In this document: positions 1 to 64,000 of the stretch, piece after piece | Layout: each line of letters begins with the position of its first letter | How positions within the stretch are numbered: position 1 is the first letter of the stretch | Origin: Ectocarpus siliculosus | Taxonomy: Eukaryota > Sar > Phaeophyceae > Ectocarpales > Ectocarpaceae | Length of the DNA: 64,000 nt | Direction: 5' to 3' | NCBI GenBank assembly: GCA_000310025.1 | Contig: FN649740.1 | Location: 3,959,774 to 4,023,773 of the forward strand | Notes under the pieces: model-generated | Databases searched by the model: none | Told to the model about the DNA's origin: nothing | Seen by the model: only the letters and a program-made list of their open reading frames with translations | Made by a program: the position numbers and the translations under genes

Positions 1-667
1 GCACGCCGCACACTCGGAAGGGTCTCTAACGCACCCTGGCGTCACTGTGTCGGCGCCCAGTGGGCGCCGACAGCGAACGAAAACAACCAAGGCGGTCGAA
101 AAAATGCGTATTTGCCCTGGCTCGTTCCACGTGCGTCATCACCACTCTGTCGAGGGACCGTTCAAAGACTACTTTATTTTTCAAGTAGAAAAACAGAGGA
201 GGAACGTTTTGCCAACACTGCTCTGTCGTGTGCGACGCTTCTATCTCTTCATCGAATCACCCCACACCCAACCCGTTTGCACCCGAGCCAAATCCGTGGG
301 TGCAGATGACAGCACTGAAGGTTTGACCTCGGTACGCCTGCTACATAGTGAGATACGTGCATGGGTGTCATCGGCCTCGGGTTGATGCACTTTCTTGTCA
401 GTTGGACAGCAATGGAACAATTTTGTTTCTCCGGTTGACATGAGCTCGTGGGCAACGGCTTCTATTTTGCACCCCAGGTAGGCGCCCATCGCTAGTATCC
501 ACCCACAGTGTTGAGGCAATACAGCTGGGGGAGGGACGCCCCTTCTACAACTGCGTCATGCTCAGTTTTCGCCACACCTCGGCATTTTTCGTGGACGAAG
601 TGGCCGTTGTGCCTTTATCAACTTCAAGTAGAAGAGAGGAACAACACGCCGTTTTTTTAACATTAGG
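1..667. other. Left-edge spacer, no gene recognised
   Basis: Overlapping short frames exist on both strands, but none has a recognisable domain, convincing splice sites or a consistent coding look. I see no RNA gene here. Confidence 0.5.
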
Positions 668-2311
668 TACTTTCTGACGCTATGAATTCATTGCTAATCT
701 GTCTCCGACTCTTTTCTATGATAGAGATGGATTCGTTGTGTCATATTAAGAAAAGTAAAAAAAAACAAAACATTACGGTGTTTGCGGACTGGTCTCAGGT
801 CTTGGTCTTGGAAGTCGGAAGCCAAGCCCAAAACCAAAACCGGAATTGAGTTTCAAAACTGCTTGCGAAGACTGGTGTGTGATTTTTTCGGTTTTGAGGC
901 CAGTTGTTGTGGAGAAATTTTCCGATTTGGAATCCGGGGGATCGGCAGATAATGCTCCACCGCCCCTTAAAAGTAGGAGGTCTGCGTACTGGGCAGCAAG
1001 CAGACAGCACTAAAGCGCTTTGTCAGTTCGTTCTCGCCTCACAGACCCCTGTTTGCCATCTAACCGATAAGGCTGTACACTCCACAACTGTGAGTATGCA
1101 ATGATATGAAAGCAAATTCACGATTCCCAATTTGGAATTCCAACCAATTCCAGTTTGGAATTCATGAGGATTTCCCACCCGGATCGTCCAGCAATTCCAA
1201 ATGGGAATTCCTATTTTACCAAGCATGGTGAACACACACTGCACCGCAGCTCCCCAAACTTGGCTCGAAGAGGCTCACAGCAATGCTCTACGCGGCCTCG
1301 AAGGTTTGAATGCAAACGGGTCTCTGTGAGGCGAGTACTGAGTGCCAAAACGCTTTTGTGAGCCTTTCCAACGAAGTACGCAGAACTCCTGCGGCCTCAT
1401 GGGGGTTTGGATTTAAAAGGCGTAACATTGGGATTCCAAATCGGAAAATTTTCCATAACATATCATAACAACTGGCCTGAGCACGCGGAAATTCCCAAGA
1501 AAGTTGCGTTCAATCAGCGGAGCCCCTTTGCCGGCGGCGGCAGACAGATGGTTGAGCCGACTCGAAACACCAAACATATTTATTGCCGACCATCCGCCTC
1601 CACCCCAACAAGGCTACTACTCTACTTGAACTGCACCTCACCCCCAGCTGACTAAGTAGTAATGTAGAATACTGATGGAGCAATGTACTCGCTCATGAAC
1701 AGGAGGTTGGCCCAGTTCAGTTGCCGGGAATGCATGGGAAGCGTAGCGCCGCAAACAGCTGAGGCATGCATGTGTGTACCCCTTCAGCACGCGAACAAGT
1801 TGTGATACACATCGCAGTCAGTCGTCGACGGAGTCGATCGTTCCCCATCAAACGAATCAAAAATCAAAAGACCAGATTCCTAAAGATCCATCGGACTTCG
1901 GCGCTCGGGGGGATAAAAAAGACCAAGACAAGACCAGAATCAGATGTTCGCAAACACCGTATTCAAGACATTTCCCCCATAACTCGCGACACTGCAAATC
2001 TTGGCGGCTATATATTGTGAGTCGAACGTAGTGTGCGGACGGGTAGTTCAGTTTTTGGGCACGCAAACGTGCTGCAGGGATGTAGGTGTACCTCTTGGGC
2101 TTGTGTATACTCTTTTCTTGGTAGTTTTGCGTGTTCTTTGGATCTTCTGATGGCTCCAGCATTTCTGTGTGTGTATTTATTATTCCTTTATTTTGGTGAC
2201 AACGGACCGCGTCTTTTTTTTATTTTTCTTAATATGACACAACGAATCCATCTCTATCTATAGAAAAGAGTCTGAGACAGATTAGCAATGAATTCGTAGC
2301 GTCAGAAAGTA
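668..2311. mobile_element. 1.64-kb TIR element, non-autonomous
   Basis: About 95 bp at 668-763 recur as the reverse complement at 2212-2311. Both arms share the outer end TACTTTCTGACGCTA, then GAATTCATTGCTAATCTG, and inner A-rich ends after TCATATTAAGAAAA. Only a few substitutions and a 2-bp indel separate them. No transposase-like frame lies between, so this reads as a non-autonomous DNA transposon. A second, smaller TIR element (898-1477) is nested inside. I could not define a target-site duplication, and the superfamily is unknown. Confidence 0.75.
898..1477. mobile_element. 580-bp MITE, copy 1 (nested)
   Basis: The ends form inverted repeats starting GGCCAGTTGTT and including ATTTTCCGATTTGGAATCC (898-945 against about 1425-1477). 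Internally there are near-palindromic AATTCC/GGAATT tracts. A second copy lies at 19467-20093 inside the XRN gene and shares ends and interior, including a stretch reading CTCGCCTCACAGAC. There is no coding capacity. It inserted into the larger element at 668-2311. Confidence 0.7.
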
Positions 2312-3754
2312 TTTTGTGTTTTGCTAGATTTTGTGTTTAGCAACTGACACGAGTTTAATGTGAAGACAACAACAACGACAACCAACAAACTCCAAGAAAA
2401 AATACTGATCACATGAGGTGGGGTGTAAAGAGATCTTTACGATTGGTCGTGCCTTTGGTCGTGGCCTGTCGGCTGCATGCAGAACATGCCTAGGCTTTCT
2501 ACGCGCATGCCCTATCTAACTTGAATGGGCAGATCAGCAGCACCGCAGATAGCCAGAAAGTGGATGTTGCACCAGATCTATCGAAGATTAGATCGATGCC
2601 GCATATATCTGCCGGCGGAATGGTGCGGGGTATTTCAGCACCGCACGTCATTGAACCGACCTTTCCACCTCTTCGACGTTCGATCCGAGAGAGAAAGATA
2701 GAGGGAGGTACAGTGAACTGCTCTGCTTTGCTACCTCTGAGCGGTTTGGGTACACAATGGCCAGACCATGGCGAACCTCTGCTGTGTAGTGCGATGGGCC
2801 ACAGGCAGCGCCACAGAAGAAAGGGACAGAGACAGCGAGCTCCAACTGGTTTGGGGACGATTCTCCGCCATTCCAACACACATCCCTGTTCCCCGTACCC
2901 ACGCGCACTTGCTGCAGCCGCAACTACAACATCCACCAACCCCGCACGAGCACAGTCAACTCTATTCTGCTGCTGCTCGTCAGATGCACGTGCGTGATGT
3001 ACCGTGAGGGACAAAAACAACAGCACTTTCTGCGCACCCTGACACCGTGACGAGACATACGAAGCAGTGCCACCAGACAATCCCACTGATTCCCCAATCA
3101 TGATCGTCCACGTGCCCTACACAACTCTGCATGCTCTCAAAACATATGACACCGTCCGTACCTCCAAGGCGGGCACCTGGCTGTTAATAGAAGAGGAGAT
3201 GTAAGGGGATCGATCGCGTGACGGCTGCTTTGAAAATGCATTGGCATTGCGCAACATTGCGGGGGGGGGGGGGGTCCGCAACAAGACTGAGCTGGTGTGT
3301 ACTCCTACAAAATTGAAAAACGGCGGGGGGGGTTTGGCGATGTGCGACACACATGACCAGACAAGCAGAGCCGGCCTTCCTCGCTTCCATTCAAATACAA
3401 TACTCCGGAGTATCGATCAATCCCGCATGGCGCGTTGATATCAAGTTTAGGATGGCGACAAATTGCGAACAAGTTTAACACCGCTCAGTGGGGTGGTGAT
3501 CGAGGGGTAGGGAATAGGTCTACAAACTTGTGCGGAGAGGACAGGAGGGCATCAAGCATAAAATTGTCACGCGGTTTGGCGAGCACAGACAGCGCGCGCG
3601 ACACCACCGGAGAGAGCTACCAGGCTAGGCGTACATGATACTGCTGTACCACGGGGGACGAACAATTGCTCCAATTCAGGTGATCATGGCAGTTGCTCCA
3701 AACTTTTCCGCGAAGCACAATACCAGCACCATGCTTCATGTTTCACGCAGGTCC
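2312..3754. other. Spacer with homopolymer runs, no supported gene
   Basis: Opposed open frames cover 2499-3101 on both strands and lack domains. The plus frame (2521-2997) has an Arg/Ser-rich stretch faintly like the hinge of copia polyproteins, too weak to call. A G-run lies at about 3263-3274. Probably repeat-derived. Confidence 0.4.
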
Positions 3755-5192
3755 CGCCGTATCGCTAGAGAGCTCCTTATTGTTGGGTTTTTACGCTGGC
3801 TCTTTTCTTACAATATTAAGAGAAGGGAAATGGACAGAAGCGGGTATACCCACGCCTTTCTGGGACAAAAGTGGGTACTCCAAAATCCAGCGCGCGCGCA
3901 CTCCATAGGCGACCCCCAAACGACTCAAAACCCCGTTCTGACACCTGGGTGACACAGCCAGGGACTATACACAGCACGGGCATCGATTTTTTCCCACTTT
4001 CAGGCACACCTTTGGCCCTAATACCGCCGAGGCGCGCAAGGTCTCACCAGAGTGTCCACTTGTGTCCGACATCGTGGTGGGTATACCCAGCGGCGCCTAC
4101 TAATTTTTTCATGTACCCGTTTGTGTCTGTATTTGACCCACTTGTCTTTTGTCCAAATTGTACCCACTTTTGTCTGCTTACGGACGGCGGAAATCGAGCG
4201 GAAATCGACCTCCACGTCATCGCACGGCAGAATATCGAATAGCCTCCGAACGTCTTAGAACCTCCCAACACCGTATCCATGGCTGCCGACTGCGGACCGA
4301 CCGCGGAGGAACATGTCAGAAACATGTCAGACCCCTACGGTACCGGCACCGATACCAGGCACGGGAAGATACCCGCGGCAAGCCCGGCAAGCAGCGCACT
4401 AACGGCACGCCACAAATACATGCGTGACACACAACGGACAACTAAACCAACGGGTCGCGCATACAGAACAAAAAAACGCGCATACAGCAACACAGACACA
4501 CAAACCCGCCCTACACACAAAAAACACCAACCACCACGACGAGTGCACACCGACTCGTGAGGGCAGCAGCAACATGTCGAGGCAGTTTGCCACGCAACTA
4601 CGTGATGTTATGTATACGAAGTGAAAATCCGGCCCGATATCCCGCGGTCGGTCCGCAGTCGGTAGCCATGGATACGGTGTTGGCAGGTTCTGAGACGTTC
4701 CGAGGCTATTCGACGTTCTGCCGTGCGGTGACGTGGAGGTCGATTTCCGTTCGATTTCCGCCGTCCGTAAGTGGACAAAAGTGGGTATAATTTGGACAAA
4801 AGGCAAGTGGGCCAAAATACAGACACAAGTGGGTACATGAAAAAAATCGTAGGCACCGCTGGGTATACCCACCACGATGTCGGACACAAGTGGGCACTCT
4901 GGTGAGGCCTTGCGCGCCTCGGCGGTATTAGGGCCAAAGGTGTGCCTGAAAGTGGGAAAAATCGATGCCCGTGCTGTGTATAGTCCCTGGCTGTGTCACC
5001 CAGGTGTCAGAACGGGGTTTTGAGTCGTTTGGGGGTCGCCTATGGAGTGCGCGCGCGCTGGATTTTGGAGTACCCACTTTTGTCCGGAAAGGCGTGGGTA
5101 TACCCACTTCTGTCCATTTCCCTTCTCTTAATATTGTAAGAAAAGAGCCAGCGTAAAAACCCAACAATAAGGAGCTCTCTAGCGATACGGCG
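3755..5192. mobile_element. Large fold-back element with ~555-bp inverted arms
   Basis: The left arm (3755-4310) and right arm (4641-5192) are near-identical reverse complements, from outer end CGCCGTATCGCTAGAGAG to inner end near CGGACCGACCGCGG. About 330 bp of unrelated spacer separates them. The arms are studded with GGGTATACCC and GGGTAC-type sites. Mirror-image open frames in the arms are a by-product of the symmetry. There is no transposase. The arms could pair as a 0.55-kb hairpin. Confidence 0.85.
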
Positions 5193-5199
5193 TAACCAG

Positions 5200-5838
5200 A
5201 AACGGGTAACCCGGGTGGATTATCACCATTTCAGGGTACACTTGGAAATCAACACGACACCAATCTCCGACAGCATCCGCCGTAGATCGCGGCGAAACCA
5301 ATAAACCGCTGTCTGTGTCCTGTGCCTCGGAAGCATGATGCACGAGGCAGGTCGTGCCCGTTTTTTCTCTCTCTCTGTGCTTCTCTCTCTGTGTGCTTTT
5401 ACTGACCAGCACCACACGGAACGAACTCGCGCGTCGAGCGAGTCCGACCCTCTGTCGAGAGGGGCCGGTATCCTATGGAGGCGGTGCCCATCAACGAGCG
5501 AGCGTTGTTGGTGGTTTGGTTGTGGGTATGTAGTTCGTATGTGCGGTACACGGCATGTGCGGTACACGTTTTTTTCTGCGGGTTTTATGCTAGAGCGTTG
5601 GGCGCCGGGATTATATGACCATTTCTGGGTACAAAATCGACCTCTTCCGGGTACACCAGTAACCAATATCGGTCACACCAGAGGGTCCTCATGCCAGCGG
5701 TAGTTGTACCCGATGGAGGTTTCTTCCGAAATCGGTTCGATGGTTTTTCGGCCAATCAGCTGACAGCCTGGGGGTGCAAGCGTGTTGATTTCTAAGTGTA
5801 CCCTAAAGTGGTGATAAAGTACCCGGGTATACCCGTTT
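5200..5838. mobile_element. 640-bp TIR element with GGGTA-rich ends
   Basis: About 58 bp at 5200-5258 recur inverted at 5781-5838 (outer end AAACGGGTA, then ACCCGGGT and AGGGTACACTT; the right arm has CCCGGGTATACCCG). The interior carries further GGGTAC sites. It lies only 8 bp from the end of the 3755-5192 fold-back element, so the two may have inserted next to each other. No coding capacity. Confidence 0.7.
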
Positions 5839-7350
5839 GTGGTTATTGGTCCAATATTAACATGAAGAAAGAAAACAACCTTCCCGCCGGAGGAACCTGA
5901 TAATTTTAGTACTACTTATCAGTAGAGGACACCATCAAGAAGCGTCGTGCGTGCTGACACGTTCAGGTTTGCTACTGGAGCTGAGATACCGAAGGCCGTA
6001 ACAGCCCCTGAAAAAGGTCCGAAATCTGCGCCGGAACCAAGCGGCAGCTAGCATTTACATTTGTCACAGCCGTGCTCACCGCCACGGACCGTAATCCCCT
6101 GAACGGAGGGTTGTCAGCAGTACCTAGTGCCATCAGCTACTGCTGTGAACCCGCAGTTCAGCAGATTGGGGTCAGTGGCGGCGAGCACAAGCAGTAGAAG
6201 GCACTGGGTGTTGGGTCGAATTTGTGGAGATTTGCGGAATTTGTAGACTACTATACCGCGACCCTCGATATCACCACTACAGAAGCAGATTTGAGCGCGC
6301 CAGCACACACGACGCCTCTTTGTAATGCCCTCTGGCGCTAGAAGCACTATGCACCAGGTTTCTGGCAGCACAGAGCGTATTTGAGCGCCTGCCGTTTTGC
6401 TCGATTGACTTGAATTTAGAATCGTGTGAATTTTATCTTGTTTTCAAAGGTGGCGTGTGGAGGTAGACGCGTGAAATGTATGTTTTGAGCCTCTACTGCC
6501 GCCCTGTGCGAGAACCAACGATTTCTGTTTTTCGCGATGCCTTCCGACTTGTCTTGTGTGTCTCTTGTGCGTTTTCGGATGCTCTTGCGTTTGTTTTCAA
6601 AATTTGTCAACATCACACTTCGTGTTTTGCCATCCCTTAATAGTAGTTATCAGGCACGCTACAATAGGGCGGTCGTTGTCGGTGCTTCTGATACATGGGT
6701 GAGTTGATTGCACCTCTTACTCGTTCTCCGATTGTGTGCCGTAGTGAGTCTCGGTGGTCGGGAATATCGTAATAGCAGAGCGAAGCTCTCATTTGTGCAA
6801 TCGGCCGTGCTTGCGGTAAATACCACCCCTACTTTGACGTGTTATTCTCCTTTTTTCTTTTTTTTCATGGACCATTGAGGGCACGTCACTTGAAAGCGTG
6901 GCGACACAAAACGAAACCATCCGGTGTTTTTGTCGCGTCGTATTATCGCGCCGTCGCGTTCCAGCATTCTTCTTGATGTCAATGCTACTGCTGTTGTTTC
7001 CTGATGTTCTTCCCATTCTAAATACCTAGCTACGCATCTGAGAGGCACGCTCCTGATGTTCTTCCCATTCTAAATACCTAGCTACGCATCTGAGAGGCAC
7101 GCTCAGATGGCTTGTGACTTGATCGAGACAAAACACTGGGCGTGTGTATGACACGCCGTTCCGTCCGCCCCACCTGCCCGCGGTTTGGCCTTGATCGGCG
7201 TCCTCCCCCCCTCCTCTGCACCGGTTAATTTCCAACAACGCGGCAATCGCACGCTACCACAGACGACGCAGGCGCCACAAACGGCAGCAGATCAAGTTCG
7301 GGCCTATCGCTCTTGTCGCGAAGCCTGTTTAGGAGAGAGAGTGCGACTGC
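5839..7350. other. Spacer upstream of the JmjC gene
   Basis: No gene is recognised. Short frames on both strands have no domain. A 52-bp direct tandem duplication lies at 7000-7103. The last 150 bp before 7351 are open in several frames and may hold the 5' UTR or an alternative N-terminus of the JmjC gene. Confidence 0.4.
7000..7103. repeat. 52-bp tandem duplication
   Basis: Two adjacent, apparently identical 52-bp units (7000-7051 and 7052-7103), each starting CCTGATGTTCTTCCC and ending GAGGCACGCT. They lie about 250 bp upstream of the JmjC reading frame, in a position that could belong to its promoter or 5' UTR. Confidence 0.85.
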
Positions 7351-8586
7351 ATGGAATGCAATCGAAAAGCCGGTCGCGGTGGCGGACCTCACACTGCTCT
7401 TCCTGCTCGAGAACGATGCGGTGCCGTTGTTCCCGCAGCGTCGCCCGCTCACCACCGACATGCCGGAGATTCCTGCGAGCGCGAGTACAGCGAGACCGAT
7501 CTTGCCAAGCTGTCCATCGCGCCAGAAGCAAAGCTCGAGGACTGGATGTCACCAGACTCCGATACCGGCACCAACAAGGGAGAAATCACCGTTGGGGAGA
7601 ACTGTGTCGTGGTGGGAATCGGAGCTGGAAGGAAGAATTATTTTCGTGACAACGTGGAACGAATACCTGGCTCAGTGTTTGCCGACGACGTCCACGGAGA
7701 TAACTTGCCCCACCTCCCGACAGTCCTGACCGGCTTCCTGGACGAGTGGCCTGCGTACGCTTCTCGCGAAGCGGGAAAATCCTGGAGTTTGCGAGACTTG
7801 GTGGCTCGCACGGCTGGGAGGAAGGTATCCCTTGACGGCGGGCCTTCCTTCGCTCGCATGTCCATGTGTGCCGGGAGCGTCAGCCTGGCAGAGTACGAGC
7901 GGTACTCGGAGAACGAGTCGGGTAAGGACTCCGCGCCCCTTTACGTCTTTGATCCGAGCATCTTGGGGCCTAGATCTACCTTCTGCGACGACGGGAGTCT
8001 CGTCAGGGACGCATTCGACACGCCTGCGTGCTTCTCGCGCGACGCCGCTGCGGCAGTGTGCGACGAAAAGTTCCGGCCTCTCCCTCCGAAATGGCTCTTG
8101 ATTGGTGTCGTCCGAAGCGGCACTTCGATTCACGACCACCCAACCACAGTGGCGTGGAACGCGCTACTCGTCGGGTGCAAGCTGTGGTGCTGCTTTCCGC
8201 CAGACGTGGACGAAAGCGCTCTGCTTCTGAATTTAGATGGAAACAGCAGCGAGCACGAAGGAGGAGGTGAAGACTTTGACTTGTCAGCCTTGGAGTGGTT
8301 TTGTCGGGCTGGCTCGAGTGACGGCGAGGATCCCGGAGGACGACGACATCTTCACAAGAGCGCGAAGGTAATCATCCAGCGCCCCGGAGAAGTTGTGTTT
8401 TTGCCCATCGGGTGGTTCCACGTCGTGCTCAACGTCGAAGCGAGTACGGCGCTTAGTATGAGTTTGACGCTCCGGCGGGATCTGCCCTCCGTGCTGCCCT
8501 TGTTTTTGGAAGCTGAGCGTGAGTTTGCGCTTTGGGGTCGACCCAACAGCGACTTGGATAGGCAAGAATCGGATAGTGGCTCCTGA
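7351..8586 (+). CDS. JmjC/cupin-like 2-oxoglutarate oxygenase-family protein, single exon
   Basis: A 411-residue open frame whose C-terminal two thirds read as a JMJD6-like JmjC domain. An N-terminal block with LTGFLDEWPA (the usual start of the fold) is followed by WLLIGVVRSGTSIHDHP, an AWN-x-LL-x-G-x-K-x-W-x-x-FPP block, and PGEVVFLPIGWFHVVLN. Family members use Fe(II) and 2-oxoglutarate to hydroxylate or demethylate proteins, with an H-x-D/E...H metal triad. Here the first pair reads H261-D262-H263, so the acidic ligand position holds His; the distal His is H357. Activity is therefore uncertain. The lack of introns is unlike the neighbouring genes. The first ~60 residues have low-complexity composition, and another frame is open across 7313-7729, so the true start or an indel near 7450 is uncertain. 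Confidence 0.7.
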   Translation: MECNRKAGRGGGPHTALPARERCGAVVPAASPAHHRHAGDSCEREYSETDLAKLSIAPEAKLEDWMSPDSDTGTNKGEITVGENCVVVGIGAGRKNYFRDNVERIPGSVFADDVHGDNLPHLPTVLTGFLDEWPAYASREAGKSWSLRDLVARTAGRKVSLDGGPSFARMSMCAGSVSLAEYERYSENESGKDSAPLYVFDPSILGPRSTFCDDGSLVRDAFDTPACFSRDAAAAVCDEKFRPLPPKWLLIGVVRSGTSIHDHPTTVAWNALLVGCKLWCCFPPDVDESALLLNLDGNSSEHEGGGEDFDLSALEWFCRAGSSDGEDPGGRRHLHKSAKVIIQRPGEVVFLPIGWFHVVLNVEASTALSMSLTLRRDLPSVLPLFLEAEREFALWGRPNSDLDRQESDSGS

Positions 8587-10229
8587 CTGATGCAGAGTGT
8601 TTGGGCTCGAACTTCGCGACGATGAATGGGAATTTGTTAATATGAAAGGCGCCCATGCGATGCTTCACAGGTAGAGTTCGGGAGGGAGTTGTACTAATAC
8701 GTATTTTGTTCATTTCATGTTCGGCCGTCTGCTTTCCGCTCACCGTATGGCTGCCGTGTCAATCCTCTGTCCGCTGGAGTTAACTGCAATTTCGATTGGA
8801 GGAGTGTCGGTGATAACGCTTGTTCATAAGGTGCCGGGGAATGACCTTGGTTGTCCTCGGCCTGACTGCTGGGAGAGTGAAGGGTGCACTATGTTCATGC
8901 CACTGGGCAGAATAGTACTAGCCTGATGGTTAGACGCTTTCGGCGGATGTAGTTATTCAGCGGCGTTGCATTTCATAACCGAAATTTCGAAATTTCCCAT
9001 GCGGCTGCATGTCTCCGTGATACCCTACTGGCCCTCTTGCTTTGTGCGGATGAGCGTAGTGAGATGCCAGACATCTGTGTGGCCTTGGGGAGAGATTCGC
9101 TTCTTAAAGTAGCGGACAGGGTCTTCGTTTGGTCTGGGTGGTACTCTCTCACGCCATCGGGTATTTTGGGGCCTCTGATTTCGCACTTATGCCTTGCCTT
9201 CGCCACGCTCGTGTGTGGAAGGCATTGGATGGGTACTGACATTCGAGCAGTTGGCACTACAACCTGATGTCTACCATTGAATTAAGGCTGTCTCTCTCCT
9301 ATGGGGGCAATGCTGGAGCTACGCTACCCTCCCAAGAGAAATGGGTCAAGCCTGAAATATCTACAGCCTGAATTTGTCAGACCCCGTCGCTGTGGCCAGT
9401 GTTCGCGTCTTCTTGTCCGAATGGTCCAACGGCGTCGCGCTCCCTCGTCATTAATTACACGTCATTCAGGCCCATCCAACGAATGGACGCCGATGACCCA
9501 ACACCGGGTACCAGCCATCTAAGACTCCGGGACATCCCGACGGATAATAAAATGCGGGAGAATGCGCACTATCTAGGCGGAAAGTTTTCCAACGCTGTCG
9601 AAACATGCGGTCGGGTGGGTGGGGCCGGCAAACTCCTTACACCGGGGTCCTTGGGACCCGCTCGGCAATGCCGTAACAGCAGCGCTTAGCCTTCACCATA
9701 CCTCCCCAATCAAGGGTCATCATGACACCGGTTTGCCCGCAAGAGTGCAGCCATTCTTGTCGTGTGAGTAGTGAAAAAATGCATGCCGACCGAGAAAACA
9801 TGCCCCATGTATCGTTTGGGCATTCAAAAACACACTCAAGTTTTCTTCGCATGCAACAACAATGGACTTGTCGCGTTCTTCACGCACGTGTAGATTACCC
9901 AACAGCGTGCCCAACAACCGCGCTATTGCCATTTTGGAATAACTCTCATGTCCAAGAACACTCGGGAGCTTCTCTACAACGAGGATGCTCGGTACGTTCG
10001 TGCCAATCCGACTACAGGACGATGGCGATAGTTTGTCATTTCACACAGAAACAGAGCGTGAGTTCAACCCTGCACGGATGTGCTGAACTACGAGCACGTA
10101 CAGCAGAGTCAAATGCAGCAGAAGCCCACCCCTCCCCCGAGAACCAGAGGTGGTTCTCTGTGCTGGTCTCTGAAGCCCCTTTACCACACCGCACTGCAAC
10201 TACTGCCCGGCAATTATTTCTTGGAATCT
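8587..10229. other. Spacer between the JmjC and XRN genes
   Basis: No recognisable gene. Short frames on both strands (for example 9722-10357 plus, which runs antisense to the last XRN exon) have no domain and odd composition. This interval should hold the 3' UTRs of the two convergent genes. Confidence 0.4.
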
Positions 10230-13200
10230 CTAACTTTCCCTGCGGGCTGAGGCACCGGGTTTGTCGGCTCCCCCGTCGGGGTGAGGCGGAATTGGGGCAA
10301 GAATTGCCACACCTGATAAAGGGGGGATTGCAATCAACGGGATGGCGGAGGGGTTAGTGGGTTGCATGCTCTCGGTCGTGGTCACCGTCCGGTGTGACAG
10401 TTGAATGGGATGAAAAATCGAGAGACAAGAAAGGTTGCGCTGTCTTTGGAATCAATTGCACGTGCGACATGTGCCTAGAAACCCGTCATGGTCACGGCGG
10501 TCTCACTCGGAACATGATGAACCAAGAAGGACCCAGGCACGTCGTACAACAACACGCCGGGATACCATTCGGGCAGTTCTTTTGGGCGTGCGGGATAAGA
10601 CAGTGCTCTGTGAAACTCGAGCCCAGGCACCGCCGGCTTGAGCACTTCGCCTGCAAGTTCGTCTTACAGTGACGCTGTCCCGCCAAATGTGACTTGTCGA
10701 TAATAAAAGATAGCGAACCAATTACGAGACCAAGCCAGGGACTGGTCCATGATGCCTCATTCTGCATATTACCTTGCCCGTGTAGTTCCGTAGACGGTCC
10801 ACAGCCTCCAGATCTTTCGTGTGGTCAACGTTGGATAGCGCTAAGGAAACGCAGAGGGGGCACGTGTACGTGGGGGAGGACAATTGTGGGAAAGGCAACA
10901 GCAAAAAATGCTCCACTTTTGAAGGCGCCGAGGCAGCTCATTGGAATTGAGCGGACGACAAAAATGAAACAAAATAAAAACCAAACGCCATAGCGTACCC
11001 CACAGGAACAAACCAGGGTCTCCAACGAAACCTTCAACAACTCGCAGTAGGAAAACATGCCGGCACTCATGTTGATTGTCGCCTAGTTCACAACTGTACA
11101 CAAGGTCAACACAGACACATATTAGAACGGATACAGGTCAAACCGGATTTGCACGTGAAGAAAACAACTGCACGCGGGCAGAACTACACCGTGAGTCACT
11201 CACCGCCAAAAACATCCTTCTCGTCGATGAAGGGAATCTTTACCACCGTCTCCCAGGAGGCCGTCTTCCCGTTAGCGTCGCACTGCCGACGGAATATTAG
11301 CAGGAAAATAACTTACGACTTTATCTGCAAGTTCGCGTCTGACAACCCACCGAGAACAAACAACTAAACGCGCAAGACGTATGACTGGTTGGTGTTGTGG
11401 CAGTCGCCTCTGACCCAATCGCGGAATTCCCTGTGTCTCACGCAAGAGCCATAAACTCATGTCAAGTCCACCGTATGAATGCGCAATCAGTTGTGGCCCA
11501 GGTTAACGTTGTGCTGGAAAGGCACCACCACCGCCAGCAACGACACCAGCGCACGCGAAAGCAATTCTAAGCAATCCTGACTTGTCATCTTCAGGCAAGA
11601 ACTGCAAAGCATGTCCCATGTCACATACGCGGAAGCTTGTTTTCGTGGCGCAGGCTGCTACCAAGCAGCAACAACACCACCAGCACCAGCACCAGCACCT
11701 GCAACAACAACAACAACAAAGCCAAAACTAAACCCAACAGTACCTCGAACTCGGTGGGGTAGTATTCAAGGATGGGAGAGGTTGGCTCGACCATGAGGGC
11801 CTTGTACGGCTCGGGAAGAAAGTCTGCGCTCTGCGGTGGCAGCACACTTAGCAGCTGCAGGAGGTTGGGGAAGGGCCTGACAAAAACGACAATTGACGAC
11901 AAGACCGAAAAAAACAACCAAACAAAGAATAAAAGTAATAGCGAAGAGGGAACGCGAGAGGGTGAGGCGTGGATCATAAACGTGGAAGCCCTCGGGGCTC
12001 TTGGCGGTTTCCAGTCTGCCGCTCGAGTTGGTATTTCTGAAGACAACTCGGGCATAAAAGTTGGGATAACCAGTACAAAGAGGCGGTTGCCGCTCGCCAA
12101 GACTCGTTTCTCCCCGGTGAAACGCACTTAATCTCCGTGCTAGCGACCTGCCTCTTCAATCGTTCGGGACAATAGTACCACGAGCACGACATGGCCCCAT
12201 CCGACAAAAAGGGGAGACGCAATACGTTATCTCGACAGCACACCCGTACCTGCCCTTTTCGAAAGAGATGTCTATATCCATGAGGTTCTTCATGGAGCTG
12301 GCCAGGGGCGCGTATAAGTGCGGGTAGTACCAGCTCCATGAGCCCCCCGCGTCGACGCCCACGTGGTAGTACTTGAGCACCCAGTACAGGCCCTGAGATG
12401 AACACAAAAACACGCAGCCAGCAACGTGATATTCCGAAATAGTCCCCCAAGATGCGGGGGGGATACTACGGTAGAGAAAAACATCGATTTAACGGCGATT
12501 GTGATTGTGGGGAGGTTTCATGAACGGTCTACAGCGCGTGGCGCTCCAACGTTCGGTGGATTCTGGACAAAGGGAACTTGCATATAGCGACGAGAGTTTC
12601 TCGGAGGCGGGGGTCGGCGTGGAAGGAATCGCCTCGGCGGTGTGGTCATCAACGTGACGGATATAAAACTTCCAACGTCTTGCCCTCGCACGTAGTTCAT
12701 AGCCACGTGGAAAACTGCCACGTCCGAACGTTCACAAGCGTATGGTTATCATTACCCCGCAGAAGAGTTACGAACTCTTTCAACTGAAACACAACAGCAG
12801 AGGCCGCCAACAGCGAGGACGCAACAACAACGGCAACAATAATAACACCACGCTAGCCACCTCGAGGTAATGCTTGACGACAGCCCGCTTCTCTTCTTCC
12901 TGTTCCGGATCAAGATCCAGCTTGGTCTTGTAATAGCGATCCCTGATCAAACCAAACGCGCATCATTCGGCATCACAAGGAGGGACAAACAACGAGGATG
13001 GGAGGGAGACAGATGACGTGTATGGAGGCAAAATAGTTTCAACAGAACAGGTTCCCGGACCGGCGAAAATGCCGAGGTCACGGGACGTGTGTGGCAAAAC
13101 GTAATACCCAAAGGAACATCGCTGTGGACAAACATACGTAGTGAAACACTACGAAAACGCGGCATACCTCGCAATCGGCTCAAAACACTTTCTCGGCGAT

Positions 13201-16200
13201 CCCGAACTCATGTTCTTGCCGCCACCAACACCAACTGGAAGAGAAAAAAAACAAGGACAACGAAACGAATCCGCTACCTCCCAGGGACAACCAACGGTTC
13301 TTTGCGGGGATTAGAAATGCTTGCGTCCGCGACACCAAACCATTGCAACACCGAACCAAAAGAATGTGCTTCCAAATATCCCAGCTATTTAAGCACACTC
13401 CAACAATAACACCCAAACCTTATGCCATCTACACCCCCCCTTAGGCAGTTCTCACGTGTACTTCCCAGGGTCCTGCAGGACGAGGTCGCTCTCCTCTACC
13501 CCTCTTCGTCGGAAGTACATCGCCTCTCTCCGAGAAACCTGGGATTTAGAGTTGGGCGTGTGTGTGTTCATGTATGTGGATGCGTGCTCGGGGTCGCTCA
13601 TGCCATCGAACCTACTGATACCGATGCTACATTATGGTGGTGTTGGTGACGGAGCCCATACCATCTGCCATGCCGCCACGCGTACCGTAAATTTCCATCG
13701 TGTACCTCGACATACCTCGTGCATGAACATCTCCAGTCGGCCGTGGTGAATCTGATCCTTCTTCGTCAGGTAGCCGCCCATCTTCGGCAGCAACAGCTGC
13801 AAAACATAAACAGCCAACCAAACACACCAGAGCGCCGTAACAATCCGACAGTTCCAGTTGAGCAACACCCGGGTGGCAGTCAAAGGGAAGATAGACAGCA
13901 GCACCCACGCGCAGAACTCGAAGCAGCAGCAGCAGGAGGAGGGGGAAGAGGACAGCCAGGTGGCGATGGAAGCGTACACATTGAAACCGACAGCGACATG
14001 GGCACAACGCCACGGATGGGACGCAAAATGATTTCAATGCAAGGATTCTCTCCGATCCCTCAGGGGGGCTCGAACATGCGGAACACGCGCATGCGCGTGG
14101 CGAGCGCGGCATACCGCCCAGAACCACGAAAAACCTCATCCACTCTTTCCCCCCACCTTGTACATGTTCATCATGTGGTTGAGGGCCCCGTCCGAGATGT
14201 CGAGGTGCGGGACATTGGGCAAGAAGTCGTTCCCCACGAGGATGCACATGAACACGAAGTCATCGATCACGCGCTCCAGCTCGAACTTGAACGGCAGCTG
14301 CAGCGGCAGCAGCAGCGAAGCAAGCAACGGGGACAGGGGAAGGAAGGGGGATGGACGTGGTGCGATAATGTCACTACCCCGGACAAACAAGGTCCTGCTT
14401 CAATTGTGAGATGACTGACGAGATGAACGCAAGGCTAGGTGAAAAAAATGGTGCGCGAACCACAGCTCTAAGAACCGGTCTGGCTGCATCAAAGTGTGAA
14501 CGCGAACGCGTCCGTGATCATTTAACAGCGCTTCAAAATCTGAAAGCGTTCGTTTCATGCTCCTTGCAAAAGCGACGCCGTATCGAAGGTGGTGTGTTGA
14601 TTCATATCTAGGAGGAACGGGGCCAACAGGGCGTTGCGTGTTCCTCGAGGCAGCGACCAGCAGCGAAAAAAACACCACTCCACTGAGAGAGACACCACTC
14701 AAGGGAGAGAGTACCACGACATCAAGCTTAGGGTTGAATTCCACAGGCGACATGCCTAAAGGCGTGTCGGGGTTATTCAAGCCTTCCGAGTTCCACTCAA
14801 GTACTTTGAGTAGTGAAAAGGGCGACTGGGGGTCTTCGCAGCACGAACGAAACAATTGGGGTTAGGTGTCTAAGTTTGGAGAGGAAAAAAAAAGCAAAGT
14901 GGGCCGCTACGAGTGGGGGAGAGGAGCCGTGGGTGCGGATGCGCACCCACAATACACGATTCGGCAACACAAACACAAAAAACCATCAACAAACACACAC
15001 ACACACACAGGGGCAACGATCCGAAAATGAGAACCACACACAAGCAGCGGTGATGCGACGCAGTCTTCCAGCCCCCAAGCCCTGCTGAGGTGCCTACAGC
15101 ACATGTTCGAAACGGGGGCACCGCATTTCCAAATGTACAACGGGGCACGTCGGTGCCATTCGCTAGGTCACCTTGGGGTCGTTCGCCTGAGACTGGAACT
15201 GCAGCCGGAGCATCTCTCGGAGGAGCGACACCTCCATCAGCTCGAAGTCGTTCCGCGTGTACGTGATGGGGTCCTTGGGTCTATAGAGGAGAAACACAAC
15301 GATATAGAGGAGAAACGCAACGAGACATCAGCACAGGAAAGACCATTCGGGGTGAAAGGGTGGACGCACATGTGATGGGGGTCCTCAGGGCTGCTTCACA
15401 AAACCGGTTAAGGCATGGCAGGACAGGAGAGAGATATGGGGGCAAGACCATGTCACACACCACACACACACACAACAGACTCACTTCTTCCGGCGAGAAT
15501 GTCTCACGCTCATCTTCTCCCTGAGCAGGCTGAAGTGCTTCTCGTGGGTGACGAGGCTTAGCATGATGAGGTCGGCGTCGAGGCCGTAGAGGCAATGTCT
15601 CAGGTCGTCCCTCCAGTCCGGCTCCGTCTCCCTCGCCTCCCGGATGTAATCCATCACCTGTACCATGTACATGAACGACAGCACGCGTGAGAGGTGTGAA
15701 GCCATGTGGTTCGACCGGAACTGAATCACCGTCGGCGGCGGCGCAACCAGAACTGCAGCCTCGGCGCAAAATACAGGACGGTGATTTCCCAGGGAACGCA
15801 AGAGGGCTCGCGGAGCCGAATAATACCTCCCCCCCCCCCCCCCATTTTTTCGGGCGCTAATCCAATTTGTTCAACGCGCTTATTGCATAGGATTTAGTAG
15901 GTATAGCAAAAGTCTACACATTCCTTATCGTATAGGCTTTAGAATCGTATTGCAAAAACCAAATACTTTGATGCGTTTGTGTACCAATTAGAATACAAAA
16001 AAGTATCACACTATTTGTAACTGCTGCTTGCTGTGTCTCATGCATGCAGTATATAGTCAGTGGGCCCTGTTCAGTGCCGGTATGTATGTACATATGTGTC
16101 CAGGGGTTTTACGGCACTTACCGGGCCACCGGCACTATTCAGAACAGAGATATTGTTAGAAGTAGGTGTTAGTAATAAAGGAGGAGTGGACACACTCATG

Positions 16201-19200
16201 ATCGTGTCCTGAGATTTGACCGGCACATTATATAATACCGCCCGCGGACGGACTGTGGCGCTATTCAACCGGTACTATACAAGGCCCACTACGTACTACC
16301 CTTCGTACCTTAGTTGATGCCTATGCATACCCATACTAAATCCTCTACAACAGACGATGTATAGGTTATACTATACCACACTAAATCCTAGTTGAAACAC
16401 CGTGTACGGTAGATAACAGCCCCCCCCCGGATCTGGTCCTTATCCAGTTTGTGGCAGTACGTCCATAATCCGGCTCCGCGCGCCCTCTCGGGGAGCGGAT
16501 TGACGGGTGTTCATGGTGACAAGAACATGAAGAACATGGCCACGTGGTCCGCATCAAGAATGCAAAACAAATAAATAAAGAAAACACAACAAAACCACCG
16601 CCACCAACAACCACGACACCAAAGCCAGCAGCTGACACAACACCATCAAGAAAGCAAACAGATGTACACCTTGTGCTCGCCCTCCCCTGGTACGTCTGGT
16701 CCAGAGAACACCACCCTGGCATTCTGCTGCCAAAAGGGGTCCGTGTCCATCTTGTACTCGATCCACGCCTGGAAGGCCTTGGTGAGCTTGAACATGAAGT
16801 CCGTGCCCGGGGTGATGCAGTTGGAGTCAAACCTGATTATTGTAGACACGGGACGGTTAATAACCAGCACTGTAAGGGGAGGTTGGGTCACGAAACGCGC
16901 TGTTTTTCAGCCACCAGCGTTCCGCAAACTTGTGCCCGGTATCCATGCATCGGGTGTGTTTCATGAAACCCACGAAAGGTCGGACAGGGATTGACGCCGA
17001 CCACGCCAGACCCTTCTTTCTACGGCCAAAGAACACCCAAGGTTGACGGTTGAGCCAGTTCGAGAGAAAACTCAAGTCGCCATCGAGCGAAGTCTGTGCT
17101 CGAGACGAAATTCTGGTGGTTCGGACTTTTGAAGGCCGTCGAACCGAGAGACTGATATTTGCGGGAAGGAGGGCTGCAAAACCACCATCAAAATTGGCAA
17201 GACGTGCAAAATACCGCACACCTAGTCGCAACAATCATGAGACCAAGTTATTCCGTGTGTACTGCTGTACCTGGTGACTTCAGGCAGTTTTCCATCCCTC
17301 ATTACCATCTCCGCCATGTTCACCTCGGCCTCCTTGCTCGATCGGAACCTATCATAGCAACCAACGGTGACAATTATTGGAGTACAGACGTCAGTAGCGA
17401 CGCAGAATGCGGGGGAGGAAGAATGATTTCAAGTGCGGCGAAGCAAGCACCAACATACCACTCGCAGCAGAAGGAGCATGCTGGAATAGCGACCACGATG
17501 CGCTTTGAGAAAACGAGCATTTTGGACAACATTATGTGTCGGGCTACACGCAGGGCAGCGAAGTTTAGTCCGAATACAGGACAATACTGCAGTCGGCGCA
17601 CCCGCAGCGCATTGGTGAAAGAGAGAGAACGCTGGCAAGGTGCAGAAGGCCGAAGTGATGGCTACAGCTCTCCTGCCGGCGGGTGCCTTGCGAGTGTTCA
17701 ACACTTCGCTCGTCTCCATTGTTGCACGCTCACAGGCCAGCGGGGTTATAACGCTCCGCTTGACGGCCACGAGAAACGCTAGGCAAAGTGTGTTGTTCGA
17801 GTGGCCGTCCTGCGATCAATCACTCTACCCGCTTTGCTCTCGCCCACAGAGCCACTACAAACGTGCTGCCGCATCTCTGCTCTTCTCTCCACACACATCA
17901 GTCTAATGCTGGCCGGACTGCAGATCCAATCACGTTGTTAAGAACATCTCGAAACACCTTCGACTGTAGTACAAAATCGAACGAGTTTCGTCTTTCAGCG
18001 AATTAATGTGCATTTTCCGAACAACGGCATGCGTATCCTGTACCATGCAACGCGGCAGTTCTTACTTACCGGCGGGATCTCTGCTGGTTCATCTTGGCGC
18101 GGGGCGCCGTGCCGTCAACAGCCAGATACAATAGCCTTACAGACGAGGAGAAAAGGACACGGAAAGGGCGCGGTGGGGAGGGGGGCGGGTACTGACATAC
18201 TTTCGCGATGCAAAGAGCTCGATTGACTCTCGATCGTGTACCTCTACAACGATCGCTGTCTCTGTGCGCAAGCAAGATAAGCCTGAGGGTATCGAGGGGG
18301 GTGAATACGAGCAAAGCGATGCCCACAAACCAGACCGGACGAGTAGAGCGAAACACGTACAGCGATCCACCAGCAAACAAGACCCTCGTCCCTCTCTGCC
18401 CTCCAAAGAGCAAGAGGTACGCCCGTAAAGCGAGCGCACAGCAGTAACAGAGACACACGAGGAACAAAAGACACAAAAAAAAAGCAAAAAGGACAGGGGC
18501 GTGGCCCAAACATGAGGGCATACTCGTGTACACCGACCACATGCATACCTTCGAGGCCTGACGAGCTTGAACATGCGGTCCGTGAAGATGAAAATCCGTC
18601 GGAACATCTCCTTCTCGTTGAGCTCGATGAACTCGTCATCGTTGTGGTGTGTACACATGTGGATGACGCCGTTCATGTCCAGGTACAGGTTGTCGATCGG
18701 CGCGGTGTGCTGCATTGCCCGTGCGCCAATAGACGAGCAGACGGTAGCATACGAGGACGATTGTAAAACGCCGAAAACAATTCAGCCAAGTTTAAACTTG
18801 CTGGTTCACAAAGAAAATTTGGGTTCGCCCCGACCCGACCCGGTCTACATACAATACTCTGAAGGTATCCCAGTTTTCCCTCATTCTGTTATCGAAAGGG
18901 GGGCGACTACGAGTGTTCCCCAAAATGTTAGTGCTTTGCTGCTAGAGACCTGGTTGAGGTGAATTGCCCGGGAAAAGAGACAGGAATGCTCTCGAGGAAC
19001 GGCGGGTTGAGCATGGTCACGCGCGGGAGACCTAAAGCGAGAGGGTAATTTCCTGTAGTGCAAATTCAAATATGGCACTGCCAATACTGCTGTGGAGATT
19101 GGAAGCGCGCTTTATTTGGCGTCGTCGGCTTTTGTTCACTCCAAGAACATCTAGAAGCTCTCCTTCCGAGACCGCTGCTGGCCGGTGTGTCCATGCGGGC

Positions 19201-20797
19201 ACGGACACATGGTTGGTGCTGCTGAAATTCTCGGAAGATGGCCAACAGCTCTCTCGAACATGGATTCTCGGTCCATACATGTACGGCAGTTATGTGAGAC
19301 ACAACACCAGCGGGCGGGAAAGCCATGACAAGCAAGTCCTGACCTTGATACCAGGCAGCACCGTTTGCAACGACGCAAGATCCGCTGGACCTCACAAGTG
19401 CGAGAATGCAGACAACGCATCTGAACCACCCAACGGCCAAGGCGCAGGTCTTGCAAACTACTTTACGCCAGTTGCTTGGATCGTTTTTCCGAATTGGGAT
19501 CCCGATTTTACGCCTTCTACGTCCATACCCACATGAGGCCGCAGGAGTTCTGCGCACTTCGTTGGAAAAGCACACAAACGCGCTTTGGCACTAGTACTCG
19601 CCTCACAGACACCCGTTTGCAATCAAAACCTTCGAGGCTGCACGGCAGTGCAATGCTGTGAGCCTCTTCGAGACAGGTTTGTGGAGCTGGGGTCCGAGTG
19701 TGTGTTCATCATGCTTGGTACAACAGAATTCCAACTTGCAAATGTTGGACGATCCTGGTTGGAATTCCCCATGAATTCCAAACTGGATTTGGTTGAAATT
19801 CAAAACTGGAAATGGTGAATTTGCTTTCATATCCGAGGCATACTCTGCGCACACATGCCAATCTAGCTGCCCAAATTTGGCTCCGAGAAGATCACAGCAG
19901 TGCTACTATGCATACAATCCACAGCACTTGACGGTTTGATAAGCAGCGGTGTGTGAGGCGAGGACGAAGTGCCTTGGTGCGCTCTGCTAGCTATCTATCC
20001 AGTACGCAGAGCTCCTGCTTTTCGGGGGTAGTTACGCATTTTTTGGTCGATCCCCCGGATCCAAATCGGATTTTTTTCCCAGAACAACTGGCCTTGGCCT
20101 TACAAACACGTGTCTAGCGTCGGAGCTTACGTACGTCCAGTGAGGTCTGTGCGGCGGTGGGTGATGTGTCCGGTCATATGCATATATGTTGATCATGTTC
20201 CAGAAAAGCAACGTACGATTCACCACGACTAGCTTGAGGAGGCGCCTACGGCAATTGGCTTGAGGAGACCGCCTACTGCTGTTGCGCGCCGGTTGCCGGT
20301 TGCCCGTGAGCTACAATACCCACCCAGCAAACTTCAGGGGACTGGATCATGTTCCCGCGGCGCGCGCGCGTCTCAACAGCAGTTGAGGCGCACAAACCAG
20401 GAGCAAGCTCCGTAACAAAGCTCGGCCTTACCTCGTTGAGCCCCTGGTCGAGCCGTTGACTTATCACCGGGTACTGGTCCGTGAGCCACCGGAACAGCTT
20501 AGGGATGCCCATCCTTAGAGGTTCGCCCGCCCCACCTGCCGCCCTGCTGCGACCACGGCGGATGCTCGACTGAGCTGCTCCAACGACACAAGATGACGAC
20601 CCAGCAAACGACGACCGCCCAGACGATATCCCGATCGCACTGCCACTTCCTAGGCCCATGCTGCTACTCCGAGAAACGGCACCGGGCAGCAAGAAGGCGC
20701 AGGCCGGCGCGGGTGAAGTTGAAGAGCGCAGCAATCCGACGGCTATTGACAGCGCAAGACTGTGTCTGCCGCCATGTGACCTACCGCGTTTCCTCAT
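10230..20797 (-). CDS. XRN-family 5'-3' exoribonuclease with N-terminal presequence
   Basis: Spliced gene; phases agree throughout. Exons, 5' to 3': 20797-20432, 18709-18549, 18135-18070, 17348-17306, 17173-17145 (tentative), 16832-16670, 15657-15485, 15280-15172, 14297-14157, 13796-13716, 13538-13462, 12942-12861, 12392-12250, 11876-11744, 11282-11204, 10840-10778 or -10773, 10650-10507, 10312-10230 (stop TAG). With the 10778 end the sum is 2136 nt, 711 residues. XRN proteins degrade 5'-monophosphate RNA processively. Visible: [10 protein letters not shown] start, [28 protein letters not shown] (metal Asp and 5'-phosphate pocket K, Q, R, R), [16 protein letters not shown] (Glu pair), [10 protein letters not shown] (Asp pair), VGNDFLP and [12 protein letters not shown]. 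It is far shorter than Xrn1 (about 1500-1700) and lacks its C-terminal region. XRN-type nuclease certain; orthology (XRN1/2/other) open. Confidence 0.9.
16059..16290. mobile_element. 232-bp MITE in an XRN intron
   Basis: Ends AGTGGGCC...GGCCCACT, with subterminal matches CTGTTCAGTGCCGG against the reverse complement of CCGGTACTATACAAG. It sits inside a larger AT-rich block (about 15870-16400) that itself has inverted AGGATTTAGT ends near 15890 and 16390, so it looks nested. GGGCC...-type ends recall PIF/Harbinger MITEs, but this is only suggestive. It lies in the intron between XRN exons 16670-16832 and 15485-15657. Confidence 0.55.
19467..20093. mobile_element. ~625-bp MITE, copy 2, in XRN intron 1
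   Basis: This matches the 898-1477 element. Inverted ends are GCCAGTTGCTTGGATCG (left) and the reverse complement of CAACTGGCC (right, ending 20093), with TTTCCGAATTGGGATCC / GGATCCAAATCGGA inside the ends. The internal part shares the CTCGCCTCACAGAC block and AATTCC-rich palindromes, mostly in inverted orientation. It lies in the long first intron of the XRN gene. No coding capacity. Confidence 0.65.
20432..20797 (-). CDS. XRN exon 1: bipartite plastid-type presequence plus nuclease start
   Basis: The conserved nuclease start MGIPKLFRW begins at ATG 20512, but the frame is open upstream to ATG 20797 (and to 20902). From 20797 the leader has a basic start (residues 1-12), a hydrophobic core [11 protein letters not shown] (13-23), then [12 protein letters not shown]34/F35 fits signal peptidase rules (Ala at -3 and -1) and places Phe at +1, the heterokont plastid hallmark. 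The next ~55 residues are Ser/Gly/Arg-rich with almost no acidic residues, like a transit peptide. The donor (GTAAGG) follows at 20431. I prefer the 20797 start; if translation begins at 20512 the enzyme would be cytosolic or nuclear. Confidence 0.65.
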
Positions 20798-20902
20798 ATT
20801 CCGCCCGGTACTAGCTAACCGCAACGCCTCAGAGTCTTGGTGGCTGCTTTGTCCTTTTTTCTCGGCATACAACCTTCGCGAAGCCATGCAATTCAACACC
20901 AT

Positions 20903-21464
20903 GGTTCAGAAATGCAGCAACAGCGACGACTGAGAGCGACGCAGGACGTGGCGGGCGGTGCTTCGAGGGGGGCTCAACAGATAGTATGAACAGCGTACCG
21001 AGACCCCCGCCGGAGATTTCGGAGATCACCTTCCACTTGGATACGGAGATATCGAACAAAGATCCGAAGATTCTTTTCGTTTTCGGTTTCATGATTCGAG
21101 CCCACGGCACCAAAAGTAGTAGCGCATCGATGTGCTCTCTTTTATACGATAGAAGCTCGTGAGACAGCCCGCTGGCAACCGCCGGGCAGCGATGGAGGTA
21201 CTCGAGCAGTACCACCATGATACCCAACAACACGACCAGCGAAAGCCAACTCGTCCCGCGACGAAAAATCACAACGCGACGTATCGGAGCAGCAGCGGGC
21301 GAGGAAAGCGGCAATGGAGAACACGCTTTCGACAGCAGCAGCAACGGCAACAGCAGCAGGGTGCAAAAAGTGAGGGAAGAGACGAAAGACACACAAGCCG
21401 CCCCGGTGATGGTGATCATGTGGGGGACGTCCGCAGGGGAGGAGAGGGGGTGCTGACCATCGAA
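20903..21464. other. Probable divergent promoter interval
   Basis: About 560 bp between the XRN leader (minus) and the first placed exon of the CCDC81-like gene (plus). The divergent arrangement implies both promoters lie here. A long minus frame (20829-21860) and a Gln/Arg-rich plus frame (21159 on) are both open but low-complexity, and I could not support either. No TATA-like site is convincing. Confidence 0.4.
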
Positions 21465-23595
21465 ATGATCATGCACAAGTGCGGCCGGAGCCTGATTGAG
21501 CCGTCCGCAGTGAGCGCGCCGATGGATTTCTTGACATCGGAGGCCGAGTACCGCCGTGTGTGGCAGGTGCGTGTGTGCTGGGAGTTCGATGGATGGGAGC
21601 TGCTGAGTTTTCGTTTCCAGCATGGAACAGGCAAGAGAGGGAGGAATCGAATCAAACAATGGAGACAAACACAACTCCCACAATGCTGTTGTCCCTTTCC
21701 CCCATATTGGAGTTGGCGTGTCGTGGCCACAACATGTTGTCCGGTTGTTCAAATGTTGATGTGGTTGAGCGTGGCATGTAGGTGTTGCGTGTGGTACAGA
21801 ATTGCTTGAATGCAACATGGGCCACCTTTGGTTAACCAACAGCAGTTGCTTTTGTGACACAAAAACTGTACGTAGTAGTCTAGAGGCCAGCCAGCGAGTT
21901 TCTTGTAGATTAGCATTGCATGCAGACCCATTGCTGCACCTGGATAACCAAAATATGGCAACCGACTGAACTCACGCAGGCGCATCGCACAACGAACAGC
22001 GAAAGACACACCAACCTGGTGTTGTAACTCTAGACTAGTCTTTGGGTTGTGCTCTTCAGCCCCCCCTAGCTCCGCCGTCAAATTCCGCGGAGCATCAAAT
22101 GGGTCTCGACACCTGGAGTAACTCAATTTTCCTCTCACCCACTTAGTACAAATCACATGAAAATGCAGGTTTTCAAACACTGGCTATGCTCCGCGGTATC
22201 CGCCAAGCTCCGAGCTTGCGTTCCAAGGTTCTTTTCCTTGAGCTACCGCGTGTTCAACCTTGGCATCTGTATTCCCACGCTGGAGTTCGATGAAAGCTTC
22301 CTCAACAGGTGGGTATTTGACGCATACCTCTCCATCAACCGAGAGCAAGAGTCCGACGAACTGGGTGCGTGCGTGTTTGGCATTTCCCACCCGCAGTATG
22401 GTCACGGCCTCGCTGACTTCATTGCGAGAAGAAATTCGCGTGAGCGCTTTCCGTTCACATTAGCACTACGACTCACGTCCTGCCGCCTGTTTTCGTCCAC
22501 ATCGCAAAGCGCGTTGGTTGGGAAGGTTACTTGCACGTCTGAGACATGGTGCCTTGTTCAACGGTTTTCCTCTTGACTATTATAGTTCACCGAGTCTCTC
22601 CGAAACCACCCTAAACCCTTGGGTTCTTTTACCATACGGAGGAAACACGGTCAATCAATCAATTCAGTCCTCCAAACCCACCCCACCCTCGAGCAAATTT
22701 TACGCATCTCAGAACCCCGACACTGAATAACTTGTGGAAGATATGAAGTAACTGATCGCGATCGCACAACTTTTCCAGGTGGGTGGAAGGAAACCCTCAA
22801 GCACGTGGGCCCAAGGGTGTATCGATACACAACAGGAACGCGAACGTTGATCACGAGGGTCGAAAATACGATAATGTGTTGCCGGCAGTAGTCCTTCTCC
22901 GTTCCACGTTGACCCTTTCTTCCTGGTTGCATTTCCCTCCTATCGCGCCCCTACTGGGCGATGTGTGCCTTCCTCTTCCTCCTTCGCACCGTGACCACCA
23001 CAGATACGGTATTTCCCAAGAACAGAGCCTGTCTTCCAAGAGCTCATTGTCTCCGCGGGCGCCCAAACAGGTCCGAGTCCGAACGCCACGGCGGTGTTTG
23101 CTGCTTGATGGTCTCATGAATTTTTTCGTCCTCTTTTGGCGATGAACGAAACCACCAAGCGTGCAACGAGAGAAAGCTCTCGTTGGGGTATGTTCATGTT
23201 GAAACCGCCCTACCGTTCCAATATCGAGCGCTTTTCCCGACGCGGGACCACATTTTTTGACCATGTACATGTGTGTATGCTTTCCCGTGACGAGGAACAC
23301 ATATTTTCGACGGCCTGCAAACACTTCCATGTCGACTGAGAGCTTCGAACCACGGTGGTAACGCCACTTGCTACCTACAAAACGCTTCCGCTGCGCTCAT
23401 TCGTTACAGGTGGAGTTCTCGCGTGAAGCCCTCGGCAAGGGGGCGGGGTTGCCGTCTGCTCGGGCATCCTACGCCCTCGAGGGGTTGCTTTGCGCCGTGG
23501 GAAAGGAAGCCGGGCTGGGTGCGACGCTGTTGGTGGACTGCGGGGTGGGCGTTCTCGCCGCCCGGGGAAGAGTGACAAAGTTCACCTTCGTTCAG
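21465..23595 (+). CDS. CCDC81-like protein with two HU-type domains (partly resolved)
   Basis: Exons placed: 21465-21566, 22169-22308, 22779-22818 (tentative), 23004-23070 (tentative) and 23410-23595. The first two join in phase: FLTSEAEYRRVWQ leads into a helix with AVSAKLR and then GICIPTLEF, matching the W...L...G-x-x-IP-x-L pattern of the first CCDC81 HU-like domain. Exon 4 has RTEPVFQEL, like the RPVF segment of that domain. Exon 5 (62 residues) reads VEFSREALGKGAGLP, a helix, then CGVGVLAARGRVTKFTF, like the second HU domain (GxGxL...V...F). Animal CCDC81 is a centrosome-associated protein; function in algae is unknown to me. The join from 23070 to 23410 is out of phase, so an exon is missing or a boundary is wrong. 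Family call rests on pattern recall, not alignment. Confidence 0.5.
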
Positions 23596-24525
23596 GTACT
23601 CTTTTCCTCCGCACACCCGCAGGGCACGCCGGGAAAGTCACCCACCCCCCCGCCGCATTTTGCTGCGTCATCGGAGCTCGTGTTTTCTCGGGAGAATTTA
23701 TCGACGACAACAATTGAGGCTTCCACGAAAACTAACAACAAAGCAGGTTCTAAAACATTCGGGTCTCCGAAGGGGTACAGTTTTGGTCGGCGACTATCCC
23801 TTCCCGTATTCCCGCCTTGCGTGCGTGCGTTTGCCCACCCAGGGAGCAGACAGCCTTGAGGTGGTCCACCGGGAGCCGAAACCGGGGCACACCCTCCAGA
23901 ACACCCAACCAGGAGGAAATGCTCCCGGCGGCGCGTCCGGCACGGGCACCAGCAATAGCAACAGAAACCGCGGGGGAATTCACGCGTTCGGGAAGTGTTA
24001 CATTCCGTACACGTCACGCGGGAACAAGGAGGTCTGTGTGGTGTGGCCGCGGTGATTTCTTTCCTATCGCTGTTCTACAACGGCTTGGAACGCACCAACT
24101 AGACGATTACGATTTATTCTTGTGCTGAAGTGGAAAATTGCTTTGTAAACTCGATGACGTGGCGCATGGCTCTCTGTGGCAGATATTCTGCCGGTCTCCT
24201 TCGACGCCTTCACACAACAGAACAACTAGGCAATGATAGCGGCCATGGATTTATGTAGTTGATACAACCTCGATACCCTGGCAATCTTGCGCACACAAGA
24301 AATACACACACCTCCAAGAGAAGCAGTCACCACGCTGGAGTATGATTTCCTGAGCGCTGAAAGGTACCGCATCATGTTTTTCTTTGTCGAGATTACGCCG
24401 GGCGGTGGCCGTTCTCTGAAAAACCTTAGGCGTACCACACGGACCCGCTCCAAAGCCACCTTGTCAATCCTGCCCTCGCATTCCGCGCTTCTCCCTTTCC
24501 TTCCTCCCGTACACCCGGTAAATAA
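23596..24525 (+). other. Possible further exons or intron of the CCDC81-like gene
   Basis: A frame open from 23746 (after acceptor AAAGCAG) to about 24030 has moderately protein-like composition, but I recognise nothing in it. The rest shows no clear exon. Confidence 0.3.
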
Positions 24526-26313
24526 ATGGGAACCGACTCCGGTGTCCAGCTCGCGCTAGCTCGGGCTCGGGAGACGACCTCTCTCCTCCGCTCCCTGCGG
24601 GAAGTGCAGGCCGACCGATTCCTTCCCCCGGACGGCGTGGAGGGCGAAGAGGGCATGCCCACTGACAATGGCGTGGTCGCGGCAATGAGAGCGTGGAACC
24701 CCGGAAGGTCATCAGCATCATCAGCATCATCAGCGGGGACAGGGGTGAGCGGGAGCCTCGCATTCTCAGGCGACGGCAACGACGGCGATATTCGTACCAA
24801 GAATGGCTTGTTGGGGAAGAATGCAACGGGCGCGGCGAAAATCACGGCGGGCGAGATCGCCGGCAGCACGGTGAGAGCAAGGATCGGCCTCGGGAGGATG
24901 ACGCTGCCACTGAGGGGGTTCCGGGATCGAGGAAGAACGCCCGTCGGAATAGCAACAGGGGAAAGCGCCGCTGCCACGGCTGCCACGGTCGTATCCCCGC
25001 CTCCGCCGCCGCCGCTTATGGACGTCCATGCCCGACTCCGAGGATCCGTGCTCTCGGCCTCGCCGTCACCCATGGCCCGCTTGCTTGACGCAACAACGGC
25101 GCCGTCACCATCATCACCCAACGGGGACCGTGGCATCGCGAACAGTGTCTTGCCCGAACGAAAACAAAGCAGAGCAGCGGCCGTCGAACCCGGAACTCGT
25201 CCAACCGGCCACCTTTCTTTGTGGCTTGAGCCCACAGGGGTGGAGCGACTGGGGAGCTACTACAGCCCGGCGGCGCAGCTCCTGTACCTCGATGTCAACC
25301 GCGGGTGTCTCGCTTGGCGAGAGAACGCCAACACCGGCGGGTTCACGTGTAACGAGGGAGGAAGCAATACCAGAGGCGTAGGCGGAGGGTTAGGTTCGAG
25401 GATTCTGGCACCCGCTACCCCCAAACTGGCGAGAAGGGATGCAGCAAGGGGGCAAACTAGCCCCACTGACAGCGCAAACCCACAAGTTTACGTTGGAATG
25501 GTGGCGAACGTTACGCGTGTTGCGTCTCAGGGCGGGCCGAACGGTGTCAACGCCACGGTTGTCACCGGGACAGGCTCGAGTGAGAAGGACGGCCATAAGC
25601 TGGGGTTGCGCACGCCTCACATGGAATCGGAGTGCCACAATCGACCGGCCTACGCTGGCGGTGGTGGCGGTGGCGGCGGCCCAGGCGTCCCGAGCTCAAG
25701 CGAAGCGCGCCAGATGTCACGGCCGCACGACAGCAGCCACAGCAGTCGAAACGACGGCCAAGAAGGACGAAGCGAAACATGGATGTCGTCCTCGCCACCC
25801 GACGCGACACCCGCAAAGGCGGGAGTACAGTCTCCGGAACTACCATCGGACGGCAACAACAATACGGTTGGGCCGCTGGTGCCCGAATCGTCTCCTGGGC
25901 GAGAAAGGACGTCGGACCGTAACTGCCCACCAAGAGCGGGCCAGGTAGGGGCGCTGGCGGGGTGCGAGGTAACTTATCCACCCCGGTCGTCATCGCCGCC
26001 CGTCAAACGCAACCAGACACCGCCGGCTGTTCTATCCAAAATCCGTCGACGCCCAGACGACGAGACGGGCCAGCGAGACGACGACCGGCTACCGTGTCCG
26101 GGAGAGGGTCGCGGAAGTATGGAAGGAGAGCGGGCAGAGTTGTGGATGGGGCAGCGGTCTGGCGGGAACGGCGACCGCGGCGGTTGGGCTGCTTCTGCTG
26201 GTGCCGTGCAGGCGGCCAACCCTGAGTTGGAGGTTTCTGACGCCGCCGGGAGGCGACAGGCTGGATTCGCAAGGTACCGAGGAGTTATTGTATCCTCTGT
26301 ATGTTTAGCATGA
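24526..26313 (+). CDS. Long low-complexity open frame (595 residues), unknown
   Basis: ATG at 24526 follows an in-frame TAA directly. The protein is rich in Ser, Gly, Arg and Pro with short simple runs (for example SSASSASSAG and GGGGGGGG). One segment near residues 225-270 looks more globular (LSLWLEPTGVERLGSYY, then LLYLDVNRGCLAW). Such a long uninterrupted frame in intron-rich DNA argues for real coding sequence, possibly the terminal exon of the CCDC81-like gene upstream or an independent gene. The opposite strand is also open in parts, so GC bias could contribute. Function unknown. Confidence 0.45.
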   Translation: MGTDSGVQLALARARETTSLLRSLREVQADRFLPPDGVEGEEGMPTDNGVVAAMRAWNPGRSSASSASSAGTGVSGSLAFSGDGNDGDIRTKNGLLGKNATGAAKITAGEIAGSTVRARIGLGRMTLPLRGFRDRGRTPVGIATGESAAATAATVVSPPPPPPLMDVHARLRGSVLSASPSPMARLLDATTAPSPSSPNGDRGIANSVLPERKQSRAAAVEPGTRPTGHLSLWLEPTGVERLGSYYSPAAQLLYLDVNRGCLAWRENANTGGFTCNEGGSNTRGVGGGLGSRILAPATPKLARRDAARGQTSPTDSANPQVYVGMVANVTRVASQGGPNGVNATVVTGTGSSEKDGHKLGLRTPHMESECHNRPAYAGGGGGGGGPGVPSSSEARQMSRPHDSSHSSRNDGQEGRSETWMSSSPPDATPAKAGVQSPELPSDGNNNTVGPLVPESSPGRERTSDRNCPPRAGQVGALAGCEVTYPPRSSSPPVKRNQTPPAVLSKIRRRPDDETGQRDDDRLPCPGEGRGSMEGERAELWMGQRSGGNGDRGGWAASAGAVQAANPELEVSDAAGRRQAGFARYRGVIVSSVCLA

Positions 26314-26560
26314 ATGCAGTTAAACATCGCTGGTGTGCGTGTGTAATTCAGCGTTGGCATCGTAGCTTCAATTTTGGAAGAGAGGACTGGCGGCCAGCTC
26401 AGGAGGCGTGCTGTTCGTAGATGGGAAAATCCCCCCAAGAGCACAACACACAACATGTTCGCCTCACGTTCAATCACGCAAACGATGTTACCTCGCGTTC
26501 AATCACGCAAACGATGTTAGAGCGGCTGAGCCAGAAACACCAGTTCGCTCTCTACCATCC

Positions 26561-29500
26561 ATGACACCTGTTCCGCGTCGACTCTTCGCGAACATCTCGA
26601 AGGTTGACCCCTCACACGGGGTGCCACGTTCGTCACCAAATCCTCACAGATATCACCACTATCTCCAGTGCGACTCCACGCTTGCGGAGAGTGTAACGGT
26701 GCTGCAGCCCCCTTGGCAGGCCGGCATCGTCAGGAAAGTAGTACACGGCTTATCAGGGCGCGGTGGTGGCGGTGGTGGTGGGTGTGGTGGTGGTGGTTGC
26801 AACACGAGCGGCCGTCACAGCGGCACACCCAGAGGGTGGGACTTAGAAAAAAGCAACGACGAGGAAGATACTAGCTCGGAGAGCGACAATGGTGGTGTCG
26901 GTGTCAGGGGCATCGGGGGTGGGAGGTACAGCAGGCCAGGCTGCAAAGACGTAGGAGGAACGGGAACGGAGAACATTCCCGCGAAGGACGCCCAAGAAGG
27001 TGGAGAAGGAGAAGAAGAAGAGGGAGAGGAAGGAGATGTGTTCGAGGTTCACGTCGAGGGCCCTGCCCCCGTCGCCAAGACTGCTCAGCACAAAGTCCCG
27101 TACCTCGCCGTGACAAGCGGCGGTGATCAACCCCCACAAAGCCCGACAACAAACAGCGGCGGTGGACGGGGCGTTGTCGGCGGGGGTTCTGTCTTCACCA
27201 GCAGGGTCGACGGTACGCCTAGAGCGACGGCATTCAACCGTGCCGCTAACACCGCCAAACGGCCGAGGGCTCGAACGCCGAGGGGAGTGGCTGGGCCGGG
27301 GCCGGGGGAGGCCAGGATGCCGGAAGTTCCCGATGGCTGGAAGGCAGGAGTGGAGGCTTGCCTGGAAGAGACATGCGAAGCATTCCGAGCGAGCATCCGG
27401 AGGGCGGTGCTGAACTACGTCGTCTTAGACGCGGGCCAACGAGATCGCCTAGGTGCGAACACGTAGACCTTGTTTTCTTGAGAGTTCGGCTGGTCTTGGG
27501 GCATTGGCTACTCGTTGCAGGCTCACAATCACATTCTTCGTCGCGTTTGACTTCGGGATACGTTCTCTCGACGGAACAGGAAATGCGCCTGCGGGAGGAG
27601 CGCGAGTATGATACGTCCGGCTCTTGCCTTGGTGTGGCGTTTAATCGGATCAATATACGCTCGTCTTGCTCAGTACCAAACCATGAGGTCGACGAAGCAT
27701 GTACGCGCCCCAGCGGATGCGGACCCAACAACAAACCCCGGATTCAAGAACAGGAGGGGGGGGGGGAGGGGTCCGACACCTTAGTTTTTTCAGCCCTACT
27801 ATCTTCGCCTTCCGTTCCTCCTTCAGTGTCCACCAACGTGTCAGTAATCGCTGTCGTCTCTTCCTCGAATTTGTTCCTGCCCCATAAAAAAAAGGCATAT
27901 CAGCCGTGCCTCCAGGGTTTGCTAGCCAAGGGTGGGGCTGGGGCAAAGGGAGGGGTATCCAGAAGAGCCCTCCCGAATGGCAGAGGCGCTTTGTGCGGGC
28001 GAGGGAGGCCCTGAACATGGGACAGATCACGGGGTCCCCGGCGCTGGTCGCCGCCCAGGCGTTGTTGGCCAAGTGCCGCGGGACTCGGCTGCTGAGGCTT
28101 CCGAAATCAGCTGCGGAAATCCAGGCTTCGAGGTAACTATCTTCTACATAGATTAGCTGGTTTATGACAATGTCGAAAACGAGTTATCTGTTGCTGATTC
28201 ATCCTCTCCGTAGGTACTCATAAGAAACATCGTTCCACACTACACAGCTAACGTTCGAGTGCACCAGTCCATGGTATCCTCGCCCAGTCCAGGCGCGAGA
28301 AGGAAGAAATTCAGTTGTTCGGCGAAGTAAGCGCTGTCAATACAACTACTGTAGAACAGTCGACCTGTCTCTAGTTCAGGACTTGCTCTCTTTTCGGGGA
28401 ACGAAACCTTGACCTCTTCTGTGACGGCTGACAATTTGTCACGACCCTGAGCGTAGCCGTATTCCGCGCGTCATCCGTGCTTTTTAGGTTCACTCGAACG
28501 AACTCCACACAAAAAGTCAACTTTCACTTGGTCGCTGATGAACGGCACGAATATACCCCCGCTTCCCCTCGGTAAATGAAAAAAAATCCGTCGGTATGGT
28601 GACAGCTGGTCGGCAATGACCGCGGAAGAGTTCCGCTCATCGCAGCTGAGTCACCTCAGCAGGAAAGCCAGACGGGTTCGGCGGCTGTTGTACCCGGGCT
28701 TGTCGGAGGCCCTCAAGGCTCAGCTCGGCGTCGGCTCGAAAGGAACAAGGGCAACAACTGCAGAGCTGGCAACACGCACGAAGTCTTCACCGCCGGACGG
28801 ACACGTTCGAAGGTACGGTACCGTAGTTCCGTCAGGTGGAACACGTTGTGGTGCGTTGTCGGCTGAACATGTCGACAAGGCTCGCAACGTCGCACGGTCG
28901 AGCAAAGGACATACTCTTGACTACACTTCAGACATGTGGTTCGACCGTATCATGTCAAAGCTTAGTGGTAGATGTGCACATCGTGAACGAGCGACAAATG
29001 GAGCGCGCGCTAGCAGGTGTCGCACTGCCATGTGCGATGGCCTCAATCTGTGGTATCAAAGCATTGCACTTGTTTTCGATATATATCGAACATCACACCA
29101 GTCAGGCGTGCTCTCGGTCAACGCGAAACGACCTATGTGTGGTTACGAGCTACATATGGTGGCAGATGTGGTGTGCTTATGTGAAGTGAAAGGTCAAGCA
29201 AGCGCCCCCTCCCCGCGTGTGACTTCTGGACTGCCTTTCGTCAGGTATCTCGCGGCCGTGAACGTGATGACGGCCAGCATCCTCCGAGGCATGGTAGAGA
29301 CGGCCATCTCGGACCTTCAGGCCTTCTTTCGTATCCACGCTGCCGTCGATGCCAACAACAACGACGACGACGACGATGGCAACGACGAGAACAACAACAG
29401 AAACGGCAGCAGCGATGCCACGGGGGTTGATGCTTCTTTGTCGAATCGACCATCCCTATACCTGGAGGGGTCTGGCGGGGGCGACCGCGGCAGGGGCGAG

Positions 29501-32500
29501 GCGTGTTACTGTCCGCCAATTTTTAAGGTATCGCTGGCCTGATTATCTGTTAGATAAATAGTTTCACAGAAATATGCTGGTTTTGCTTTCATCCAGGGAT
29601 CGTGTTGCATACGGTGTAAACTCGTGTGTAGTGTGTCTGGAGCTAGACTGTGGAAGACCGCCTGTGCAACCAAACGTAGCACATGCACCCAATAGCATTG
29701 CAATAAGAGACAAAGTTTCAGTACCAAGCTGCAAGGCTGCGAATGCACCACAAAGTACGTGAGGATTCATGGGAGACGGCGCGAGAGATCGCGCTGATGT
29801 GACACCGCAGCAACCCACAAGCACGTGTCTTCCTGCCTAATTCTTGGAAGAACTAAGGCATCTAGTTCCAGAACTGGCATCAAAGACGGGCCGTGCTTGT
29901 TCTGTATTGACCCGAATTGTTCAAGTGTTTAAAAGTCAATAATTCGTTGGGGGATACGTCGCTGTGGCTCGTTTGGATGTGTACCTGCCCAGATTTTCCT
30001 GGAAGACCGTTGCTCGTCGCCAAATTCGGACCGGGGGTCAACATTGACGTGCAGGAAGTCACTGCGAGACCTGAAGGAGGCGGTCATGGATGTGCGTAGT
30101 CATCGATGTCGTCTGTGGTTGCTGTCGTCGTTCCATTCTAGTGGTGGGCGCGGCGGTGGGGGTGATTTTTGAATGGGTCAAGTGCCGCCGTCGATGTTAG
30201 CACAGCTAGAGTTGACAAGTCGCGACTTGTTCTTCGTGCCCACCCCGAGTGCAGCTAACCAACGATGCCTAACAGCCTCTCATCATCTTGTAGCGTGTGT
30301 AGGAGTCTGACTGAACGTATCACTAAAATGACCAATTTTCCTCGCATGATCTCAGCCCAAGAGGTGGTGACGTGGGTGATGCTAGTGTTACTGTTCTTGT
30401 TGCTGATGGTGATGTTGGTGGGGGTGAGGTTTCTGGTGTCGAGCTATGTCAATATTGCACTGCGATGGCCCTCGGGATTAGTTCACTCCGCATGGACAAC
30501 CATTGCACCTTCACTATAACAGGTGGTTCGAGAGGTGGTATTGTGCTTCGCCGACGTCCCGCGGGTGGTCTACGACTGTCGAACGGCCGGCGATCAAGCG
30601 TCTGGCGGGTACCACCTCGTGGACCCATCAACCCCGGCAGGGGTGAGTGCCGGCGTTCATGAGGTACGCGCCGCGAGTAAGGATTTGCCAAGCAGTTTCG
30701 GAAAACAATCCAACTGATCAATGAATCAGTTTAACGCCCCATCACATTCATCTTAGTCATTGTCTGGTCATTAGTGCGAAGACGTTCGACAGCCGACATC
30801 GTACAGCTTGTGATCACGAGGCGAACATACCGCTTCCTGTGCTTGCTCCAACCCCAACGGCGCGGTCGCGAAGTCGGACACATGCGGGGGTGCTGCTGCG
30901 GGCGCTGGCATCGCTGGAAATATGGCTGGAGCAAGAGATACCCTTGGTCCTGCCTCTGGTGCATCGGATAGGAATACCGACCATTTCGTCAACCTCGCGA
31001 ACGGCTCCAACAACAACAAGACACCAAAACAGTCGTCGACAACCATATCCGCGAGGTCTTCTATCTTCGGAGTGGCCGCTCCATTGAAGCGAGTATCTCT
31101 GTACTCGGAGCCCGATTCTAACCCTTCCGACGGACTGTCATCTTGTGACCCCACAAGCGACGACGGCGATGAAGGCAATAGTTCGAAATCCGGCGACGAT
31201 TCGTCGGGCACTGACTCGGACGCCGATTCCGTGGGGCCGCTAAGAGGTTTCCGGAGGGAATTGACGATCAAGCTTTCCACGTTGGAAAAAGGCGCTGGAC
31301 CACGCAGCGGCGGTGCCGGCAAGTTGACAGAGGCCATCGACAGCGCAGGTGTGCTTGTCAGCGTATCATCGTAACTCTTGAGAACGGCAGCAGCCTGCAC
31401 TTTCTCATTCCGTTGCAGTCCGAGTCACCAGCCTCACAGAAACGTTCTGTGGGGTACGCCAAAGGTTGGTGTTCATGATCCGCGACGGTTGGGGCCTTTC
31501 GCCATATTGGGGCTGGACCCTCTATGGCTGTCAATTAGTTTCCCTTGCTTTAGTCGAAGTCCAATATTCCCAACCTGGTGATCTGCACCTGTTCGGCTGC
31601 GACTTTGATTGAAGCCGTATCGTATTCGACTCGCCCTATATTCGTTATCGCTCGACGAAAGGAATCTGGCACTTGAGGTATGCATATACGGCATCGCTGC
31701 CCTCACGAGCTCTCGTTGGAACAACGTTCACCTACATACACCACCTCGAATATGATTCCAACTTCACCTACATACACCACCTCGAATATGACGTACTTGT
31801 TGCTAGTATGTTTCCATCTTTGTTTCCCACCCGCACCGTCCTCTACCTTACTCTCTTGCTTACGCGTTTCCTTTCTTTCGAAAGCATCTCGAGCCGGGGG
31901 AGAGACAACAAAACAAATCGTAGCAGCGATCCCTTGTTCCGGCAGTTGGAATGTTCCGATCCCTTGAAGTTGCCGATGTGGACTTTGGTTTCGGTTTCTA
32001 CGTCCTAAATTTGCCGCTGCTGTCACTAACGGTATCCTGCAGGGGAACCGTCCAGGTTACCGGTGCTGTCCCCGTCAAAGCCCATGGTCGAGAACGCTGT
32101 CAAGGAAATTTTGTCTGTACTGAGGTTTGTTCAAGCACGTGTCGTTGGTGTGTGCAGCTGCGTGTGCTGGTGGTTAGGGGCACTATCATTGTTGTGTCCG
32201 ATGTGTGTGTGTGATGATCAAATCGCATCTTTACCCGAGAGAACTCGTCTGAAATTTTGTACCCCCTATTGGTTGCTGTGGTTCTGCCGAAACGGACTAG
32301 TTTGGACCACAGACGGTGCGTGGCGCAAGGAGAAACGCATTGGATCGAAACGTGCTGGCACGACGTCTCTTTGATATTGTCGCGGAAGCTCTGTTGTCGT
32401 CGACGCGGGATAGCCTCAGATCTGTGCAACTTTCATGTTTTCTGTTGATACGTGCATACCGAACGTGCGCATAACCTGGTCAACGCGGTCGCATCACTCT

Positions 32501-35500
32501 CCCCCGTATTCCTCGCCCGACACCCAATAACTTCCTCTTCACGCCTTGGCCGTCGTGCTCCACCGTCTACTGACTTAAGAGGTCAGGAGTGTGAACGCTC
32601 TAATGTCTGCAGCCATGCATCAAAACACGACCCCCTCAAACCCTCTCTCCCTTAGGCAATCCGCGACTGCTTGTTCCTGCACGTGACGATGCGGCTGCAA
32701 CTGTGTGTCTATGGTTTCATGCGGACAGGAAGGCATCCTCTGAGGCCAGGGCTGCCTGCCGGATATACCGACCGTTCGAGAGCCTGCTGCAAGAGGCCGC
32801 TACTGCGCTTGCCCCCAAGACAGCGGCGGAGGCAACTGGCGTATCGGAAAAGGACCTGTCGGGCTTGGCGTCCGCCTTGAGAAGGTAGCACTCTCCGCAT
32901 CTCTCGAAACTTTGAAGCTTTCGGCACATCTTTTCTACCCGAACAGAGAGCCCCGACCCTCCGAGCTTCGCTTCAAACGAAACTCAGACCTCTTATTCCT
33001 AGCCTTGTAAGAACACAATTGTGGTCTTGGTTTTGTTTGGTGTCGCTCTGGTTGATTCTGCGTTCTTGTCGTCGATATCCAGTCCCCTTCGAAGTAGGAA
33101 CCGAAGAGGGCAAAGTTGTAGACGCGCAGTCAGCATATCCCAGGTACTCCTCACATTTCCACCTCGATTTCTCAGTCCTCCAACGTTCAACCGTTTTCTT
33201 CACAGAAACATGAGCGGGACCGCGTATGTATGTCATTCTGCCGAAGGTGGCATGTGCTGGAGAGGAGTTCCCGGTGCCAGGCGTTCTCTCACTTTCAAAT
33301 GTCCTCATGAGAGGATATTCTACTGGATCTCCCCAGTCTGGTGGCGTGGGCCGAAACTTCATCACCAACTATCTGTCTCACGCGCGCATCACAGCAACCG
33401 TACGATGTATCGTCGCCAAGACATTGCGGGACCCAGCCTAGCCTTCTCCAAGCTTGTTGATTATCAATCCCTGCTTGTCCTTGCGCTTCTGTTGGTGTGC
33501 TGCTGCCAAATCTCCTGCTGACAGATATAAAAGCACGGCGGCGGTGCTAAGAACTGGCGGCGATGCCGCACCGGTGGAACTCCAGGGGGGTATCGTTGTC
33601 GTGGACTGTCAAAAAACTTCCGAGAAGCTACTTCAGGTCGCCGGTGATCTTTGCAAGGGCGTGCTTCAGCGTGTAACTTCCACACTGAACAAGCTAACGA
33701 GTAAGTGGCATTGCATGTGACGGACTGTGGAATGTGACTGTTTATTGGGAGGCTCGAGTGAGAACAAGGGCGACGTTGTGCGCGGATTTAACTTCGGTGG
33801 TGCCCCTCGTTCTTCATTGAACTTACGGGGCGTACAGAGTGATTGAAGCAGATTAAATCGGTTATCGTCCGGCTGACAAGCAGAAACAACAAGCTATGAC
33901 AACATGCGTGTCGTCCACAGACGAAAAGAACAACATGAGGTGCAACCACAGCGAGAAGATGCTACCAGCAAGTTAGAGCACAAACCCTTGTTTATGGTGG
34001 TATGAACAAGAAGTTCATCAGCAGCTGAATCTTCTAGTTTGCTTCTGTTTGATGGGGCAGGTGGTGTGACGAAGCAGGCTCGATCGGCCATCCTCAGACT
34101 CGGCAAAAGGCCCAGGTCCACGGAGGAAATGGTGGAGGCCATTGAGTGCCTGCGAACGATGCGAGCGGAAGAGCAGGTTGGCCTACTAGCGTTGAAAGCT
34201 GGACAAATACTACTTGGGTAGAACACACCCGTTCCCCACATGCTCAACACCGAAACCAAACGAGTGATCACGACATATTTTGAAACACGTATTGCTGGCC
34301 TGGGAGCAAGAAGAGCTGACGAACCGGGTGCCGTAACGGCAGCCACGACGTTATAACCACTGTGGATTTCCAAACACACGAGAAATTTGAGGGGCCACCC
34401 CTGCACAGAAACGGAGGGGGTCGATTGTTTCTGGTCTTCCCCGCAGTATACGTGGTCGCTTGGGGCATGGTATCGCCTGGTAAAGCTCAAGGCAAGTCAC
34501 TCCAGTCGAGACATCGAATTGACAATTCGCCACAGCTGACGTCGTTCGGAAACTAATCTGCTTAACGAGTACGTAGACTTTGCCGGAATCTCGAGTAGAC
34601 CACGGAACGAAAGGTATTGTTTTGTCTCCAACGTATGTCATGGTCTATGAATATGCGGAAATGTCGAGCAAACGTATCAGTGCGCCCGCCCATCGCCCAA
34701 ACCTCGCCCTTTGTAGATCAAGCTTAGGCAGGAGCAGATATGGATGGGACAGCTGCTGGACTTCGTGTTTGAGCATGGCGGGTTGCATCATGACGTGAGA
34801 CAGTCACCCGAGAGGGTGTTTCTGGAGCTTTCGTCGCCTCGTTTACTTCGGTCGCTCTCAGTTCTACCTATCCAGACTGCCGTGCTGTTCTGTCTGAAGG
34901 ACACCGTCCGTGTTTTATTTCAAATCCCTTGCGGGACACGTGACGTGGTGTGCGTACTTGACCACAGCCCTGTGCCATGTTTGTAAGTGCTCAGAGTTCG
35001 TCCCATTTCGTGTACAACTGTATGCCGCTGCAACCACGGCATACAGCACACCAATATCTACAAACTGACCCTACTTCTAAAAGCATTGAAGCCCAAGGAA
35101 GCCTCCACCTTCACTACATGCATTCCTTCTTCACACCAACTCGCAAATTGTTGCCGACATTCTTACTTTTATGTCTCGGGTTATTCGGGGCTACGCGCGA
35201 TGAAGCAACCAATCTTGACTTGACTCAATGCGTCACTTCGAAGGTGATCATCGCGGTTACCGGGGTTCACCGAGTCATGAGCGAACTGTCCACAGCCACG
35301 GACAAGGCCGAGAAAGCCATCGCAGAGGGGAAAGCGCAGCTGCAGAAGAACGTAGAAAAGGTGACGATGCTGCCGCTGTGTGCACCCCTGGGTACCCCGC
35401 AACTGCCAAACGGAAGAAATGTTCACTGCTTTCGGGGGTTGGGAAACGTGGTAGAGTTCAATCGTGGTTTCAGACGTTCCACGTCGCAGGATGCCCGGCG

Positions 35501-38500
35501 CCATTGACAGAGAGAGAGAGAACAAGGGGAGCGTTTCCAGTTGATCGAAGGAAAGCCTGCTTGATGAAACAAACCCGCCCCGCTCTCCCCATGGCATTCT
35601 TCAATCATTTTTTCGGGCCAGACTTCATCTGACATGGCGTCATATGTCCCGACTTGCCTGCTGTTGTTTCGTGATGTTCAGGCGAAGCGGAGGGTGGAGG
35701 GGAACGTGGATTCGACGAAGATGAGGATCGCCGAGTTCATCGACAGCGACGCCCGTCCGCGCGAGATGTCCGAAAACGCTGCGTCAATATCGAAGGTAGT
35801 TTCCTTCTCGTCATCTTCCGTGAATATTGTTTTGGCACCGTGGCAGTTGCTTATTGCGGTCGCTGCTAAAGGCACGTTTCCCCTTAATCATTGATTTTCG
35901 TCTTCTCCTTTGATCTTTGAGGTATAGAATAGAGCAGAACGTTCGAAGACAAGAACCACGATGCTCTCAATAGCTCATACATTCCAGATCGATATGACGT
36001 CCACCCTCACCCAATCTACATTGCACCGTGTACACGTAGTGTTTCTCTCATGGAACACTCTTCTCGAGGCATCGGTGCTGATGACTTCGGGCTTGCCCTA
36101 GAGACTGTGCTGCGCTGACAACCACGCCAACGATGTTAACAGCATATTCCAACAACGAACCATGATGATGATATCCCACTTCCAAGAAGCTTCGGTGATG
36201 TGAGAGGCGTGACCGCTCGTCCGACGAAAATCGAACAAACTCGAAGATCTACGCTGCAGTAGTAGCTCCTAATAAACTGCCCTCCCCTCAAGGCTTTCTG
36301 CTTTCGCCATGGATTGGATTGTTCGCGTCCCGTCATGCTTTTGCACGATGAAATTTCTTTTGCAAGAGGCGTGTCTTGTGCTTGCCGGTATTTCGTCGAG
36401 TTCTTCATGCCGTAGCGAGGGAAACCGGGGTATTTGAACCCGCGCAAACTCCAGTGGTGGGGAAGTCTCTAACCATCGCGGTCATGTAGACCTTGTTTTT
36501 CTCTCGGCTATGATATCTGCGATCTACATCCCAACAACATATTATACATATATCCAGCCTGTCGTGTTGAAAAGTGGCAAACTTTCAGAGTATTTGTACT
36601 CGTCTGTCCTCCCGGATGTTTTTTTCACCTTCTTGCGCCTGAGGTGGCTGACGCTGCGCATTCTCACCTCATGCTGCAGGGCTTGTGAGTGAATAATGTT
36701 ACAATGAAGTACTTGGATACTCTGGGATGTTACAGCTCATGTTCTCGACTTTGGTTGACTTCTCGGGGATAAAATAATCGTCCATGTAATGGACCCCCCC
36801 GCCCAAAACCCATAAGGCTACCCACGATTGACTGAAACAACAGGAGCTTGCCGGACTCAAGGCACAAGCCGTGGACATCGGAGAGGAGGAAGCCAAGGTA
36901 GACGGGCACACGAGCGGGACTCTCGTCGCTTTGGTGAGAAAGAACAATGACAATCGTATTTCCCGCTGGGGTGGGCGCCCCGACGTGTGCGTAAACCCCG
37001 CTGCCTCGGTATTCATTCGATGAATTCGCAATGATCCTATATTCTCGTTCTGCACAGCATAGTCCGAACTCAAGTCACAACACTACGGGAAAGCCAACTC
37101 AAGCAGGTGCAAGACGTACCAACACAAATAACACACATGCCACGCGTAGTTCAGGACATGGTGCCAGTGGAAATGGCGGTAGCTGATGAGGCCGATTTCA
37201 CCTCATGTGTTGGGGTAATCGGAGGGTATCAGATATGCAACGAGCTTTGGCTACCGTCAGTCAAGTGTGCCCTCGTTGTAGGTTTACTTCGGCAGGTTGG
37301 CTCGCCCAACTAGGCTGAGGCGTTGCCAGAGGATCTTCTCCTTCACCTACGAATTCCTCAACCTACGTTGCACATGGTCTCCGACGAGAAGATGTGACGT
37401 GTGTTTACCGTCAAATACATAAGACCTTCCACAGGGACGATTCCGATCTTGGCTTGGGTGCCCGAAATGCCTACATGGGCCCCGTTACTCTTCGCTTCTC
37501 CTAACGCCACGCCGCCTCTCTTCTCCGCTGCGACGCGCCCCAGGCGGAGAAGGTGATCGTTTCGTTTCAGCCTTATGCTGACCTCTGGAGTTTGGTGGGG
37601 TCGGTCGGTCCGTTCATCACAACCATCATGCGGGCTCCAGTGACGACGCTGAACCCAGAAGAGATTACGGCGGAGCACGCCTCAATCAAGCAGAGGTATG
37701 GCAACACACTTCAGCGTTTCAGTCATTTTTGGTTGTTGTTGTTGCTATTGGTGGTGGTGGTGGCGGTGGTGGCGGCGCCGGCGGCAGTGGTGATGCTTCC
37801 GCAAGCAGGACGATTGTGTCACACCTCTTGCTGGTGAAGAGACGGTGACATGTTGGGTGTCTGCGCGATGCAGAAAGAAGGAAGGCAGGTTGGGTCGAGG
37901 TTGAAACAGGATGCGCTGGGCCTACGCGAGGCGTAGAGCACGAAACAGGGGGCGTGTGGGGGGCTGAGAGGACAATGCCCGAGAAGAGTGCAGTTCAGAG
38001 CTCCGCGAGAGAATGGGGGTACTACAAGACAGCACAGCTAACGTGAACTGTCTCTGCCGTACGCACTTCTCGGGCGGAACAATCGTGCAACGACACAGAG
38101 TGTTCCAAACCGTTGAACGACATACACCGGACTGTGCATCTACGTAGCCGGAGGTTTGGTCTTTACGCACGCTCGTGTACGCACGCACTTGTGCTATCGC
38201 TTTGGGATATCCTATTCCAATCTCACTTAGAGTCGAGTCCCCACACAATCGACATTTGCCTTTCCCTGTACAAGCCGATTTGTCGCTGGTAGTCGAAGTT
38301 CTCATCTCTTGTGAACACAAGCCCTGGTCAAACGCGTACTGTTTCTTCACTGGTTCAATCTTTCGTTCAGATTGGAAGCCCTGATTAAGATCATGGAGGC
38401 GAAGTCCCACGCGAACCCGACCAAAGCCGCGCAAGAGTCGCTGCGCCTCCTGGCTGCCCTGGAGAAGGATATCCCGATCTTGAAGGCTCTCACCAACCCC

Positions 38501-41500
38501 CACCTCAAGGACCGCCACTGGTGGCAGGTAGGCATGCGCGTACCTCCAGGGCAGTGCAGGAGGGTTAAAGGCTCTCTGAGGCTCCAGAGGGTCTAGGTGG
38601 ACGTGTCTCGGTCATAAAGGCTCTCGCCGTTCCGCTGCGCACCTCGGTGACAACCGCAGAAACGTTGGGCATGATTGTTGTGTGTTGAACAGTAGCGGTT
38701 TGGTGTGATCTTTTGGTCTACCGCACACGAGGTTTCAGTGCGCAGCAACACACAATGTGCTGTGCCGAGCGAAGAAGCGTGCCATACGTGCGCAATCGAA
38801 GGCAAGCGGTTTGTTTTGTGCACGTGAGACCGCCAGCAGTCCACCCTGAACGCTGCATGGTAGAATCACTATGTCCGCGTTCCGTGTCGTCCCCGAACAC
38901 CTCCCGAAACGAACATTAATGACGGAGTGAGCGAACACAACCCTATCGTCTGCAACGCAACGTTCGTAGATTTCAGCCTTGGCGGGGGTGACGGTGAGCG
39001 TGGAACATCCCACGACCTTGCAACAACTGAACGAGCTCGACGTGTTGACGGACACCAAGGCCGACGCGATCCTTCGTTTGTCAGAGTGAGTACATCTTCC
39101 TGCGATATTACATACTAACATTGGCCTTGGTGAAGAACGAGTACTCTCGGCTCCATTGCTGTCCATCAATGGCAGAGCCGGGGCTGTTCTTCGCGCGTTC
39201 AAGACGTGGGTGTGAGTATTGCTACGGTATCCTTACGTTCTTTGCTCCTCAAACCTCTGCAAATCAACAAACCTATGGTTGCGATCACGTCAATCCAAAC
39301 AACCTGAACATGTAGGAAGATCTCATCACCAAACGATTTGTGAAGTTACGTCGACCACACAAATGATCATTTTTAACATGCTGAACAGTGACGCCGACGC
39401 GGAGCATGCTCTGGAGACGAGCACGGCCGAGGTTGACCGCTTCGTCAGTGAAGAGGCAGTGCTGCGGATATCGCTCGTAAAGGGCTCCGGCGACGGTGAA
39501 GATGGTGCCGGTGTCGAAAAGAAGAGCCCCGCCGCCGACGTTGAACCAGAAGGAAAAAATGGAAGAGGGGCTGCAGGGGCGGCAGAGGAAGGGAAGCAAT
39601 CGGGCGTTGTGGTTGAGAGGATCGACGAGGACCACCTCAAGAGAATACTCGGGCAGGTGCGGTTGTGCGCGGTGTTCGTGTGCGTTGTTGCAGATGCGTA
39701 AGCCAACGGGCTTCCGCTTGACTTCGCTTGCTAGATGAGCACCCAAATCCTCTACGTGTAGAACATACTGCGACAATCGGTGCCAATCCCTGCTTGTAGC
39801 CCGAAAGAGGGGCTGACTGACTCCACAATGTCCTCCGCGATGCGCAAGCAAAGCCTGGCAAGCAATGAGGTTCACCGTATCGCCGCCAATTCACTCATCC
39901 TCACCCAGCACCGACATACATAATTTGCGTGCCCTCTCGCGTCATTATATTCTTCTCGGCCGGCTCGATGGGTCTGAATATTGCCAGGTCGATCGCTGGC
40001 GCAAGGTCATCTCCGACATCAGACTGACTGATGCTGCGAAAGCGGTTGCTTCTACTGATGCCGCCGCCGCCGCAGCAGCGACGGAAGGGTCCGAACAGAG
40101 CGAAGGGTGGGCATCGCCCGGAGTAGTCGAAGCCCTAGACACGTAAGTTTGTCGTCGTGATCCACGTGTATGCACCGATCCGAAGATATTCAACCTACGG
40201 TGAAAAAAGTGGCAGTTCCAGTATTTTGGGTTTCGCGGAGGAACCCGGTTGAATGTGCAAGAAGCCATAAGCATACCATCATTCCGACGGCGAGGGCGAC
40301 GACATAATTTAACATCTACAACACCGACAATAACAACTACTACTACAGCGAACACCGAAAGCGAATTACTAGTGGGCGGTTCGATCACCAGAAACGGGCA
40401 CTTGGAAAGACAGTGCCCGCGTGAAGAGCACCCCTAACGTTGGTTGAACTCACTCCCACCCTATACGGTCAGACCGGATCTCGCCTCAGTCGCTGAACCC
40501 TTGGTGCAAGCTCGTTCTTGCGCCGAAAACTTAATTTGCGCACTAGCAATACTTTCCTCTCACATCCTAGAGCACCGATAATGCCCGCTCCCCACGAATG
40601 AATCTACCCCCCCCCCTCCGGTGTTCGCCCCCCCCTGGGTGTTTGCCATCGGGGTTGGGTTTTCATCGCTTGGCAACGACGTTGTAAAACAAGCCGCCCC
40701 CCCCGGTGTTTGCCATCGGGGTTGGGTTTTCGTCGCTTGGCGGCGATGTTGTGAAACAAGCCGATTCACTTCGTGGGCTCGGCGACCAGGTTACCGCTTT
40801 TTTATTTTCCTTTGTTTTTTTTATTGCGGTAACCATGAATGGTGGTCGAGTATATTATGTTGTGCAGGGTGGAGAACCCTCACTCCGTGCAAAGGGGATG
40901 ATCGCACGTTGTGTTAAATTGGTCAAACACCCTCGAGGCAGTTACACAGAGCTTACAACTGTCTCTGGAAGTGAACGCACCAGAAAATATACTACGTCAT
41001 ACGCAGCTGCCATCCGTACGCAAGGAAGTAAACACAAGATGCCGAACACCCTTAGCGGGATGCAGCGCACCCTTCATGCGACTCGCCGAATACCTCATGG
41101 CGCTTCGCGCTTGGTTATGTGAGAGCCTGGTCCGGTGAGAACCCGGCGTGCTCCGTCCCGGCTTTGTAGGGGTGTGAGGTCAATGGTGTAACGATTACGG
41201 CATGCATGACTATGAGTACACCCCCCCCCCCGGTGTTCGCCATCGGGGTATGGGATTTCGTCGGTTGGCAACGACGTTGTAAAGCAAGCCGCTGCCCCCA
41301 GTGTTCGCCTTCGGTGTTGGGTTTTCGTCGCTTGGCAGCGATGTTGAAAAACAAGCCGATCATGTCGTGAGCTCGGCAACCAGGTTACGGCTTTTTTTGC
41401 CTCTGGTTTCTTTTTGCGGTAACCATGAATGATGATCGAGTAGATTATGTTCTGCACGGTCGAGAACCCTCACTCCGCGCAATAGGGGTATTCGCACCAC

Positions 41501-43523
41501 GTTGTGTAATGTTGGTCAAGCAGTTACGCAGTTCGTATTGCTGTCTCTGGAAGTGCAAGCACCAGAAAATATAGTAAGTCATACGCAGCTGTCATCCGTA
41601 CACAAGGAAGTAAGCACAAGATGCCGAACGCCCTTGGCAGGATGCAGCGCACCCTTCATGCGACTCACCGAATATCTCACGGTGCTTCGCGGTTGGTGAT
41701 GTGAGAGCGTGGTCCGGTGAGGTCAATGGTCTAACGACTGCGGCATGCACGATTATGAGTACACCCCCCCCCTCCCCCACGAATAAATCTGGGGTACCAC
41801 GGGATGCCTTCTTCCCCTTTCCCATCACTCGTTCTCTCACTGAACGGGTGTGGCAGGGCTCTGTCAGACTTGACTCTGGTGGGTGAAGGGATGCTCAAGT
41901 GCGCCGAGCTCGTGGTAGACATTGAGACACAGCTAGACGAGACCACGGGAGATGAAGTGGATCGAGAGGAGTTGCTCAAGGACGCCGTCAAAAGGTAAAG
42001 AAATACACGTACACCAGTTGCACTCGAGTGAGTGAAAATAGTCTTAATGAGTTTCATGAATACGAGTATGTAGCTTGCATCCGAAAGAGTGTTGTCGTAT
42101 TGCCGCTTGCTTGCTGGCATCTCTCTCCCTAATACACTCTCGAACCTGAAGATAACAGCACCGTCAGGACTTCCGAAAAGTCTTCCAATAATCAGCCAAC
42201 CGTGAACGACCCCGGAAACGAACCAACGAACCCACCGATCACCCCACCCGCCCACCGAGGCGGCCTATTCTTCGGATATCGGGTTGATGTCGTGGCGGAG
42301 GGGAGGGATTTGCCCAACAATTTCCATTTTTTTGGCAACCCGTTGTATCACATGAACTTTCTACTGTAACCGGTTCAACACGTGCATCTCACGTGCAGGG
42401 CCCTCATCTTGCCCGCGTTAACACAATATTTTGTTGATGTATATCGACCGCATTGCGTCGCCAGTCGCCAGTGCTTTCTCTTCGGTCCCATGTGGAAAGT
42501 GTTTCCTGGGCACGCTTTTGCCCCCCCCCGCCCCCCGGCGAACAGAATCTAAGGAAAGAATCCAAGGATAAGGAGGGTCTAGAAGTGTACGGAATGTTGA
42601 AAGAAGGAATAGGGTTCAAGGATTACCTACATGGACCAATGGATGCAGGGACAAAGCTTAAGGTCAAATTCAGGACCGGGGACATAGGCCTTCGCGAACG
42701 TCGACGAAGACATAGGACGGTAGACGACGAAGACGACAAGTTGAAATGTGATTGCGGCTTCGAATGCGAAGACAGTGTTCATGTAGTCGCGGAATGTCCG
42801 TGGTACGAAAAGGAGAGGGAAGTGTACATGACTGAGCTGGAAAAAATACAAGGGACGTACAGGGAGATGTTTGAGGCATGGAATAGGGAGGAGAGGACGG
42901 TAGCGGTACTGGGGAGTAGAAAGTGGTTTGAAAAGGCGGGAAGGGACATCGTTAGGATAGACAAACTAGGGAAGACATTTTTGAGCCACCTTTGGCAAAG
43001 TAGGAAGGAACGATTGGCCATCGGTGATCGGTCCTGTGGGAACAATGCTCCGTCCTCTCAATGGTCTAACCGCTAAGGCATGCAAAACATAAGAGTACGC
43101 CCCCCCCCCCCCCCCCCCCCCCCCCCCTTCCCCCTTTCCCCCTTCTTCCCCCCTTTTTTTTTCTCCTTTTTTCCCTCCCCCCCTCCCCCCCCCCCTTTTC
43201 CNNNNNNNNNNNNNNNNNNNNNNNNNNNNNNNNNNNNNNNNNNNNNNNNNNNNNNNNNNNNNNNNNNNNNNNNNNNNNNNNNNNNNNNNNNNNNNNNNNN
43301 NCCCCCCCCCCCCCCCCCCCCCCCGGCGAGGACCCGTGGTCCACATGCTACAACCATGGTATGTAGACATTTTGACCATCACCTCTACCCCACCCCCATA
43401 TCGCATGAAACGCGAAACAGGTGGCGGGATTTTCTGATGGCTCATTGCGGGCAGAGTCTCAAGGACCTCGTCGGGGACGTGGAGAAAGAGAGGGTACATC
43501 TAGACGAAGTATTGGATTCGTAA
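26561..43523 (+). CDS. Dynein heavy-chain tail/linker protein without visible motor
   Basis: Exons: 26561-27452, 27916-28132, 28606-28812, 29245-29527, 29993-30091, 30523-30642, (unresolved), 32043-32124, (unresolved), 32656-32884, (unresolved), 33525-33700, 34061-34217, 34728-34794, 35244-35360, 35682-35795, 36844-36897, 37544-37695, 38371-38527, 38970-39085, 39389-39656, 39988-40142, 41857-41994, 43421-43523 (TAA). From 33525 to the stop the phases agree at every junction. DHC_N1-like: LDAGQRDRLG, VNVMTASILRGMVETAI, RIYRPFESLL. DHC_N2-like: DIGEEEAK, SFQPYADLWSLV, then LTNPHLKDRHWWQ (the dynein RHW block) and TLQQLNELDVL. The sum is about 1300 residues against more than 4000 for a full chain. 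No P-loop or AAA+ exon follows. Exon 39389-39656 has a Gly/Glu-rich insertion. The 100-N gap falls before the last exon. Dynein identity is strong; completeness is open. Confidence 0.8.
30643..32042 (+). other. Unresolved interval inside the dynein-tail gene
   Basis: At least one exon is needed here to correct the phase between 30642 and 32043. A Ser/Asp-rich plus frame at 30922-31374 has no dynein look. A direct repeat with 36-bp period lies at 31727-31791 (unit beginning TTCACCTACATACACCACC). Confidence 0.4.
36136..36490 (-). mobile_element. Possible tRNA-derived SINE in a dynein-gene intron
   Basis: Read on the minus strand from 36490, the sequence resembles a degraded tRNA head: GATGGTTAGAGAC (A-box-like, about 36470-36482), then about 35 bp later GGGTTCAAATACCCC (B-box-like with one extra base, about 36427-36441). 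The rest, to about 36136, is non-coding. No cloverleaf closes, so it is not a functional tRNA. Weaker than the SINE at 62400-62772. Confidence 0.3.
40610..41225 (+). repeat. C-rich dispersed repeat, copy A
   Basis: Starts after a C-run with GGTGTTCGCCCCC / GTTTGCCATCGGGGTTGGG and continues through AACAAGCCGATTCACTTCG and GCGGTAACCATGAATGG. It ends in CAATGGTGTAACGATTACGGC ahead of GAGTACACCCCCC. The opening module is itself duplicated (40617-40700 and 40700-40760). Copies follow at 41225-41770 and inverted at 49733-50290. Non-coding; short frames in it are incidental. It sits in the intron before dynein-tail exon 41857-41994. Confidence 0.75.
41225..41770 (+). repeat. C-rich dispersed repeat, copy B (tandem to A)
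   Basis: Directly follows copy A and has the same order of blocks: C-run, GGTGTTCGCCATCGGGGTA, AACAAGCCGATCATG, GCGGTAACCATGAATG, TTTCTGGAAGTG-type middle, then GGTCTAACGACTGCGGCATG and GAGTACACCCCCC. It is slightly shorter than copy A, with a small deletion near its 3' end (the block with CTTTGTAGGGGTG is missing). Confidence 0.75.
42545..43076 (+). pseudogene. 3' end of a non-LTR retrotransposon (LINE) ORF2
   Basis: An open frame of about 175 residues resembling the C-terminal tail after the reverse transcriptase of LINEs. It has an Arg-rich RERRRRHRTVDDEDDK, then KCDCGFECEDSVHVVAECP, a C-x-C...H...C knuckle typical of these tails, and a helical end. The RT and endonuclease domains are absent, so it is a 5'-truncated copy, as usual for LINEs. 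It ends at TAA 43076, within CAATGGTCTAACCGC, the same tail as the C-rich repeat family, then GAGTACGCCCCCC and the gap. It lies in the intron before the last dynein-tail exon. Confidence 0.65.
43100..43325. other. Poly-C tract and 100-N assembly gap
   Basis: C-rich runs at about 43099-43201 and 43302-43324 flank Ns at 43202-43301. The round number suggests a gap of unknown true size. Proline-only or glycine-only frames across it are artefacts of the homopolymer. Confidence 0.95.
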
Positions 43524-45149
43524 TGTGATGTGGCGACGATCAGATCAGACGCCACCTCATGCTTTCCTGAGGGTGTCAATGTGTAGTGTGTAGCCCGTTC
43601 TCTTGCAGAACAGAGGGATGTGAAATTCGCTTAAGAATACTGTAGAAAGCGCCGTTTCTGGGCAGAAAAATGTGCTACAATACGTTAGCCAAATTTGAGA
43701 TAATGTTGGAGTTGGAAACCTTTCGGGCAACGAGGCTGCCACCACTGCGTATGTGGTTGCGGTTACGCCAGAAAGCAGTGCAACCGGTCTCATGAAAGGT
43801 AGTTTCAGAAAGTGCGATCGGGACAGAGTTTTGGATACCGACGCGCGTGATTATGCAGTACCTCAATAACACCAACGCTTCCCCTTTGGTCGGAGAAGCG
43901 ATTGTCCAATATGATCTTAAACCTGCCACGGCTGAATTCTTGAAGGTCAGGAACAGGAACATATCGTGGGGCACAGTTCGGCGAAGGGCCGTATCGATCA
44001 CCTACGGTTTAGTAGGCGGTTGTGGCCACAGCTCTTGTAGGCCTCAAACAGACACGCCGAGAACAGATCCGGAGCCCTGATGAACAGACACATAAAGTAG
44101 TGTTGGGCCTGAACCGACGGCGTTTTCTCAGATCTGATGGATCCGTTTCTTGTCGCACGGCGGTTTCTCCCAGACGAGATTCAATTTCAACGATACTCGA
44201 TGTAGAGTGGTGCCTTCTTTCGAGTGCTCGCCTTGCCCATATGCACCGAGTATTGGACAACGTGCCGATTCTCCGAGTTACTGCATCAGGCTAAACATTC
44301 GCCACAGCCTCCTCCAGACCGCACTGGAAAGAGGATACCGATGTCGACGACAGAAGGACAACGGAGTATTGCTGACGATACACACATGCAAAATGTGTTC
44401 CAAGTCCGTTGTTGTCGAGTTCGCCGTGAAGTGGAAACCGAAAGGGAAAGGGTTCTCGACTGTAGACTATTCCGCGCGCGCTTGGTAGTGCTCTGCAAAT
44501 ATCAAGTTTCCCAATAAGCCTTTGCTGACACCGGGATCGTAACATGTTTTACCGATACCGCACAAAAATGCTTCCAGAACACATTAACTGTGTTCCCTCG
44601 GCTGTCAGCTGCCGTGCAAGCCCTTTGTCGGCCCAATGTTAAGGGAGGTTGTGGAGATACGGCCAAATCCGATGTCGCAGCACCACCTGGGCGGTGTCGT
44701 ACATACGCCATATTACGATATCGCGCGAAACGTTTCCGAAATAGCTTCAGTGGACACGAAACCTGCTGGCAGACCCTGTTGACATGTGCGGCTGCTGCAG
44801 CTGCTGCGGAGGACGAGTCAATACGCAAGCGCACGATGAGCCCTTAGGCTTCCGGTGCAGAATGCGATGCTGACTTTCTACTCGCAGACAACTGGTCGAA
44901 GAGTTCCGGTGCAGAATGCGATGCTGACTTTCTACTCTAAGGTAACTGGTCGAAGAGACTCTACTCCTACAGCGAATCGATTGATTACCGTGTGGAAAGT
45001 TGAAGCTTGAGCGTGCTTGACTTTGCGTGTGGGCCCGTCCGTTCTTGGACCTCTTTCGGGACCTGAAGGACAACCGGAAAGGCATTAATTACGTAAGGTC
45101 TACTTCGGAATAAAGCCGAATCTGCTCTGGCATGGACACTAAGAGTGAA
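43524..45149. other. Spacer after the dynein-tail gene
   Basis: No recognisable gene on either strand and no dynein motor motif. A direct tandem duplication with 54-bp period lies at 44850-44957. Confidence 0.45.
44850..44957. repeat. 54-bp tandem duplication
   Basis: Two adjacent units starting TTCCGGTGCAGAATGCGATG at 44850 and 44904, each ending ACTGGTCGAAGAG. They differ at a few positions near the middle (CGCAGACA against TAAGGTA). Confidence 0.85.
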
Positions 45150-45399
45150 AATTGACACGCCCGTTTCCGTTAAGCCCTGAAAATACCGAAAGGTTCAAAT
45201 TTGCGCTGAACTGTCACGTTGTTCTTGAGCACTTTCTTTTCTTCAACAGCAGTGTCGTGTTTCAAAATATGGAGAGTATTTGGCGTCAGAAACATACACA
45301 TGAGTTCCCCCTACGAGGAAGTCACTTCCAAGGCGCAAATGAACCAGACATGTTTCACCGATGACCCCAAGTTTTTATTCTTGCTTCTGATGTGATCCA

Positions 45400-46370
45400 A
45401 ACCTTGGAGACATGTGTGTGGGACTGTGGACTCGGTTCACACTGGGACTTCGGACATAGGTATTCCTGGATATGATTTTCAAGAAAATGAATGAAATTTA
45501 TTTGGTGTGCTCACGGCAGTGAACCAAATCTTTGTCCCCGTTCAATATTCTATTTTTCAATTGTGCTCCAACGAGGGGAGCATGTGTGTGGAAGTTGGGT
45601 CTCGGGGTCACAACGGGATCTGAACCCAGGATACCTAAGGTAGACATGAATGTCATCGAAATGAAATGTTGTGAATTTTTCATTGTGAAATCAGCAGTGA
45701 AACCGATTGCTTGAGTCAGTCAGGACTTGGTTTCACACCAGGAATTCGGACGTGGATATCCCTGGATATGCTTGAAAACGATTGGAGTGCAAAATTGTCA
45801 CGGTTTGTCACGAAGGTGAACCAGGCCTTTGGTAATGTGTTGATGCAATTGTGATGAGAGAGTCGGGACACGGGTTCACGTCGGGGGGACACAGAAAACC
45901 ATGAACATGATGATGGAAGGAATGAAATTTTTCATGTAGGAGACGACAGTGAAACCGATTGTTGGGGGTAGTCGGGACGCCGGACTTGGGAAACCTAAAA
46001 CCCTGCCTATCAATGTCGTGGGTAGAATGAAGAAATTCACGATGGCTACTTCCGTGGAGCCCAATATCTTTAATGGCCCATACCATTTTCGGGTGAGATA
46101 TCACATCATTCTCGAAAATTTCACACCAATCTCTTCAACAGCGTGTGTTACTGAAACCGCCGATTTCAGGTGCATAGTGATTTCCTCGACGAGGCAGCCT
46201 CTCTGCAGCTGATAATGCAACATGTACCATTACGCAACGCCACCCCGTGGTATCATGCTTTTGATGCGATCCCAACCAGGGAGGCATGCGTGTCGGAGTC
46301 GGGGCCCGGTATGACGTTGGGACTTAGGACACCGAAAACCCTGACTATGGAAAGATTTTCAAGGTCAACG
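45400..46370 (+). repeat. Degenerate satellite-like array (about six units)
   Basis: Diverged units recur with irregular spacing of about 110-320 bp, near 45408, 45572, 45717, 45851, 45966 and 46282. Shared blocks in order: CATGTGTGTGGGA-like, GTCGGG(A/G)C, GGACTTSGGA, then ATACCTGG or AAACCCTG with (T)ATGAATGTC, AATGAAATTTTTCA, and CAGTGAAACCGATTG. Units share order but only partial identity. Frames through them are short and unrelated, so it is not a coding repeat. It may be an old tandem array or the remains of one longer repeated element. Confidence 0.55.
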
Positions 46371-46926
46371 TGGATGACGACCTCGAACGCTCCTTTGTGC
46401 GATGTGGCAATTAATTCAAGCTGTAACATACATGCAAATGATGCCTGCTCTTGTCTCGTCGACGCAGACGTAGCGCATGCCAGATCGACTACGGCACGTC
46501 AACAACCACCAAACCGATACGAGGGGAGGGTTGGCAGGGAGAAGGATCGGGGGGGACGCACCACGAATCATGGCAAGGAAAACAATTTACGTCATCTCCA
46601 GCGATAGTTCCCGTGCCAGGTGCAGTCGCCGCGGTGCCCCCCCCGCCTTCTGTTCCCGAAACGTCACCAAACTGGATTCTCGCGCGCAGCCCTTCATTCT
46701 CCTCCTGTAGCTTATCCAGGGATGGCTACCCCCGGTTCGGCCATGCTTTACGTCGGCCTTCTTGCCGTACGAGCTCCAGAAGAAGTTCGTGATCACACAC
46801 ACACGACACGTGATCACACACACACACGATAAACCGCGGTCGTTCCGAAATTAACACGTCTCCAAACATAATACCACCCACGCTGCCGTTCCGGAAGTGA
46901 CGCGGCCCTTCACACAAGTTGTTAGC

Positions 46927-47750
46927 TGTAGCACGTCACCGGGGTCGGTGAGATCGCACCGGGTGTGATCTCTCCGACCCCCAAATCTAAGATTGAGCTC
47001 CTTTCAGCTACCGGAATGGGGTACAATGTCGTACCTTTTACACGTGGGGACGGTGTCAGCCGAGCGCCACTCCTGTATGTACGTTTGCATGGTCCCGGTT
47101 CACGCCGGAAGCCGGTTGTTTTCATTTTTTAATTGGTATGGAAGTTGCCAACTGCACACTCAACCAAACACACAACATACAAGCCGCACCCTACCCCACC
47201 TTTCACAACACGAAACGAGTGTAACTGCTGCGTACGTACTGGTATCCATAGGGGAAGACCGAAACGAAAGCGGGAGACAACTGATACCGTATGTACCGGT
47301 ACCCCAGATGGAAACGACGTCGTTTGTTGTCGTCACGCCATCGCCAAACTCGCATCAAACACAAGACCACTCGCTGCATGGAAACCTGTTACGTACCAGC
47401 GTACGTCGTCGTCACCGGTGTGCTTCCAACAAGCAACAACGGTACCTACACGTGTGGTTCTATTCTGATCAATGCCTACACTGGTATCATTACTATGGTA
47501 CAGGTCGGGGAGATGGCACCGTGGTGCGTGCATGCAACGACTGTGTGTTAGTCTTCTGGGATCGCACCGGTCGGAGAGATCGCATCGGGGCTGCCTTGAA
47601 AAAATCGAAACGAAACGATTTACTTGCAGTTCCGCGCCAGGGTCGGAGAGATGGCGCCGGTCGGAGAGATGGCACCGGGGTGCGATTAAAACTCGAGGAT
47701 TAAAAAAAAAAAACAATCGCACCCGGTGCCATCTCTCCGCCTATTACGGT
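46927..47750. repeat. Cluster of GGTCGGAGAGAT hairpin motifs
   Basis: A short motif, GGTCGGNGAGATNGCRCCGG, recurs at about 46937, 47505, 47572, 47641 and 47659, and inverted at 46965 and 47718. Two pairs form hairpins: 46937-46983 (almost no loop) and 47662-47687 with 47715-47739, around an A-run. The interval between carries no recognisable gene. It may be a TIR element whose ends and subterminal sites are these motifs. Confidence 0.5.
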
Positions 47751-48169
47751 ATTCGAGACGTGCAATGTGATACGGAAGCTTCTCGATATGCCTGCATTCT
47801 AAGTGTTGTTGTTTTTGTTGTTGTTGTCTCCACAGAAAAAACCGTTACGGTCTATGCTACATCCGTACCGGTCCATCTGATGCGAACGTCGTTTGTGGTC
47901 AGGCCTACTATCCAGCCAGGTGACACCCTTGGAAGGAAACAATCAAATAGAAACCAGAACGCGGAAATTCATCACAGATGCGAAACAAGCAGAAAATGAA
48001 ACAGAATGTCTCCAGCCAGACATTTTTGGCGTCGCTGGTGACCTGTCGGCCAAAGGAGATGCAAGTGTTTTGACAGAGCCTTATTGCTCCCGCTTGTAAT
48101 GCAAGTTGGTCATGATTGCATCGAAGAAGGCTTGAAACACGTGCCTCCCCACCCATCCCCTTCTTTCAG

Positions 48170-49000
48170 GAGCGAATAGCAGCGAGCGCACTGCACAGCA
48201 CCGAGCTGGCCATGGCCTTACACGAGGCCATCTTCAGCAAAACGAAGAGCTCGCTGTGTCTCTCGTGAAGGGTGGGGCGCCCGTCAACGACAAGGACAAG
48301 AGGGGTGATTTCCCTCTCTATATCTCCGCCAGCATCGGCAACGTGGCCATCACAAAAATGCCACTTCAGAATGGAGCCGCTCAAGGGATGTACACCAACA
48401 AACACCGCTTCACATCGCAACATCCTGTTGCAGCACAGGCGTGATGCGAGCCCTCGTCGAGGCTGGAGCCGATCCAACCGTTGTGGAGACATGAATGACG
48501 AACCACCACTTTTCGCGGCCCTCTCGTGTGGAGGAACGCAAGACCACAGTGACAGCATGAAAACGATGATCGAGCTCGGTGTAGACGTTGTTGGGGATGT
48601 ATCGGCCGCGGACGGGTCAACGCTGTTTCATGTCGCAAAGCGTGATGGTGAAGTCGGTGCCCTCATCGAGGCCGGGCTCGACGTCGAAGCTCGGACAAAC
48701 GAAGGCATTGCACCGCTCAACAGCCGTGGCCCCAAAGGTGGAAGCTATGCGCTTACTCGTAAACTATGGCGCAGACGTCAACACACGGGACAACAACGGC
48801 AACATACCCCTGCATACGCTGGTGTATTCCCCTTAATGTCCGAGTGCCGCTACCCCGGGCATCGTCGAAAAAGTGGATTTCTTGCTGAAGGCTGGTGCCG
48901 ACGAGAAAATGACGGGCCATGAAGGGAAGACAGCATTGGAAAGGTGCAATCGCCACACATGGCATCCTTTTGCGATGGCCAGCGTACAAAAGCTGTTGGT
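48170..49000 (+). pseudogene. Ankyrin-repeat pseudogene, frameshifted
   Basis: Ankyrin signatures run left to right in changing frames: ELAMALHEAI, then EELAVSLVKGGAPVNDKDK, RALVEAGADPT, KTMIELGVDV, GALIEAGLDVEARTNEG, MRLLVNYGADVNTRDNNG with NIPLHTLV, and VDFLLKAGADEKMTGHEG. No single frame spans them. Breaks fall near 48230, 48430-48480, 48735 and 48835, with a stop (TGA) just after RALVEAGADPT. Introns are unlikely because breaks fall within single repeats without splice sites. Ankyrin repeats mediate protein binding; here the reading frame is lost. Confidence 0.6.
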
Positions 49001-49732
49001 TGACGCTCCGGCCGAGAGGGCAAATAGGACGTGGCGTCGCCAGGGTCTCCTGCTCATGTGCATCTCCCGCCACCGCACGAGGGAGGGACAACGTATGTGT
49101 ACGAACGGGGGCGATGCCTGCGACTGGAAGCTTGTTGCGACGTGGTCGCTCGACACGGGGTTAGATGCAGGGAAGGAAGGTCTCTTTCGAATGGTCGTAG
49201 GTTACATTTGATCTACAAGCTTCAGTTTTACCATGTTCATTAAACTCTAGTACACGTAAATCACCCCGGCAACACGTAAGATTGAACCGTTGACAGCGAC
49301 GATAGTTGTGGTCTATGTAGATGTTTCCGTGAGTCCACACTTTTTTCAGGAATTTGACCATCGTTGTTTTAGTGTCAGCACGCGCATGAAATGTGCCCAC
49401 AAACGGGCCTACGCCGAGACACTCCGTCTCTGAGTCTGACACTCTGCAAGAGATTGGTGGCCCGTTTGGTTTCACCATCGGCACTTTGGAGCAAAAGCCG
49501 GATCGACACAAGGGCCTTCCGTGTGGGCAGCGCTGATCAACGTAGACATAGATGTTTGCACGCGTTTCCGCGGTTCGGTTAGAAATTCGAAGGCGTTATA
49601 CGACTTTGAGCGATACCATTGGCATTTTTACGAATGGTTCCGAGACGTACACAGCGAGCCTTTGCGGCAGTCGTAACGGGAGACGGGCGAGCGCGGGTGG
49701 CATAACGTCGTGTTGGTGGCCGGTGCAGAATA
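49001..49732. other. Spacer after the ankyrin pseudogene
   Basis: I see no gene or clear repeat. Confidence 0.4.
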
Positions 49733-50290
49733 GGGTGGGAGGGGGGGTGTGTATTCATAGTCGTGCATGCCGTAGTCGTTACACCATTGACCTCGCATCC
49801 CTACAAAGCCGGGACGGAGCACGCCGGGCTCTCACCGGACCAGGCTCTCACATCACCAAGCGCGAAGCGCCGTGAGGTATTCGGCGAGTCGCATGAAGGG
49901 TGGGCTGCATCCTGATAAGGGTGTTCGGTATCTTGTGCTTACTTGCTTGCTTACGGATGACAGCTGCGTGTGACTTACTTTATTTTCTGGTGCTTTCACT
50001 TCCAGAGACAGTTATAAGCACTGTGTAACTAACTGCTTCGAGGGTGCTTGACCAATTTGACACAACGCGCTGCGATCATCCCCTTTGCGCGGAGTGAGGG
50101 TTCTCGACTCCGCACAACATGATCTACTCGACCACCATTGTAGTTACCGCAAAAAAAAACAAAGGCAAAAAAGAAAGTGGTAACCTGGTTGCCGAGCTCA
50201 CGAAGCGATTGGCTTGTTTTACAACGTCTTTGCCAAGCGATGAAAACCCAACCCGATGCCAAACACCGGGGGGGGATGGGAGGGGGGGGG
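49733..50290 (-). repeat. C-rich dispersed repeat, copy C (inverted)
   Basis: Reverse-complement copy of the family at 40610-41770. It begins with the G-run and the complement of GAGTACACCCCCC at 49737-49755 and continues through the complements of GGTCTAACGACTRCGGCATG and GCGGTAACCATGAATGG. It ends near 50290 at the complement of the GCCATCGGGTTGGG module and a G-run. It keeps the segment that copy B lost. Confidence 0.75.
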
Positions 50291-50424
50291 GAGTTTCTAA
50301 GAGGTTTTTGTGTCTCGTGGATTTCGCATTACATAGCGAAGTTTTTGAGGAATTTCTCCCTCGCCAAGCGTGCCCTCCGGGCCCGATCCCGCGGGAAATA
50401 TTTACCGGGTAAGGTTAATATTTT

Positions 50425-51939
50425 GGGAAAACGACACAACAGGGTATACCCTGGTCGAAAAGCGACACACCTGGGTACACAGTCATTAACAGCAGTAAAT
50501 GCATTCATATGATTGGTCAGCGCCCAATTTCACCCCGGTACGTCCGAAAAGGCGCAGGGTATACCCTGCAGTGTCTACTTTTCTCACCAACTGTACCCTG
50601 TTTTCGGAAGTATACCCTGACCTGACGGGAAATGAGACCCATTCATCAATCATTTCCCCCGCAGGAATTTTCCCAATCTCCTTTTCCCCTCCAACCATGG
50701 GGTACCAAACGGCGAATCTTCCCACCCAATAACAACCATGGCAACGCGGCAGGAATCCGTTTCCGCCCCTGCCAAACAACACCAACCATCAACTCTTCCG
50801 CTCTAAATCAACAATGGCCGGGCACTACCCCAGCACAGCAGTTGTTCCGTTTGGAAACATGCACCCGCGTACAATACCCCGTGCACCACTGCTTGCTGCA
50901 GTCTATATGCGACATGCACGGGTCACGCTACGAAAGCGAGACCGATCCAGCATGGTTGACATGCATATATATATATGCATGTATGTGCCCATGATGTATG
51001 GCGCTGCGCTGAGTGGGCGGAGGAGAGAGGCAGCAACACCACACACAGACACGCCCTTGACATCAATCATGGAAGAAGGAGCGAGCGCTAACAACTCTAG
51101 CAGCAGGACTGTGTCGTCTAACTCAATCACCCTCCCTGTGCTCGCGGTGTATTTCATCGGCTCATCCCGCTGAAGCCTGACGTCTTCTTACTACATACAT
51201 TGATTGGTTGGTCGGCTTGGTCGGCTGGTAAGCGCGACCGCTGCTGTTACAGCAGTAGTAGTAGTAGTTCAAGCAACAAACACATCGCAATTGAGACACA
51301 ACAGACAACACACCCACGCACACACGGCACAGGCAGGAGGGAGTGGCAGCGCCCAACGTTACCCGTGTAGTGCTGTGTCCATACATGCATATATATATAT
51401 ATGCATGTCAACCATGCTGGATCGGTCTCGCTTTCGTAGCGTGACCCGTGCATGTCGCATATAGACTGCAGCAAGCAGTGGTGCACGGGGTATTGTACGC
51501 GGGTTTCCAAACGGAACAACTGCAGTGCTGGGGTAGTGCCCGGCCATTGTTGATTTAGAGCGGAAGAGTTGATGGTTGGTGTTGTTTGGCAGGGGCGGAA
51601 ACGGATTCCTGCCGCGTTGCCATGGTTGTTATTGGGTGGGAAGATTCGCCGTTTGGTACCCCATGGTTGGAGGGGAAAAGGAGATAGATGGGAAAATTCC
51701 TGCGGGGGAAATGATTGATGAATGGGTCTCATTTCCCGTCAGGTCAGGGTATACTTCCGAAAACAGGGTACAGTTGGTGAGAAAAGTAGACACAGCAGGG
51801 TATACCCTGCGCCTTTTCGGACGTACCGGGGTGAAATTGGGCGCTGACCAATCATATGAATGCATTTACTGCTGTTAATGACTGTGTACCCAGGTGTGTC
51901 GCTTTTCGACCAGGGTATACCCTGTTGTGTCGTTTTCCC
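50425..51939. mobile_element. 1.5-kb fold-back element with ~555-bp arms
   Basis: The left arm (50425-50985) and right arm (about 51390-51939) are near-perfect reverse complements, from outer end GGGAAAACGACACAACAGGG to an inner palindromic ATGCATATATATATATGCAT. About 400 bp of spacer has no recognisable gene. The arms carry CAGGGTATACCCTG palindromes and GGGTAC sites like those in the 3755-5192 and 5200-5838 elements, although the rest of the arm sequence differs. The mirror frames in the arms are not genes. Confidence 0.85.
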
Positions 51940-52577
51940 TAATATTTTCAACACATTTCATTTTAAATCTCCACACAAGCAAAACGACTGTTCATGTTAG
52001 TGGAACCGCTTCCGCAAGTGTTGAAGATGTCACCCACTCCCCTGAAGGCGACCATTGTTCGGGCGAACAAAGCTTCGATGGAGGCAGTTGTGCAAAAAAG
52101 TAAGTACGCTTCAGACGAAGTGAAGGATACGTTAGTACGACATTCCCCCAAGGGCCTCCGAGGTTATTGTGGATGGCAAACATCCTCGGGATCAATTGAT
52201 GCCTTCACTGAAAACGAGGTAATCAAGGTGAGGAAATACGAAAAATAGAAAAATGGGATCGATCAGGTGATCTCCTACGATTCACACTGCCCTTCGCACA
52301 CAAGGCATCGAAGTACTATGAGATGGCCACGAAAGTGTGTTGGACGCGAGGGATCTACGTTGCATTTGAAGAGGTGTTGACTAGCAGCGACGACCTTGGG
52401 GCATGTGTGGCTCACGGCACAGATGTATTTGAAATCAGAATGAAGGGAGCGTAGGCGAGGGCGAGCTCTACAATGGATTGTGGTACACACGGGGTAAAGA
52501 TGGTCCGGAGTCGGTATCTGGTGATGTAGGGCCCGGTATCACTGGGGGGGGAGGGGGCGGCATCGTTACGGTGGTAG

Positions 52578-52609
<32 letters not shown>

Positions 52610-53006
52610 GCTTTCGTCCTGTTATGGCGATATTCCCCCGATTTTTTCGTGGTGAAACGTGTACTACCCTTTGTTGGGATATACACCTGTGTAGGTTGTA
52701 TCCCTGGCAGTTGGTCCTGTGTAGAACAGTGTGCAGAGGCTCACAGAGTAACTATAAAGTACACTTGTGTTGTAGACCAGATGATATGGTTGTATTGGCG
52801 CTTAGACTAGTTGGTCGAAGGTAGAGAAGAGAGAAAGGAGAAGCAGAAATAGAGAGAGAGTAGAAGAAGTGAGCGAGTAGGGGCAAGCACCATGGGGGCG
52901 AGCCATCCACTGTCATCACGGAAAGGAAACACACACGGGCTATTGCAACGTACCGATCACGGTAGTAGACGGTCAATCCGACCTGTGGCAACGTTTCTAG
53001 AATATT
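51940..53006. other. Spacer with GTT microsatellite
   Basis: A (GTT)n tract lies at about 52571-52611 and a GA-rich patch at 52815-52870. A plus frame at 51994-52248 (84 residues) is protein-like in composition but has no domain I know. No other feature seen. Confidence 0.4.
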
Positions 53007-53261
53007 TTAAGGGACAATAGTCTGATGTACCATACTTCTATGGTTCAATGTATAACCCGCAGGTGTGTACAATGATCCGATTACTGAATCAACATACCGA
53101 AGATTATTCCGGTAATACTCCTTAGGTGGTACCATAACCTTGTGCAGCTTGTCCTCCATAAATAAGGAGGTCTGCAGAGTTCGCCAGCCGACGTAGTTGC
53201 CTGGGTCACCACTGAACTTGGCGAATCCTCTTCGGATCTCGCCTGACGAGCCGGTAGCCAT
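53007..53261 (-). pseudogene. Second copia-type Gag N-terminus, truncated
   Basis: An 84-residue frame starting at ATG 53261 reads MATGSSGEIRRGFAKF, then GNYVGWRTLQTSLFM, the usual start of copia Gag (an F-G-x-NY-x-W block about 20 residues in). The rest of Gag is missing and the frame ends at 53007. It differs in sequence from the Gag at 57697, so it marks a different copia lineage. Confidence 0.5.
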
Positions 53262-54273
53262 GCTTACCGACTCTTGTGACTCTGGTGTACTAGCTCGAGC
53301 AACTCGAGGCTCAAAACCTGTTGAGGCAACAGCACTGTCACTGCAGTTGCTGCACAGCTATTCCTTCAGCTGTGGCTACAAAGTAGCTGGCATGTGATGC
53401 GAGGTTAGGTAGGCAAACACACAGAGTTATATTATTATCCACACAGACGCCCACTTGCAAGCTGTCTTCACCTGACGGTTACAGACTTGGCAACGCCTTC
53501 ACAATACCGCATAAACCCATGCAGTAGAAAAGAGTCGTTCTTGTACCGCAATTACTCCAACACCTACTACTTAAGTGTTCAGTACACTGGCCTGTGTGGA
53601 GTACAGCAGTACAAATCCTAATGACTGACATTGAATATTCCAACACCTCCCCGCAATGGAAGTCAGTTAGACAATAGTCATTCAATCAAAGAATCCAAAA
53701 GTCAGAAAGAGTTCTAGATCCTTTGGCTTAGGTAACGAACAGAATTTCGGCTGGACTGCTGTAGAAGCAGTATTCAAATACTTGAAAGCCGAAAAATAGA
53801 AACAGATGCTACCTTCGATTGGAATGTACCGGCAGAAGTGTCGTTACAAAGGTGTGTCCTTTTTCTGCTTCTCCAACATGTACTCATGTACTGGCTACGC
53901 TGAAATGTGCTGGCAGAAGTGTCGTTACAAAGGTGTGTCCTGCTTCTGCCTCTTAAACATGTAAGCTACGGCTGTGTACAAGAACGAGACTGAAACAAAG
54001 AGTCAGTGCCTTGTAGATACTTGAAACACACACGAAATGGTCTTGCCCTTGGATCACGACACATACTTGAGACAGTGTTTTGCGTCATGTACATAGAAAA
54101 CAGAGTCTGTCGTGGGCGCTATGCTAGAACAGAATTCGGAAGCATGCTACAAGAAGAAAAACATAACACTGCAAACAAACTGACAAGAATTCAGGGCCCT
54201 TCGCCACAATGACTGCTGCTGCATCCCCGAAGTAGGGAGTCGTCTGCTCCGGCTTAGAAGTAGCTGTCTTGTG
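53262..54273. other. Spacer between copia relics, with 81-bp repeat
   Basis: A direct repeat with 81-bp period lies at 53831-53992 (unit start GGCAGAAGTGTCGTTACAAA). Some of this DNA could be the 3' LTR of the copia relic, but I could not match it to sequence beyond 57700. Confidence 0.4.
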
Positions 54274-57200
54274 CTACCGGGTAGATGTAGTCGTCGTGGC
54301 CGTCGGTTCAGAGCATCCATACTCCCCCTCACCACGATTTCGGAGAAATGACGAGAAAAAGTCGTGGAAAAGAAGGATCGACGGTGTCGCGCGGCGAGAT
54401 GTAGCGATGCCGTGGTTGCTTGAAGGAATACCAACCGGTTGAAGTTCCAATACGTAGATCCCCCGAAGCGCGTGCGCAATGGCAGAGCTGTTTGATGATG
54501 CAGCTGCTGGCGGCTTGACGAACTCCTCCACTTGGTGGGTGGTGCCGTCCTGAAGCTCCCGTACTAGGGGCTTCGTTAATACTTTTGCCATCGCCAAGGG
54601 TGAGACGTGGTCGAGGGGGATGCAATCCTCATTGACCCATGAGCGAAGTGCGTGATAGCGGACCGCGATGTTCCTGGAGCACTTGCTGCCGTCCGTCTTC
54701 ATCTTCACCCTGAAAAGCCAGCGCGCGCCGATGATGCTGTAGGCGGCTGGAACAGAGGAGAACAGGATGAGGTCGGCGACTTCGTGGTCGTTGAGGCTGT
54801 CAAGCTCCTTGCGCATGACCTTCTGCCATTGGGTTGCTTGAGGTGAGGCCATGGCTTGCTTGCACGTGTTGGGTACTTCCACTGCTGCCGGCGGAAGAAC
54901 TTTGTCGATGCCACCAGCTCCAATATACTCGGTGTAGGAGTCGAGGGCGCCGTAGAAGGAGTTGATGGTTGCCAAATCGAGCTCTACCTTGCCGAGGGGT
55001 TGCCGTGTCGGGCTGCGGGAGGTCCTTGGTGACCGATGAGCACAGTCGTAAACTTATCTTGCCCGCGCGTGGACCTTGAGCGGCGGAGCGGCTGCGGCTG
55101 CTGGTGGCGTCGCTTGAGCTGGTGTCCGTAGGCTCGGTGTCCGTTTGCTCCAAAAGCGAAGTACCCTTGTTGATGACGTCCTCGTGCGGCGGGTCAGGCT
55201 AGAAAACATACTCGTCCGAAGTGTTGACTATAGGAGTGACAGCCGGTGGTTCCTCGATGAACGTGACATTGCAAGAGCTAGTGATGCGTCCCGTTTCCCT
55301 GTTGTAGGTGCGGAAGGAAGGGCTGTCGTTGTTGTACCCGACGAGAAGTCCTTCTCACGCCTTGGGCTGGAGCTTGGTGGTGTGTCCCTCGATCTGAACA
55401 AACGCACGCGATCCAATGACGCGCAGGAAAGGAAGATCAGCTTGCTTGCCGAACACGCGGTAGTACGGCGTGTCCCCTTGCAGTGTCTTCTGCGGTCGGC
55501 AGTGGATCAGGAACACCGAAGTTGCAGCTACTTCCCCCCACAGTTGTTTCGGTGGGAGAGCTTCGTTCAAAATGCAGCGCGTCAAGGTCATGATAGTCCG
55601 TCCTTCGCGTTCGGAGATGCCGTTCTGCTGTGGCGTATAGGGTCCGAGTGCAGGAGGCGAAATAGGGCCGATGAGGTCGGTGCTGACGACTTGAAGAGGC
55701 TGCGTGATGCCGTCGCTGTTGGCGGAGGCCTTGGCTGACTTAACCGAAGCCAAAGCAGTGTGCTGAACAGAAGCCGTTGTAGAATTATCAGCAGTAGTGG
55801 TGGGCGACGGAAGCTTGACGATCGTCACGTTGGCTCGTCCCCGCGGAAGACCCAAGCCAGAATTAGTGGTGAACGCATGTTGCGTAGCCACGCTATCGGC
55901 AGCGATGGCCAGGTCGAAGCGGAAGAGCGTGTCGCAGTTGTCGTCCGGTTGAACAGGAATTTGGAATGATCCCATGTCCAGGCATGGCGAAAGTGGTCGA
56001 AACAGAACTCCCACCCCATGCTTCGTCGCTGTCCCTCCTGAAAACAGGTGGCGCCCCAGGTTCGGTACGCAGAAGAACGGAAGGCGGATGGTGCGGGCGA
56101 CGCCGTGGCTTGGGAGACGTTGACCTTGAGAGCCCCCATGGCGGTACCTTGGAGCTTCCCTTTGCCGGCGACATCGATGACGAGCCGCGGGTCAATTTTG
56201 GTGTACTCAGTCATGTGCTTGGTGATGTCCGGCAGAAGATCGGTGTCCAGGAAGTGGCTGGAGGCGCCAGTGTCGACGGTCATGGTGAAATGATCGGGGC
56301 GGCGTGCGACGCGAGGAACGAAAACCCCACGCCGGAAGGTGGAATGGAAAGGGCCGTAAGCAGAACTCGGAGGGTGCTGCCCGGCAGGGTTGTACGCAGG
56401 AACCATAGTGGTGGATGACGGGGCGGGAACTAGTTGACCAAATTGTCCTGGTGCGGAGCGCCGTTGTAGTTGCCGTTGTTGTTGTAGTGTCCCCCGTTGT
56501 TGTTGTTGTTGTCGCTGTTGTTGTTGCCGCCGGTGTTGTTGTTGTTGTAGTGGCCGCCTTGATTGCGGCGGCGCATGTTGTTGTTGTTGCGCTGTCCTTT
56601 TCCACGTTGATGTCCAAGGTGCTGGCGACTGTTGCCGCCGCCGTTGTTTTATTGCGCGCAGCATTTCGAATTGTCATGGCGAGAAGTGTTGTGCAAAGTG
56701 CACCATTCGCCGTTCCTGCCGCCGGGAGCGTGTCCCGCCGGCTTCTTGCCGTGTTTCTTGAAACAACCTTGTTCTTCATGGCCATTCTTTCTACAAAACG
56801 TGCAGAATTTGTTGGTTGATGCCGCCATTGCGGAAGAGCGGCCCTTCGCAGCGCGCGAATTTTGGCTGTCGTTTTCCACTCGATTGGCGTGCATGTTGCA
56901 CATAATAATCATCGCTTCTTGTAGGTCGAAGTCGTCTTGCGACTCAGCTTGGTACTTGATCCGTTCATAGTAGGGCGGCAGCTGGTCCAAGATGATCGAT
57001 AAAACATGTCGTCGTCGATTGCTTTCCCCATAAGAACCAGCTCATTTCGCTTGTCGGCCAAACGAAAAAAAAATACTTCCGGGTCTTCATCCTCCTCCGT
57101 GGTCATTGCCCGGAATTTCTTCACCAAAATATCTTTCCGCACGCGCGTGTTGTTTTGATACATTTCAAGAAGACCACGCCACGCTGCAATGCCGTTGGAC

Positions 57201-57697
57201 AAAAATCCCGGTTTACCTCGGAACTTGTTGACGAAAGTCTGAAGAGCGCCGGCAGTAGCCATGTACAGGAAGTCTGCCAGGAAGGTGTTGTCACGGTGCC
57301 AGGCTCGAATGTCGTCCAGGTTGCTGATGATGCTGATGTCGTCCGTCCACAGAATAGAGGAAGAGACGTCCACCGGATCAGAAGAAGTCGCTATTATACG
57401 AGTCGCTGTAGCTGAAGCGGTGTACCAGAGAACGGTCGATGCGAGTGCGGCGACGGGTTGAACAAGGAGCTCGGCTTTACTCGCGGAATCTTCCTCTTCG
57501 GCTACCTTGCCGGCGTCGCCGTCTTTCGCAGCTTCCTTCGCGTCCGGTGCAGACTCGCGGGCAACAATGTGAAATACGTGCGGTCGCCTCATGCTGATGG
57601 TACCCAGAGCATCGGCTTTCCATTTTTCAAACCCCTGTCCATCAAATTTTCCGAGTTTGTCAAGCAGGTCGTGAGCGTCCGTCGTGGGCTGATCCAT
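54274..57697 (-). mobile_element. Ty1/copia retrotransposon relic, internally deleted
   Basis: Minus-strand order: Gag from ATG 57697 (KFDGQGFEKWK, helical core), shifted in frame near 57000, then the zinc knuckle C-x2-C-x4-H-x4-C (CTFCRKNGHEEQGC, about 56800). Protease DTGASSHF is near 56280. Integrase VVSTDLIGPI runs straight into PYTPQQNGISERE: the segment with the first two catalytic acidic residues and the DNG motif is missing. The RT start (SPQATQWQKVMRKELDSL, then ARWLFRVKMKTDGS) joins directly to the RNase H end (IAVRYHALRSWV, then LTKPL); the YxDD core is gone. Several frame changes occur. It is a dead, deletion-derived copy. LTRs were not identified. Copia elements are long-term residents of brown algal genomes. 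Confidence 0.85.
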
Positions 57698-58575
57698 GAT
57701 GACGATGCGGAGGACAGGTCGAACTAGACAATGACGTGGGCGTGCGCAGTACTAGACGATGAAGTGGGCTACTAGTGAAGCCCAAGTCGTCTATGCCGCC
57801 GCAGTCCAACTGCTACGGTCGTATCCCAACGCAGCAGGAACGTGCGCGGAAATTTCTGGAATATGCCAGGAAGGCTCACGCTTGATGAGTACCTGGTGTA
57901 GACGACGATGTAGGCCGATAGAGTGGCAAGCGCCTCTGATCTACGTGCCTTTTTCTTGGCTAAGCTGCTGAAGAACCTGCCGAACTAACGGCATGTATGT
58001 GTACCGTTTACCTGATGTCCCGTCGAACTCAGGTCTTTCCTTCTCGAAAAAATTCCACGAAAAAATGCGGAGAAAATACGATGTCTCTGAATAACGATCC
58101 CCCTATGGACGGGTAGACGTTGAGGTTAGCTTGTTGAACGTGTAGAACTTACAAAGCGCGTAGAACGTGAAATGGACGACCCAGATGAAGTCGTGGAGGA
58201 GGCCGACGAACTTGATGGAAGTCCTCACGTGCCTCGAAGAAGAAGTGCTGGCCAGCAGTAGATTCTTCGGTAATTTTGTAATTCTTCGGCGCGAGCGCCG
58301 GCTCTGACCTCGAATTTCTCGCAGCACCGACCCCCCGAAGAAAATTGCGGACCCTGACGACTTCGATCTTCCCGCAAAAAAATAGTCAGTCCGCACGACG
58401 CAAGGTAAACTCAATCCCAACCAACGAATCTTTTCTTCCTACATACGCTGCCCGAGATCAATCGACATCTCCACAGGGTGCGGAACAAGCTTCTACCAAC
58501 CGTTAAACAACGCATGCATCCAGAGGAAATAAACAAGCCGCTATTACCACCTCCTGTAAGGAATGTCAGCCGACC
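57698..58575. other. Possible copia 5' LTR/leader and spacer
   Basis: This lies directly upstream (in minus sense) of the copia Gag start, so the 5' LTR and primer-binding site should be here. I could not find matching terminal repeats or a clear primer-binding site. No gene recognised; a (GTT/CAA)-poor, unremarkable sequence. Confidence 0.35.
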
Positions 58576-59651
58576 TCACACTTTTGGTGCCACTGCCGCC
58601 TTGACACTTGTACCTGCACTTTTGCAGTCTTCCACGACCAGATTTGCCACGACAGGACTCGCGCTCTCCAGCTCGGGTCCAAACACCAAGACGTGCTTAC
58701 TTTGCATGGAGATTTTGCCCCAGACCTGGACTACCTCGTGGCCGACATCACCCGAATACCAGGACGACCACCACGACGGTTTTCGTCGTTGCTGAGTCGT
58801 CCATGTTACCGTCAGCGATTTCGTGCCGTTCAGCGGCAAGCATATTTGAGGCGCGCTTCCGGTGGCGGATGTACCCGGCACGCTAAACGTGAAAACCTCA
58901 GTGCTGGGCACGTCTACGAGCGTTCGTCCCACTTCTCCCCCGGCGTTTGCCCCGCTTGGGGCAAATCCAAACTTCGCCTTTGCAACGTTTACGAAAGGCT
59001 CCCTCCGTGCGGCACCCCAGCAGTGGACCACGAGGTTCCGCGTGCCAAGATTGACGAAGTGGTAGTGCGACTCTCTGCTCTTGAACCTCAGTTTTGGCAA
59101 AGGGACTGGTTCCGCACAACCGGCTCCCACGTCAATCATTTCCCTGAGGGCAAATTCGCAAAAGTGCTTAACCGCCACCTCCAAAACGAAAACACCCCCC
59201 TCGATTTGGATGTTTCCCCCAGTAATCGGGACCCACTCTGAATCAGCGTCCTCTCGTTTGACAGCCGAAAAGACGCACCCAAGGTGGGCACGGTACGCCA
59301 CCTCAGCGTCATCGCGGCTGCCGCGCTCGGAGCCCGATTCCATTGAGTCCACGTCTCCGACGGGAAACCGCAGGAGGAGCGGGGGGTTGAATATCTCTCC
59401 AGCACCGGCGACGCATGTCAGTACGGGATGTAGCAGACACTGCTTTCCGTCCGCTGTTTCGGCTGAGCCCGAGCACAGGCCGAGGCCGATCAGGGCAGGA
59501 ACAGTTCTCCCCAGGTTGGGCACCTTGAGCTGAAACTCACACCCAGGGCTTTGGATAGTCTCCTCGTGATCTCCGAAAGACCAAGCTAACACGTTCCCCT
59601 TGAAATCTGCGAGTCGGGCGGCGATGAAGTAAAAGGTCGGCACAGGGTAAG
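58576..59651 (-). CDS. ZU5-like domain protein, terminal exon
   Basis: About 358 residues open from acceptor GAGGCAG at 59652 (phase: two bases complete a split codon) to the stop at 58576. The apparent first Met is a GTG codon and an in-frame TGA lies upstream of the acceptor, so this is a downstream exon. The first half reads CLLHPVLTC, then IFNPPLLLRFPVGD, and ends WVPITGGNIQIEGGVFVLEV with HFCEFAL. That matches the ZU5 pattern (L-x-P, F-x-x-PV-x-L-x-x-P at the start; H-F-S-x-F at the end). ZU5 domains occur in ankyrins, UNC5 and some LRR receptors, where they mediate protein contacts. The second half (HYHFVNLGTRNLVVHCWG and on) is unassigned. It lies downstream of minus-strand LRR exons that end in a compatible phase. 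Confidence 0.55.
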
Positions 59652-61896
59652 CTGCCTCTCAAACTCTAGGCAGTGCACTGGGCGATGTTGTGTTTCGGGC
59701 TGCCCGCAACGACGTACCTGATACGGCTGAAATCGTGGTGCAGGTGTCATCTTCGTTCTTGTCAAGGCCGAACGGGCGGGATTTCATCGGACTGCCTGCT
59801 TGCGGTAATCGGTAGAGGAAGGACGTCGTGTAAGGAGAAATCTCGGCACGATCTCTTCAAGATCATTCCGTTAACTCCCTCTTAAGTGTGCGAATTGCCC
59901 CAGGACATCGTGCAAGCGGGATCGGCCCAAGGGTCCTTCCTTGCCTAAGCCGTTTCAATGATACCGTCTGATGGCCTCTGTTGGCTATTAACGAGGTACA
60001 AAAGAAGCATCCCAAAACAAACTCGGGGGAGCAGAAAAAGGCCCTGCCCACGATCCCAGCACCAGTGTGCAACAAACACAATTGTCTCTTCCTCTCGCTG
60101 AACTCCGCCTTCCCTGCTGCTGTAGTTGTCGGGGACTAGGCGGAACACGCAAAAAATGTTTACACCACCGTAGATTTAAGAGTATCCGTGAAGCGTTCAA
60201 TTCCGCTTCATGGGAGGCCCACGTGCTTAGCGTAGACCTGACGACGGGGGAGGGTAAGCAACTCCACAGAGTTCAGAACCGTGTGCTTCATTTTTGCTAG
60301 ATCTGTAGATATCCATCCGGCTTTCGTCGGTCTAGAAGGAGCCGAGGTCTACTACTTGAGCCCTGTCTGGAAGTCTGACGCGTGTAGCAGGTGGGTACCA
60401 AGATATAAAGCGCTTCATAACAAGAAGTGTGCGCTATCTGTGCCGACCTCAAAAGCCAAATTCAATGGCTGCTACGGACAAAAATTGTTCCAATGTACCT
60501 CTGAAAATGAGGTGCATAACAAGAAAACTTCCCGCATTCATAAATCTCCACGCCTCCGCGTTGCTCCTGGCCTGTTTTAGGACGGTTCTAATCCAGCCCA
60601 CAGTGCTCAGCAGACGCATCGATGCGCCGACAGCCAAGCGACCACAAACGCGGGTTGAAGTCTTACTTGTCTTCAAACTTGTGCCAAGAGTGGTGGTGGT
60701 CATCCCGCTCGTCGTGGAGGTCGATCCGTCATAAGCACTCGGTGCACCCTCGCATTTCTTTGTCGTCGACCCATCATGTTCGGCTACAGTTGCCGCGTTA
60801 CCTTGCAAGGGCCCTGCTGTGACAGAGAAAAGACGCGCGGATCATCCTGGGAGGAAAGAACCTTACGTATTCTGTGTGAAGAGGGAATATTTCGAAGAAT
60901 CCAGGTGCGGACTTTGTGAGGGCCGTTTCTAATGCGATCGGAAATCACAAACATTCGAATGTGTATTTTTTCAATTCTGACTGAGGAGCCCGTTTCCTCG
61001 TACCATTGGTGATCCAAAAGCGGGGGGATAATGAGCCAAAGATGGCGTATTTCCCCATCTAGAACTTCGATCATAAGCGCACAAATAGAAGATGGGCCAT
61101 GTACAGCGAGTTCTGACCGTAGCGCGCTTTTCAATGGTTCCAGAAATTCTGGACCGCCACGCTGCCATACTAACCGCTGACATTTTACGATCGTCGACCA
61201 TGGACTGTTCACACCACGACACGACCAAAAAAGACGCCGTTCGTCCGGAGCCTACAGAGACAGCTTTTCAGTGCACATCGATGCACCACATTTTCAACTA
61301 CCTGTGCCGTTGTGCAGATGACGACGAAACGGGACTGCAGGAAGGCCGAGTGAAAATCTGAGCAAACATATCAAAATGTCGACCAGAGGTCTCACCAACG
61401 CTGGACGTGGAAACCCCTTGTGGATCAAACAATGAGACCAGCTTAATGGTGCCGTCCGCGGTTATGTCCGTGCCGCACGGTGGAGGGTAATATACATATC
61501 CCTTACCAGTGGTCGCGGCTGCTGCGCTATGCGTTTCATCGTTCCATCAAGTCGTCCTGTCATCACTGCAGAAGGTCTCAGGCAACCGTGGTTGCAAAAA
61601 CTGCAACACAAACGATCGCTGTTGTGTCGAAAGTGTGGAAACGCACTCCAAAAAAAAAAATAGCTTAGAAATGGAAAATACGATCCCCGCATTATTGGCG
61701 GCGAATGATTGGTCGAACTAACGCAAGAGTGTGGTTGCGGAGCAGTCTGGTAAAAAAAAGCTTATTTTGAGGGGGGTGCCAATAGCCTCCCAGGGCGGCG
61801 CAAAAAAACGGTGTTTTGCCATCAGTTACACGCCCGTAACTTCGCTCAGCAGGAAAATCTTCCTCATCCGGGCACTCTAGCCCCGACCGGTCACAC
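59652..61896. other. Interval upstream of the ZU5 exon
   Basis: If an LRR-ZU5 gene exists on the minus strand, this is intron or contains unrecognised exons. One minus frame (60784-61212, 142 residues) has plausible composition but no domain I know. No LRR exon was found here by eye. Confidence 0.35.
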
Positions 61897-61968
61897 CTGT
61901 GCACTTGTCGCCCGACGAAACCACAGCACGACGAAGATCTTTCAGCTCCTTCACTGACGGCACAGGAC
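61897..61968 (-). CDS. Single-LRR exon (72 bp), minus strand
   Basis: Acceptor TTTACAG before 61968, donor GTGTGA after 61897. Exactly 72 bp, starting with two bases and ending with one base of a split Gly codon (phase 1). It encodes one 24-residue leucine-rich repeat: G-PVPSVKELKDLRR, then a Cys-bearing end (SSGDKCTG). The second half fits the LRR consensus less well than its neighbours. LRRs form recognition surfaces; in Ectocarpus, LRR-ROCO-type genes have one repeat per exon. Confidence 0.6.
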
Positions 61969-62087
61969 CTGTAAATGCACCCATGAAATATTCATTGGAG
62001 TTCAGGACGTGGGACAGCTCCATAGAGCAAGCAAAAATCGAGAGAAAAACAACATACAGGTCCTCGACGGGAAATCGAAATCCTTAC

Positions 62088-62159
62088 CACTGAACTTGTT
62101 GCCGCGGAGTTGCACGGATACCAGGTAGACGAGCTTCAAGAGGTGTGCTGGCACAGATC
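62088..62159 (-). CDS. Single-LRR exon (72 bp), minus strand
   Basis: Acceptor ACACAG before 62159, donor GTAAGG after 62088; 72 bp, phase 1. The repeat reads VPAHLLKLVYLVSVQLRGN-K-FSG with Leu at the expected spacing. Phase allows direct joining to the 61897-61968 exon. Confidence 0.7.
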
Positions 62160-62399
62160 CTGTGTGTATAATTCGCAAAGGTTCACGATCGGCGCAAAAT
62201 TTGTAGGCAGCTTGTTGTAGAAGCGGTGGTTCCCAGAGTCGCGGGCACAGATATTGTGGGCTTTACAGGTTCTACAGGCGTGTTTCTCGCTGTGTATGAG
62301 GTGCGTAGTGCGCACAAAGACCTCTCTTAACACCGCAAGATCAAGACACACTGCGCATACGTAGGTGCACGCAGAGAGACGGGTCGGGAGCGTTCCCCC
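62160..62399. other. LRR-region intron or spacer
   Basis: No LRR exon was found by eye between 62159 and the SINE. The minus frame at 62136-62408 has no domain. Confidence 0.35.
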
Positions 62400-62772
62400 A
62401 AAAAGCACGCTGACGTCACGATGGCTCCGATTTCTGCTAGTCGCGGGACCGTTTTTGCAGGACCATTTTTTTTTTTTTCACTTCAAATCATATCTCACTG
62501 CACTAGTGCCGCTTACATAAACCCGTGGTCACACAGGAAGACTCCTCTCTACTCTCCCGTCCTGCGGTACGTTGCCTACGATTTTAATGCGAGAAGAGTT
62601 CAGCATTCTCTTCCCTCTGGGTACACACGTACACACGAACTAGCGCTATCTACTTCCAGGAACGGAAGCGAGAGAAAACCTCAAGTTGCAAGAAAAGCTC
62701 GGTTTCGCCGGGATTCGAACCCCTGACCTAGCCACCAGAAGGTTACGACGATACCAACTAGACCACCGGGGC
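62400..62772 (-). mobile_element. tRNA-derived SINE
   Basis: Read on the minus strand from 62772: GCCCCGG start, A-box TGGTCTAGTTGG (62753-62764), and about 32 bp later a perfect B-box GGTTCGAATCC (62711-62721). The acceptor stem cannot close and the T-stem is mismatched, so it is not a functional tRNA. A plausible body follows towards 62400. The 3' end was not located. It sits immediately upstream of the degenerate plus-strand LRR exon at 62782 and may have replaced its acceptor. Confidence 0.65.
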
Positions 62773-62781
62773 AATTTGGGG

Positions 62782-62853
62782 TGTCAATACCCACGGAATT
62801 AAGAACCTTCAATAAGCTGGAGGCGATTAACCTGTCCAGTGACCGGCTTTCAC
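62782..62853 (+). pseudogene. Degenerate LRR exon, plus strand
   Basis: A 72-bp window with good LRR content (IPTELRTFNKLEAINLSS, then D-R-L-S) in the same phase as the other exons, and a possible donor GTAGGA. The bases before it are GG, not AG, and the tRNA-derived SINE abuts it at 62772, so splicing into it is unlikely. Confidence 0.55.
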
Positions 62854-63050
62854 GTAGGAGGCAGGAACTTGCAAATACGATCATTCTGACACCAGTGAGA
62901 CTGGCGCCCCTGCGTAGCAAAAGATGTCCCGCGAGTTCCGCAATTGTGAAATTTCGTACTCGCCTACGCATACGCGGGATTCATCGGTGGAATCAGGCCG
63001 AGAAAATAATCCTTCACCACGACGCACTCAAATCCGCCATAGATACTCAC

Positions 63051-63122
63051 CTGTGAGCGTGTTGCTGTGTAGACTGAGCACCTGCAGGTTCCTGAGCTGT
63101 CCTAGCAACGCTGGGATTTCAC
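63051..63122 (-). CDS. Single-LRR exon (72 bp), minus strand
   Basis: Acceptor TGCAG before 63122, donor GTGAGT after 63051; 72 bp, phase 1. It encodes G-E-IPALLGQLRNLQVLSLHS, then N-T-L-T-G, a near-ideal LRR. Part of a ~500-bp unit (with hairpin and plus-strand LRR exon) that is repeated 500 bp downstream. Confidence 0.8.
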
Positions 63123-63180
63123 CTGCACGAATTTGGAATGAAGAGAAGTTCGAAAAAAAAAAAAATCAAGAATACTGCAA

Positions 63181-63234
63181 ATCTCCGTAGATCTTGTCCC
63201 ACCCACTAGTAGGCGGGACAAGATCTACGGAGAT
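63181..63234. repeat. Perfect 20-bp hairpin, copy 1
   Basis: Arms ATCTCCGTAGATCTTGTCCC (63181-63200) and its exact complement (63215-63234) with a 14-base loop containing ACTAGT. Two further G-C pairs extend it past one mismatch. It lies between the minus exon at 63051-63122 and the plus exon at 63314-63385. Confidence 0.95.
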
Positions 63235-63313
63235 CAGTTGTTTTCAAAATAGAGAAACGGGAGAATTGTTATTTTTATTCCCCGCTTGATTTGTATCGCA
63301 CTCTCGCTTACAC

Positions 63314-63385
63314 GCCCTATCCCGCCAGAGCTCGGGACCTTCGCAGCCCTGCAACGCCTCGATATTGGCTACAGCGAGCTAAGCG
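63314..63385 (+). pseudogene. LRR exon with mutated acceptor, plus strand
   Basis: A 72-bp LRR unit (IPPELGTFAALQRLDIGYS, then ELSG) with donor GTGGGT and phase 1. The acceptor reads TTACAC where its paralogue at 63816 has TTACAG, so the exon should be skipped. Coding sequence is otherwise intact. Confidence 0.65.
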
Positions 63386-63550
63386 GTGGGTCATGGCGCG
63401 CAATAATGGTATTTGTAATAATTTCCAGGATGAATACCACCAACGCATCGGCAGGATTCATGCATTCACCACTTCTCGGCGATGAATCGGCGATGTTCAT
63501 CCAGATCAAGGCCAAAATAAATTGAAACTACTGTCAACATAAAAAGCTAC

Positions 63551-63622
63551 CTGTGAGCCGGTTGGTGGAAAGCCACAGCTCCCGCAGCTCTCGGAGATCT
63601 CCCAGCTCCTGCGGGATAGGGC
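63551..63622 (-). CDS. Single-LRR exon (72 bp), minus strand
   Basis: Acceptor GTGAAG before 63622, donor GTAGCT after 63551; 72 bp, phase 1. It encodes G-P-IPQELGDLRELRELWLST, then N-R-L-TG. This is the minus-strand member of the second ~500-bp unit. Confidence 0.75.
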
Positions 63623-63679
63623 CTTCACAAAAGATACAGCGGGGGCAATTACAACGGGATTCATTTTTCAATATCATCG

Positions 63680-63737
63680 ATCTCCGTAGATCTTGTCCCA
63701 CCCACCCACTAGTAGGCGGGACAAGATCTACGGAGAT
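63680..63737. repeat. Perfect 20-bp hairpin, copy 2
   Basis: The same 20-bp arms as 63181-63234 (63680-63699 and 63718-63737) with a loop 4 bases longer (an extra CCCA-type repeat). Flanking sequence on the right (CAGTTGT, TTCAAAATAGAGA, then CGCTTG) is also shared with copy 1. Confidence 0.95.
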
Positions 63738-63815
63738 CAGTTGTGTTCAAAATAGAGAGGCGGGTCAATAGTTTTTCTATTGCCCGCTTGGTTTGTATCG
63801 CACTCCTGCTTACAG

Positions 63816-63887
63816 GCCACATCCCGCCGGAGCTCGGGAACCTCGCAGCGCTGCAACGCGTCGACCTTGACGGGAACGTGCTAAGCG
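63816..63887 (+). CDS. Single-LRR exon (72 bp), plus strand
   Basis: Acceptor CTTACAG before 63816, donor GTGAGT after 63887; exactly 72 bp and phase 1. It encodes G-H-IPPELGNLAALQRVDLDG, then N-V-LSG, a typical plant-type LRR. It is the intact paralogue of 63314-63385. If a plus-strand LRR gene is active here, most of it lies beyond the right edge of the window. Confidence 0.8.
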
Positions 63888-64000
63888 GTGAGTCATAGCG
63901 CACAATTTGGTATTTGTGATCATTTCCAGGTCGAATCCCACCAACGCATATACGGGATTATCCACAGCATCATCAATAGGCAAACACCGCAAAAACATTT

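Follow-up and report, generated by a model that had tools for sequence, protein, structure and literature searches.

LRR exons of a receptor gene class in Ectocarpus siliculosus probably form tilings of single-exon modules with inverted ends

The window analysed here is a stretch of 64,000 nucleotides of the Ectocarpus siliculosus genome (G000:C15:3959774-4023773), taken from one assembly of 189 Mb in 492 contigs. Towards its right end lies an array of 72-bp LRR exons, most of them carried in short modules that meet at short joints (positions are those of the window):

62088-62159, minus strand: divergent LRR exon GSVPAHLLKLVYLVSVQLRGNKFS outside the modules, AG..GT intact, weak score of 9.6 (L001:2062-)
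62782-62853, plus strand: decayed antisense copy of an LRR exon, weak score of 11.4, no AG acceptor (L001:2756+)
62968-62969: joint core GC, tail-to-tail
62970-63206, minus strand: module 1, with LRR exon 63051-63122 (GEIPALLGQLRNLQVLSLHSNTLT)
63181-63234: hairpin 1, with 20-bp arms and a 14-nt loop, where two similar 5' module ends meet
63207-63208: joint core TA, head-to-head, at the centre of hairpin 1
63209-63444, plus strand: module 2, with LRR exon 63314-63385, antisense and decayed (acceptor AC, not AG)
63445-63446: joint core GC, tail-to-tail
63447-63705, minus strand: module 3, with LRR exon 63551-63622 (GPIPQELGDLRELRELWLSTNRLT)
63680-63737: hairpin 2, with 20-bp arms and an 18-nt loop, where two similar 5' module ends meet
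63706-63711: joint core TA plus four extra bases (CCACTA), at the centre of hairpin 2
63712-63945, plus strand: module 4, with LRR exon 63816-63887 (GHIPPELGNLAALQRVDLDGNVLS), antisense and intact
63946-63947: joint core GC, tail-to-tail; the following module (minus strand, exon L001:3983) extends beyond the window

A sequence-only reading of this DNA had described four phase-1 LRR exons on alternating strands around a duplicated hairpin. The four 72-bp frames at 63051-63122 (-), 63314-63385 (+), 63551-63622 (-) and 63816-63887 (+) were indeed all open and in intron phase 1. The splice sites that it had listed were present in three of the four exons and incomplete in the exon at 63314, which has no AG acceptor (TTACAC followed by GCCC). 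Its perfect 20-bp arm, ATCTCCGTAGATCTTGTCCC, was recovered in inverted copies at 63181-63200/63215-63234 and 63680-63699/63718-63737, and the period of about 500 bp was borne out, corresponding to two modules of 234-259 bp. The array reached well past the interval 63051-63887 of that reading. Scanning the window for joints (score >14) gave five at 62967-63945, with scores of 24-32, and five weak, joint-like matches elsewhere, with scores of 14-18. The minus-strand gene perhaps has a fixed distal repeat in the exon at 62088-62159 (-).

The stretch at 62706-62775 (-) resembled a tRNA and had a GGTTCGAATCC-like box by eye; ARAGORN made no call there and found no tRNA in the window. It is perhaps a tRNA-derived SINE adjoining the array. 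ORFs at 54277-57751 (-) resembled a Ty1/copia-type retrotransposon, mostly by eye, and the ORF at 55358-56191 (-) had a weak SH3_retrovirus match, below the cut-off. For the 360-aa ORF at 58579-59658 (-), Pfam gave no match at E≤0.1. An ORF beginning REMRPIHQSFPPQEFS occurred in nearly the same form on the plus (50626) and minus (51250) strands, forming an inverted duplication of about 0.4 kb at 50626-51738 of the window.

Across the genome, the 20-bp arm was found at 51 places at ≤2 mismatches, and its reversed control at 2. The analysis used twenty stretches, of which 19 surround places of the arm and one (L002) connects two of the others; this choice favours arm-bearing arrays. The sequence-only reading had suggested a genome-wide check for enrichment of the arm next to LRR exons, and when this check was run, 50 of the 51 copies lay ≤250 bp from an LRR exon, so that the arm is not a MITE scattered regardless of such exons. 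The lone copy >250 bp from any LRR exon lay in L017. With respect to the nearest exon, the arm stood on the 5' side in the same direction in 34 of 50 cases, on the 3' side in 13, and on the 5' side but reversed in 3; mostly it was 52-106 bp upstream of exons. Hairpins with ≤2 mismatches per arm numbered 7 in the 20 stretches (5 of these between head-to-head exons), as against a shorter inverted joint, described below, in 154 of 187 gaps. The suggestion that the hairpin is a general linker or recombination signal was rejected, because the 20-bp arm is missing from the majority of joints and is also found as a single copy and at 3' ends. We take the arm to be a variant of the module end, and the hairpin to be secondary, formed where two such ends face each other.

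To call exon copies, the 20 stretches were scanned with a relaxed profile. A total of 216 copies of the 72-bp, single-phase, one-LRR exon were found in 18 of the 20, and 175 of them had AG, GT and an open frame. Both strands were used almost equally (106 plus, 110 minus), in agreement with the earlier proposal that single-LRR exons are orientation-free units, and the strand switched in 107 of 198 neighbour pairs compared to 103.1 under permutation. Without eight possibly doubtful copies scoring <20, the numbers were 102 plus and 106 minus, with 102 switches in 190 pairs (98.9 expected). Exon orientation in mixed arrays is thus apparently random.

Median gaps between exons were 192 bp head-to-head, 138 bp tail-to-tail, and 161 and 170 bp in tandem; being additive, these values fit one module with two fixed flanks. 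For BLAST matches of ≥90% identity (n=303), end positions peaked at 70-110 bp on the 5' side of the exon and at 60-80 bp on its 3' side. In the full set of 2960 matches, many stopped ≤20 bp from the exon, and less similar modules mostly matched little beyond it, which means that only young pairs reveal the module ends. The two ends could be located in 110 copies, with length quartiles of 222, 235 and 257 bp. The module accordingly consisted of one 72-bp phase-1 LRR exon preceded by about 93 bp of intron and followed by about 70 bp, with a median length of 235 bp. At the right end of three arrays (L003:5309, L004:7016, L005:3299) there was an exon-like LRR copy, APSPLELENLAALQILNLAGDQLR, with no GT donor, which possibly marks an array edge common to the three.

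Of 198 gaps, 187 were testable for joints (60-400 bp, no N). The joint consisted of two inverted half-sites (approximately RTNGGCGGGA, read inward) around a short core. A joint score >12 was reached in 160 of the 187 gaps vs. 2.4 of 187 in shuffles, and 154 also passed a per-half cut, leaving 33 without a clear joint. When the model was retrained on dinucleotide shuffles, a score >14 was found in 2-4 shuffled gaps and in 125 of the 187 real ones. The core measured 2 bp in 107 of the 154 joints (GC 79, TA 20, other 8) and 3 bp in 23, so that GC or TA accounted for 99 of the 107 two-base cores; cores were mostly self-complementary. TA cores were found at 11 head-to-head joints vs. 1 tail-to-tail joint. 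The left and right half-sites were independent of each other at each position tested, which suggests that every end is compatible with every other.

Modules were not flanked by equal cores more often than expected (32 of 44, compared to 30.7). A classical target-site duplication, looked for in this count, gave no signal; such a duplication could have been erased by later rearrangement. At the same end of a pair of 100% identical modules, one copy had TA as its core and the other GC. The core is therefore best regarded as belonging to the joint and not as inherited with the module. The consensus of the tandem joint (≤3 mismatches) occurred at 15 places in the genome, all within about 0.5 kb of an LRR exon, and its reversed control at none. 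The perfect palindrome CCCGCCAACGCGTTGGCGGG was tried as a genome-wide site and dropped: it gave 2 places (≤2 mismatches, both strands) vs. 1+1 control matches, a count that is uninformative because the half-sites of a joint usually differ.

The joint model was then applied to held-out stretches, L021-L036, picked from LRR places in the genome (some for a nearby Roc match), and L037, a gene flank. Joints were present in 5 of 5 gaps of the mixed-strand array L023, 9 of 9 in L024, 12 of 18 in L027, 5 of 8 in L029, 2 of 4 in L030 and 1 of 1 in L033, as well as in 7 of 9 in L026, which is not fully independent of the training set since it is part of the same array as L011. The one-strand arrays L021, L022, L031, L032, L034, L035 and L036, whose introns were mostly longer, had a joint in 0 of 5 testable gaps, and the nearly one-strand arrays L025 and L028 in 0 of 5 and 1 of 5. 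Because few one-strand gaps were testable, whole stretches were also scanned (score >14). The held-out mixed arrays contained 59 joints in 37.6 kb (15.7 per 10 kb), the one-strand arrays 4 in 29.8 kb (1.3 per 10 kb), the nearly one-strand arrays 6 in 13.4 kb (4.5 per 10 kb), three NB-ARC-linked repeat loci 2 in 29.7 kb (0.7 per 10 kb), and L002 2 in 7.3 kb (2.7 per 10 kb), the last being weak, joint-like matches. Joint density in held-out mixed arrays was thus 12-23 times that in one-strand LRR arrays or NB-ARC-linked loci.

The NB-ARC-linked loci, which we take to be NB-TPR genes, also differed in the orientation of their repeats. BLAST pairs in the three loci were 94 direct and 0 inverted, vs. 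36 direct and 29 inverted in three LRR loci, counts in which the pairs are not independent. A TPR-exon motif scan in the NB-ARC loci returned 3 stray matches. Five of the one-strand arrays (L021, L022, L034-L036) looked like a second class of 72-bp LRR exon arrays, with exons on one strand, mostly longer introns and few joints; L021 and L022 contain Roc matches.

How precisely the modules end was examined in young pairs, which were drawn from few families and are not independent. Among 83 unfiltered module pairs ≥90% identical over ≥100 bp, the match reached to within 5 bp of the 5' end in 79, of the 3' end in 69 and of both in 65. In 50 pairs covering ≥85% (100 ends), identity was 0.89-1.00 over the last 15 inside positions (0.79 at the 16th), and it was 0.92 at the last inside base vs. 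0.50 at the first outside base, beyond which only the conserved half-site letters agreed well. Across 59 pairs of ≥85%, the neighbour differed at 111 of 118 ends and was the same at 7. For the 50- and 59-pair sets, the joint model set the module ends and a coverage filter was applied to the pairs, a procedure biased towards end-to-end matches. One 227-bp module occurred in 100% identical copies on the plus strand of C26 and the minus strand of C4, whose flanking sequences were unrelated on either side. A few rearrangements broke away from joints. The modules can be described as mobile units bounded by terminal inverted repeats.

For ten arrays the sense of the gene was inferred, in seven from a downstream Roc match (three of these below the curated cut-off) and otherwise from an N-terminal cap exon recognised by eye and with our own motif. 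On C11 the cap (4812357, +) and Roc (4822709, +) agreed on sense, and the 9.9 kb fetched between them held 12 exon copies, 6 of them backwards. A COR family search gave a single match, on C17, and was of no help. Near the window array there was no Roc match among the matches listed; its minus strand was taken as sense because a cap exon lies at ~C15:4.043 Mb. No LRR exon was found in the ~15 kb between the two, which we infer to belong to one gene.

Sense copies were intact more often than antisense copies. Counting a GC donor as intact, 72 of 76 sense and 47 of 64 antisense copies were intact (p=6e-4); without scores ≤20 and copies cut by N, the numbers were 71 of 72 and 47 of 61 (p=1e-4), and for the seven arrays with firmer sense they were 54 of 55 and 34 of 47 (p=2e-4). 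In L001, the clear minus exons were intact in 5 of 5 cases and the plus copies in 1 of 4. Backward exons thus appear to be unused and decaying, and an antisense copy probably serves only after flipping or copying, so that the claim of the sequence-only reading that either strand supplies interchangeable repeats does not hold in the form given. LRR profile scores of intact exons were equal (medians 56.7 sense and 56.1 antisense, p=0.97), giving no sign of selection beyond the loss of splice sites and frame.

We consider it probable that the LRR regions of one receptor gene class, some of them adjoining Roc GTPase domains, are tilings of single-exon modules with inverted ends that are shuffled in the germline. 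Modules would be moved or duplicated within and between arrays in the germline by an end-specific process of cutting or copying and joining, akin to the action of a transposase or recombinase, and the symmetric module ends would accept either orientation. Because the phase is the same at both ends of the exon, each module inserted in sense would add one repeat and keep the frame. Antisense modules, if neither flipped nor replaced, would stay in introns without function and degenerate, and selection would retain sense modules.

That the core belongs to the joint argues against transposase insertion and recombinase exchange in their simplest forms, and a core that differs at the same end of an identical pair is disallowed by a strict 2-bp-overlap recombinase. 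It is rather unlikely that a dedicated enzyme recognises the joint as a symmetric site of about 22 bp and cuts, copies or inverts modules, such that repeats are gained, lost, swapped or flipped (antisense off, sense on), possibly within an individual's life. A genome search with PF00239 gave one match at E≤0.001 (L038:617-2378, in G000:C16:5120000-5124500), with no link to the LRR arrays. This match adjoins a TnpB-like ORF with zinc-ribbon cysteines (by eye), presumably the arrangement of an IS607-type element.

Two other explanations deserve some weight. The modules may be exon-bearing MITEs, i.e., non-autonomous units with terminal inverted repeats, mobilised by a transposase in trans, each insertion going into an existing module end and duplicating 2 bp of target. 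The inverted ends, the narrow length range, the copies on many contigs and the 2-bp core would all suit such elements; the lack of an equal-core excess across modules does not, and with all 15 consensus places beside LRR exons, no insertions elsewhere were seen with the consensus. We regard this as possible, at less than even chances. Alternatively, homology-directed shuffling (gene conversion, template switching or unequal crossing-over) may have landed on short shared joints, with no dedicated enzyme. Half-sites common to most ends, duplicates between loci, variable cores and irregular junctions would be expected from it. Breaks, however, fell on the core and not anywhere within the shared half-site of ~10 bp, and the three NB-ARC-linked loci of the same genome had direct pairs only, which makes this second explanation somewhat unlikely as well.

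Programmed or somatic recombination, flipping or assembling modules within an individual in a V(D)J-, VLR- or invertase-like manner, seems improbable. Symmetric joints, random orientation and the many antisense exons still intact would be compatible with it, and PMC11378527 reports an earlier proposal of somatic recombination in the LRR/TPR receptors of brown algae. However, the PF00239 search gave no enzyme linked to the arrays, somatic recombinant ROCO loci have not been reported according to PMC11378527, and the decay of antisense copies fits slow germline change. That intronic RNA hairpins steer how LRR exons are alternatively spliced, with the inverted copies in the DNA being incidental, is highly improbable: the arm does lie mostly 52-106 bp upstream of exons, and alternative splicing of LRR exons is described for brown algal ROCO genes (PMC11378527), but the 20 stretches held only 7 hairpins, and both random orientation and joint-precise breakpoints would be left unexplained. 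An assembly artefact is hardly credible, since, although repeats of 90-100% identity can misassemble and some arrays contain runs of N, one joint motif is common to many contigs, sense and antisense copies differ in decay, and the NB-ARC repeat loci lack inverted pairs.

LRR exon shuffling in brown algal ROCO genes was reportedly described by Zambounis et al. in 2012. Teng et al. (2024; PMC11378527) describe brown algal ROCO genes with one LRR per 72-bp exon in a single phase (called phase 2), intense shuffling of LRR exons, alternative splicing, and LRR-only sequences as a possible 'reservoir'; they state that recombinant loci and a recombinase have not been reported. A term search of the main text gave 'orientation' and 'hairpin' 0 times and turned up nothing on antisense exons, on the ends of modules or on joint sites. 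Among the matches listed in a literature search, titles and abstract openings pointed to no other paper on exon orientation or hairpins; Zambounis et al. (2012) may mention antisense exons. The modules described here thus share with ROCO LRR shuffling the 72-bp single-phase one-LRR exons, the shuffling and the idea of a reservoir, and differ from it, as far as that term search of PMC11378527 goes, in the antisense exons, module ends and joint sites.

The rebuilding of LRR receptors by recombination in brown algae is an open proposal with no defined DNA site in the portions of the literature found. The present work defines the unit (a one-exon module of ~235 bp) and the sequence of the joint, predicts the breakpoint to single-base resolution, and offers an internal control in the decay of antisense copies, so that a direct test with reads from individuals is feasible. 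If end-specific joining is true, it would constitute a form of exon shuffling that is indifferent to orientation.

The donor cassettes of lamprey and hagfish VLR genes occur in both orientations. In the lamprey, 72-nt LRR cassettes flank an incomplete gene, providing a stock for LRR receptors, and the genes are completed by a gene-conversion-like mechanism (PMC11335541). The modules resemble these cassettes, as described there, in carrying 72-nt LRR units that may serve as a receptor stock. They differ in that they hold complete exons, splice sites included, and have inverted ends and joints. Integron cassettes and the crossover sites of invertases are likewise small segments with short symmetric sites, and the geometry of serine-invertase sites, half-site plus 2-bp core plus half-site, resembles that of the joints. 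Unlike these, the modules are eukaryotic exons, the core changes at the same module end, and no recombinase linked to the arrays came out of the PF00239 search. MITEs and transposon-borne exons are short units with terminal inverted repeats and duplicative spread; in contrast, the modules have no target-duplication signal, their joints are concentrated in LRR arrays, and they are tiled end to end. Within the same genome, the NB-ARC-linked loci, in which repeat units adjoin an NB-ARC domain, differ from the LRR arrays in having no inverted pairs and a low joint density.
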